From Cephalotus follicularis (Eukaryota; Streptophyta; Magnoliopsida; Oxalidales; Cephalotaceae): a DNA stretch of 64,000 bases. Below are positions 1 through 64,000 of this stretch, piece by piece; position 1 is the stretch's first letter, and every line of letters begins with the position of its first letter. The notes under the pieces were generated by a model. That model was given only the letters and a program-made list of their open reading frames with translations, was not told the origin of the DNA and searched no databases. Both the position numbers and the translations under genes were made by a program. The stretch lies in the NCBI GenBank assembly GCA_001972305.1, contig BDDD01001646.1, positions 609,495 through 673,494 of the forward strand, given 5' to 3'.

Positions 1-253
1 TTCTCCTCATAAGTCCTCTGGGTTCCTGTCGTGTAGGAGCAGCAGCTTCGGCTCCATGAGCCATATTTACTTCCTCTTATCTTTCCTTATTTCTATGGGT
101 ACGTCTCATTGACGACCCGAACCTCTCTCCTCGTATGTTCTTACTTCATTGTCCTTCCATTATGATTCATAAAAGAACGGTTCAATATCCACACATTTAT
201 CTTATTTCCACTTGCCAAGGGTCCTATCCCGGCATATCCAAAATAGTACGGCT

Positions 254-262
254 TTGATACCA
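254..262 (-). promoter_or_regulatory. Primer-binding site (initiator-Met tRNA type)
   Basis: On the minus strand this reads TGGTATCAA, continuing AGCC, five bases after the LTR end. It matches the 3' end of plant initiator tRNA-Met with one mismatch. Confidence 0.65.
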
Positions 263-324
263 AAACTTGTCACGCCCCGAACCATGGGTTGGGCCCCATG
301 ACTCGACACGTGGCAATCCGTACA

Positions 325-350
325 ATCATCATCATCATCATCATCATCAT
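325..350. repeat. (ATC)n microsatellite
   Basis: There are about eight perfect ATC/CAT units inside the long LTR, close to its end. Confidence 0.9.
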
Positions 351-789
351 TAATCATAAAAATTTTAAAACTTAAATAAATCATAAACATAGTCCTTTAT
401 TCAATGTGAATAGATAAAATAAAATAAATACATAATTTATTCCTCGAGAATCCAACCATAAAGCGTACTGCCGAAAAGGAGGAACTTACTTCGCTCTTTA
501 TCCTTAACGCTGCTGCGATGTGCCACCACTACCTGTTCCTGTACCTGACCCATTCAAAGGAATGGGTCAGCAACCCTGGGGGTTGTGTAGGTTACCACAT
601 ATACGGGCACATACCAGAGGAACAACAATAAATGCAGAGGAGAAATAAATATGCATGCCTACATGAATGCAGATCACAAACCATAGCATAACATAATCAT
701 CCTTTGTCCTCGAACTACTCTACTCAAATCATACATATCAATCACTTAACAGAGGAGTCTAGTCCGGTCATCCTATGGTCTGGTCAATA

Positions 790-1030
790 TATAAGGTCCG
801 CCTTTAGGCTCACCTGCCCGAGGAGTTCTCCTCCAAGTTCACCTGCCGAGCGGAATTCGCCCTTTGCTCACCTGCTCTGGCGGTTCACCCTTTGGATCAC
901 CACCTCTGGCGGAATTCACCTTTAGGTTCACCGTTGGCGAATTTGCCCGAGATCACCTGCCTCGCGGAGTTCACCGCTTGGGTTCACCTGCTCAGCGGAA
1001 TTCTCCCCTGTTGGGCTCACCTGACAGGGT
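790..1030. repeat. Degenerate minisatellite in the LTR
   Basis: About eight diverged units of roughly 25-35 bp share the core 'ggttcacctgc..gcggaattc'. The unit recurs with G/C-rich variation and is embedded in the long LTR. Confidence 0.7.
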
Positions 1031-1654
1031 CTATCTATATAATTCATTTTCTTTTACATTCCATTTTCTAATTCCATTTCCTTCCTTTTATTATTTCCTT
1101 TTTATCTCTTTGTCCATTAAGCACGTCCCGGGTATAAAAGGAGCATGGCACCTTCTCATGCTCACTATACTTAGCAAATGCATGCATGTAAACTCTCTCG
1201 ATTACCTTATTCTTCACCTGGTCGGGGTCGCATACCTACATACTCATTTCCTTACTTTATGATTGCATGCAGGGAGTATGACAGGGACGCATGCATACAC
1301 ATATACCATTTCCTTCTTCAATAACGCATGCAAGGCTATATTCATCACATAATTACCTGCCCGGGGACGCATGCCTATACTTATCCAACTTCCTTCTTCG
1401 TGACGCATGCAGGGAGGTCATGCTAGGGGACATATACGTACTCATATTCCATTTCCCTTCCACTTAGGTGCATGTAGGGGACAACTCCAAGGGACAATGC
1501 ATGCATAGTATGCATACTTGGCTCATGGCAGGGGAGAACTTAGTTCCGTCTAATGCTCGACGAAGGTAGAGGAGGATCATAATGCGAGCATGGTAGGGAA
1601 GAGCCATGGACGGCTCCTCTGGCGTTGGCACATAGCATATGTTACCCCTGGTGT

Positions 1655-1950
1655 GGTCACCTCGGCGCCTGTCCTCCCAGGCATTGTCACCTCGGGCTTG
1701 TGACATTCCTGGCATGGCATCCCGGCACGACTCCTATGGCGTCACCACCTCGGGCACATGGCTCCCCAGGCATTGACAGAGGAACTCGGGCATGTCTGCC
1801 CTGGCATCACATCTCCTCGGGCAAATGTCACCTCGAGCATCGTCTCCTCGGCACATGTCACCTCGGGCATCGTCTCCTCAGGAGCATGTCACCTCGGGCA
1901 TCGTCTCCTCGGGCTCATGTCACCTCGGCAGCTCGGGCATTCACCCCGGC
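1655..1950. repeat. GC-rich minisatellite in the LTR (about 30-bp unit)
   Basis: Units start 'gtcacctcgggcatcgtctcctc'-like. The three cleanest begin near 1827, 1857 and 1888 and are about 30 bp long; looser copies extend to 1655 on the left. All forward-strand open frames here are by-products of this repeat. Confidence 0.75.
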
Positions 1951-3081
1951 AGTTCGGCACTTTGGAGCCATGAGGCATGGTGTGCTCAGCGCCATGCATA
2001 GCATGCTTTTAGACGCATGCCAGTGTATGCCAGTGACGAAAGGAGCTCGTGCATGGAAGTTGGGAATGCTTTGGACGCATGCTCTTCGCCCGCAAACAAG
2101 GAGGGGAGCTCGGCGTTTGCCGGCGAGGAGCTCAGCACGTGGCGACATTTGGACCCATGGCCAGAGAAGCTCCAGGCTTCGTCACGGCGTTTCTACAATA
2201 GCGCCTTTGTGCTTTTTGCATTATTAGTGCATACCAGGACAAAGCGCCAGGAATAAAACGCAAGCATCATGTGCATATAGGAACACATCGGATGGGAAGA
2301 GGAAATAACCACGTGCTACGCGCATTATTCGGCTAAGGCACATATCCGAGAACACATATATGTATAATTTTACTTTACTAAACAATTACACACAAACAAT
2401 AAATCACATATAGCAGCAAACAATAACAAACAAGCATAGCAGGCACACAAGCACACACACAAGCTAGTAGGCACTCGGACATGGAGTAACCTACCTGGGG
2501 TAAAGGTTGAAAACGGAGATTGCTTCCTTCCTCTTAATTTCTAGATTTCCTCCGAAGCTAGGCCTGCTACCTTTACTTTGCCAATTCCTTCTTCCTTGCA
2601 CAAAGCCTTGCTCCCAGGGAATGGTATTTATACCATCAAAGTGTAGGGGACATGAGGGCTCCATGGACAGCACCCACCTTGTCTCCTTCTTCCCACTCTC
2701 TCATTCTCCCGAATTTTCTGGAATAAAGTGTGCAAGAAATTGCCAAAATGTATTCACCAGGTCCCTTCTCCTTTATATAAAGGCAATAAAAGCATCCAAA
2801 ATTCTTGAGAGAATTCTTACAGGTGCAGGCCTTTTTGCTGGGCTTGGGCCAGCCTCCTCTCACTTAGGCCAAATTAGACTTTCCACTTATAAGCCAAAAA
2901 ATCAAATTACTACATTAAATCCAGCCCAAGGAGAAAAACCTATTCTTTTTAGCCCAAGTTCACAAATTATATTCAATTAAGGCCCAAATAAATACATCAT
3001 AAAATTCAAGCCCAACCCAAAAAGGCAGGAAAATAATTACAAAATCCAATAATAATTCTTTATAATGTATAGGGCTCTACA

Positions 3082-3555
3082 TCTTAAGAGTAAAATTTGA
3101 GCATGATAAAAATGAGTTAATAATATTTTTTATGTTTAATTATCATTTGACAATTTCATAACAATAACAAAACTAACATAATACTATATAGATTTTATAA
3201 TAATAAAAAATAGAACTAACACTAGTGAAATATATATAATAAATAGAGTAGTTGGAGATTTTATATATATGTATATATATATTGTTATAAGTTATACAAT
3301 ATTTTTTTTATATTTGCAATTATTTCACAAGACATGATATTAGCTTAGTGATAAGAGTATTCAATTTATATCTTAAAAATCAAGAATTAAGTCCTACTAC
3401 TTGCAAAATTTCAAAAAGTTTTACACAAAAAAAATGATTTGACCCTGACCAAGTTTGACCTGTCTTTGACCAGTTCTTGACCATTACGAGTTTAGAGTAT
3501 TGCCCGCACCGGTCGGTTCGTGGTCCGATCGGTCGGTCCAATCCGAGTTTAACAA
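3082..3555. other. AT-rich sequence without a gene
   Basis: No coding region is seen. The stretch is very AT-rich up to about 3340. Near 3342-3400 there is a weak tRNA-like A-box/B-box pair, followed by 'gacc'-rich and 'ccggtcgg'-rich motifs (3430-3545) typical of old dispersed plant repeats. I cannot place it in a family. Confidence 0.5.
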
Positions 3556-3882
3556 CACTAATTTTTTAAGTAGTAGTATTTTATTTTTAATGGTGAAAAT
3601 ATTGTCACAATCAACTTTATAACGAGTGACGCTTATGTCGACACAATAAAAAGGTACTTTTGTGACATCATTTTCGTCACTAATAAGAATATTAATAATG
3701 AAAAATGTTGTTGTCACATTTGTTATAGACTTCAGTGATGCCAATTTCGACACTAAAACGAAGATACAGAGTGACGCTTTTTATTCTGCTGTCACTAAAA
3801 CTATTAGTGACATTTTGTTTGTGACAACCTAGTGACGCACCACAAATCGTCACTAAAATGATTAGTGATGATTTTTTATACT

Positions 3883-4377
3883 TGTTGATGTTGAAATGAA
3901 CTCCTCAGCAGTACCCCACGTGTAAGGCTTTGATTTGTAGAGGAAACGTTGTGGATGCTTCGAGTAGGTTGTTTGGATGGTGTTTGATCGTCTTCCCTGC
4001 ACAAAGAAAGTAAACTAATCACAGGTTCAGGAGGTTTCACTCCTGGGGACTCTCCGATGCTTAAGTCAGAAAAAGCAGAGAAGACAATACAAAGATGCTT
4101 TAGTGTATGAAAATGGTAGACATGTGCAATGTGTTTGATTCTCGTATTTATAGAGCCTGGTTGTAATAGCTTTGCTAGACTTGCGGAGATGATTATTGTA
4201 CCCCTAAGGAAATGCTGAGTATCTAGCCATTTCCCTGATCTTACGCTGCAGCGTTATTGTGCGTTATCTCTCCGGATTGTAAACACCCGACCACGTGTCT
4301 GTAGCTCTAAATGACACGTGTCTTGTTTTCCCGAGGACACGTGGTGGTATTTTATGAATAGAATTTTTTCCATATCA
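3883..4377 (-). repeat. 3' LTR of Tat copy 1
   Basis: This 495-bp LTR pairs with 14078-14571. On the minus strand it starts TGATATGG and ends CATCAACA. Confidence 0.93.
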
Positions 4378-4392
4378 TATGCCCCCCTGGTC
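4378..4392 (-). promoter_or_regulatory. Polypurine tract of Tat copy 1
   Basis: On the minus strand this reads CCAGGGGGGCATA immediately before the 3' LTR, the expected site for plus-strand priming. Confidence 0.8.
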
Positions 4393-4661
4393 TTCTTTTT
4401 CTGTGCTTGGCAGAGGAGGAAGACCATTTATGATTCTAAGGAGGGCTTTGATATGATTACTGAGCCTATTTTGGCTACTGGGCCTCCATAATTTAGCCCA
4501 CCTTCGTCATAAAATTTTAAGCGGCAGAGCAAGCATCCGTAACGCTTATGTCTTTTCACCTGCCGCGCATTACCTCTTCGTTTATAGCACCTAACTTGAC
4601 GGGTTGATCTCAACTGTTTAACCCCTCTGAGATCTAACGGTTTGAAAGTAATCCCTAGCCC

Positions 4662-4669
4662 TTTAAAAA
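4662..4669 (+). promoter_or_regulatory. TATA-like box of the antisense gene
   Basis: TTTAAAAA lies about 270 bp upstream of the antisense start codon. A leader intron with donor near 4799 and acceptor at the end of the CT tract (about 4922) would place it upstream of a short leader exon. This is an inference from position only. Confidence 0.4.
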
Positions 4670-4875
4670 GGCGCTACCTTCTCAGAGAAGTTTCTTTACG
4701 CTTCCTTGAATCTTCAAAGCTTTTGTTCTTTCTATCTTTTTGATATTCCCCAGTTCACTATTCGATCTTCTTTCGAGTCTTCATCATAAGAATCTCTGGT
4801 GAGGCTTTTTTCTGGCTTATATCTCTTTTAATAAATTGCTCGGTCGTTCCTAGGGTTTTTCTGGGTCTTCTCTAT

Positions 4876-4880
<5 letters not shown>

Positions 4881-4920
<40 letters not shown>
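4881..4920 (+). repeat. (CT)20 microsatellite in the antisense leader
   Basis: A perfect CT run ends in TAG|A 12 bp before the antisense ATG. It has the form of a polypyrimidine tract and 3' splice site, so it may serve the leader intron. Confidence 0.85.
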
Positions 4921-4921
<1 letters not shown>

Positions 4922-4931
4922 GAGATTCCAA

Positions 4932-7260
4932 ATGGCTAGGACCAAACAAACCTCTAAACAAGTTAATGATCCAGACACGGCTAGCCGCCTGGCAGGAGAA
5001 GTGACTTTTGTCAAGCGTCTTCTCAGTGTCGAGGACGACATGGTAGCCATGGTCGCGGGGGCCCCTGATGCTGGTTCTACCAAGAAGGGGGTCGAAGTTT
5101 TCAGGACTCACTTTGACAAAAGTGTACTCCGCCCCGATAAAATGAAGGAACTAGCCGAAAAATATGGCTTCCCGGGGAGCTTGATTTATTCGATTCCCAA
5201 TGATCCCAAGGAGGTCACTTAAAGCAAACCTGGCCTCTTCCCGGTGTTTATGGATGCTCTGGAGCATGGCCTGAGACTCTTGATTTCGTCTTTTGCCATT
5301 GGGGTCCTAAGGCATTTCAAAATCCACCATTCATTGTTTCAGTCGCAATCCTGGGCCTTCATCATAGGGTTTTTGGTGAAGTGCCTGGAGTCCGAGGCGG
5401 TTGCTACAGTAGAGCTCTTCAAAGAGTTCCACATTCTGGTCGTCTCCCCTGTCAAACGTGGGTACTACTTCAAGTCCCATCCTGGACTAACCAAGAAGCT
5501 ACTGGTGGAGCCCACGAAGTCCGTAAAGGGTTGGAGAGGAAGGTACTTCCTAGTCTGGAATCTCCCTGGGTTTACCCCCTGCCCATGGTCGGATACAGTG
5601 GACATCTAACGCCTCGATAAGAGGTCAAAACTGCCTATGGCCAAGAGGGCTGACCTGGCCAGACTCTCTACTCTGGAGCTAGAGGGGGTGAACCATACTG
5701 TATGGGAGAATCGTCTTCACTAGGTTGGGTTAAGTATGTCTTCGGGCCGACGATTCTGCTTGGATAATGAGGAAGAGATTCCAGTCGGAATAGAGAGAGA
5801 GAGAGGGATAAGGGCATCTGAGAAGAACCTGAGGCTCGGCCCGTGACCAAGGAAAAAAGCTGTATAAAGCCTTCGTATCCTCCACTTTTAACTTTTGTAT
5901 TTCTTTCATTCCTTTACTGTTTTTTGCTGTGCTTTTGATTCCGTAGTTTTTGTGGTTTTCTGTAGCAATGGGTCCTCAATGCAATGTGAATGACATCCTG
6001 AGGGTCAGCCAGGAGAATAGGAAGCAGGTTGTTGTTGAGGGAGCAAAGCAGAGAGAAAAAACAACTGGGGCCGAGGGGGGGTTTTCCACCGCCGAGGCTG
6101 CCAAGAAGAAGTCTGGCATAGGCAAGCGGCCTATGGAGGAACGTCCCCCCACTATTCTTCCCACTCCTCCGGCCAAGATGCACAAAGGAGGGAAAGAGGC
6201 ATAGAGTTCTTCTCTCGGAAAACAAAACGTTTCTCCCGCCACAAGCTCTCGAGATCTAATTCAGTTGAGCGTTCTTCACAAAATTGACAAGATGATAGAC
6301 GAGCTGGAGGCGATGGGCAGCTCGGACTTGAACTTAAACACTCCTAGGGTTCCCTTGGAACTCAGCAGGCTATTCATCATTCCATCCAAGCTCAATGCTA
6401 GGAAAGGATGGAACCATGAGATGCTGATAAACCATTGCATTCGGAGCAACATCAGGGTAAGTGATCTCCTCTGTCTCTTTTCGAACACATTTTTTGCTTT
6501 TCCTCGAACACCCGTCTTTCTCTGACAGGCTCTGAATGAAGCTCAAATAATGGTGGAAAACTTTGAGGTCATTCTTGAGAAAAACGACCAGCTGAGGGGA
6601 GAGGTGGCCGAGCTCAAGGAAACCACCGACTCGGCCAAAACTCGGTTGGAGGAGGTGCTTAGGGCCTAGGAATCCATCACAGAAGAGAAGAATCAAGCCG
6701 TTGAGGCTTTGGAGAAGGAGAAGGCCGAGAGGAAGGAAGTGGAAAGGGAATTTGTGCGCATCGGTGATATGTACCGTGCACTAGAGGGGGAATTTGAAGG
6801 TTACTAAAGCAGGGATGAAGCTCGGGTGAAGAAAGCAGTGGACAAGGCTCTGATGGAATTCAAGTCTGCGGACGAATTCTGTTCACTGATGGAGGCCTCC
6901 ATGGAGGACTTTAAAGCTTCATCAACCTTTGACGATGAAGTATTCAAGGAATCTGCTGAGTACTTCTGTCGGGACTTCTACGCTTGTCAGAATTGGATTC
7001 CATCTCTTCATCCAGAGGTTCCTTTGACTGGTATTGTTTGCTGCCTGACCGCTGATACTTTCGATTTCTATCATGATGGGATCGAGGTGGAGGAAAAGAA
7101 AATGGGGCTTGCCTTAGGAGAGGGAGCTCGTCCTGCTCAGGAAGAAGATGAGGCACAGGGAACCGGGTCCCCGGATCTGGTTATCCTACCCTCGGATCCT
7201 GCTATGGACCCTTCTTCTTTGCCAAAGGATGATCACGAGCCCTCACTCCCGAAGTCTTAG
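4932..7260 (+). pseudogene. Antisense accessory gene of Tat copy 1 (H3-tail-like N-terminus)
   Basis: This coding region lies on the strand opposite to gag-pol, between integrase and the 3' LTR, where Tat elements are known to carry additional ORFs. The start at 4932 follows the CT tract and gives MARTKQTSK, identical to histone H3 for the first six mature residues. Downstream is a segment with the 'DALEHGLRL..W.FIIGF' pattern of the plant 'putative gypsy type transposon' domain (about 5240-5560), a basic low-complexity stretch (about 5950-6205), an intron with GT-AG ends (about 6456-6528), a Lys/Glu-rich coiled coil (about 6535-6790) and an acidic C-terminus (to 7260). A poly(A)-signal-like AATGAAATA follows near 7330. 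The function is unknown. The copy is broken in several places. Confidence 0.75.
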
Positions 7261-8605
7261 TTTTGTAGATTTGTCTTTTCTTTTGCATTGTAATTTTCAC
7301 TCTATAACTTGTACTTTTTCAAAGAGTAATGAAATATTGAATTTCGGCATCACTGTATTCTCTCTTTTCTTTCTGCTCTGTCTGCTTTAGTATCTTCTCT
7401 AACTTCGTCAGGGCATTTACTATTCCCTTAGAAATTTTTAATGTAAATGATAGAATTTGACTTGTGCTTTATTTGAGCATTGCAATTCTCGTTAGGAATT
7501 CTTACTTAGTCTATTTTATAAACTTCTTGCATTGTGGTCCAACATTTTTTAGACCGAGTTACCTAAGCTTTCTAGTCCCCATAAGACACTTTGTATAAAA
7601 AGTGCTTAGGCAGGGAGACTTGGTCTTTACGAGTTCTTAAGTGTTCGTAGATCAAGCTTTAGGTATACTCGGACAAGTTCTTACGGGTTTGCCGAGCAGG
7701 ATCTCGTCTGGTCGGATTTTTCCCCATCAAGTCATCTGAGCTTGCAATCCTCGTAGGGACACTTGTTTCAAAGTGCTCAGTCCAACGAACTTGATCGTTG
7801 CGAGTTCTTATGGATTCGCCTCTCAAGACACGATATTTGTTTGGTCGGACAAGTTCTTACAGAGTTGCGGACCAGTGTTTTCTCCTTTGAGAGTCTTATT
7901 GCTTCCTTAGAAGTCTTTTGTTGAAAAACTTTAGGGGCTCCTGCGATGGAGTCCTTAGCACTCCTCCGGTGGGAGTCTTCGGTGCTCCTCGGAAAGAGTC
8001 TTTAGTACTCCTCGGAAGGATTCTTTAGTGCTCCTCGTAAGGAGTCTTTATGCTCCTCAGAAGGAGTCTTTCTTTATTCGAGACCTCGGTCTGTTCTAGA
8101 TTTTAGCCTTTATTTGTTTACTCCATTAGGAGTTTCAAGTCTTCGTGAGACTTGGAGAGCTTTGGTCCTGTGTCAAGGCCTGCTTTGATTGCTCCCTTGG
8201 GAGCATGGTCGGACAAGCTTGTATTAAAGCTTCTTGACTATGGGAACTAAACGGCAGCTGTTCAGAGGTTTAAGGACTCGAACATTGGGCCTCCAGTCCC
8301 TCGCAAACTTGAAACTATAGTCTTGAACATGCTCTTTTTGAAAAAAAAATCATCTTTATTGATATTCTTGAATTTTGTACATGAATACATACTTGCATCA
8401 GTCACTGATAGTATTTCCTTAGATGTTCGGCATTCAAAACTCTAGGAATCTCCCTGCCCCCCAGAGTTTCAAGTTTGAATGTTCCTGGTCGGAGCACTCT
8501 CTTCACCTTGTAGAGCCCCTCCCAATTAGGAGCCAATTTTCCTCTAGTACCGATCGGAGTAGCAATAGCCGCATTATGGACGACTAGGTCTCCTTCCCTT
8601 AGTGG
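7261..8605. other. Spacer between convergent genes of Tat copy 1
   Basis: No gene is seen. It holds the presumed 3' ends of the antisense gene and of pol, diverged repeats of 'tcggacaagttcttac' (7660-7860) and a palindromic minisatellite (7935-8075). Confidence 0.6.
7935..8075. repeat. 23-bp minisatellite, each unit a small palindrome
   Basis: About six units of the form CTCCTCGGAAGGAGTCTTTAGTG run head to tail. The core CTCCTC..GAGGAG-like part of each is itself nearly self-complementary. Confidence 0.8.
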
Positions 8606-11600
8606 TCAGGGATTTACTCTTTTATTGTAGTAACGACTCACCCTCTGTTGGTAAGCTGCTACTTTGATGGCTGCCTTATCTCTGAGCTCTTCCACTAGGT
8701 CGAGGAGATTTCTTAATCCTTCCTCATTATATTCTTCCCTGAAATGCACAACTCTTGGTGACTGCACACCAATTTCTACCAGTATCATAGCTTCTGCTCC
8801 AAAGCAAAGGTTGAACAGGGACTCACCAGTTGTGGTCCGAGGAGTGGTTCTATAAGCCCATAACACACTTGGTAGCTCCTCTGTCCATCTTCCTTTGCTA
8901 TCTTCAAGGTGTTTCTTTAACCCTGAGATCATCTCCCTGTTAATCACCTCGGCTTGGCCATTGCTCTGGGGGTAGGCCACGGATGCAACCCTGTGTTCAA
9001 TTCTCCATTCTTTGCAAAAATCACGGAATGCATGACAATCAAACTGCTTCCCATTATCTGAGACTATTACTCTCAGGACTTCGAATCTACAGATGATTGA
9101 CTTCCACACAAAGCTTTCCATATTCCTCTCTGTTATCGTGACTAGGGGCTCAGCTTCTACCCATTTGGTGAAGTAATCCACTGCCACGATGAGGTACTTC
9201 CTCTGCCCTATTGCCACTGGAAATGGCTTGACAAAGTCCATTCCCCATTGTGCAAAGGGCCAAGGAGCAGTGATAGATGTCACAGGCTCTGATGGTCTTC
9301 TTCTTATATTAGCATTCCTCTGACACTTATCGCACTTTCTTACAAAGTTGATGGCATCTTGATGCATGGTGGGCCAAAAATAGTCGTGCCTTAACAATTT
9401 GCTGGACAAGTTTTTGCCCCCCGTGTGATTGCCACATACTCCTTCATAAACTTCCCTCATAGCATAATTGGCCTCTAAGGGGGTCAAACATCTCAGCCAA
9501 AGAAAAGAAAATGACCTTTTGTAGAGGATCCCTTCTCAGAATTGGTATATGTTTGCTATGTACACCAACCTTCTTGCCTCATCTGGGTCCTCTGGAAAAA
9601 TTCCATCCCTTAGCCAACTAATAAATTGAGTCATCCAGTTCGGCTCTTCTTGAACATCAATAACCATCACATCTGCCTCCGAGATGGTGGGCTTGTCTAG
9701 ATAATCCACTAAAACGGTTTGGTTTTTCTCCCGCTGTAGCCAGTTTTGATAACTGGTCTACTCTGGAATTCTCTGCTCTAGGAACCTTCAAGACTCGCAA
9801 CACTTTGAAAGCCGACCTTAAGCTCTAAACATGGGCTAAGTATTTAGCCATGGAATTTTCTCGGGCTTCATACTCTCCACTCGCTAGACCAACCACCAGC
9901 TGAGAATCACTAGAGGCCTCTATTTTTTGAATCTCTAAGTGCTTTACAATTATCAATCCGGCAATTAGAGCTTCCCACTCTACTTCATTGTTTGTTGCTT
10001 TGAACCCAAATCTCAGAGCATACTCCAAGGTCCACCCATCTGGACTAGTCGACACTAAACCTGCTCCACTTCCAGAGACACAGGATGAGCCATCAACTGA
10101 AAGCTTCCATAACCCCTTCTCATCTTCAGAGGTTTATTCTTTCATACACTCCGTAAGTGTATGGTCTCCTACAAAGTCAGCCAAGACCTGTGATTTTATT
10201 GCTGGTCTGGCTTCGTACTTTAAGTCAGACTCGCCCAATTCGACTGACCACTTGATCAATCTGTCCAAGACGTCTGACTTTTCTAGCACTTGCCTTAGTG
10301 GCTTGTCAGTCAAAACTTTAATAGTGTGGGCTTGAAAGTATGGCCTTAACTTTCTCACCGCTGTAATCAGAACATAAGCGTATTTCTCTACATCTGGATA
10401 CCTCTCATTAGCGTCATTCAAGGCATTGCTCACATAGTATACTGGCCTTTGAACTTTTTCCTCTTCCCTGACAAGCACTGCACTCACTGCGCTTGATGTT
10501 GCTGCAAGGTACTAATACAAGTCTTCCCCATCTTTCAGTTTTGATATCAGAGGAGGGGAAGCTAGGTATTCCTTCAAGTTGTCAAAGACCGCTTGAGATT
10601 TTTCCTACCAAGAAAATCCCTTGGGATCTCTCAGCACCTTGAAAAAAGGAAGGCATTTCTCTACTGATTTTGATACAAAATTGCTCAGGGTTGCTATCTT
10701 GTCATTTAAATTCTGTATATCCCTGATAGTCTGAGGAGGTCTCATGCTCTGAATTGCTGAAATTTTTTCTGGGTTAGCCTCTATCCCTCTGCTCGAGACC
10801 ATGAACCCAAGGAACTTACCAGAAGTGACCCCAAAGGTACACTTGGAAGGATTGAGCTTCATTTTGTATCTTCTCAGTACCTCAAAAGTTTCCTCCAAGT
10901 CTTTAATGTGAGGACTCCTTGCTGGCGTCTTGACGAGCATGTCGTCAATGTAAACTTCCATATTTTTCCCGATCTAAGGTTCAAAGATATTGTTGACCAA
11001 CCGTTGGTAGGTCGCCGTAGTGTTCTTCAATCCAAAGGGCATGACTCTATAATAGTACATGCCCCTGTCTATGATGAAAGCTGTCTTGTTCTCGTCGGGC
11101 CCATACATGGGGATTTGATTATAACCCGAATATGCATCTAAGAAGCTCAACATCCTGTATCCTAAGGTTGCATCCACCAACTGATCGATCTTAGGGAGGG
11201 GGAAGTGATCTTTTGGGCAAGCTTTGTTTAAGTCTGTGAAGTCTATGCACTTCCTCCACTTGCCATTTGCCTTCTTTACTAGGACGGGGTTCGCCAATCT
11301 GTCTGAGTAATGCACTTCCCTAATTAACCCCGCTTGTAACAGCTTGCTCACCTCTTCTGCTATTACTTGCTGCCTCTCGGAAGCAAAGTTCCTTTACTTT
11401 TGCTTGGTCGGAGACCTCATAGGATCCACACTTAGCTTATGCACCATCACCTCTAGGCTGATCCTATGGACCTCCTTTGCCGACCTGGAAAACATATCTT
11501 TGTTGTTTTTTAGGAACGTTATCAGTTCCTCTTTCTCCACCTCTCCAAGTTGTGAGCTTAATTGGAATACTTTCTCTGTGTTTCCCTCTTCCAAGGGCAC

Positions 11601-14035
11601 CTGCACAACATCCTCAACAGGTTATGGGTGCTCGGGCTCCACCTCTCCTCTGAGCTCCACATTAGCTATAGGGAAGGCCTTCTCTTTCCCTTGTCTATTA
11701 TGGCAGTTTTGTAACACTGCCTTGCTACCTGTTGGTCTCCTCGGACTTCCCCCACTCCAAACCTCGTTGGGAATTTAATCATTAAATGCCTTGTTGACAC
11801 TATTGCCTCCATCAAATTCAAACATGGTCGCCCAACTATTGCATTGTGTGGGCTTGGTATGTCAACCACCAGGAATGTCATTTGCACTTGAGTCTGGCAT
11901 GGGGCCGTGCCCGCTACCACTGACAAGTCGATGGATCCCAGAATTAGACCATCTCTCATGCAAAACCTACAAGAGGTGTCTTCACGGGCTTCAACTGGTC
12001 GGCCGGTATCCTTAACTGATCAAAGGCATGCTTGTACAAGATATCCACCGAGCTCCCGCTATCAATCAAGATCCTCTTCATAGTGAATAGAGCAACTTGA
12101 AGAGTCACCACCACTAGATCATCGTGGGGGAGACGTACTCCCTCATAGTCCACCTCGGAGAAGGATATAACCTCCTCCTCTCCATCTGACTTTAACCTTT
12201 TGATATGCGGGTACTATTGCACAGCAAAGGTCTGTCTAGCATAGGCTTTTCGAGCTCTGCTATGGTCGCCACCAGATGTGACCCCTCCGGAGATGGTGTG
12301 GATCACAACTCTAGGCTGCTGCTACTCCTCTTCTTGCTATGAAGCTTGCTCTCTGCGCTCCCTTCTTTCTTGGGGAGCATCCCTGTCAACATACTTGCGT
12401 AGATGACCTTTCCGAATCAGGTCCTCAATCTGATTCTTCAAATGCCTGCATTCCTCTGTATCGTGCCCGTGGTCACGATGGTACCGGCAATATTTATCTG
12501 TATCCCTCTTCTCAGCTGGGGACCTCAATGGTGCTGGCCATTGGATAGGGACCTTGTCCTTCTCCACTGCAAGAATCCTTGTTTCTCGTCTCCAGGAAAG
12601 GAGCAAAGTTGTTGTAAGAGGGGATTGGCACCCCCCTTTTTGGGGAATCCTCCTTCCTGGAAAGCTTGTGTCTCAAGTCATCTTTAGCCAGCTCTGACCT
12701 ATCCTTTCTCTTTTCTTTCTTCCTGTGAGCATTTCGTGAGTGCTCCCCTTTCTCCACCCGTTGGCCCAACCAGGAAGTTTTCTGTTTCCTAGCGGCCAGT
12801 GCCTCCTCGGCATTGACGTACTTCTCTGCTCTCCTCAGTAGGTCCGCCATATCCTGAGTAGGCTTCTTCATGACAGAGAAAGTGAAAGGGGAGTTGTCCT
12901 TCAATCCACTGTTCAAAGTCGTCAGGGCGAAGGACGGCTCCAGTTCTTTCACTGTCAAAGACTCCTTGTTAAATCTGGTGAGGTAGTCTCTCAGGAACTC
13001 ATCCTTCCCCTACATCACATTGATCAAATGACTTGAATTCCTCATATGTGTGGTGCTGTTAAGGAACTTAGTAACGAAAAATTCCATAAACTGCTCGAAA
13101 TTTGCCACTGAATCCACTAGCAGGGTTGAATACCATGACTAGGCGGCTCCAGTCAATGATGCCAGGAATCCTCGTCAAAGAACCGCATCTAGGGCCTGGT
13201 GCACTAGCATGACTTGTGTGTAGTAGCGCACATGCTGAATAGGGTCCGTAGACCCATCATACTCCTTGAGACTCAGGAATCAGAATCTCCTTGGGATACG
13301 CTCCCTCATTATCTCGGGTGTGAAAAGAGTGGAGTTAATATTTCTTACCTCAGACAAGTACCCTTTCCCCTGCTCGGCTCCGCGGATCCTTCTCTCCATT
13401 TCGGCAAGCCTTCTGTTCATGGCTTGCTCTACATCTTCAATGTTCCTAGTCTTGATAGAAACTTGGGACGTGCCCATTCCTAGTCGAACCGAGTGGTCTG
13501 ACCTGCTCCCACACAATGTTTCAGTCCTGCTCCAAGCGTTGAAGCGTGCTCGGGTCTCCTCAGCATCTGCTGGGCGATCCATTTCCATTGGTTCATGCTC
13601 AGGATGTTCTGACCGAGGATTATTGCTGTGTTCCCTGGCAGTTGAGGACTCTGCCCTCAGAGATGTATTAATCTCTAGTCTCCTCCTCAAAAGTGTATCA
13701 ACCTCTAACCGCCTTGGGGGGCGCATGACCCTCCTCAGTGGGTTTCGCCTTGCCCCTCGGGGTTGTTGATTCTCCAGGGCTGGTCTACTCGAACCAGATT
13801 GTTCCCGAATGATTGGTCGGCTTAGTCTAACATGATTCTAGTTGGCTAGGTTGGTAGCCAACAAAGTGGTAAGATGCCCCACTTCCTAGAGCAGCTGATT
13901 GAATTGCTCCCCAGTAATAGGAGCTTGCTCGGTAACGGCAACTTGAGCCGTAGCAGGTGGTTGATTTCAAGTATGAGCCTGGCTGCCATCGGTCGCGGAG
14001 TTATTGTTTCTTCTAGGAGGCATGATTAGGTGATC
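8606..14035 (-). pseudogene. gag-pol of Tat copy 1
   Basis: Reading leftwards: gag (about 14030-12340) ends with a Cys/His knuckle (CRYHRDHGHDTEEC). Protease carries the active-site triplet DSG in LIDSGSSVD (near 12060). Reverse transcriptase (about 11350-10605) has YIDDM. A Ty3-type RNase H (10487-10134) is followed by a second, plant-acquired RNase H (10055-9825). Integrase (9487-8606) has its H2C2 finger and the D..D..E region (DFV, VSDNGKQF, NGQAEV). The double RNase H is the hallmark of the Tat lineage. The reading frame is broken in several places and this copy is a fossil. Confidence 0.9.
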
Positions 14036-14060
14036 GTCTAAAAGCTTTTTGAAGCATTTC

Positions 14061-14077
14061 CCACAGACGGCGCCAAC
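14061..14077 (-). promoter_or_regulatory. Primer-binding site of Tat copy 1 (tRNA-Asp type)
   Basis: On the minus strand TTGGCGCCGTCTGTGG sits directly after the 5' LTR. TGGCGCCGTCT is complementary to the 3' end of plant tRNA-Asp. Confidence 0.8.
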
Positions 14078-14571
14078 TGTTGATGTCGAAATCAACTCCT
14101 CAACAGTACCCCACATGTAGGGTTTTGATTTGTAGAGGAAACGCTGTGGATGCTCCGAGTAGATTGTTTGGATGGTGTTTAATCGTCTTCCCTGCACAAA
14201 GAAAGTAAACTAATCGCAGGTCCAAGAGGTTTCACTCCCGGAAACTCTCCGATGCTTAAGTCAAAAAAGGGAGAGAAAATAATACAAAGGTGCTTTAGTG
14301 TATGAAAATGGCAGACCTGTGCAATGTGTTTGATTCTCGTATTTATAGAGTCTGATTGTAACAGCTTTGCTAGACTTGCAGAGATGATTATTGTACCCCT
14401 AAGAAAATGCCGAGTATCTCGCCATTTCCCTGATCTTACGCCTGAGCGTTATTGTGCGTTATCTCTTCGGATGGTAAACGTTCGACCACGTGTCTGTAGT
14501 TCTGGAGGACACTTGTCTTTTTTTCTGAGGACACGTGCCGATATTTTATGAATAGAATTTTTCTCATATCA
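14078..14571 (-). repeat. 5' LTR of Tat copy 1
   Basis: This 494-bp LTR pairs with 3883-4377, differing at about one site in ten. It ends at the ATACT target repeat. Confidence 0.93.
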
Positions 14572-14623
14572 ATACTTTTAGTGACGATTTTCACCGTCAC
14601 GAAAAACCAAATTTTTTGTAGTG

Positions 14624-14879
14624 AAATGATTTAAAGTATTAAAACCTTTTATCTTATTCTTTTCCATGATTAAAAAATTCTTAAATTTTTTTAATAAAAT
14701 TTCTTTATTTTGTTTTTTATTATTAAAAAATTCTTACAATGACACGTTATTTAAAAAAATTAAAAAATAATCACTTACCTATCCCTAGCAATACGAAGTA
14801 GAAAAGAATAGCTCAAAAGATTAAATAAAAAATATTAGAATTTTGCATACTTTGGTATCCATGACTACCACTTCTTACA
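14624..14879. other. AT-rich spacer
   Basis: Poly-A/T-rich sequence right of the CACTA end. No gene and no clear repeat are seen. Confidence 0.5.
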
Positions 14880-15078
14880 TAGAAAACTTTCGAAGATGAG
14901 GGCTTACTCTGTCATGTAGAGGGATGATACAACAAGGCAGGTGGATCTACAAGCTACTGCAACAAATGATTCAAGCAGGCCCAGAATACGAAGCAGACGA
15001 ATCTGATTCAAAGAGTATGTTTTGAATGATTAAGCCAGCTGTCATGGCAATGATCAATTGGATGTAAAATCATTAGGA

Positions 15079-15352
15079 TGTTGCGAGTTATTAATTAGCT
15101 GTTAAAACAAAAGGTTATGGTTGTTGAGTTTCTGTTAATAATTCTGTTAGACTTCCTTTAGTTACAAGTTTGGTAGTGAATTATTAAAAAGGAGGATTGC
15201 ATTGTAATTGATTCATGGACTGATCATTCATAAAAATTTATCTACTTGTCTTCTTCTTTGGAGAGAAACTGCCTCTCGAATGCAGCCATTGCGACTTCCC
15301 TTATTTTCTTCCCTAAACTCATTTGTTCACTAGCCTTCTTGAATCTAGATCA
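15079..15352 (+). repeat. Left LTR of the outer chromovirus
   Basis: TGTTGCGAG ... TAGATCA matches 29079-29352. The exact LTR start is uncertain because similarity to the right copy continues further upstream into the coding end. Confidence 0.65.
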
Positions 15353-15475
15353 TATTTGTTTTGTTTATACCCAATTAAGAACATTACTGTGTTCTTAATT
15401 TAATACCCACATCCAGACATCAAGATTTAATCTTTCTTCTACCATTTGTTTTCATTTGGTATGTCTGCATCATTA

Positions 15476-15887
15476 TGTTACGTGCCAACGTAACTGACTG
15501 GTTTTGGCCTTTGAGTTTGAGGTTGATGGATTTTAGGAGACAATAGACAGTTTTTCTTAGTCCTCCCTATTGTGGTTCCACTGATTAGAGTAAATTGAGC
15601 AAGACAATAACTAAATCAAAGACAGTAGTTTCATTAGAGGGAAACTGAACCTCCAAAACTAACTTTGACTGAAAAAGATTGTTTTTACTAAGACCCAAGT
15701 ATATATTTGACCTTTATTTAAATACAAACCATAACAGATTACTCCTAAAAGAAAGCCTTGTTTCACCCCAACTCACCTATAAACTTGGGCTTGATAACAA
15801 CAACCAAAAGAATAGGACTTCTTCTAACATACCACTACTTTAATAACTAGTTCAACAACTCAAACATAATAAAATAATAACATAACA
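15476..15887 (-). repeat. 3' LTR of the nested chromovirus
   Basis: This 412-bp LTR, TGTTACGTGCC ... ATAACATAACA on the plus strand, pairs with 20322-20763. Confidence 0.92.
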
Positions 15888-15936
15888 TTCCTTACTCCTA
15901 AACAGCAACCTTGTCCTCAAGGTTAAAATCTGGGAA

Positions 15937-18900
15937 TCAAGCCGTCATTTCCTTCAAGTCTTCCCTAGTTGCATCTGAGGGAGATAGTCCTTGCCAATGA
16001 ATGAGGATTTCTTCACGCCGCCTTCTAGTTCGTCGATCAAGCACAGTTTGTGGTTTAGATAGAATAGCATCCGCTTCTTCTTGCATATGTGGAAGTTCAG
16101 GTTGCACTTGTACAGTTGACCCAATCTTCTTTTTCAAGTAGGACACATGGAATACTGGATGGATTCTAGCTTTTGCTGGCAGGTTCAGTTCGTATGCAGC
16201 ATTCCCCACTTTCTGAATAATCTCAAATGGCCCATAAAATCTTGGTGATAATTTCATATTCCTTCTAAGAGATGCTGAGACTTGCCTATAAGGTTGTAGG
16301 CGAAGATAAACTAGATCACCTACCTCAAAACTTTTGTCGGACCAATGAGCATCGTAAAATCTCTTCATGTGATTCTGGGTTGCTTGTAACTGATTCCTCA
16401 ACTCCTTGAGAACGGTGTCACGATCATAAAGCTCTTTATCAACTGATTCAACTTGTGTTGCACCTGGAATATAAGCCAATAAACTAGGTGGTGGCCTGCC
16501 ATAAACAATCTCATAAGGTGTTTTCCTTGTGGCACTATGGACACTTGTATTGTAACAGTACTCAACCCATGAAATTCATCTAACCCAATCCCTTGGTTTA
16601 TCACTAGTGAAACACCGCAAATACATTTCGACAGTGCGATTTACTACTTTGGCTTACCCGTCGATTTGTGGGTGGTAAGCATATGAGAAAATGAAATGAG
16701 TACCTTGCAAACAAAACAGTTCCTTCCAAAAAGCACTTGTGAATACTGGATCTCTGTCAGAAACTATGGCCTTTGGCATCCCATAGAGCTTAAAGATGTT
16801 ATCAAGAACACTTAAGCTACTGATGATGAAGTGTAAGGATGAGCCAAGGGAATAAAATGAGCTAATTTAGACAATCAATCCACTACCACGAATATTGTTG
16901 TTTTACCTTTAGAAGGTGGAAGTCCATCAATAAAATCCATGGAAACATCAGCCCATATTTGTGTCAGAATAGGAAGAGGTTGGAGTAAGCCAGGTGGTAA
17001 AGTATTCTCCCATTTTTGACATTGACAAACATCACATTGCTTAATGTGTTCTCTAATATCTTGCCTCATACCTTTCCAAAAAAAATACAGATCGTATTCT
17101 TTGGGAAGTTTTGTGGTAGCCTTCATGTGTGCTTGCATGCATTTCTTTTAGAACAATAGGAATCAAGGAGGCATCTGCCAACAAAAAAATTCTCTCCTTG
17201 AAAAATAAGATTCCATCCTTGTAGTGCCAAGGACCTATAGCTTCACCTTGCTGCACTCTAGTGACTAGCTCTTGCAAGGTTGCATTTCCTTCAACTCCCT
17301 CACGAATTGGATTCAACCATTGTGGCAGCGGTGTAGAGATCGCAAAATTTTCACCCATTACTTCTCTTTGAGATAGTGCGTCAACCACTAAATTATCTAT
17401 TCCTGGCTTGTACTCGATAACAAAGTCATAACCCATTAATTTTAGCAACCATCTCTGTTATGCTAGAGTTGTAATTTTTGCTCCCATAAGAACTTAAAGC
17501 TCTTTTGATCAGTTCTAACAATGAATTGCTCCCCCAAGAGATAATGCCTCCATCTCTGCACAGCAAGAACCAAAGTAAGCATTTCATTCTTATAAGTGAA
17601 TAAAAATAATTTTTTACCGTGTAGTGCTTGGCTGAAAAAAGCTATTGGCTGTTTCTCTTGCATTAAGATTCCTCCAATCCCAGCTCCCGAGGCATCACAC
17701 TCAATAATGAAAGGCTTCAAAAAATTTGGCAAGGCTAGAACCGGTGCTTTTGTCATGACACTCAATAATGAAAGGCTTCAAAAAATTTGGCAAGGCTAGA
17801 ACCGGTGCTTTTGTCATGACACTCTTCAATTGCTCAAAAGAGACTTCAGATTGTGTGTCCCATTTGAATCCATCTTTCTTCAACATGTTGGTTAAGGGAG
17901 CTGCAATTTTGCCATAACATTGGATGAACTTTCGATAATAGTCGGCCAATCCCAAGAATCCACGCAATGCCATCAAGGTTGTTGGTTTTGGCTATTTAAG
18001 CATCACCTCTACCTTTTCTTGATCAACAGCTACACCATCCTTGCTAATGAGATGTCCTAAATATATCACTTCCCTCTGTCCAAAAGAACATTTTTCTTTT
18101 TTGGCAAACAATTGGTTAGATCTCAAAATGAAAAATACAATAGCTATGTGCTCCAAATGATCATTCTAGCTTTTGCTATAAATCAAAATGTCATCAACGA
18201 ATACCAAAATAAACTTTAGAAGGTGATCTTTGAAAATGGAGTTCATCAAGGATTGGAAGGTAGATGGAGCATTTGTTAAGCCAACGGCATTACCAAAAAT
18301 TCATAGTGCCCTTGATGCGTACGAAAAGCAGTTTTAGCTATGTCTTTGTGGTGCATGCGAATTTGGCGATATCCGAACCTCAGATCCAACTTGGTGAAAA
18401 AGAATGCTCCATGTAATTCATCTAACAACTCATCAACCACTGGTATAGGAAATTTGTCCTTCATGGTTTGCTGGTTCAAGGCACTATAATCAACACACAT
18501 TCGCCATGCGCCATCTTGCTTCTTTACCAAGAAGGGTAGTGAAGAGTAAGGGTTGCTACTAGGCCGTATCCCCTGACTTTAACAGATCAGCCACCATCTT
18601 CTCAATTTCTGTTTTTTGATAATGTGGTTAGCGGTAGGGTCTCACGGAAACAAGCTGGCTTCCATCTTTCAAGGGTATTTGATGGTCATGAGTTCGTTAG
18701 GGAGGAAGTCCTTGTGGTTCCTCGAACAAATATGCATAATTTTGCAGCAAATAACCAAGATCCTTATTAATAACACCATGAGAATCATTTGAAACAAGGT
18801 TACCTGACCGGGTTGTCAAGGTCAAGACATTGATTTGCAACAGAATCCCCTTTTTTTCCTTCTTAAATTCCTTACAGAATTGAACTTCATCAACTAGCAT

Positions 18901-20391
18901 GCTTGTTGGTATCTTTAAACCTTGTAGCACCACTTCTTTACCGTCAATATTAAATGACATCTGCAATTTAGAGAAGTCCCACAAGATGGGACCTAATGTA
19001 CTCAACCATTGAGCGCCCAAGACAACATCACTTCCTTCTAACGGAAGCAAATGTAGATCCATTTTGAGAGGTACTCTTTTCATTGTCATACAAACCCCCT
19101 TACAGTGACCTACACTTGATAACTTTTCTCCATTTGCCACAACTACTTCAAACTTGTCTTCACGATTAGGTTTCAGCGTAATTTTTTGGTATATTATGAT
19201 TTAAAAAATTGTGAGTACTGCTAGAATCAATTAAAAATTTCACCTTATGCCCTTGTCAACCCAAACTTCATATAACTTGCATGGTTTGAGGAGTTCTTGG
19301 TCCATAAATTGGATTGATAGAGATCTCTGGCATCTCTTCTATAGCTTCCTCGACAACCTCTTGAGCTTCTTCAACATTTTCTTTAGCCAGTGATCCTTCA
19401 ATTGAAAATAACTTCCTACACCGATGGCTTGGCCCGAATTTTTTGTTGCAATTGAAGCACAATCCTTTAGCTCTACGTTCAGATAATTCAGTTGGGGAAA
19501 ACCTTTGGATTGGTAGGATTTGTTTTCTCGGACTTGATGGATTGTTGAAAGCCCTTTTTGCTTGGACTTGGCTGCTGCTTTTGCTTGCTTGGTTACGAGT
19601 TTCACAAAGCCACGCGAGTAAAATAGCAGCGGATAATGAAGTTGGCGTACAAGCCCGTACATCCACCCTCAAATTTTCTTTCAACCCACAAACAAAACAA
19701 CCAACTTACTGCTCTAGTGATAGCTTGTCTGCACGTAGTAATAATCTAAAAATGGTTTTGGTACTCACTAATCGTACCAGTTTGCTGCAGCTTTGTTAGT
19801 TCACCAAAAAAAATCTTAATAACGAGTTGGCCCATAACTCTCAAATAGTTCATTCGTAAATGCTTGCCAAGCGATGGGTCTATTCTCATGTCCTTCTTTC
19901 AAGAGTTGGTACCACAATTGAGCATCCCCTTCCAAATTCCAAGAAGCCAAAGGAACCCTATCATCTTCTGGAGTCTGATGATAATCAAAAAATTGATTTG
20001 CCCGACAAACCCAATTGATTGGGTCATCTTCACCCTTGTATCTGGGAAAGTCCATCTTTAACACTTTCGAACGACACATTCCAGTAGTAGAGTTGGATCC
20101 GTTGGTTCGACTCCCATCACGCACAGATTGATTGTTGGAAACTTCATCTCGTTCATGGCTGCTACTTGCATTGTCCAGCTTTGTGTTCACAGCTGCAAAC
20201 ATCTATTGCATAATTTCCATCATCACCTTGAACTTCCTATCTTGTGTTGATGCCAGTTTCACCATCTCCGTCTCCAACCATTCATAACGTAGGTCCGTCA
20301 TATCGGTCTCTAATACCAATTTGTTACGTGCCAACATAACTGATCTCTTATTTGGCCTTTGAGCTTGAGGTTGATGGATTTTAGGAGACAA
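15937..20391 (-). pseudogene. gag-pol of the nested chromovirus
   Basis: Reading leftwards: gag (about 20391-19816) with the 'FPRYKGEDDPINWVCRANQFF' type capsid region, a CCHC-like knuckle (CFNCNKKFGPSHRC, near 19450), protease and its linker (about 19140-18700, motif LEGSDVVLGAQWL), reverse transcriptase (about 18530-18270), RNase H (17765-17463, ECDASGAGIGG), the integrase zinc finger and core (about 17140-16875), and a C-terminal chromodomain (16120-15937, HWQGLSPSDAT). Chromodomains of this family tether integration to modified chromatin. Several breaks; a fossil. Confidence 0.88.
20305..20318 (-). promoter_or_regulatory. Primer-binding site of the nested chromovirus
   Basis: On the minus strand TGGTATTAGAGACC lies three bases after the 5' LTR and matches initiator tRNA-Met with small differences. 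Confidence 0.7.
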
Positions 20392-20763
20392 TAGAGAGTT
20401 TTTCTTAGTCCTCCCTATTGTGATTCCACTGATTAGAGTAAATTGAGCAAGACAATAATTAAATCAAAGACAGTAGTTTCATTCGAGGGAAACTGAACCT
20501 CCAAAACTAACATTGACTGAAAAAGATTGTTTTTCCTAAGACCCAAGTACATTTTTGGCCTTTATTTAAATACAAACTATAACAACTACTCCTAAAAGAA
20601 AGCCATGTTTCACCCCAACTCACCTATAGACTTAGGCTTAATAACAACAACCAAAAGAATATGACTTCTTCTAACAAACCACTACTTTAATAACTAGTTC
20701 CACATATACACGTGGATTATTCAAAGCATAAAAACTCAAACATAATAAAATAATAACATAACA
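20322..20763 (-). repeat. 5' LTR of the nested chromovirus
   Basis: This 442-bp LTR matches 15476-15887 apart from scattered substitutions and a short extra segment near 20700-20733. It ends at the CATTA target repeat. Confidence 0.92.
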
Positions 20764-20883
20764 CATTAACTTCCATTATTTCCAAACCCATAAAACGGAC
20801 CACCAAACCAGAAACACCAAAACCATTACACCCAGAAAACCCAACAACAAGAATCATGATTTTGCTTTTGTTTTTTTTTTACA

Positions 20884-21860
20884 ATGCCTGATGGTACAAG
20901 AAATAAATCAGTTTCTAATACTAAATCGCACTCAATAACCTGGAAGCCAATTTGGAGTCCTTACACACAGATAAGGTTCCAGGTAATCCTGAGGGACAAT
21001 TGATCAGTAACTTCATTTCTGGTTTAAAGTCGCATATTCGTCGAGAAGTTTTATATGCTAAACCTCAAACATTACTGGAATCTATGGAATTGGCTGTGAT
21101 GAGTGAAGAGAAATTCGTAGATATTCAGCAGTTTTCTAAACCCAGTTATGAAGGTCAGAAACCAGTCGTTCATGGGCCTAGGTTACTTAAGACCCCACCT
21201 GAGATAATGAAGTTAACCAGTCCCAACTCCACGGTTTCAATTCCAATAAAAAAAATGTATGCTACTGATTTGAAGGTTAAAAGATCCAAGGGATTGTATT
21301 ATTATTGCGATGAGAAATACTCTCCTAGGCATAAGTGCACAAGTAAACTATCTTTACTCATGCCTGATGAAGAGGAGAAGGAAGGTACTAATATGGTAGC
21401 AGAATTTGAACATCTTGCTATGGCTACTTTTGTGATTCAAGAGTCTTCTCAAGAACTCGCTGATTGTGGGATGATCCAAGGAGGTACATTCCCAAAAATA
21501 AGCCTACATGCATTGGTAGGGCAGTCTAACCTTAGCACATTGAGGCTCATTGGCAAACATGGGAATCACAACTTACATATTCTTGTGGACAATGGCAGCA
21601 CGCATAACTTTTTGAAGGAGTCTATAGCATCAAGGTTAAATATTCCTATCTTTCTTTGCACTCCATTTAAAGTTTTGGTTGGAAATGGACAATATCTAGT
21701 ATGTTCAAAAAAGTGTGAGTCCATTCCATTTAAGATATAGTGATATCAGTTTTCTTTTGATCAGTTCATACTGCCCATTCAAGGAGCCGAATTGGTCCTT
21801 GGTATCTAATGGTTGAAACTTGTAGGACCAATTATTACTGACTGTCATTCTTTGACAATG
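20884..21860 (+). pseudogene. gag-protease part of the outer chromovirus
   Basis: The open frame contains the C-terminal half of a Retrotrans_gag-like capsid (LISNFISGLKSHIRREV), a zinc-knuckle-like CDEKYSPRHKC and an aspartic protease motif (ILVDNGSTHNFL, near 21575). It ends in the ILPIQGAELVLG-type linker that precedes reverse transcriptase in this family. It lies on the plus strand, opposite to the chromovirus inserted in its leader. It is broken and incomplete. Confidence 0.8.
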
Positions 21861-21864
21861 GATT

Positions 21865-24266
21865 TTACTTGTTGACGAGTTGAAGATGTAGTGAAAAACT
21901 GGAGTAGAAACCTACGACGCCTTGCTCAAGAAGACTTTTAGATTAGGGTAGCTTTAATGTGGACGATCAGTGACTTTCTGGCTTACGGAATGTTGCCAGG
22001 ATGAAGTACGCATGGTCACAAGGCATGCCCATATTGCATGGACCAAAAGAAGGGATTTAAATTGAAGCATAGCCGAAAATATTCGTGGTTTGACTGCTAC
22101 CGTCAATTGGTGCCCACAGATCACCAATTTAGAAGAGACACTAACAAATTCATGAAGGGTATGCAGGTGACCGAGGCTGTATACAGAGGTTATTAGGGTA
22201 GATGTAGAGGCTTTACTACTAGGACCAGTTGAAGTTGTCTTCGGGAAAGGTCTACCAACAAGTAAAATCCCTGGGTTTGGTAGAGTACACCATTGGACAA
22301 AATGAAGTATCTTCTTCGAACTTCCGTATTGGAGAAAAGTGTTTGTCAGACACAAGTTGGACGTCATGCATATTAAGAAGAATGTCTTCGACAATATTTT
22401 CAACACGACAATGAATGTGAAGGAAAAATCGAAGGACCACCTACAAGCTCGGCTGGATCTAAAAGAGTTGAGGATTAGACCTGAATTGCATGCAGAAGAG
22501 GTGGATGGTCGATTCATATTGCCGCATGTAAAATATTTATTGAACAGTGCCCAGGTCAAGCAAGTGTGCGAGTGGATGATGCAGATTAAGTTTCATGATG
22601 ACTACACCTCAAACAGATCTCGATGTGTGAATGTTTTAGAGTGTAAAATTTCAGGTTTCAAGAGTCATGATTGCCATGTCTTCATGCAGAGGCTTCTTTC
22701 AATTGCATTCTCTGAGTTCCTGTCGAGAGATGTTATTGCAGTATTGGCTGAGGTTAGTGAGTTTTTTCGGAACATATACTCAACATCGAGCAGTACCGCT
22801 AAGATGGACTTGCTTCAATGTAACATTGTTCATACGGTTTGTAAAATGGAAAAGATTTTCCCTCCGTCATTTTTTGTTTGATAGAGCATCTTCTCGTCCA
22901 CTAGCGTGCGAAGCTAAAGTTTGTGGACTGGTTTATAACACATGGATGTATCCAATTGAGAGGTATAATACGCTTATTTATTCACTCGTTGACAAACTAT
23001 ATTTATAAATATCAATGTTTGCTGATGTGTTTTTTTTTTACGCAGGGAGTTGTACGATCTAAAAAAGATGATTAAAAATAAAGCTCGTGTGTTCCAAAGC
23101 CGAGGCCTATCTTACTTATGAGCTAACAATGTTCTGTTCACCTTATTTCAGATCTGATGTTCGGATAAAGTTGAATAAACTCGATCGAAAATGCGATGGG
23201 GGTGCAATTGCAAGTGACGGATGACTATCCATTTTTTGTCACCCGGACGTGAAGATAAAAGGAATCTTACTGATAAATGTACCAAACAACATTTTTGTAC
23301 GTCCTCTTAAATTGTGAGGAAGTCAACCCTTTGGTTAACTAAGTTAGCGTTGTTCCCAGTATGTATTTCTTAAATTGTATGCATTTTGCTTGTATATGAC
23401 ATTTTTTTTTTCATATTTTCTTGTAGGGAGTACAAACAACTACTTATGGATTTAAACCCTGACATTACCCCCAAACAAATTAAGGTAGAACGCGACACAC
23501 ACTTTGTTAGTGGTTTCAAGCCCGTGTAAGTAATTAATTCACTTCAAGTGTCTGTATTGAAGTGTTTGCTCATGATTCATATTAGCTTTTATATTTTGAT
23601 ATACATTTCATTCACCGTATACACATCGCACATTCAATAGATTCATAATGACGAGGAAGTTGATGCCCGTGTACGCAGGTTATTCGGTAGTTTTGCCCAA
23701 CCGGTGTGTTTTTGGAAGGGGTACACTGTCAATGGGTTTAGGTTTCACACAAAAGATGAAGTGAATACAACAATACAAAATTTGGGTGTCATGATCAAAG
23801 GGAGTTGTTGGAATGACAGTTATGGTGATTTCTATGGAACCTTGGTTAACATCATCAAGCTTGATTTCTACGGCAAAAATAACAGAGCTGTTTTATTCAA
23901 GTGTGATTGGGTGGACACCACAGATAGAGGTACAAGAGTATATGACTTTGGAATTGTTGGTCTCAATCCAAAAAAAGAACGTCCCATCTACGAGCCGTTT
24001 GTCCTTGCTAGTCAACCTGTAAAAGTGTTTTACCGACCAAGCGTATCTAACGATCGTAGGTACAAATAGTGGATAACCGTGATAAAAACAAAAGGAAGGA
24101 ATGTCTACTCCCTTCCTGATTATGCTTTGTGTTTGGACATGACACTACAAGAGGATGACAGTAGGCCCCCACGTTTATTTGCAGATGATGTAAGTTTCGA
24201 TCAGCATGATGATTCTCTTCAAGGAAATGGGTGGAAGTATAAATGCCCCAAAATGTTGCAATAAGG
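21865..24266 (+). pseudogene. TNP2-like CACTA transposase
   Basis: Recognisable parts in order: the 'GVETYDALLKKTF...LMWTISDFLAYGMLPG' region of Transposase_21 (about 21900-22010), ACPYCMDQKKGF...SWFDCYRQ (22020-22120), ELPYW..FVRHKLDVMHIKKNVFDN (about 22320-22400), the DUF4218 region (GFKSHDCHVFMQRLL, 22650-22950, MYPIERY just before an intron at about 22963-23045) and DUF4216 (YTVNGFRFHTKDEVNTT, 23700-24260). The N-terminal DDE part is missing, the tryptophan expected after LPG reads TGA, a 1-base loss lies near 21945, and further in-frame stops occur in the DUF4218 part. In the family this protein cuts and joins the element ends. This copy cannot be functional. Confidence 0.85.
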
Positions 24267-24607
24267 AATCCCACGCTGAACTATGATAACATGGATGACG
24301 AAGATGAGGAAACTCCAGCCAAGGTCAAAGAATATGAAATGAGTGAGGAGACAGACACGAATGACGAGGACGAAGAGATGGAATATGTTTCCAGTGGAGC
24401 ATAATTTGTAAGTTAAGACTATATAATTATATGTAGTAATATTTATTTGAAGTTCCATTTTATTCAACTCATGTTGCATTACATTTGCTGAAAGAATAAG
24501 TTAAGACTATATTATATGTAGTAATGTTAATTTGGTTGAGCCATTGATATTAATCAACACAAGTCTAATATTTGTATTGCTGTAACTTACGATTAGTTGT
24601 TGCAGAG

Positions 24608-26405
24608 ATGCCACACAGGATGCGCTCTAGTACTATGCCTATACCTACGGCCAACACTATGACATCCACCTCCAGGCCATCAGACAGTCTTGCTTAAGCA
24701 AGTGATGTGTCTGTTGGTACACAAATATAGTCCAGGGCAGTGCCCCCTAAGCACGACGAGCATGGTAAGAGTAATTAGTATTGCTTCAACACTTTGAGTT
24801 ATATATTATAGTTTTGTTTTGTTATATAATTACAGTGTATGAGTTGAATATATTGTTTTCTTATATAATTACAATCACATGTCGCACCCAGAGCGATGAC
24901 GGGGCCAAACAGGGGACCGAGGCTCCCACAGGATGGAGAAGAGTTGTCAGTGGCTGTGATCACCCCTAGACAGTAAGTACATAACTTATAACCATTACTT
25001 AAGAGTGCATCATTTTCAAATCGCTTATATTCGTGTGTTGTAACATATATGTTTAATTGTAGTTGCTTCACGGATACGTTAGTGAAAACCACGATCAAGT
25101 CAATTGTCATGTCACGGATACACCAGCCTTATATTCATTGGTCCGAATAGCCCCAGAAAGATAAAGAAGAATGTTTCAAAAAGCTCAAGGTGATTAAAAA
25201 TGCTATAACCATTTGTATTAATTGCCGTATCATTATTGTAGTTATTTTTATGCTACTAATTGTTTTGTTTGATACTTTTTGTTGTACGAGTACAATCGTT
25301 TTGAGGCCCCAATGGCCAATGTGAAGGAAGCTTTCAAGAATTACTTGAGTAATAATTACTATAAGTGGATGCATGAGGTGAGATCGAAGTTTATGCACAT
25401 GGCTGGGTGATAGAAATGTCTGACGTTTGCAAGCAATTTGTGCCCCCTGAGGTGCCAGATAGGCAAGCATGGAACGGCATGGTGGACACGTACATGGAAC
25501 AAAATTTCAGGAACCAGTCGGCAAGAAATGCCCAAAACAAAGCAAGCGAAAACCACACGAACTATTGTGGTGGTAGCTTTAAGATGGAGAGACAGCTTGC
25601 GCTGGGGTAAGTACTGAAGTTAGTTAGCTAGGAAATTTGTTTTAGTTTTCCTTAATTTTCTATACACTAGTTTTGTGTTTTAAAAATGAATTGTTCTGCA
25701 AATATCTGCTTACTAGTGTGTGATTTGCAGAATGCTCGGAGGGAAGATTTGGGAGATGTCTAATACAACACCCGTCGTCCGAGGAAGGGCAATGCTGACC
25801 CACCTCCCGCCGTGACAGACCGGATGGTGAGTCACAAACCCCAAACAATCTTTTTCTTTCTAAGTGATCAACTTAACATTTATTTATTTCACAAACCCCC
25901 AATAATCTTTTTCTTTTTAAGTGTTCAACTTTGCTTTTATTTATTAATTTGCTTATTTTTTCAGGCGCAGTGCCGGGAACGGACAGGGACATCATCCTCT
26001 AGCGAACAATCCCCCGAGGAAGGGTCATCCCGTCGACCCCACCTCCGGATATAGCAAAATGGTCGGAGGCGGTGGGAGGTCTGCAAAAGGATAGGCTCCC
26101 CGGCCTTGGCAACTACATGAAGACGAGGTGGATTCTATCGCATGCTTGTCAACATGGACCGCCCTTTGTCAACTGCCATAGTGCCACCACCACAGCCCGA
26201 TCCTCGTGATATCTTGCTGCTTCATATGCAAAAGCAGATGAGCGAGATGATGACCCAGCAATCCTCCTTGGTCACCTCCCAACAGGGACGATTCGCTTCA
26301 TCTGGCCCCCAGCACACCCCACAGCAGAGACATCGCAGTGACTGCTCCGATGATGATGACGACTCTACTCATGATCCACCTTATCGTCATTCTCCTATTT
26401 CTTAG
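24608..26405 (+). pseudogene. CACTA second gene (TNPA-like, Ptta/En/Spm family)
   Basis: The start at 24608 (MPHRMRSS) opens a multi-exon frame. A segment at 25407-25610 (QAWNGMVDTYMEQNF...RNAQNKASENHTNYCGG) has the RN..N..K..HT..G pattern of plant Transposase_24 proteins, and the last exon (26142-26405) is Gln/Met-rich with an acidic DDDDD tail. In-frame stops interrupt the first exon. In En/Spm the second protein binds subterminal repeats and helps excision and demethylation; by analogy this one would bind the CCCGAGGG motifs. The stop codon at 26403-26405 falls inside the target site of a later MITE. Confidence 0.7.
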
Positions 26406-26407
26406 TA

Positions 26408-26693
26408 GGGTAAAATACAAAAAACCCCCTAACGTTTGGATTCATGAACACTTTACCTCTTCTGTTTTTAAATATTATATATTTCCCCTTGACTTATAAT
26501 TTATGCTTATAACATAAGGGGTTGATGGTTAAATGAACTCAAACCTGAGGGGGTTAATCGTTAACAGACTCAAAACTGAGGGGGTTAATAGTTAAACAGG
26601 CTCAAACATGAGGGGGTTTTTACAATATTTGAAAACATAAGGAGGCAAAGTGTTAATGAGTCCAAATCTTAGGGGGATTTTTGTATTTTACCC
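26408..26693. mobile_element. Mutator-like MITE with 9-bp target repeat
   Basis: Terminal inverted repeats begin GGGTAAAATACAAAAA and end TTTTTGTATTTTACCC. Both continue with CCCCCTAA / TTAGGGGG and (G/T)TTTGGA. A perfect 9-bp repeat TTCTTAGTA flanks them (26399-26407 and 26694-26702). A 9-bp target repeat and GGG ends suggest the Mutator superfamily. The 286-bp body has no ORF but contains three tandem copies of a ~38-bp unit with 'gagggggttaa'. Confidence 0.88.
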
Positions 26694-26929
26694 TTCTTAG
26701 TATGCATAGGTTGTATGCTTTGAAAACAAATAGTTTGCCCCGTTTCTTTGAATTCGATATTATTATAACTTCAATGTTTTTGAACTGAATACGATACTCG
26801 TTTTTTTTATAAGTTTACGGTATATATGAAATATTACTTATTTTATGAATTTCTGGATGATGATGATGATGAGGTTGATGAAAATATGAGTGATGATTAC
26901 AGGTGAATCAATTAGGCTTATTAGGGAGC

Positions 26930-27250
26930 TGCAGATCTATAGAATTTTTTGCAATCTTCATTAAAACCCCAAGGGCCTGGTAAGGGTCCAAGTCCTCAGG
27001 ATTCCTGCAAAATTGCAGGAATCCCGAGGGATAATACCCCTTAGGAGACCCTCGGGGTTAGAAATCCTGAGGGTTCCCCAATTCTTGCAAAATCTGCAGG
27101 AATCTCGAGGGTCCATGACCCTCGTGGGACCCTCAGAATACCGAGGATCCTATATCCCGAGGATCCGTAACCCTCGGGGCACCCTTGGGTTTACTAACCC
27201 CGAGGAAACCAACTCTAAGGGTCTACCAAGGGGAAAGAGGGTTGCCCAAT
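26930..27250. repeat. Subterminal CCCGAGGG/CCCTCGGG repeats of the CACTA element
   Basis: More than ten copies of an 8-10 bp motif (cccgaggg, accctcgg, cctcggggt) lie in both orientations within 300 bp of the right end, with 'tgcaggaatcc' hairpins between. Clustered subterminal motifs are binding sites for the accessory transposase in CACTA elements. Confidence 0.8.
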
Positions 27251-27264
27251 TTTTTTTTGTAGTG

Positions 27265-29032
27265 AATTATGTGAGAGAGTTATTTCCAATTACTGAGGCT
27301 GTGAAGAAATGGAGACAGTACTTGTTGGGGAATACATTTGTTAGTAAAACTGACCACAAAAGTCTAAAGAATCTTATGAATCAGGTGATCCAGACACCCG
27401 AGCAGCATTAGTACCTAAGTAAGCTCTTAGGACACAACTATACTACTATCTACAAGTCTGGCAGAAAAATAATGTGGCTGATGCATTGTCCAGAAGACCA
27501 TTGATTGAAGATACTGATATAGCAGATATTAAGACTCAATTACAAGCCATGTTCATGCCTTATTACTCTTTATGACTTCCCTACTGAGCTCAAGGCAGAA
27601 AACCAAACTGATCTGGAGTTACTACAAATTCACCAAGATTTAAAGGTAGGATCAGATGGAGGACATGGAGGAATCTTGAAGACCTTCAAAAGACTGACTG
27701 CTAGCTTTTATTGGCCTCAAATGAGACAGGAGGTGAAGGACAATATAAGGAAGTGTGTAGACTGCCAGCAAACCAAATACCCCACCACCAAGCCATCAGG
27801 TCTGCTACAACCTCTCCTTGTGCCAGAACAAGTTTGGGAGGATATAAGTGTGGATTTCATTACTTGGTTACCAAATTCCCAAAGATTCTTAGTGGTGATG
27901 GTTATGGTTGACAGGCTATCCAAATTTGCTGATTTTGGAGCATTAGCAGTAGGTTTACAGCAAATAAGGTGGCTGCCTTATTTTTGTCTATGGTTATCAA
28001 ACTTCGTGGCTTCCCAAGGACCATAGTTTCAAATAGAGATCCTGATTTTGAAATTGAATTTTGGCAACAGTTATTCAATCTCAGTGGCACAACTCTCAAA
28101 TTCAGTTCAGCCTATCATCCACAATTTGATGTCCAAACTGAAGTCCTTAATAGGTGTGTGGAGCATTACTTGAGAGAATTTGTGCATGAGCATCCACAAC
28201 ACTGGATCAAATATTACCCTGGGCTGAATTCTCATATAACACCTCTTACCATACATCTATCTCTATGACCCCATTTGAAACCTTTTGTGGTCAGCCACCT
28301 CCTACAATTCCCATGTATATTAGAGGTTCATCTTTTCTAAAAGCCACTGAATAGAAGTTGATAACCAGGAATCTTATCCTGAAGCAATTGAAGACTAGCA
28401 TTCAGCACAGTCAACAACGAATGAAGGAGCAAGTTGATAAACATAGAAAAGAAATGCAGTTCAAAGTTAGAGATTGGGTCTATTAAGGCTTCAACATTAC
28501 AAGCAGCACTCTATAGCTTTGCGCATACACCACAAATTGGGCAAGAAGTACTATGGGCAATTTCAGAATATTCAACATATAGGACCTGTGGCATACAAAT
28601 TGCAGCTTCCTGAGCATAGTAAAATACATCATGTTTTCCATGTGGTTTTACTCAAACCTTTTCATGGTTCTATTCCTGCTACAGGCACACTCTCTCTTCC
28701 TCCGGACAACGTCAACAACAGCCCAGTTATCGCTCCTCTAGCTATCTTGGACCAGAGACAAATATTCGTTCATGATCAATGTGTCACTCAAGGCCTGGTA
28801 GAGTGGAATGGACTACCTCCTGAGGACACCTCTTGGGAGGATCTTCAAGCCCTTCAGCATCAGTTTCCTACTACCAACCTTGAGGACAAAGTTGTTTACA
28901 AAGGGGATGGTACTGATACAACAAGGCACACAAGCTACTGGACAAAGTCAGCCCATTACAGCAAATGATTCAAGCAGGCCAAGAATAAGGAGCAGACCCA
29001 CCAGATTCAAAGAATATGTTTTGAATGATTAA
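27265..29032 (+). pseudogene. RNase H, integrase and chromodomain part of the outer chromovirus
   Basis: Right of the CACTA end come the C-terminal RNase H segment (ELFPITEAVKKWRQYLLG, SKTDHKSLK), the integrase zinc finger (CVDCQQTKYPTTKPSGLLQP, about 27750), the catalytic core (DISVDFITWLP; NGQ-equivalent part about 28100-28250), the post-integrase segment (LQLPEHSKIHHVFHVVLLK, about 28600) and a chromodomain (LVEWNGLPPEDTSWEDL, about 28800). A Lys/Arg-rich tail ends at 29032, just before the LTR. The part is broken in several places. Confidence 0.85.
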
Positions 29033-29078
29033 GCCAGCTGACATGGCAATGATCAATTGAATGTAAAGATTGTCAGGA

Positions 29079-29352
29079 TGTTACGAGTTGTTAATTAGTT
29101 GTTAAAACAAATGGTTATGGTTGTTGAGTTTCTGTTAATAATTATTTTAGAATTCCTTTAGTTACAAGTTTGGTAGTGAATCATTAAAAAGGAGAATTGC
29201 ATTGTAATTGATTCATGGACTGATCATTAATAAATATTTCTCTACTTTTCTTCTTCTTTGGAGAGAAACTACCCATTGAATGCAGCCATTTCAACTTCCC
29301 TCATTTTCTTCCCTAAACTCATTTGTTCACTAGTCTTCTTGAATCTAGATCA
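29079..29352 (+). repeat. Right LTR of the outer chromovirus
   Basis: TGTTACGAG ... TAGATCA is about 91% identical by eye to 15079-15352. Unrelated sequence follows. Confidence 0.75.
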
Positions 29353-31626
29353 TATCAAAGGAGGGCGCGATACAAGGGATCTTTTTTTATATAATTTTTT
29401 AACCACGTGTTGTGTTTTGTTATTAAACCATTAGAGTTTACGATTGGTTTAGATTAAGTGTGTTTGACCGGAGCATGAAATTTGGGAGCACAAGAGGATC
29501 CCATCATGAGTCTTTCATATACTCAATTTAAGGTAACTAGCATGTAATTCGCATTATATGCAAGATTCGACTTAATAATTAAAATATAAATTCATACAAA
29601 TCGATGTAGTAAATTATAGAAAACTTTATTAGTCGTAAATTATTAAAATCATAAACTCTAGATAAGATTGATTTTTAGAATAAAATATAAATAGTAGTAA
29701 ATTTATACAAAATGATGTAGTTTTACTTATTAAAATATGGTTGAAAAAATGACATAGTTTCAGTTATTAAAATATAATAAACAAAAAAATATAGTTATAA
29801 ATAATAATCAATTCATACAAAACAACATAGTTTCACTTATTAAAATATGATTGACAAAATGACGTAGATTCAGTTATTAAAATATAGTAGATAAAACGAC
29901 ATAAATTCAATTATTAAAAATATAAAATATGATAAGTTTAGATGATGTGATACGTCAAAATTTTATTTGCTTCGATTATTTTTAATGGGGAAAGTGAATA
30001 TGCCGAATCGTTTTATATACTGGATTAGACTTAGATGTTAGATCACCTAAAAACGGCTACGATTTATATTTTATATATCCAACCTTTCTATTTAATAATC
30101 TATATGTGTAAATCATACATATCAATTTTGAAGAGAATTGAAATTATATAACTATTTCATTGTCATATAACAATTTTAATGGTTAAGCTAGTTTTTCCTC
30201 GTATCTAGTTATAACGGTCCAGATTTTTACATGAAAACGAAATAATTAGAAATATTCAATTGACTTGAAAATATGTAGATATGATATAAATATATGGATT
30301 ATCAAACTCAACGATCGAATTTATAAAATACAACTTGTAAATATGTCAATATATTCATTTTTTTCATTTTTAATATGGTTAATGGACTCATATTCTTTAT
30401 TTGAGCAATTGCTCATACATATCTATTTTTTTTTTTTTTAATATAGGTTATTGATGTGAATCTAGATGAGCTAATTATCAGCGAAATCATGGCCTCAAAA
30501 TTTATTATGGAAACTAGAAACTTATAGAAGGGAGTACAAGGAAAAGTAAATTTATACATAATTAAAGGCATAAAGAGCACCCTAGGTAGTTAGTGTATGT
30601 GTACTGAATCCGCCCTTAATTATGGCATTGTCGAGTTTAGGCTGCAGTAGCTATGGAAGTGGAGAAACTCTGCTGTGTCCATTATAAGGATCGATGTCAG
30701 AGGATTGCCTGCCTCTCCTCATCAATGTCTCATCAATTTTTTTGCTATATATATAGCCTATATACGAATATATCTCTTCTTTTTCGAATAATTTTGTTTG
30801 TGGTAAAATAGTCAATCTTGACTTCAACACATATATATAAATAAAGAAATTGGACCCTTTATATTTATTACTAAAAAATATTTTATGGTATTATCAATTG
30901 AGGATTTCGAGCAACTATAATGCAAGTGATCACAAGTCACCAACCAGATTAAACTAGCAAACTTAGATAGTCAAAAATTTCCTTCCCCATTTGAACCAAG
31001 AATTATATGAGTATGGTGACTTGCCCAAGTGAAATTTGTCTCTTCAAATGTCCCATGAAAAAAACATGCAAGCTCACTAAAGTAGTATCCCTTGGACTCT
31101 GCATGATAATGTGGTTGATATTGATATAGGGTCGCACATGCAACCAACTGTGTCATGAAGACATAGTTGTTACATGTGTGTGAATGCGTCTGTTTACGAA
31201 ACAACAGACGCATATAATATAGTTTAGTTGTTTGGGTCGCTTGGAGTGGAGAGCTTTGAAATCAATGCAAATTGTTACTTGAGCAACTGAAATCTGATTT
31301 AGGAATCACCGTCATCTTTAATGAATTGTAGATAGGAAGTTCACCACATTCATGTGGTGTTTGACAATGGCAAATGCATTTGCTATTTGCTATATATCCT
31401 CTCCGTACTAAGTACTAAATAATATCCATATGGCATGTGGGTTCGTATTTACAGTTGTTGTAATGTCGCATTAATTTAAGGCTAGCTCCTTCCACAGACA
31501 GAAACATCTTCATCATATACTCAAAGGTGATTGAGTATATCTCCAAGTGATCAATTTCCACCTACCTTAAGCACAAGCGAGGGACTTATATCACAGTTTA
31601 AACCAAGAAAAAAAGAAACGCACATG
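29353..31626. other. AT-rich intergenic region
   Basis: No gene is supported. It contains an 84-bp direct repeat with shorter internal repeats (29699-29893), long A/T runs and isolated small open frames without similarity. It separates the nested transposons from the first host gene. Confidence 0.6.
29699..29893. repeat. 84-bp direct repeat built from ~38-bp subunits
   Basis: Two copies start near 29699 and 29810. Each contains two 'cttattaaaatatg.ttga.aaaatgac.tag' subunits. Divergence is about 15% by eye. Confidence 0.75.
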
Positions 31627-31648
31627 CATATATATATATATATATATA
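31627..31648 (+). promoter_or_regulatory. (TA)n run, possible TATA region of the glycine-rich protein gene
   Basis: An alternating AT run lies about 370 bp upstream of the start codon, followed by a CT-rich leader-like stretch. The position allows a promoter with a long leader, but nothing else supports it. Confidence 0.25.
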
Positions 31649-32015
31649 CACACGGAAATAGATCTTCTCCATTTCCTCACTCTTGTTGTCAAGATACAAA
31701 TTATAATCTTTATAATGTATATAATAAATGTGTTATATCTACAATAGGACTGTAAAATTGAAGAATTGAATAAAATTCAAATCCTATATGCATATATGCC
31801 AAAGTACATGTATGTATGAACTTACAATGACACATGCAACAACAGAAAGTGCCATAAATGCACCCAACCTACTCTACATTCATATTCGCAATCCTCAACT
31901 GTCCTCCAACTTACTCACCATAAATGCTTTTTATCACCACCCTAACAAGCTTAAGTATTGGTCCTCTCGCACTTCAACATTAACAAAAAAATATATCCAA
32001 GGAAAACCCACAGAA

Positions 32016-32507
32016 ATGAACACCAAAACAACCTTTATACTCTTTGCCATCTTGCTTGTCATCACAGCTTCAGTTTCACTAGCAGCCCGCCCAGACTCAT
32101 CTGGACCCTTCTCAGCTGTGCTCAAGAACTCCAGGGGAAAACCCGGCGACCAAAACAACAAAGGTGGTGGAGATGATGCCGGCATGGGTGGGATCTTTGG
32201 ACCCGGAGGAGGAGATGGGTATGGAATACCCGGAGGAGGCGGGTATGGTATACCCGGATGGGGAGATGGTGGCATTGGTGGCGGGTACGGATCTGGGTAT
32301 GGGGGCCCTACTGGAGGATACTCTAAAGGTGGTGTAGTAAGGCCTACTACGGTGTGTAAAGAAAAAGGTCCTTGTTACATGAAGAAACTGGCATGTCCTA
32401 CTAAGTGCTTCACCTCTTATAGCAGTTCAGGGAAGGGATACGGAGGTGGTGGTGGTGGTGGAGGATGCACCATGGATTGCAAGAAGAAGTGTGTTGCTTA
32501 CTGTTAA
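32016..32507 (+). CDS. Secreted glycine-rich protein with eight-cysteine C-terminus
   Basis: A single-exon gene of 163 aa. I chose ATG 32016 rather than the in-frame ATG at 31788 because it starts exactly at a typical signal peptide (residues 1-24, MNTKTTFILFAILLVITASVSLAA), so the mature protein starts near RPDSSG. Residues 48-106 are glycine-rich with GYGIPGGGGYGIP-type repeats. The tail (114-163) has eight cysteines (114, 120, 127, 131, 151, 155, 159, 163), the last four spaced exactly four apart, separated by a run of eight glycines (143-150). This matches a plant family of cell-wall glycine-rich proteins (Arabidopsis At4g21620-like, from memory). Such proteins are exported to the apoplast and are thought to be structural or elicitor-like; the exact role is not known. 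The cysteine tail suggests a disulphide-bonded module. Confidence 0.85.
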   Translation: MNTKTTFILFAILLVITASVSLAARPDSSGPFSAVLKNSRGKPGDQNNKGGGDDAGMGGIFGPGGGDGYGIPGGGGYGIPGWGDGGIGGGYGSGYGGPTGGYSKGGVVRPTTVCKEKGPCYMKKLACPTKCFTSYSSSGKGYGGGGGGGGCTMDCKKKCVAYC

Positions 32508-33155
32508 GAGGCGAGCGTAGAGGTTTATGGACAGCCGATTAACGGTAATAATTATTACTTCTAGTATATGTGTAATCATCATGCTAGATATAAATATATG
32601 CTGTTGACAGTATAAGTATTGGATATTATAACTAACATCTCTTTTTGACGTCTTCATAGATGTCTAATCTGATGAAGATTACACGCTTTTTGCATGGCAT
32701 GTTGCTTTCCATTATTACTAACATCTCGTTTGCATCCCAAATACAATAGTGGAAAGCACCAACTTTAAAATTGCAGACCCAAGAAGACCAATCTGTTTGC
32801 TTATAGTCCTATTTATCGATAGGTCATCCAAATTCACTAGGTGATAGTGAATCAGGATATTAAAAACTCAAAAAAAGAAAAAAAATGAATTCAGAAATCC
32901 AGAAGTCAATGTATCTTTTCTCCAACGAGCACAAATTTATCAGTCTCATAATTATAATCCACTGGAAAACATTTACAAAAAGTAGGAGTGAAAAAGCATC
33001 TATAAAAGAAATGAAATAGGTGTAACACAAGCCAAGCTCAAACAACAGTATTTCTATATGCGACTTCGGTGGCAAAACGCATTATCTTTCCTATAGCCAC
33101 CCATAATGTAGGCAAATAGCAGTTTTTGTACCAGTTTAGCATTAATATGCTGCCC

Positions 33156-36100
33156 TTAAAACTCCTCTTGCCGCATCTTACCACTGCCTCGGAAATACAT
33201 GTATACTTGCTGCATGCACAAAAGGAACAAATTGAAAACATATAGGAATCCACGATGCAGCAATGTGCATGTGTTTTTGTAACAGTTGGGAGAAATTAAA
33301 TTAGTACAAAAATCAGGACCTGAATAACCCAGATGCTGACTACGGATTCAAGACAGAACAACCCAAATCCAATGAAGTAGAAGATCTGCAAGCAAAGGGA
33401 AAACAATTATTATGGTCAAGGTCCAGCAATAATACAGATATCCTATCTCATTCGAGGCCATGTGTTGCAAAGGATCACTAGTGAAGCAAAGCAAGAAACA
33501 AGTGAAAGCTCAATTTATCTTTTGCCAATAGCAGATATCCGTACTAATCAGGTAATATGCAAAGAAATATATAAATTTGAGTTCAAGCAACATTACCCCA
33601 ACCAAAGCATTGGTACTCAGAACATCAATTGCTGCCAGGATACCTCTGTCTCAAAGGCCCAGAACAGAAATCATTAGCAGCAAATAATGAAATATGATTA
33701 TCAAAAAATTCCTAAACAAGCTAAATTAAATCCCAAATTTTATGCCTCAATGCCACACGTGCACATGGACGTGCACACACACACAGTAGAATTAGAGACA
33801 ACAAATCGGTCTTTAGCTGAAATAAGCAAGGCCAAACTATTTCCAACATACGCGAGAGATTTTCCTTTGAAAATTATAGGAGGAGCCACCGCAGCAAGAA
33901 TGCAGAATCCAATGTGAAGCTGTAGGCAAAATATCATTCTAATAATTAGGGATCCTCACATTCTTAAGGTGACTCATTTTTATTGCTGAAACATTAATAG
34001 ACTTACCATATAGAACATGAAAAACCATCCAAAGTTCAAGGCGCTATCAGTCCTGCAAGAAGAAAGATAATGAGATTATTAAACAGAATGAAGGAAAATT
34101 TTTAAATCAAGAGAACAGCCAATCGAACCAAACAATTACTGCTTCTTTCTGCTAGCCTAAAGACATATATTTACACTTTAAGGATTGGTAAACAACTAAA
34201 AGCTTGGGATTCCTACATGTAATTCTGTGCAATATACATGAGCATCATCACAGTATTGTTCCTTGGGGATTTTAATCGAGAAAGCTAAAAAATTTCAAAA
34301 TACAATTGATATCAAAGTTCTCACAGTATTGTTCAAAACTCAAAAAGAAAAATGGTACCAGTCTAAAGAAATAAATCATTGCATCACATATGCCCAATGG
34401 ATTGTCACCCCCACAAGTTCATTAACCACATCTTATTCCTTATAGGTCCTACATGGTATCCAAGCTTCAAGAAAACAACTTTGTGACATGTAAACAAGCA
34501 ATACAAGCTGTCCTTTTCATTCATAGGTTAGATTACAATGAACGAAGCTTGAAAAAGCATGGATGTAAGTACCTAAACGCACGATAAAGGGGACGATACC
34601 ACAACACATAGGCTCCTGGAACCCCTGCTATGAAGTAGATAAGGGCAAGGAACCAAATTTGTACCCCTGCAACATTAATTATATAAGCATAAAGACATGC
34701 AGAATTCAAGACCAGACTCATAATAGAAATACCCTAAGTAAACAGGAAAGATGCAGAGTTAATTCTAAACTAACCTTCTCCTTTAATCCATGCTGTAGTA
34801 ACAGCTATGATATTCCAAAATAGACACAGAAACAATCCTGCATAACATTTCCATATATCACTGTCAGCCATTTCAAAAGGATTACATAATTGCATTTTTG
34901 AAGAATAATTTTACAGACAAAATCAATGTAGTCTACGACAAAACAAAAATGGCAGGACATAAATGACGCTCGAAGTATGATAGAAACAAATGCAGCTGGT
35001 CATACAACTGACTTGGTCCAAAAGATAGACCGGTGCAAATAAGCCACTGTTATGCTACAAAGCAAAGAAGAGTTATCAATATCTACTATCTCAGCTTTCT
35101 TCCTCACTGCACATTACAATTTCTATTTCAATCAAGGTGGCTTGAGATGGGAAAGGAATAGAACTGCAAAAGTGTATCGAACAAGTGGATAGGCAAGATG
35201 TTATCAATTAGCACAAGAATCATAAAAAAGGCAACAAGACAAAATGGTGTTGATCCGTCCTCCCTCTACCCATATGAGACATAATAGATGCTCTAAGTTA
35301 TATGGTGGAATAATAGAAAATTCAGGTATGCAGATCATCAATACCCACAACAATGTAACAGAGACAATTTAATAACGACAAAGGCAAGTTCCTCTTGTCG
35401 AAATTAATCAGTAAATACAACATGACGCAGCAACTTTAGAGAATTACTGTGAAAGAAATTACACACAAAAAATTTTTGGATGCAAGTCAAATTAAAAATA
35501 ATCACAATTAAGCATTCAAGAAAAGGCCAACATATACCTAAAAATGTTGAAAATGCAACATATTGCAACTTTTGCAGATGGATTGGTATTTCATTTGCAA
35601 TATCATGATGGATAATAGGGAAGAATGGTGGCCAATTTTTCTCATCCAGCACGATTCCAGCTGTAAATCCAAAGAATTCAAATTCAAAATTGTGCAGAAG
35701 TAAAAGGTGATACCATGACTGACAATCCAAGTAAATTGGATAAGTAAAAAATGTTCTGTGTAGAAATTAAATAAGACTGTATTAGAATATATTTATTACA
35801 CTAAAAATAGGATGGTATAATAGGAAAAATCACCACTATAACGATACACCAAAAAAGAAAACAAAGATATTGATTGAAATCTTCAATTCGTAAATTAGGA
35901 CATCACAATAAACCACATTTAAATCTTTCACAGCAAAAAATTATGGAAATTTCTGATCTCCAGAGACGGGTAAAGCAAAAGGCTAACATTTTCCACTAGG
36001 ATGTTCAGATGCCCATTGTTGGTCGACATTAAGGACTTGTCAGACTAAGAACACCTAATGCAAATACCTTGAGCTGCAGCATCTTCTTTCCGTTTTACCT

Positions 36101-38703
36101 CCTGCACAGAACCCAAAAAACAGATTAAAAATCTGAAAACTGTAGTCACAAGACAAAAGACAGGCCAACCTATCTATATGACCTCAATGAAAAGGATATT
36201 ACCAGATACATTGAATGCATGATCAAGCCCCTATATATTTTTTCTATCTTTATTGAACTATTACGAATTTGCAGGCTCCAAAACTCCTGTCACTGTCCAG
36301 TTTTATAGAAACACGATGGTATTGATATAAATAACACGACAAACAAAACTATACCGAAATCTCTGGATGCCGGGAGAGTATAACATACCCAATAATGACA
36401 AGTATATGATTAACAGGCTTGCCTTTCCAACTTTCTTAAAAACTAACTCATAGGCTATTATCTCATTATTGCTTCAAAAACTGTAATTTAGAACTAGTAA
36501 TGCAGGAATACAGTCAGAATATCAGTTTTAATTACATTCACTTCAAAATTTGTTGGCAACCCAAGTTGGGAACAAATTGTAAGACAGAAATGCCAACAAC
36601 TAGGTCCATCGTTCAGTATATTGTAAAATTAATTCAAAATCAAAATAGGTTCAACTTAGATATACCTGCTCCCGCCTTCTCAATTCAGCCTCCTTAGCTT
36701 GGAGTTCCTTCTCTTTCTTTTTCAAATCCTATATTCAAAACAGAACGAAATCAGAAAAACTCTGAAACCAATGCTGCATTATAAGAAACAAAATGACAAA
36801 TGTTCGACTCAGGTATTCATTAACCACATAACTTGACCAACCGTAGATGTGTCAATAGGAATGTCAATTGTTGCGTCGCGATCATAGTAGTTGTTGAAAT
36901 CGGCAGGTTCAGGAGGGAGAGGTGAAAGTCTCGAGTTTGAAGCAGGAGGAACACTTCCAGGATTCTGAAAGTTTAGCATTATTATGAACTGAGAGCTCAA
37001 GGAGCATGTGATTTAAGCCATTAGTTTTTATTCTAGAAATTGGTTTTTCTATAAGGGGTAACAAGGGGAGAGTGCTTGGGACCAAAGTACTATAAATCAA
37101 ACCAGACAAAAAGCAAAATGAACTTCAATTTCACAAAACCACTTAGATTCATTGTACCCCAAACCCATTAGTAAGAAGCAGGGTTTCAAATCCAGGTATC
37201 AGGTCTACCACTCCAGAACCCAAGTCAAACCACCTTAGCTAAGTGGCAGCAGGCTTCGCTAAAACAATGACTGGAATTATAATGGAAAATAAGTATATCA
37301 ACAAAAAGTTAGATGCATGCCTGCATCCATACAACAGGCACAAAGCTAAAGACATACAAGGAGAAATATACAAAATACATAAATATGTCATCTCATCTAG
37401 AGTATGCATGGGTGTGAAATAAAAACAAAAGCTCAGCATATAAGACATCACTCTATTCTACTCATGATACTCCTGAAAATCTAAAACAGTAGATTTAAAA
37501 CTATATTTCAGACTATCAAAAAAAAAAAAAAAGGAAGCCAAAAAATTTCGCATGCCTTCGAAAAAAATGCACCTCCACCAAACTTTGATTGCCCTGATGC
37601 TTTCCCCCTAACTGCTGGGTCCTGGTTTATAAAAACAACGCACATTAAATAAATTCTGCACCAAAGTATGTCCAAAAGTATATCAATTAATTTGATTACC
37701 GACAATATAAATAACTCATACTTCAGATACTTTGCATGTTTTTAAGTATCCACACATTATAAGTTAAAAGAAAGAGAAAGGGTGACATGACCACCATAGT
37801 AATAGACTTTGGATGGTGTTATTATGATCCACAGTAAGGCATAAAAAAAACACAGAAGAGAGGTAGGCAGCAGTTAATGGTGAGAAGGATTGATTATTAT
37901 GATAATTAAATAGAAAGAATTAAACTAATCAAATAGTGGCACTAAAGGCACCTTGTTAGAAATTCCACATTATAACAATATTCCACAAAACATACCGAAA
38001 AGTCACTCTAGAAAAGGTGCACAAAGAAAATCGATTATAAGAATGGAAACCTCAAGATTTTACATTCAGAAGTGAGCATGAAATGCTAACTACTAAGTGA
38101 GATGATTGGCAAACAACTTGACACTCACGCACCCCAACTAAATGGAATTAGAAAAAGTGAAACCGTACTGCCGTTGACTTCATGGACCAGTTAGTGTCCA
38201 TCAATGTTTCCAAATTAAACAGAAGCGTAAATAGGACCAAATTCAAATCGAACTCATATCCAACTCATAAATCTAGTGCCGTAAACAAAAGACTGACACA
38301 AAATCATCAGCCAAATCAAGCAAGAATCTGCTACACCTACGAATTTCACCTCCGATTCTTTTGAAGTTTATGTAAACTGGTGAAAATACGAATCAAATTT
38401 ATACACAGCCGTACTGATAAAGAGACAAATTAACCTGGCATCAGCTGCAAAAAAACCTCAACAAAAACCTAAAATACTATCATCCATAAGCATTAGAAAC
38501 ACTGAACTCAAACAAAATCCATAAAGAAAACCTCAATAATTACATAAACCACAAAATCAAACAAACATTAACCGATCATAAGCTTAAATCATCACTCTCA
38601 AAACAGTAAAACACGAAAATATACATAAACATTTTACGCTTACAGAAAATGGATTAACTTCATCTTCTTCATCGAAAGGGTTTCTATCGTAACGACCAGC
38701 CAT
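33156..38703 (-). CDS. SCAMP: SCAMP, secretory carrier-associated membrane protein
   Basis: Thirteen coding exons, 302 aa: 38703-38644, 37621-37556, 36964-36842, 36728-36666, 36101-36068, 35660-35538, 34837-34775, 34666-34573, 34052-34007, 33919-33852, 33645-33597, 33385-33320, 33209-33156. SCAMPs are four-span proteins of the trans-Golgi, secretory vesicles and plasma membrane that act in trafficking. Two NPF motifs (residues 8-10 and 17-19) would bind EH-domain proteins. Residues about 84-115 form a Lys/Glu coiled coil. [20 protein letters not shown] precedes the first membrane span, and the conserved cytosolic loop [13 protein letters not shown] (about 197-209) links spans 2 and 3. Intron 2 appears to use a GC donor. 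The C-terminus reads [12 protein letters not shown] instead of the family's GSGKAAEMKREAARGA-type end; the lost end is visible in another frame. A GA repeat lies in the leader. Confidence 0.93.
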
Positions 38704-38770
38704 CGGCGAAAGCTTGAGATCTAGAGAGACAAAGACCGAGCTTAATGAACAAGTAAATTTCAGCTATTCT

Positions 38771-38794
38771 AGAGAGAGAGAGAGAGAGAGAGAG
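38771..38794. repeat. (GA)12 microsatellite upstream of the SCAMP start
   Basis: A perfect AG/GA run 70-90 bp upstream of the ATG, CT-rich on the coding strand, as is common in plant leaders and core promoters. Confidence 0.85.
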
Positions 38795-38799
38795 GACTT

Positions 38800-40915
38800 C
38801 GTATATAGTCAGCTTTATAGTTTGTCACATTTGTACACTTTATTAATTGAAATAAAGAATAAAAACACACATTAATTTGACAGCAAACAGCGGGAGCTTT
38901 TTTTTACTCTTCTTTCCTTCTTTATTGCTTCCTTGTAAGGTAAAGGCGTCGTTAAATAATAATAATAATTATAGTAGTCAATGCTTTTAAAAATGCTGAT
39001 TAGGTTGTGATTTAAATTGGTTTAATCAACTAATCAAACTTATAAATTTGAAATTCATGTCAGGAATACACATCGAGTGTAAGTTGGATGGCAATTAAGC
39101 CTTATTTGGCCTAGTCACTTGCTCGTGAAGTTAAGCATCTCTTATGGAACAAAAAACAGCTTATTAAAATCATAAAATCTGTGAAGTCATCTTTCTTAAA
39201 TATGTGTCCATGATATTCTGCCATACATTGATTGTCGTGTTATTAATAAATGAAATTTTTAATAAGGTTTAGCATTAGTGAAAGCCAATAATGTTTGATA
39301 AAATATGCAAGTAATTCTTTGAATTAAGAGACTAACTCCTAAATCTATGTTTTTATTAATTTACGCTCATTAAATAATTAACATTCAGTCTTAGTTACCA
39401 ACGGTTGACAAAAAATCTAATTATTTTATAAGTTTAATCATTTGATTGCACCAGACCTTATATTAAAATTACAATTTGTATATTTAACTAAAATTCAAGA
39501 TACAAATTATACATTTTATTGTCTTAATGATAATCATAACCTTGTATGGCTAGTTTTCTCATGCCCTCGTTCCCAAAGGGTCTAATCTCGAACAAGTTGT
39601 CACAAAGCATAATAAGAAAACTGTTGAAGATGAATTTTCTATATAAAAATTATACATTTATATAATAATGCGATTGGGACAATTATATACAATTCTATAA
39701 TTAAGTATAGAATATGAAAAAAAAAGAATATATTATATTGTATTAACTTTTCTCTTTGTTAAATTGGTCCTCAGCTATTCTTCTAGGAAAAAGGACTTTT
39801 GTCAATAATTATTACGTGAAACGCGATTCTCAACAATAAAAATATTTTGGACAAAAAAAATGTTAAACTATATAATTCTTATCAAATTTCAATCATCTTA
39901 CCATCCAAATCCTCTGCAATAATTATAGATACAATTATTACAAAGGATTTGGATTGATCATCTTATCATGCAATTGCTGGACTGCGATGGACATGTTAAG
40001 ATGGTAGCTGTCCACCACTCCACTATTTCAATGCATTTCTCAAGTCGTCAAGGACAACAAATAATCGTTGAACGTTATACTTCTACTAGATTTGTTATTA
40101 ACTCCAACTAGAATTTGCCCAACAATTCTTATTTAGCCTCTTACTCCTAACGCTTCTCCATTCTCTTTCTAATAAATTGTTAGTCAACAAATTTGAATCT
40201 TCTTGGCCAGTCAACCCAAGTCTACAAATGCCAACAAGTGCATCTTATCTTTGACATAACATTTGATGTGGTCCTGAAAGACAATGATAGCATTCAAGCC
40301 TTACAAAGTAACCCTCCAAAAAAAAGAACCTAAGGTCTATCTCCACTAACACCTAACTTTGCTCTCAAGTCATGTAAACAGCTTATGCTTTAATAAAACT
40401 CAAGTTTAACATTCTTTGAAGAAGAAAGAAAAAATGCCATCACACTATCTGTACATGAATGGAGATTCTATAGTATTTCTTCTTTACACATAGGAAGAGA
40501 ACTAAAGGAAATCATAAAAAAAATCACACAATGCATTTTACCAAAAGTAGCATCTATAGAATTCCTTTGTTTGGGAAAAAGATATGTACAGTACATATAG
40601 ACCTGCTTGAACCAAAAGCATAGCTAAAAGATATAGCATTTGAAACTTCTGTTGTATGAAATAATGTTCTGTACTATGTATTCCACGAAACGATTCAAAT
40701 TTCGTCTATAATCTAAATTGCTTGAACTAGATAAACAAGTCAAAATTTAAAGTGCAAAAGCAAAACTTATGCATATTCAAATAATGAAACAATTGAGCAT
40801 CCAGGATAGACGAACTAAATTACAAGTATAGCTGAGACCGTGTGTTGTTTGTGTATCGATGAAGCCGAACTGAACTAAAACAAACCGAGCAGCTTGGTCA
40901 GTTTAGAACAAAAAC
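38800..40915. other. Intergenic region between SCAMP and DUF707 genes
   Basis: Holds the SCAMP promoter (right of 38703) and the 3' flank of the DUF707 gene (left of 40916), since both genes read leftwards. It is AT-rich. The only structured feature seen is a 56-bp foldback at 39901-39956. Confidence 0.6.
39892..39965. mobile_element. Tiny foldback element (56 bp) with 9-bp flanking repeats
   Basis: ATCCAAATCCTCTGCAATAA and its near-perfect inverse form 22-nt arms with two mismatches around an 8-nt loop (39903-39954). The 9-bp sequence ATCATCTTA flanks the 56-bp unit (39892-39900 and 39957-39965), as a target repeat would. Palindromes of this wording occur commonly in plant intergenic DNA (recollection, not checked). 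It could be a minimal Mutator-type MITE or a hairpin RNA source. Confidence 0.55.
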
Positions 40916-43900
40916 TCACTGGTTGTTGCGTCTTTTTCTTCTGCGCCTTTGAATTCTTTTAAATGGATCAACCCACTTCTCGTCCTCCTCTACAGCTCTA
41001 TTCCACCGTTCTTTGAAGATTTGAAGCTCCCACGTTGATTGCCTCCTAATCTGCTTGATTCATTTTTGAGCAAAAATACAGTAAAGAAAAAGTTCGTTCT
41101 ATACGAGCAGAAAAGTAAGTCCATCAAAAGATAAACTTTGACTCAAAAATAAAGATAAATAAAAATAGTAATTGATGATCTATCCAAATTAACATAAAGG
41201 GAAAGACATTCAAATCCAGGTCCAAAATCATGCTGGATGAATCTGGTTACCCTTCAGCTAACAAGATCTTCATTTCATGCAGAAGTGTCTTACGAATTGG
41301 TGGTAATTGAAGAAGCCTATCTAAAATTCTCTCTTCCAGAAAGCGAAGAAGAAGTCCAAGCCTTGCTTACCCATAATATTGGGAGATTTTGTTTTAAACC
41401 TAATCCTAACAGCTCAGTTTCTCAGTTACTTCCTATAGCTTCAACTACTACTACAAACATATAGTATTGTTTCTATTTAGTGGCAATCTCAATTTCTCTA
41501 ATTCTTTTTATAATTTAGTATCTGGGTTACGATGATATTGCAACTGCTGTTGTCAGTTCTACTACCTTTAAGTGCATCTATAGGAGCCCATATCCAAGGT
41601 TGCAAGCAATTTGCGGCCAGCGAAATGACAGGAAGATTTATAAAATCTAATATAAAGATAATGTTGGACTAGAGAATTATTAGACTCACCTCTGTTCGTG
41701 GATCACCAGCTGTAGCACTATGTTTCTGAACAACAACAAAAAGCAAAGCTGAGATTTGGAATAACTACAGCATAAACACAAAAGTTGAAATTTCATCTTT
41801 AAAAATAATATTGTTTACCTTGGTTAAGTCTTCAGGATTTGTTGAAGCCTGCAAATAGGAAGAGGAAGTGTTATAATGAAAAGTGCCAATTGAGCACGAC
41901 AACAATTGCGGTTACAATAATAATCTCTTGTATAGGCTGAAACTATTCACCTGTCGTTGAAAGGACATAAATATGCAAGAGGATTGCGAAGTATTCTGAT
42001 ATTAATCCACCATTTCTATACAACATTACCTAAATTTGGGCTGTACAATAAACAATTGGGACGTACCTAGATTTGGACCAAGCATCGGTCCAGAAAACAA
42101 AAAACAGATTGAATACTACCATTTTAGACATATAGCTTAGCAGACTCTACTATTGTTGAAACGACATAAGAGATTAGTAGTTGTTCTGAAGTCAATCCAC
42201 CACTTCTAAATTCTTCATCTACTCTTTTAATTCATCACCAACAATACAAATTTCAATAAACAATTTGGAAATGCCCAGATTTTGGCCAAGAATTGGTCCG
42301 TACAATGGAAAACAGATTAACTAATCTCATTTAGGGCCTAGCAAACTGCCAACAAAAGCAGAAACATGCATATAAATTAGAGATACACATATAAACAGCA
42401 AAACAAACAAAGGAAAAGTAACTGACCTTTCTTTCAGGCCCGCCTCCACCCAGAGTTTGTATTCCCTTATGAACAATGTACTCACTATCAATAATTCCCA
42501 CCTTCTTTGTGCGATCCCCCTGTACAATGCCATAGCAATACACAGGAATTTATTAAGCAGATTGTGATGCATAACAGTAGAAGAGGAATGAAGAGAAAAA
42601 GGATAATGTGGTCATAAACATCAATGCTTCAATGTAAAATATAGACTCAACTGCTTGTAGCTTTGTACAGAAGTTGAGGAGTGGAGATGGTAAAGATGGT
42701 TGTATGCTGTGGAATGACATAACCGGAACAAGGGAGGAAGCAGTGTCATTGGTAGTGTTTTTTTTCTTTTTCAGAAAATAAAGTTTTACTTTGATTAAAT
42801 TATTGTGCAACTTTTTATTCTGTTTGAGTTCTGGTATTAATGCAACTTTATTGCCTTTAGTTACAAACATGCTTTTACAAAGCAAAAAAAGTACAACTTA
42901 AATGACATTAACATTTATCCAAGAATATTATCGAAGGAGCTTAAGATATGACCAGATATAAGAACCCCAACAGAAGGGTATGATATTCTTCACAATAAAA
43001 CTAAGTATATCAGTGCAACGCCAAATGAAGTGTCAGATCATGTGGTATATAGGATACAATCCACACTAAATATTAAGGCCAGCTGTTGTATTTAGCGCAT
43101 ACAACGCACTAGTAGAGGGCCTTAATTTTATGCTCAAGTAGATGATGCTGCATTTGTCATAACTTGCAACATATAACACAAAAACTTGGTTCAAAGTCTT
43201 GGTTCAGAATACAAAGAATGTTGATGTTCAAACACTATTTGTAGAATTCTCAAGTGTTCACTCAATGGTTATTAAACTAATGGAAAACAGTCTAAACCTT
43301 ATCCAAGAAAAAATGAAGGGAATCCTCACCTGTGCACAATATCCAAGTTTCATATCCATTCCCCATCCATGGACAAGATCATTCTAGCAAAATAAAAAAA
43401 GCAGCTCTATGTCATCAACACTGAGGGAAGAACATAACTCGACAAAATGTTGATGCTCAAACACTATTTGTAGGGTATGTACACTGACAATTGAGAGAGC
43501 AACAAAGCTAGCTTTGTAAAAAGCAGTTCAAATATGTTGAACCAGCATATACTAATTTTTCATCCCCCAGATATACCATTACCTGTATAAGATGCCAAGC
43601 ACAAAACCAAGCCGATCTTGAAAACACAGGCGCCATACCTTCCACAAACCTACAGAAAGTATGACAAATAAAATACGTTGAGGCTTCAGATCCTTCAAAT
43701 GATCATCACTACGTTTATATTCGGTAAAGTTGGAAATGTATAGGGTCATATTGCCATGATAATCGGGGAGGAGAGAGAAGATGAAGATGTTGTTATGCTC
43801 ATTCATGAGAGTTCCTCTTTTTCTCTCTTTATTTCAACCTAGCATTCTCCCTTAACAGACTGGGGCAGCTTCTTAAATTGTTAGAGAAAGGTTATCCATT

Positions 43901-46900
43901 TTTTTATAAGATGCGAGATTAGATGCCCATACATCAAATTATTCTGACAAATGAAATTACATTTTTTTAATACTTCGTATCACACGTGGTATGACCTTGA
44001 TGGTTCAAATATAGAAAAAAAAAACAATAAATTAACAAACAAGTCCTACAACTAAAATAAATAGGGTAGTAGCATAGTCGATGCACCATTACAATAATTT
44101 ACCCAGAGCATGGTGGCCCCTCGCTGGTATTTGAACACTTCACACTGCCTCTATTATCATAGACTCTTCTGCATAAATTATTAAGTTTCATATAAGTACT
44201 AGGATGTAATTAAATTTCCAGTTTTTACATATAATTCCTGAAAGGTTGTGCCCTTCACCTATGAAGTATCTTTGATTTTGCTCGAACAGTGATTCGATGA
44301 TGTATGCCTGTTGAATTAGGGGCTAGAGCAGGCTGAGATATCTCCAATCCTTCTGATTTCACAATTTTCAGGTATCTGAGAAAAAAAAAAGGTATTATTA
44401 ATCAACGAAATCGTTTTATATAGAGAGAAGAAAGACTCAGTAAGCAATAAATGAAGCATCATAAAGCACAACTAGACACCAATAAAATACAAATTTGATG
44501 CTTTACCAAGCTAATACTAATACAAAAAATCAAAAATATGAACTCCAATACGGTCAGCTTCAGTAGCTGCAACGCCAGTGAGACATAAAACAGGGTAAAT
44601 ATCCTGTTCCAGCAAGAATGTAAAGCACTAAATAAAACATATAGAAAAGAATTCATAGAAGAATGTGTCATTTACAAATAGGGGGGAAAATGACAACACA
44701 GATTATACCAATTTAAGTGATAATATCAATTGCTCTCAACAATACCCAACATTTTGGAGAACTAGAAAGTCCTTAAAACGTCAAGACTATTGAACTTCAA
44801 AGGTTCCAGTGATCTTATAGGTACTCAGTATGAAAATTTTAGCCTATAAACTATCATCAAACGCCCTGTTCATTTGCAATGTATTATCAACAAATTATTT
44901 TCAGTGGCAGACAACAATAATTATTTGAGGCAATGAATGATACAAGACCTTTGGTTGTACCTTTTTGGATTAAAATACTCCACACCCAAATCTTCGTCCC
45001 AGAGAAATATGTAATCATAAAAAGATACAACAGCTGGATGTAGAAAGCGTTTTGCGAACCACCTGAAAAAGAAAAAAAAATGGTTAGCTGATTACCATAC
45101 GAAGTTGGGTAAACTTAAACATGAATTTACAGTCAAATAATATAGGATTAGCAACATTAAGACATGCCATTAGACGAATCCCTTGGGGTATGTCATAGAC
45201 AGATTGTTGGTCAATTAACCTAAAGATCAAGGCCAGTGACCACTTTTCGGACAATTCAAACTGCATGCATGCCTACATTTTGCAGTTGCTTGAACTCCTA
45301 GAGTAAATAAATTGCATCACAAAGAGATTTCTTAAAGGCCTTTTCTTTTTTCGTAGATGGCCCAAGAGGCTAATTTCAATTAAATAAGGCTTGACAGCTA
45401 AGACAGAAACTTTCTCTTAAAGCTTCCTGCTGCTCACTGACCTAATAAGTTCATACTTTCTGTTCATGATATATTACTAGGCTGAATCATTCTGCTCTCC
45501 CTCTAAAATTCCGGGCTGCATAATATCCCATTTTAGCCTAATAATGTACACTAAACGATAGACAAAACAGCAAAAAAGGGTGAAGGTGCAGATAGGGGAG
45601 ATCAAACAAAAGACCCTTTAATCGATGCTCAACCTTACCACTTTGTTTGATTCTGAGCAACTATGTGTGTTGCCTTGTCACTCCAGTCAAGATTCCACCA
45701 ACCATCCACATTGCCGTCATAATGGAATAAAATAACAGTAAAATTTTCTGGAAGAAACTGAATTCAATGAAATTAGGCAAGTCATGTTCAGTTCACAGAG
45801 TGATAAGTAATAGAAGAGAGAAAATGGGATACCTTTCGCACAATAGCATCCACATTGTGCTTTAGCTTAATACCAACAGGCATTGCTAACAAGTTACGAT
45901 GGCAGATAACATCAACCTGCGATTTGATAGCCATAAAAATCATCACAAATGCTAGTTAACTATCTCATCATTTTGCAGAAAAAAATAACTCCAGTAAGGA
46001 AAAGAAATATTGTACAGCCCATCATGATCTACAATCAAATATGGATTTCTCTCCAAATAAATAAAGTGTGGCATTCAGGATGGAGACAGCAAACTGAAGA
46101 CTGAGTACAACAGGATCAAAACTAACCTTTGACCTAGAACTACTTGTCGACCAAAGAGGCTTTAACTCCAAATCTGAAGTAGATTGTATGATTCCACGAG
46201 GCAGACTGGCCAATTTGCCAAAAGCCAAAGCAGATTCCTAGAGGTGAGAATCAAAAGGATCTAAAGTTTAACAAGAAGATAAGGACCAGTGAAGAAATCC
46301 AAAAATTGCAAATTGATGAGTACATTTTGTGTGCTAGTATTTGTTTCGAGAGCTCAGTCAAGAGAGTCTTAAACATTACCTCTATATTGTCGAAGGGATG
46401 CAATTTTGCATCTATCTGTAAATGCAAAGAAAGGGGAAAATCAGTGAGCTCAGTACTATAACATGGCTGTTGAAAGCCCTAGGGATAATGTGTCAGTTGA
46501 TTAAGATATAAAGATGAATTAACAGCTGATGCTTATTGCACACATATTTGTTCGAATATGAACAATACATATATTAGATAGTATAAACATAAATAATTAA
46601 CGTTTTACTACAGAAAAGATGCTGGATTACAAAGAATCAAGGATCCTGCAACTGACAAGTAAAAGGCAATCGGCAGGAGATTCTGCTATTTATAAATTTC
46701 AATGAGCAAATAAATGATGGAATGGCATACCTGTGTTTGTCGATATTGAAAATTTGTCATTCTATACACGATGAACAACATTACTGTACACAAAACTCCC
46801 ATAAATGGCAGTTGCTTCATCTTGGATCCGCATTTTCCCTGCGCCAGGGTTTAAAGTTTTATAAACTATAACGGTAGAGTTAGAGTAACTCTTAAATGTA

Positions 46901-47014
46901 AAGGTTAACTAATCCACTAAGACTAACAAGAAGAAAAAGACGATAGGACTATACCCCATCAAAGAAGGCATTCTTTTTTCTCATTAGAGATCTCCATGAT
47001 TTAAATGGCTTCAT
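40916..47014 (-). CDS. DUF707 family protein (type II membrane, Golgi-like)
   Basis: Fifteen coding exons, 405 aa: 47014-46955, 46838-46731, 46415-46380, 46237-46127, 45916-45833, 45757-45639, 45062-44961, 44375-44259, 44168-44103, 43649-43583, 43383-43330, 42519-42427, 41848-41819, 41725-41690, 41050-40916. All introns are GT-AG and every join keeps frame. Residues about 30-45 are a single signal-anchor segment after a short basic N-terminus. The DUF707 core follows with YDGNVDGWW (146-154), FLWDEDLG (192-199, DxD-like), PPCSGFVEGMAPVFSR and HGWGMDMKLGYCAQGDRTKKVG, and the protein ends in a basic stretch (KRIQRRRRKRRNNQ, 392-405). Databases often label these 'lysine ketoglutarate reductase trans-splicing related'; that name is not supported by the domain. 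A glycosyltransferase-like lumenal role is suspected but unproven. The protein appears intact. Confidence 0.93.
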
Positions 47015-47029
47015 AGACAACAAAGGCTT

Positions 47030-47044
47030 TTATATCATTGTCAT
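47030..47044 (-). promoter_or_regulatory. Upstream ORF in the DUF707 leader
   Basis: On the minus strand ATG ACA ATG ATA TAA, a four-codon ORF, ends 15 nt before the main start, in the same leader exon (after the acceptor at 47051-47052). Such a short uORF could lower or tune translation. Confidence 0.5.
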
Positions 47045-48082
47045 AACCAGCTGTGGAATGCAAATCAAGTAAATATTAGCATCACAACCACATTTAAACA
47101 AGTGTGTTATTAGCAATACTCTATTAGTACAGGAAGATATAAAGAGGCTAGTACTGATCTGCCAAATTTCATCAACAAGCAGTTTTATTTAAATTTGGAA
47201 AGTAACCAAAAACATAGTTTTAAACCAATATGACTCTGGTATTTGCCTCAATTTTTTTGGTGGCCCTTAAAAAAAACAAAAAAATTGAAAGGTTTGACGG
47301 GGACATATCTTAACAGACCCTCCCCAAAAAACAAAAACACCATATGAAGCATGACCATGTGTGTGAATGCCTATGCAAATCTAAAACCCAGATCAATTCT
47401 TATTGGGAATATTCAAGGGTCCAAAAAAAACCCAGATAAATAAATAAAAAAAGATTTTTTTAATATAGAAAATAAAACTAAAACCCCATTCCAAACATAG
47501 AAATCACATAAATCAAGGGATACACAAAATCTTACGCTATTATTATAACCACCAAGGAAACTGATATATAAGCTGGAAACATCACAAATTTAAATGCTCC
47601 TATAGCATTCCAGTAAATATTCTAAATGATACAAACATGTGATTAATTAATTGCATGTACAAACAGAGGGGGGGAAACAATGAAAACAAGAAGAAATTTT
47701 TTTTAAAAAAAAAAAAGAGAGAGAAAAATAGGAAATAAATTAGCTTCCCCGTGAAAAAAAATGGACCTTTTAATATAAACCCATGTGGTGAAAAGTAAAA
47801 AAGAGGAAATTTTGACCATTTCTTTCATTAAGTGAGATCTAACGAGAAAACGCTTCTTTTGCACCTAATTTAGCAAGGGAAAAAAAACTTCAAACAGAGG
47901 TATCAACAATGTTTTATATTTTCTTTAACAAGAAAGAAAAAAACAGAATCAGAGAAATAACTATTACAACAATGGATTGTAGTGCAATCAAAAACTGATG
48001 CAAAAATATGTGTTTTAATGAAGCCTCCAAAGGGATTAACCACGAAAATAGAAATAGAAGAAAAAGACGGAATAAACCAAAC

Positions 48083-48150
48083 CTTAATTAAGCTGGAAAG
48101 AGCTTAGCAAGGTGATGAAAAATTATGGGTCTGGTTTTAACGACCAAAAT

Positions 48151-48183
<33 letters not shown>

Positions 48184-48190
48184 TTATAAA
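48083..48190 (-). promoter_or_regulatory. Leader exon and promoter-proximal GA repeat of the DUF707 gene
   Basis: A donor TTAATTAAG|GTTTGG at 48083/48082 and an acceptor CCACAG|CTGG at 47051 define a 1032-bp leader intron. Upstream of the donor is a (GA)n run (48152-48181), CT-rich on the coding strand. The transcription start is not determined; I see no clear TATA box. Confidence 0.5.
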
Positions 48191-49492
48191 CGGGAGTGCA
48201 GGAGACCCCACTTCTTAAGGGGAAGATAAGCTAACAATGAGACAATTCTTGCAGCTTTTTGCTATTACATGTATAAACAAAAGAAACTCATCTCCCTTCC
48301 TATGGTTATGGTTTTGTTTGGGGTTTTGTTATTGTTGTTGATGTGGGGTATGTTAAATAGATATGTATGCCACTAAATGAATACCATTAAAAAAAAATAG
48401 TCCCATGAATAAATCATTATTCATTTACATCAATAATACTTAGTATTTTATCTATAGCGACCACTCTATTCAATCAGTTGTCACATCTCTCTCTAGTCAA
48501 ACACCCCCATTTGTTTTTGTATTATGTATACATGCATCAGTAAATCGAATCGTTAATATGAATTCAGAATTGAGTTTAAACAAATAATACAAATAAATTA
48601 TATTACTGTATTAGTGCTTAAACATATGTTTTTTTCAGATGAATATCTAATCTATATATTTAAGCGGGTATTTCTTTAAAAACTTTAAAATATAGTATAA
48701 TGAATAATTTTTATTTAAACTCGTAAAATAAAGCCTAATATTTAAAATAAATTATAATACATAATCAAAAGTTAAATATAATTTGGATTGACTAAATGAA
48801 TATGGGATTCAAATTTAAGGTCTAATAGATAATAGATTCAAGATGTTCAAGTTTAATAAGTAAAGGGTAAAAAAAACATTCATGTTAAAATGAATATTTT
48901 TTTCAATTGAAATTCATTTATTTAAGTCCGGATAATAACATATAAAAATCCATTTTATTGACTTTAGGTATAATTTTATAACAGTTGTTAGATTATAATA
49001 GCTCCCCCTAAAGGATTTAAGAACTTGGGAGTGGAAATATAAAAGGGAGAAATTTAGGACGTAAATTGCTAAATATGAAGGTGCAGTCAATTCTATGGTT
49101 AATTACTGATATCACATATGACCTGTGAATAGTTGCAATGATAATGATAGCGCACGTATGCACCATTGCATCTGCATGACATTGCCGTGTCTATACAGAA
49201 TCTAACGCCTTCCAAATTACAACTACATCTCTTTGCCACTTTAATGTTATGTGTTGCCTATTGGATTGGGTGAAGAGATGAAAATGGATTGAGTGACACT
49301 TTGAGACGGTGTTTGACGGTTTTGAGCTATTAGTTCTCATTGTTAGCGTAAATGAAAACGAGTATAGATTCGGATTCATGTTCTAACGTGCTTGGATCTG
49401 GCACATAATGATTTTAATTACCTGTACTAACCCTAAGAATGACGACGAAACGGTTATGAGACGATTTTTTATTTATCTGTATATGTCCCGTT
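48191..49492. other. Intergenic region
   Basis: Strongly AT-rich. It holds the DUF707 promoter at the left and otherwise short open frames without similarity. No repeat or RNA gene is recognised. Confidence 0.6.
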
Positions 49493-49865
49493 TAGGTGGG
49501 GATAGGCACGGTCCTAACCAGCCCGTTGAACCGGACCATCCCGAAAAAGGTAGTCTGATCAATCAAACTACCATGAAGACTGGCCTTTTCCAATGTGAGA
49601 TCGATTACAAGCCTGGACCGTTGGACTCGTAAACATTACACTGACCTAAACGGTCCCGGACCAGACTGATCCGGTCAATTAACAAACTAGCAAAACATCT
49701 AGTTTTTCCGGAAACTAGTCGTTGGGTATTTTTGTATTATTTTTTCTTATAAGACTTTTGTTAGTAACGGCTAATTTTTGGCAATTTGACACCTTTGTCC
49801 CTCTCAACGATTATAAAACGGTTGCTTTAAAGGGTATTTGAGTTATTTCATTCTAATGCAACTCC

Positions 49866-49872
49866 TATAAAT
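49866..49872 (+). promoter_or_regulatory. TATA box of the hAT transposase gene
   Basis: TATAAAT lies 128 bp upstream of the ATG at 49994, in the position typical of plant hAT elements. Confidence 0.55.
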
Positions 49873-49993
49873 AATCACTTTTCATTTTACTCAAATCATC
49901 ACCATCTACACTATTTATATTCTGACTAACACTCTCTAATATCTTCGAATTAAGTACTTATTTATTTTTTTGCAATTACATAGTTATATCAAA

Positions 49994-50315
49994 ATGTCAA
50001 GCTCACAAACTCAAGGCTCATACTCTCAAGATTTACACAAAACAAGATAGCGTCTGCAAGATTTGCTTGGAGACGCTTATGTGCTTGCAGTAATTGAATT
50101 CTCGATGTCACATATGCAATACAATGATGACGAAACTCAAGCTTCGGATATTGATGATGAATTTCAACCATTCTACAATGACGATCTTGTGCATTTCAAC
50201 CTCAATGAAGATACTGAAACACCATGCGTTGTCTCCCGCCTGGCAATCCAAGCATCTCAGCCTCTACATCAACCTCAAGTCGTCGTTAGGCCTGCTGGGT
50301 CCAGTAAGCAGAAAC
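49994..50315 (+). pseudogene. hAT transposase N-terminus (truncated)
   Basis: From ATG 49994 the frame reads MSSSQTQGSYSQ, meets a TAG at 50048, then continues in the same frame as an acidic, Gln/Pro-rich leader (DDETQASDIDDEFQPF...QPLHQPQVV). That is the low-complexity region that precedes the BED zinc finger in Ac-like proteins. The finger and catalytic domain are missing. The call rests on context and composition, not on a catalytic motif. Confidence 0.5.
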
Positions 50316-51594
50316 TGTAACACCCCGATCCGAATCGGATAAGAATGTCACGTGCGAAGCATATTAATCCTTAAAATAACTGAAAAATACAAATATTTGT
50401 TAACAAAAATTTTCAAAATCTCCAATATCGAATTTATAATCCAAAATTAGCCACAACGGCTCCAAACAGAAATTCAAACATAATTAAATATCTATCTAAA
50501 AACTAATAGTAACATAAAGAAATCTGTAACACATAAGTAAACTAGTCTCCAAAAATATATTTAGGTAGAATCTCTCAATCACACATCCCTATAATCCCCC
50601 GAGTATCTATCGCAAAGAAAGAAAAACAACTAAACAAAACACTCAGTACATATACAGGCAAATAATCATACTGAGTTGATATCAAAATAATCATATTAAT
50701 GTCATATACGAAAATACAAGGGACTGTCGGTATCCATATATTTATAAAAAATGAAATGGCGTGTGCGACACATTAAAACCATCCCCAAAACTTACATGTT
50801 AAGGTCGATCCATACGTCTGCTGAAAATCAAAATCGCATTCACGTGATAATAAAATGATCAACTCCTCTACATAAGAGAACTAAAGGAGACGTTGTGGGC
50901 TAATCACAGTGTCACTGATGGTGTTATATCTTCGTGCTCAGTGAACATGCCTATGGTACTCCCACAAGTGATTATAACTCAGTATATTCTTATAAAAGAG
51001 TTTAGGCAAAAAACTAAAAATCACAGAAGCAAAATAAAATCAAGAGCCACAGTAAAATAGCCCAAACAAATATCACAAAGACCATATTGAACAAAGTGAG
51101 CGATCTCAACAAAATTCAATAGAAATCACATTCATAATTAGATGAGTACACCCAAATAAAATAGCTAGATGTTCATATTGAGTATAACCAAATTCCAAAC
51201 CTAAATAGAATAATCACAATCCAAAACTGAACAGAATAATCAAATTGGAAAACTGAATTAATCCATCAAGCCAAAATAATCAAATTCACCAACTGAGTTA
51301 ATTCCGCATAAATCATGAAAGAATGGGATCAAGAACCGAGGTCCGCACTCAAGGATAATTCAATTCCAGAATCGAATTATTTATACAAACATAAATACGG
51401 AAGGAACGCCAAGAAATCAAATCAGTACCTTAATCAACCGGAATAAACACTCAAATATCCAAATCAAATTCACCTGCAGTAATCACACCTAAAAAGGTAC
51501 CAATTATTTGCCGAATCTCTCTAAGACCTCACCTCCACTACCAATCCAACATGTGTGACATTACCTAGTAAGGAACTGACTTTTCTTTTATATA
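50316..51594 (-). repeat. LTR-like repeat DNA (Ty3/Gypsy type, end preserved)
   Basis: It starts TGTAACACCCCGATCC, the inverse of the ...GGGGTGTTACA LTR end common in plant Ty3/Gypsy elements. No primer site lies outside it, so it would be a 3' LTR or solo LTR inserted in the hAT element. A possible other end is TGTGACA at 51560, but no target repeat confirms it. No ORF is present. Short 'ccaaaactga.t.aat' repeats occur at 51180-51300. Confidence 0.45.
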
Positions 51595-52064
51595 TGTTGA
51601 TACCGAGAACTGGTTACTTGATCAACACCACTTTAAATGATATCTACGTAAATGGCCTTCAACCTGCAAAAGCAGAGAAGTGAACAGAAGTTGAGAACAC
51701 CCTCTGATGGTTAAGTCAGACCATATTGAAGAATTTGTATAGAACGCTCAAGAGTATATGGGATTGCTCTAGAGTTTTTGTGATCGAACATGGTTTTTTC
51801 CTTATCATTGGATATTTATATTGGTTGAAATATGCTTACCTCAGAATCCTAGTTATTATAGAAGATTACTATAATTGGGGAAGGTCTCCGAGTCAAAAGA
51901 GTTTTGTCCCTTCATTGTAGGGATTTTCCCTTTATTGTAGTGACTGATATTAATTCATATATCAAACATAATCTCGTGCCATTAATATGTCGTTGCTCTA
52001 ACAATAATCATTGACTTGTCCATGTGTCGTACTCTGATTGGCCATGATATTTTTACACGTATCA
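51595..52064 (-). repeat. 3' LTR of Tat copy 2
   Basis: About 470 bp. Ends and the adjoining polypurine tract match copy 1, but the body is strongly diverged, so it is a related family rather than the same one. Confidence 0.75.
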
Positions 52065-52076
52065 TATGCCCCCATA
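52065..52076 (-). promoter_or_regulatory. Polypurine tract of Tat copy 2
   Basis: On the minus strand ATGGGGGCATA directly precedes the LTR, equivalent to the tract of copy 1. Confidence 0.7.
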
Positions 52077-52682
52077 TTTTCCAGATCTCTGAACTCCTTG
52101 ATCAGAGATGAAAAGTATTATCTTGACGCACCAAATAATGTTGACTTTCTGAGAGTAGAACGAGCCTAGGTACATTGAGACATGGTCCGAATCTCATTGA
52201 AAATGGTGATTCTAAAGTACAATTGGTCTGCTCTGCTCATCATGAAATGACGTGCGAGGGTTATAAGCGTCACTATAACACTTGTCATTAAGAATGCGTT
52301 GAAGAGAATGGGAACACGTGACGTTTTAAACGCTTCAAATGTAATATACCGTCTTCCGTCCTTATAGCTGTAAAGTAACTGACAATGAATTTGAAAAGTC
52401 TGGTAATCTGAGCCATGGGTTGTGCATTTCTTTTTTACCGTTGGATCTAGGCAGTTATTTTTGGGGATTTAAATCCCTAATTTAAATTGTCGTTTTTTAC
52501 CACTTTTTACCTTCCAAAAACCTTCTGGGTCTTTGACTCCCTCTATCATCACCTTCGTCATTATTCTTCACTTACAATTCTCAAGACTATTCTCCAGTTC
52601 AGATAATCTTCTTCAGCGACCAAGCTTCCACGGTGAGGTTCTGTCCTTTCCTTTTTACATTTGTGCTTTAGTTTTTGATTTT

Positions 52683-55174
52683 ATGAGCTCCAAATTTCAT
52701 AGGCTAATGCCTAGTAAGTTTAGACTTTTATTCGCTGGTCTCGATACCATTCAGGAAGAGTCCAACTTTCTTCCTTCTTATAATATGAATCTCCCTCTCC
52801 TGGGATTAGAGCATAGGGTTTCCCCCATTAGGGAGACTTTAAATTCACTAATTAGGGTTTTAGATGAACGTCCTAAGTCTCCTCATCCTCATCATAGGCG
52901 TAATTTCTTTACTGTTTACTCTTCAGATAGCAAGGACGAGGAGGATAGATTAACGCTTACTGCTATAACGGCGAGGACCAAACAAACCTCAAAGCACACT
53001 GAGAATATTAGGACTGGCGAAAACCTTGAAAACTCAGTTCCAAGTAGGGCTGCTCTTTCGCATTCCATAAATTTCTCTAAGAGTAAGATAAACCGGTCTT
53101 GTATGATCGAACTAGTGAAGGAGTACAACATTCATGGTTACAAAGATGTGTGGATACCTCCTGATGGGACTAATGTTGGTGTGAGTGTTTTTGGTAGATT
53201 CGCTGTGTTTGAAGACGCGCTAAAACATGGTCTACGTCTCCCCTTATTTGACTTTGCTTCTTGGGTGTTGGGTCATTATGGTCTGCACCCTGGTCAAGTA
53301 CAGGCTTAGTTGTGGGCATTTATCATGGGATTCCATGTTCTCTACATTGGTAAAAAAAAAAATTCATAGTGTTGCCTTGTTTAAGGTGTTTTTCCAAATT
53401 TGTAGTGGCCAAGAAACTGGTTTTTACTTTAAATCCCGAACAAGCCTAAAACTGTTAATCGAGCAAACTAAATTCGTTAAAAATTAGAGGTATCGGTATT
53501 TTTTGGTGGACGAACTTGTTAATTTCACTCATGCGGTCTGGAATGATGCTTCTAGGGCTGAATTAAACCCAATTGATCCTTTATCAACAGAAGAGAAGAA
53601 ATCTCTGGCTAAACTACTCTCGTTATAACCTATTTCTGTTCAGATTCTCATTACACCGCAGAAGTTAAAAGATGTTGGTTTATGTGTTCCTCGGAGGTTT
53701 GAAGATGAGGAAGGGAATCTGACTCCACTGACTCTAGTAGCATAAGAACTCTTCAAAGCTTTTCTTTTCCGAGGTTTCATCTGACATCATCCACATATCT
53801 AACTGGTTCTATTTTTTGTTTTGCAGAGATGTCGGGAGGAGTACTGTCTAGGTACATAAGTGCCTATGCTTCCCAAATTGGGGGTAGCTTCAGAGTTCTG
53901 ATGTTGTTTAGAGTTCTGATGTGATCCCCCCAACCCCTTAAGCCTCATACCAAGAAGGCTAGGTTGTTGAAGTCCGAGAGGGAAGATCTTGCGAAAGATC
54001 AAGCCACTCTTCCTAAGGCTCCTGAACCTTCTAGAGAGCCTCCTCCCAAGATATCAATTTCTCAAAGAAAAAAGATAACTCCATCTGGTAAATACAAACA
54101 AACTGGGGAGGAGTCCCACCAGGCTCGGTTATTGTGTCATGTTTCTGTAAGTGCGAGGGAGGCCTCAGTATACGAGGAGTTCTTAAACTTATCCTTCGTG
54201 AATGCGGATAGAAGGGGTAAAAACAAGCTAAATCTATCAGAGCTCTAAGGTGAGGCATGGAGTACTGCTCTGCAGGTAGATAAACGACAAATCTTGTCTG
54301 CTATTCTGGTATGAGTTTCTCTAACCGTCCTTGTTTTCCTCTAATGTGGTTTTTGTAAAAAAGCAATAATATCACGCTTCTCACCAAGAAATTGGAAGAG
54401 CTGAGCACTATTCTGAAAAACAAGAAGGCTAATTTGGCCAACAAAGAAAAAGAGATGAACAATAAGGAAAAAGAGCTTGACAGCCTCTAAGTTTTCAATA
54501 CAGAACTTGGTGAGAAGATCGGGAAGGCTTTCCATAACAAATCAGATCTTGAATAAAAGGTCGATGAAATGAGGAGGTATTTTAACTTGCTGCATGAAAT
54601 AAATCTTCTCAAGGAGAAATATTTCACAGTTATCAAGACTCATGATCAGAATTATGAGCTGTTGAAAAAAGTTTGTGAAGAGTTGGAGGATCTTTGAAAA
54701 AGACATAGTTCTTTGGTAGAGAAGGCAGTGATAGATATCAAGGCCTCAAAAAGTTTCCAAGAAGAGGTAGATAAAGAAGCATATCTATCTGGGAGGGTAT
54801 TTTTCTACAGATTCAGGAATTGGATCCAAGGCTTGCATCTCTCCCATATATTGGTAATGGGAATTGCTGAGAAATATGACTTCATACCAGAAGGAGTCAT
54901 CGACCTTGAAGTCATAACTTTAGAGGCACGAAAAAGAGGTGTTGAGCCTTCCTTTGTCATCTCGCAACCCTTTGATCCTCCTGTTGTTGACATAATTGAT
55001 CCTCCACTCACAACTATTCAAATCGGAGTTGATACCGAGATTATTGATCTTGATGCTGATGTTCAAGATCCTATCATTGGAGAAGACTTGGAAGTTGGGG
55101 AGCTAGACCAAGTTTGGGCCGAGTTAGGGAACCTTGATCCCTTACACATTGAAGGTATTCCTCATGTAGAGTAG
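52683..55174 (+). pseudogene. Antisense accessory gene of Tat copy 2
   Basis: Homologous to the antisense gene at 4932-7260: ARTKQTSK (52971-52994), the FAVFEDALKHGLRLP..VLGHYGLHP..WAFIMGF domain (53180-53350), intron-like GT-AG boundaries near 54308-54360, a Lys/Glu coiled coil (54365-54700) and an acidic C-terminus ending at 55174. Here the H3-like peptide lies inside a longer frame that begins near 52683 (MSSKFHRLMPSKFRLL) and includes a Ser/Asp-rich stretch. A leader-intron donor-like CCACG|GTGAGG near 52633 parallels copy 1. The function is unknown. The copy is broken in several places. Confidence 0.65.
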
Positions 55175-55486
55175 ATCTATCATTTTTGTAAATAACAACT
55201 TTCATATGGGTTTGCTGTAATGAACTCCTTCATATTTTATTTAGAACTGTCATAGTATTTAGTTTTTGAATTGGTGTTCATAAAAAGATTAATCTGTAGA
55301 TTGAATTTCATTTCAACTTTTGGTTGAAAATCGAAAGAAAGACCTTCACTGTACCAACGCTTTAGTCAAGATTGCACAAATCTAATTACCAAACACCTCG
55401 GTGCCACTTGCCATATTTGACCGCTTCGAACATTGGAGCCACCTCTATGATTTATTGTTTTTAACATAGGAAATGCCAGTCTTTTG

Positions 55487-55494
55487 TATAAATA
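55487..55494 (+). promoter_or_regulatory. TATA box of the small ORF
   Basis: A good TATAAATA lies 46 bp upstream of ATG 55541, followed by a short A/C-rich leader ending AAATC|ATG. The spacing fits a real transcription start near 55515-55520. Confidence 0.55.
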
Positions 55495-55540
55495 CAAGGA
55501 AGACGATTAACAAAATTCGCATACTCAAAACTTTTAAATC

Positions 55541-55846
55541 ATGACTGATACGAACCTTACTCGAGAGCTTATGGCGACTCACCCAGAACTCTTGTTTGCC
55601 AAAGAGAAAATCGATTTCCTGAAACAGACACTGGATCTCAGTCAAGGAAAGGCGAATAATGCAAGGAAGGCCTTCAACTTAGTAGAAAACTTATTGTGTA
55701 ACCTTGATATCGAGGACTTGAAGAAGCAGATCAGCGAAGCCTACCCTGATCTCGACGTGGATGAACTCTTTGCAAATATGGAAGACAGAATTTGCTTGGT
55801 TCAAGAAAGGCTTATTGAGGTTGCTAAGGAGAGTGGGCCCTTGTGA
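55541..55846 (+). CDS. Small intact ORF, 101 aa, coiled-coil-like, unknown
   Basis: The ORF MTDTNLTRELMATHPELLFAK... runs uninterrupted for 101 codons. It is acidic, leucine-rich and predicted mostly helical, with an AYPDLDVDELF segment and no membrane span, signal peptide or recognised domain. It has its own TATA box at 55487 and a poly(A)-signal-like AATAAAATT about 60 bp after the stop. It sits between the antisense gene and the Copia insertion, in the same direction as the antisense gene. No counterpart is seen at the matching place in Tat copy 1. It could be a second accessory gene of the element or a captured host fragment. Confidence 0.5.
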   Translation: MTDTNLTRELMATHPELLFAKEKIDFLKQTLDLSQGKANNARKAFNLVENLLCNLDIEDLKKQISEAYPDLDVDELFANMEDRICLVQERLIEVAKESGPL

Positions 55847-56171
55847 AGGAACTCTTTATTTTGCTTCTTGTAATCCTCTGCTCTTTGGAAGAGCTTTTTA
55901 ATAAAATTTTATAGTTTTGCGCTGGGATATCTCTATTTTTTTATTATTATTATTTATTTTTGAAGACTTAGGAATCAACTAACCTGTAGGTGATCCCTTA
56001 TTTGTCTCTCAATCCCATCAAATAGGTTTAGTTGATGGTAGCTTGTTCGATGATACCCTTACCAGACTTTGATGTAACCTGTACACTGCAAATAATCATT
56101 TCTAGTTTTTGACCAAATTAGAATTGTGAAGAGTAAAGTGTCGCCTGTGCACTTCGGATCAATAAGGTATT

Positions 56172-58258
56172 TGAAGGAAAAATACTGAGTTTATGGTCAT
56201 TTTAGGCGTTAGGTGCATAGGATGTATAACTTTAATTTTCATTAACGTGGCTATAAAACAATGAAAATCCAATAATCCAACTCCATAAATTATCACAACC
56301 AACCTAGGATCGCTAATCAACAGCCCAATCAAACAATCATATATATACATATAGAGAAGGATAGAGTTTATACCAAGCAACCAACTCCTTCCTTCAAGAA
56401 TCTGTTCTAAGACTTCAAGCTTTAACTCAGGAACAAACAGTAGCAGAATAACAAAACAAATCCTATATGTCTAATCCTAATCTAGGATCAATATAGGAGA
56501 CGTAGTGCTCAATGAAAGCAATACACCACCTATAGAAATCAAACTGTGGTGTTATCGATTAATGGTATTGAGCTTTCACTCTTTTCTCTTTTGTTCTCTT
56601 AGAACCAAAAGCCAGACTCTCTCTCACTATGCAAGATGTCTAGGTTCATGCCAGTCTTTAGAAAACGTGTTCTCCCTCTCTCTTATGCATTCATGCATCC
56701 AATGATGTGATCCACCAAATGTGGATCACCATTAAGCCAGCCATAATGAAAACGTGTTAATGGGATTTCATTCCTTGAATAGAAATCCCATTTCCTTTCT
56801 TGGCGCTATATCCATTTCTAAAAGACATGACACATGGCTTTTCCATTTTGTTGTTGTATGACATACGAGTTTCCATATCAAGAAAATGCGTTGCCTTCCA
56901 TACAGAGAAAACGCATGCGTATTTCATCATGCAAGCTTGATTCCAAATCAGCTAACCATGCAACCAATCAAGAGAGGTAGAGAAATAAGAGAAATAATAA
57001 TCCAATTATTATTTAATACCATAATCATATTAGTATGTTGCGTCAATTAATCAGTCACTTAACATCACTAATACACCACGATATAACATGTATCATCACA
57101 CGTTATAAAACTATACGATATATGTATCCAATACATATACTCGTTAGGCGGGCCCCGAAAGTCCGGAATTAAATCGGTAAGGATGGTATGTTACTAAGAC
57201 GCATTGCTCTTAAGTAAACTCACCATAAATAGTCCTTGACTATTTTAAGACCCTGAACCTATGAACATCATATTCCAGGTGTGTAAATTAATCCATTGAT
57301 TAATTTCCACAATTAAGTCCGTTTCTGATACATCCAATACTTTATCCTGACAACAGTTACCGTGTACTATAATCCCTCGTCATCCTCGGCTTCGATCACA
57401 GCCTAGGGTAAGGATATGTGTCAACCCTAGATATGCTGGTATCTATAAAACTGTAAATACCATCATGACTATCGACAAGCCTTTAGGTTCCAGCTCTTCA
57501 TAACCTGGCCAGGTATTTCAAAGTCCATAATGAATACAGATACTATAGAGCCTATCACCCTCACATCAAGTATGATGATTCTATGTTGCGAAATCACTTA
57601 CATTCACATAAATCCTGCAAGACCCAAAAGCTGCTTGTTTGTCAGTCCCGCGAAAGAACTGGGTAGGGAAAAAATCAAAGTCAGACAGTCTCTATGCAAT
57701 GTACAGTAGCCGCTCAGGTCTAAAGATCAGACAAGTCCACCAAGAACTAGCTAGACTCGTAGAGCCTATACACTACTGTCTCATATAGGAAACTCTACTA
57801 ACACGAGATATGTGACCATCCAAATAGAATTCCCATGGTGGGTCAAGTTCAGTGTACATGCTCTGAGTACGCACCCCGCATTAGCTTTAGGGTTCAATCC
57901 AAGTGGCAATGAGATACTCCACTCTCCCATTCCTGAGAGCAAGCATAACACGGCAAGTCTATCCGGTTCACTAATGCCCTAAATAAGTGAACCTATGACT
58001 TGGAACAGTTTAGTCACAGGGAATAAGGAAGTCGCTCTCATAGCCCTTGGCTCGACAACCAACCATTTGATGTGATAGGGCACCATATATGTAAGTAGTG
58101 ACATACTTCAATTATGTGATAAAACATATACAGTTATGCCATTAATAAAATATAATTTGCACAATGTAACATGGATAGAACAAGACAGTATATAAAATGA
58201 GTATAGTACAATTACATCTAGCCACTTAGTGGCTTGACAGGTCACACTCTCTCTAACA
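56172..58258 (-). repeat. 3' LTR of the Copia element (2087 bp)
   Basis: On the minus strand it starts TGTTAGAGAGAG right after the purine tract and ends TTTTTCCTTCA. It is identical in layout to the part of the right LTR that is visible. Confidence 0.92.
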
Positions 58259-61200
58259 ATCTCCCACTTGGCCCTCAAGCCACGAAGACGTATAGTTCAA
58301 GCCCATCATACTACGATGACGCTCGAATACATTACTACACAGAGCTTTAGTCAGTGGGTCTACTATAATTGCCTCTGAGGCAACCCTCTCTAATACAATG
58401 CCTCCTCTGTCAATGATCTCTCGGATCAAGTGATAACGCCGCTGGATATGTTTGGACCGTTGGTGAGACATGGGATCCTTGGCTTGTGCAACAGCCCCAT
58501 TATTGTCATAGTAGAGAACTACAGGACGACTAATGGTTGGAATCACTCCAAGTTCAGCTATGAACTTACACATCCAAACACCCTCCTTTGCAGCATCTGA
58601 AGCTGCAATATACTTTGCTTCCGTAGTTGAGTCTGTCGTAGTCTCCTATTTTGAGCTTCTCCAACTCATAGCACCACCGTTCAGGATATAGACATATCCC
58701 GACACTGATTTGTGATCATCTGGATCACTATTGAAGCTAGAGTCAGTGTATCCCTCTAATTCAACTCCTTATCTCCACCGTAGATCAAGAAAGCATCCTG
58801 AGTCCGTCTAAGGTACTTAAGGATCCCCTTGACTACTTCCCAGTGTTTCATACCGGGATTGAACTAAAATCGACTTGCCATACCCAATGCATGTGCGACA
58901 TTAGGCCTAGTACACAGCATGGCATACATGATCGATGCCACAGCCGAAGCATAGGGCATCCGACTCATGACTGTCCTCTCCTCAAATGTCAGTGGGGACA
59001 TCTTCTTGGAAAGTTGAATTCCATGGCCTACTGGCAATAAGCCCCGTTTGGAATTCTCTATACTGAACTGTTTCAGCACTTTGCTGATGTACTGACTTTG
59101 GGAAAGCCCAAGCAACCAACTAGATCTATCTCTGTAGATCTTTAAACCAAGTATGTAGGAGGCTTCTCTCAAATCCTTCATGGAGAAATTCTTGGCTAGC
59201 CATACTTTCACGGATTGCAACATCCCTACATCATTCCCAATGAGTAGAATGTCATCCACGTATAGTACCAAGAAAGTGATACTTGAGTCATTCTATTTCC
59301 AGTAGACACAAGGCTCGTCTACGTTTTTAATGAAGCCAAAAGACTTGATAGCCTCATCAAAACGTATGTTCCAGCTCCAAGATGCTTGCTTTAGGCCATA
59401 AATGGACCTTTGAAGCTTGCACACCATGTGTGAAGTTTCAGTGGATGTAAACTCCTTGGGTTGGGTCATATAAATGTCCTCTTCAAGACGTCCATTCAAG
59501 AACGCAGTCTTGACATCCATTTGCCATATCTCATAATCATAATGAGTGGCAATAGCAAGCAAAATCCGAATGGATTTAAGCATCGCAACTAGTGAGAAAG
59601 CTTCGGTATAATCGACACCATGTCGCTGTCTATACCATTTCGCGACCAATCGCGCTTTTTATGGCTCAATCTTTCCATCTGCACCAATCTTCTTCTTGAA
59701 GATCCGCTTGCAACCAATAGGCATTATGCCCTCGAGAGCTTCGACCAAGTTCCAAACTTGGTTGGCGTACATGGAATCCATCTCAGATTTTATGGCATCT
59801 AACCATGCATCGGATTCAGTGCTCTGCACTGCTTCCTCATAGCTGGCAAGCTTATCATCCTTGATGATGTTGGGTTCATCAGTGCCTTCAACGAGAAAAT
59901 CATATCTCTCGGGCGCTGTTGAAACTCGGCCTGATCTCCTCAATATAGGAGTGCCTGTACGAGATCTAATCTCATGCTGGAATCTAATTCCAGGTGTGTC
60001 TCTAGAGGTACCCTCCTCTAATTCCTTTCCGTTATGTGGTGTTTCTCCCGATGGCAACTCCTCGAGTTCCACTTTGCTCCCACTGCTTCCTGCGAGTAGG
60101 AATCCCTTCTCTAGGAAAACATCATTACACGATATAAAAACCTTTTGTTCGCTGGGATGGTAGAAATAATATCCCATTGATTCTTTGGGATACCCCACAA
60201 ACCGGCACCGGTCTGATCGTGCCTCCAGCTTATTAGGTTCCAACCTTCTCACATAAGCTGGACATCCCCAAACCTTCAAAGGCTTTAGGCTGGGTTTTCT
60301 CCCTTTCCATACCTAGTATAGAGTGGAGGGAACGGATTTCGAAGGAATCCGATTAAGGATGTATGCAGCTGTTTCCAATGCATAACCCCAAAAGGAGGAA
60401 GGGAGATCTACAAAAGATATCATGGACCGGACCATATTCATTAAGGTCCGATTCCTCCGTTCAGACACACCATTATGCTGTAGTGCTCCTAGAGGTGTCC
60501 ACTGTGAGAGAATGCCATTATCTCTAAGATAATTTTGGAACTCAGCAGACATGTATTCACCCCCTCGATATGATCGAAGTGTTTTAATGGGCTTACCTTT
60601 TTGCTTCTCTACTTCATTCCTAAATTCCTTGGACCTCTCAAAGGAATCTGATTTGTGTCTCATCAGAAACACATCCCATACCGTGACAAATCATCAGTAA
60701 AAGTAATGAAGTAAAGATATCCTCCTCGCGCACTGGCCGACATAGGTCCACAGATGTCGGTGTGGATTAAACCCAGTATATCCACCGCCCTCTCTCTTTG
60801 ACCGGAGAAGGGAGATTTGGTCATTTTTCCAAGCAGGCAAGACTCACATGTTGGAAAAGACTCTAAGTCTTGGATGTCCAAAAGACCATCCTTAACCAAC
60901 GTTGACATCCTTGCCTTACTAGGATGATCCAATATGCAATGCCAAGTATAGGATTGATTAATTTCATTATTCTCTCTTTGTCTTTTAGTTCCTCGCTCGA
61001 TTGACAATGACATTTTGTGATCTGTGTTTGAAATATAAATCTCATTATCAATGTGCCCATCACATATAATAATCTTGTCACCAGACAAAAGAGAACGACC
61101 ATTCACATTAAAATTAAGCTCTAAACCCAATTTAAATAGGTACGAAACACTAACAATATTATGAATTAAGTTCTCAACAAGATAACAGGGATTCAAACTA

Positions 61201-61970
61201 ATTACAAAACCACCAGGAAAATGTAAATCATAAACACCTACAACTCTAGTAATGATCCTTGATCCATCACCCAGTCATAGGTCCACTGCTTCTTCAGCTC
61301 TAAGCTGCTTTGTGTTTCTTAGACCATGCCAAGATTTGAAAATATTAGTACCACAACCAGTGTCTAACACCCAAGTAGAACTAATATTAGAAGCTACATG
61401 AATTTCAATCATGTAGGTACCTGAACCAGAGGCACCAGCAGTGGAAGCAAGAAACTCTTTGCAGTCCCTTTTCCAATGTCCTTTCTTTTCAAAGAAAATG
61501 CAAGATCTTTTTCTTTTAAGCCATTGAATCCTACTCTAAGCAGCACCCCCTTGACCAAGCGACCTCTCCATTAGACTCTTACCCTTGGAACTTGATCCAT
61601 CGGATCTACCCCTCTTAGAGGTCATTCCATCAAATAAGAGACACTTTATAGACGAGTTCAACCCAACAAGGTCAAAATCTACCTCATCAGTCCTAGACTG
61701 TGTGCCATACAACTCCTTGAGTCGCATTAGAATGGCAAGTAAGGTCTGTAAATGCTCACATTGCCTCTGCAATTCAGGTATCATGCCTTCAATCGTAAGG
61801 TAACGTGCTCGGTCATTGTCAAACCACCAGTGGGCTACAAAAGCCTTGTGGTTCTTGGACGGGTTGGTACCTAGTACTGGGGGTTCCTCAATCACAACAT
61901 GAGAAATCTTTAAGCTTCCCAAAATGAGGAGCAGATTCTGCTGCCAGTCAAGGAAATTTGGCCCATTCAA
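58259..61970 (-). pseudogene. gag-pol of the Copia element
   Basis: Reading leftwards: gag (61970-61536, NGPNFLDWQQNLLLILGSL), a zinc-knuckle remnant (near 61490), protease (STWVLDTGC, near 61365), the GAG-pre-integrase finger (CESCLLGKMTKSPF, near 60830), the integrase core (IHTDICGP, SYRGGEYMSAEF, NGVSERRNRT; about 60770-60420), reverse transcriptase (about 59740-58900; YVDDILLIGND near 59255) and RNase H (ending near 58253; YYDNNGAVAQAKDP, SKHIQRRYHLIREI). The domain order, integrase before reverse transcriptase, is diagnostic of Copia. Broken in several places. Confidence 0.9.
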
Positions 61971-62199
61971 TTTATCAGTCTCTTAGACTTTAGCAATAGC
62001 GGCGCCGACAGACATGTTTGCAAAGTATACACAACCTATAGGAAACTTTTAGAGGTTATTAACAAATATTCCATTTATCATGTTACTACCATAACACTTG
62101 GTCTTTAGTACTTAAGGTTCCTCCCACTATTCTAATCGTATCCTACACCTCCATGTGGAATTCGGGAGATCTAATCTCCTAGTGAGGATTGGAATCTAT

Positions 62200-62540
62200 C
62201 TCAGCATATTATGGTCTCAGCTATAGCTTGACAAACCATAACACCAAAGATTACTTGCCAATTTACACAGCTCGGGATCCAATCCCACCCATGCTCATGT
62301 AGGATCCAATCATAGATTCGGCCTACCAGCTCAATATGATCTCGACTATAGCTCGACCAACCATTAGAGCTAGTACAGTCTACACCCACAGTCCTCAAAG
62401 AAATTCACACGTTTTGTCACCCACACGTTTATGTGTCCAAGTGCAAAACATTGTGATCTCTTTGTAGTATCTAATACTGACGTTGACATGGCATCTGACA
62501 GATAGCATACCTCAGCTATAGCTTGACCACCCACAGTCTG
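62200..62540. repeat. Dispersed short repeats in the Copia leader
   Basis: Three copies of 'ctcagctatagcttgacca.cca' (near 62215, 62333 and 62511) in the untranslated leader between gag and the 5' LTR. Confidence 0.6.
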
Positions 62541-63309
62541 CCCATGCCACTCAACGAGAACTATGGAAGGCCATGTCAGGTCACTCCTAGTGTCCATGGC
62601 GTTTATGACTTATTATTTCAAACTTGGAGGAATTTAGGTCTCACATTTTTCTTAGCCGATCCATTAATTAATTCATTGGTTTCTTTAGAATCAATTAATT
62701 ACGGCTTACATGCAATGACGTGTTTGGACCAATGTCCAACATAAAAAAAATGGCTAGGCTAGGGACAATTCTATAGTGATTCACACGAGCCAATGTGATC
62801 ACCGAGTCTCCTAAGTGAACTATTTAATTCTACTTTATTACATAGGCAACCATGCATTCATGGCTTTCCACTTTGGTCTTGCAACTTCCTTGATCTTCCT
62901 CTCCATCCTCCATCTGATTCTCCTCCTTTGCTTACAAACTTTTAATAAAATTACATTTAAATTTAAAAGAAGAGAATACACATATAGGGAGAAGATAATC
63001 CTATCCTAGAGAGGAATTAAAAGATAAGGAATTAAGGTGCTCGCAGGCCACCAAATTACAAACCAAATAAAATTAATAAAGCAAATTAAACATCCACAAA
63101 AGAAACTGAAATCTAGGTCAAGTCCCATAACCTACCATCATGCATACGCATCCAAAAAATATATATAATATAAATTTTGAATGAACACATAACATTTTAA
63201 TTTTCGATGGCTAATCGAATCAAATGTGGCAAAAAATGGTATAGCTCCCACTAAATTAATTAAAATCCAGCATCCACAGGGATTACATACCATACTCGTA
63301 TTTCTCTCA

Positions 63310-63530
63310 TTGAAAGTGTCGACGCTTTATCATGAGCATCGGCGGTTAGCGTCAACGCTTTGCATAACCTACCGCGCTTTAGACAAAGCATTATTGCTTA
63401 AACCATTAAGCGTCATTGTTTATACTACACCATCGACGCTTTATAGTTTCCGCCAGCGCTTAACGCAAACTGTCAGCGCTTTATGTCTAACTGTCGACGG
63501 TATACTGGAAACTGTCGACGGTTAGACAGC
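63310..63530. repeat. Degenerate 'gtcgacgcttt' repeats in the Copia leader
   Basis: About nine copies of an 11-14 bp motif (gtcgacgcttt, gtcaacgcttt, gtcagcgcttt, gtcgacggt) in about 220 bp, 100 bp downstream of the primer site. The unusually CpG-rich core contrasts with the AT-rich surroundings. Confidence 0.7.
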
Positions 63531-63610
63531 AACAGGACGACAAACAACCACAATTTAATCCAAAACAACAACCAAAAACTAAAAATAAAGTCTAACTAGG
63601 GTCGATTAGT

Positions 63611-63624
63611 TGTCTTTGATACCA
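63611..63624 (-). promoter_or_regulatory. Primer-binding site of the Copia element
   Basis: On the minus strand TGGTATCAAAGACA, two bases after the LTR end; initiator-Met tRNA type. Confidence 0.75.
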
Positions 63625-63626
63625 AT

Positions 63627-64000
63627 TGAAGGAAAAATACTGAGTTTATGGTCATTTTAGGCGTTAGGTGCATAGGATGTATAACTTTGATTTTCATTAA
63701 AGTGGCGCTAAAACAATGAACATGCTATAATCCAACTCCATAAATGATCACAACCAACCTAGGATCGCTAATCAATAGCCCAATCAAACAATCATATATA
63801 TACATATAGATAAGGATAGAGTTTATACCAAGCAACCAACTCCTTCCTTCAAGAATCTGTTCTGAGACTTCAAGCTTTAACTCAGGAACAGACAGCAGCG
63901 GAATAACAAAACAAATCCTATATGTCTAATCCTAATCTAGGATCAATATAGGAGACGTAGTACTCAATGAAAGAAATACACCACCTATAGAAATCAAACT
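63627..64000 (-). repeat. 5' LTR of the Copia element (partial)
   Basis: 374 bp are visible, matching 56172-56545 at about 95%. It continues past the window end. Confidence 0.92.

Follow-up and report, generated by a model that had tools for sequence, protein, structure and literature searches.

The window analyzed here is a 64,000-nt stretch of the Cephalotus follicularis genome (GCA_001972305.1, BDDD01001646.1:609,495-673,494, forward strand) and contains, on its minus strand, a Ty3/gypsy element bounded by a pair of LTRs that are 89.7% identical (Table 1). The pol domains follow the order reverse transcriptase, RNase H, additional RNase H and integrase, which is that of Tat elements, with RVT_3 located between the RNase H of the reverse transcriptase and the integrase. 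On the strand opposite to gag-pol, the interval from pol to the 3' LTR contains an ORF with the TRP28 domain (PF04195), a further mark of the Tat/Retand group; its position and orientation are the same as those of the antisense TRP28 ORFs of Grande (gene23), RIRE2 and Retand. The ORFs of a Retand survey (PMC11963269) likewise share the TRP28 domain, with tandem repeats nearby in about half of the elements.

Table 1. Features of the Tat element (copy 1) and of the second antisense copy, in positions of the window
Feature	Positions	Strand	Basis or remark
3' LTR	3883..4377	-	89.7% identity to 14078-14571
TATA-like TTTAAAA, candidate promoter for antisense transcription, within the element	4662..4668	+	sequence
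TC-rich leader directly 5' of the start codon	4869..4920	+	tandem repeat finder
Start codon ATG of the antisense gene, copy 1	4932..4934	+	sequence
Antisense frame, first stretch, 96 codons, ended by TAA at 5220-5222	4932..5219	+
ARTKQTSK, H3-tail-like N terminus	4935..4958	+	sequence; family-wide
Post-stop stretch, same frame, TRP28 domain	5223..5606	+	PF04195, E 2.6e-6
Downstream open stretch, charged, coiled-coil-like	6808..7260	+	by eye
Tandem repeat, 23-bp unit, 6.2 copies, between pol and antisense gene	7929..8071	.	tandem repeat finder
Integrase	8609..9535	-	rve, Integrase_H2C2
Additional RNase H, mark of Tat elements	9828..10133	-	RVT_3
RNase H of reverse transcriptase	10137..10511	-
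Reverse transcriptase pieces	10608..11393	-	RVT_1
5' LTR	14078..14571	-	partner of 3883-4377
ARTKQTSK of second, distantly related antisense gene	52971..52994	+

The antisense gene of copy 1 opens at 4932-4958 with ATG GCT AGG ACC AAA CAA ACC TCT AAA, encoding M-ARTKQTSK, so that the reading of this start in the first-pass annotation is confirmed by the window sequence, and the same start was recovered in a pattern scan of the genome (C1646:614426). Between the TATA-like site at 4662 and the ATG at 4932 the window sequence contains no other ATG. Copy 1 itself is a fossil, since its frame stops at 5220-5222 and PF04195 is recognized only after the stop. The open stretch at 6808..7260 gave no Pfam match and is perhaps the C-terminal part of the protein after introns, which suggests a spliced gene. 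The second antisense copy, for its part, retains ARTKQTSK with ACG (52968-52970) in place of ATG directly before it, and its PF04195 match (E 0.0012) falls under the family cut-off. Thus, of the two copies that had been credited with the tail, one has the intact start followed by a stop after 96 codons and the other lacks the initiator.

A genome-wide scan for MARTKQT, in any codons, revealed 2,551 sites as compared with 2 for the reversed pattern, and the longer pattern MARTKQT-x-K gave 79 sites as compared with 0 for its reversed control. The latter are not canonical H3, because residue 8 of H3 is Arg; the MARTKQT total would include any H3 genes of the host. Twenty hits were read, about every fifth of 100 MARTKQT places listed of the 2,551. 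A near-complete TRP28 domain was present in 15 of these, and the remaining five (L141, L144, L145, L150, and L153) comprised the start and a TRP28-type linker only in the stretch fetched; no histone-like protein was found among the 20. Residue 8 is Arg in 18/20 hits and six have ARTKQTAR, which is identical to residues 1-8 of H3. The first-pass observation that the first six residues match the tip of H3 therefore extends, in some copies, to eight, the commonest form being ARTKQT-[S/T/A/K/R]-R, with the S7-K8 of the window copies as a variant. One locus (L099) reads ARTKQTARK, and its residues 1-12 align with histone H3 chains in the PDB with a best E value of only 0.63, as the match is very short. 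From residue 9 onward the sequences are as a rule not H3-like; the imitation thus covers the surroundings of K4 and the free end, and not the K9 site. A Pfam scan of four TRP28-type antisense proteins returned Transposase_28 only, with no histone fold; the rest of the protein is, as had been noted, unrelated to histones.

To sample the family independently of its N terminus, residues 61-234 of L019 were used as the query, leaving out the first 60 residues; 150 of 12,444 candidates were scored and the starts of 60 of these, spread over the ranking, were collected. The best match to MARTKQT was 7/7 in 31 rows, 6/7 in 17, 5/7 in eight, and lower in four. Shuffled motifs (50 permutations on 60 rows, 3,000 tests) gave none at 7/7 and seven at 6/7. 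Together, the 2,551 sites against 2, and the 31 of 60 exact rows against 0 of 3,000 shuffles, exclude chance as the source of the tail. They likewise exclude, with the 79 sites of the longer pattern, a tail that is present in two copies only.

The main selection test was based on a MAFFT alignment of the 60 rows built without use of the motif, in which MARTKQT is exact in 30 rows and position 4 is Lys in 55; many of the remaining rows are one or two residues off. Codons 2-7 had a pS of 0.52 and a pN of 0.10 (pN/pS 0.20, bootstrap over rows 0.13-0.26), compared with a pS of 0.47 and a pN of 0.27 in codons 9-58 (pN/pS 0.57, bootstrap 0.54-0.60). The order of the two ratios was reversed in none of 300 bootstraps; the intervals are too narrow, since the rows are related, although the direction of the difference is plain. 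Of all 52 windows, those at codons 1-6 and 2-7 had the lowest pN/pS. A version anchored on the motif (58/60 rows) gave a pN/pS of 0.18 in codons 2-7. At fixed offsets the contrast was weaker, because frame shifts and indels displace the start: pN/pS in codons 2-7 was 0.67 over all 60 rows, a value that some other windows matched or undercut; over the 47 rows in register it was 0.45, compared with 0.59 in codons 9-58. The similar pS of 0.52 and 0.47 rules out constraint at the nucleotide level, such as a cis element on either strand. The tail is constrained as a peptide and not as DNA, the peptide being nearly fixed while the DNA changes, and it stays the same across subfamilies with linkers that diverge strongly from about residue 9. 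The majority of the copies read are broken, copy 1 of the window included. At position 5, Gln is replaced by Arg or Lys in 15/59 rows (L081-L140), a systematic variant by which the match to H3 is relaxed in some subfamilies, and the module recognized may be shifted there.

To place the tail on a tree, 112 TRP28 stretches of at least 600 nt were considered; 12 without a near-complete domain were dropped, as were 5 of the remaining 100 with fewer than 60 residues. The resulting tree of 95 domains rests on 80 alignment columns, and many of its inner branches are consequently weak. A tail was called where at least 5/7 residues matched within 700 nt upstream of the domain. The labels require three changes on the tree, compared with 29.5 when they are shuffled. 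The tail is found in 58/60 rows of one TRP28 clade, including a deep branch formed by the second window copy and its sister L061 (MARAKQT), in 0/33 rows of the other large clade, and not in L064 and L070, which branch next to the tail clade. One of the two exceptions in the tail clade (L075) has no match in 1,600 nt upstream; the other (L014) has a MARTKQT start 823 nt ahead of the labeled TRP28 stretch, beyond the 700 nt searched. L014 also contains two TRP28 stretches, 531 nt apart, in one 3-kb locus. Among 50 PF04195 matches read (ranks 1-30 and 51-70 of 150), 11 had at least 5/7 residues. A tail universal to TRP28 proteins is ruled out by the 33 rows and the two further rows without it. 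All these presence and absence counts refer to one plant genome, and scans of viral and prokaryote contigs yielded no true relatives, the one row of one such scan (L177) being a short chance match. In the other large clade (L031-L060), a few members have MASPST- or MAFTST-like starts upstream. A comparison of N termini across related elements had been proposed in the first-pass annotation as a check on mimicry. Run inside this genome, it favors mimicry, showing a tail that is clade-wide and under purifying selection at the peptide level; the expectation that related elements share the ARTKQT start thus holds for one clade and fails for another, and the tail is not a property of every TRP28 protein.

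The position of the start codon was assessed in 36 loci that offered at least 500 nt of upstream sequence. The ATG-free leader has a median length of 160 nt, compared with 49 nt after shuffling. At a distance of 200-260 nt upstream of the ATG, 20/36 loci have a TATA-like site, a count without a control. Outside the subclade with Lys or Arg at residue 7 (the K/R subclade), an in-frame upstream ATG within 60 nt was found in 1/76 loci, several of which have an in-frame stop at a distance of 3-51 nt upstream of the tail ATG, and none of the 53 scorable rows of the 60-row sample has one in the leader fetched. The tail is consequently the predicted start in most subfamilies. Within the K/R subclade, the 60 nt before the tail ATG contain another in-frame ATG in 15/20 loci, at a distance of 3 to 42 nt and with no stop between; in seven loci it is in a weak-looking context (cctATG). 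If used, such an ATG could place the tail inside the protein or after a second Met. In this subclade (L066-L080, L141, L148, L150, L151, L157, and L158) the in-frame ATG is often 36-42 nt upstream and the leader frame is serine-rich, MTTSSSSSSLSGNL-MARTKQT; in L143 and L146 a second Met directly precedes the tail. As the start check strengthens the case in most subfamilies and weakens it in one, the odds for a mimic are unchanged.

Collectively, these data show that selection has preserved a short stretch matching a histone tail at what is predicted to be a protein terminus: by sequence, a real, clade-wide and selected H3-tail mimic is present in the genome of Cephalotus follicularis. The chance of a six-residue identity with H3 is ∼1.6e-8 per conserved start, assuming uniform residue use and uncorrected for the number of families that could match. 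A mimic function is strongly suggested, and we consider it likely that the tail acts as one.

The histone mimic of influenza NS1 is a C-terminal tail of four residues, ARSK. Both it and the TRP28 tail are H3-like tails on the protein of a selfish element, the latter differing in that it is predicted to be N-terminal and includes the H3K4 surroundings on which free-end readers depend. The likeness of SNAG sequences to H3 is loose, whereas the antisense TRP28 tail is identical to H3 over six to eight residues and is carried by a transposon protein, and to our knowledge no H3-like tail has been described on VANC proteins. The SNAG domains of GFI1 and SNAI1 are likewise N termini that imitate the H3 tail; they occupy LSD1, an H3K4 enzyme, and a SNAG peptide inhibits it (PMC5896174). 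The VANC proteins of VANDAL elements are encoded by plant transposons of a different class and are anti-silencing factors that bind tandem-repeat-forming noncoding regions of their own elements, with loss of silent marks (PMC10398659); for the TRP28 proteins, such an effect is a proposal. Descriptions of the Grande and RIRE2 antisense genes date back to the 1990s (cited in PMC7264820), with no function assigned to them so far. Neither "histone" nor "mimic" appears in the main text of PMC11963269 or PMC7264820, and the sequence logo in the former covers the TRP28 domain. A search of the literature, judged by titles and the openings of abstracts and with preprints and most subscription journals outside its scope, listed no report of an H3-like tail on a transposon protein.

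A mechanism can be outlined from these elements. The antisense transcript would start inside the element, its first AUG opening M-A-R-T-K-Q-T. Methionine aminopeptidase cleaves Met before Ala, and its removal here would leave a free A1-R2-T3-K4-Q5-T6-x-R8 tail, which N-terminal acetylation could hide. A fast-changing linker of roughly 60-90 residues would join this tail to the TRP28 domain and perhaps to a coiled coil. The tail would then occupy host reader or writer modules for the H3 N terminus around K4, as SNAG does with LSD1; that it recruits or competes for H3K4 readers, as first suggested, is a fair inference. The preferred targets would be H3K4 erasers and readers feeding RNA-directed DNA methylation (LDL1/2, JMJ14, and SHH1); with these blocked or displaced at its own DNA, the element would be silenced later, and the protein would play a VANC-like part. 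The H3K4 demethylases JMJ14 and LDL1/2 sustain RNA-directed DNA methylation, a role proposed to act via SHH1, the binding of which H3K4me2/3 inhibits (PMC3820799). For Grande, the antisense product is found in the nucleus and its gene is transcribed from its own promoter (PMC7264820), and TRP28 has predicted DNA-binding residues, with about half of the surveyed Retand elements having tandem repeats in the region of the antisense ORF (PMC11963269), as does copy 1. It is on SNAG and LSD1, the JMJ14-LDL1/2-SHH1 pathway, VANC, the predicted DNA binding of TRP28, and the tandem repeats that the proposal of a tethered H3K4-tail decoy, which would block or capture K4 erasers or readers at the element, is founded. 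That the antisense TRP28 proteins of one Tat/Retand-type clade carry a dedicated mimic of the H3 N terminus, probably serving against silencing, has in our estimate a probability of about 0.6; the specific anti-silencing direction, taken by itself, is tentative and somewhat doubtful. With its conserved H3K4-type tail, one large clade of such antisense genes gains a hypothesis in specific biochemical terms. If correct, this would represent histone mimicry by a transposable element and would link retrotransposon success with RNA-directed DNA methylation and with the proteins that read or erase H3K4 marks.

The same sequence evidence would fit a mimic acting in reverse, in which the tail recruits LSD1-like or other corepressors and the antisense protein represses sense transcription, limiting transposition. 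SNAG factors need LSD1 to repress (PMC5896174), and the protein is encoded antisense to gag-pol; on general reasoning, however, selection for self-limitation tends to be weaker than selection for escaping silencing, and we regard this reading as unlikely. The N terminus might instead be constrained for another reason, such as nuclear import, stability, or a partner that is not an H3 reader, with an accidental likeness to H3. The tail is indeed short and basic, the Grande product is nuclear (PMC7264820), Q5 varies to Arg or Lys in subgroups, and the upstream ATGs of the K/R subclade mean that the tail is perhaps not terminal there. Identity at residues 1-6 together with Arg8 in 18/20 hits would nevertheless be improbable by chance, and basic import signals do not need the exact T3, Q5, and T6, so that an accidental likeness appears quite unlikely. 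A tail captured from an H3 gene, or arisen once, and kept by descent without function would agree with the lack of general H3 likeness after residue 8 or 9, as expected of a tiny captured piece. Such a relic is contradicted by the selection test (pN 0.10 against 0.27 downstream at similar pS) and by a peptide that stays the same between subfamilies with strongly different linkers, and is hardly credible.

The H3-like start is also found on a second type of protein. L003 (913-1527, minus strand) has a MARTKQTAK start on a protein matching PF20167 (E 6.8e-12), and L161 (from 226, plus strand) has the same start on what is, by eye, nearly the same protein; hhalign of the TRP28 profile against L003 found no relation. 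Six other PF20167 N termini (L171-L176, of 150 matches listed) do not start with ARTKQT, so the tail is limited to a subgroup of PF20167. Several of these six start with MPKTKH or MPKSKH, which are short, basic, and loosely similar. The L003/L161 tail may have arisen independently by convergence or through an exchange of the first codons; two copies this similar are weak evidence. The fuller proposal, that an ancient retrotransposon clade uses a tethered H3K4-tail decoy against silencing and that the PF20167 subgroup, an unrelated family of plant transposon proteins, independently arrived at it too, is rather unlikely as a whole.

A structure model of the region following the linker (L162:378-926; 183 residues, 48 natural sequences) was confident, with a pLDDT of 89, whereas a model of the whole protein including the tail was uninformative (pLDDT 38) and was not used. 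The TRP28-region model had no match in the PDB or BFVD with an E value below 0.001, so no function was assigned from the fold, which is possibly new. PF04195 also occurs in two unusually long open frames, of 1285 residues (C397:426248-426448) and 665 residues (C2581:197671-197868), which are perhaps fusions or host genes.
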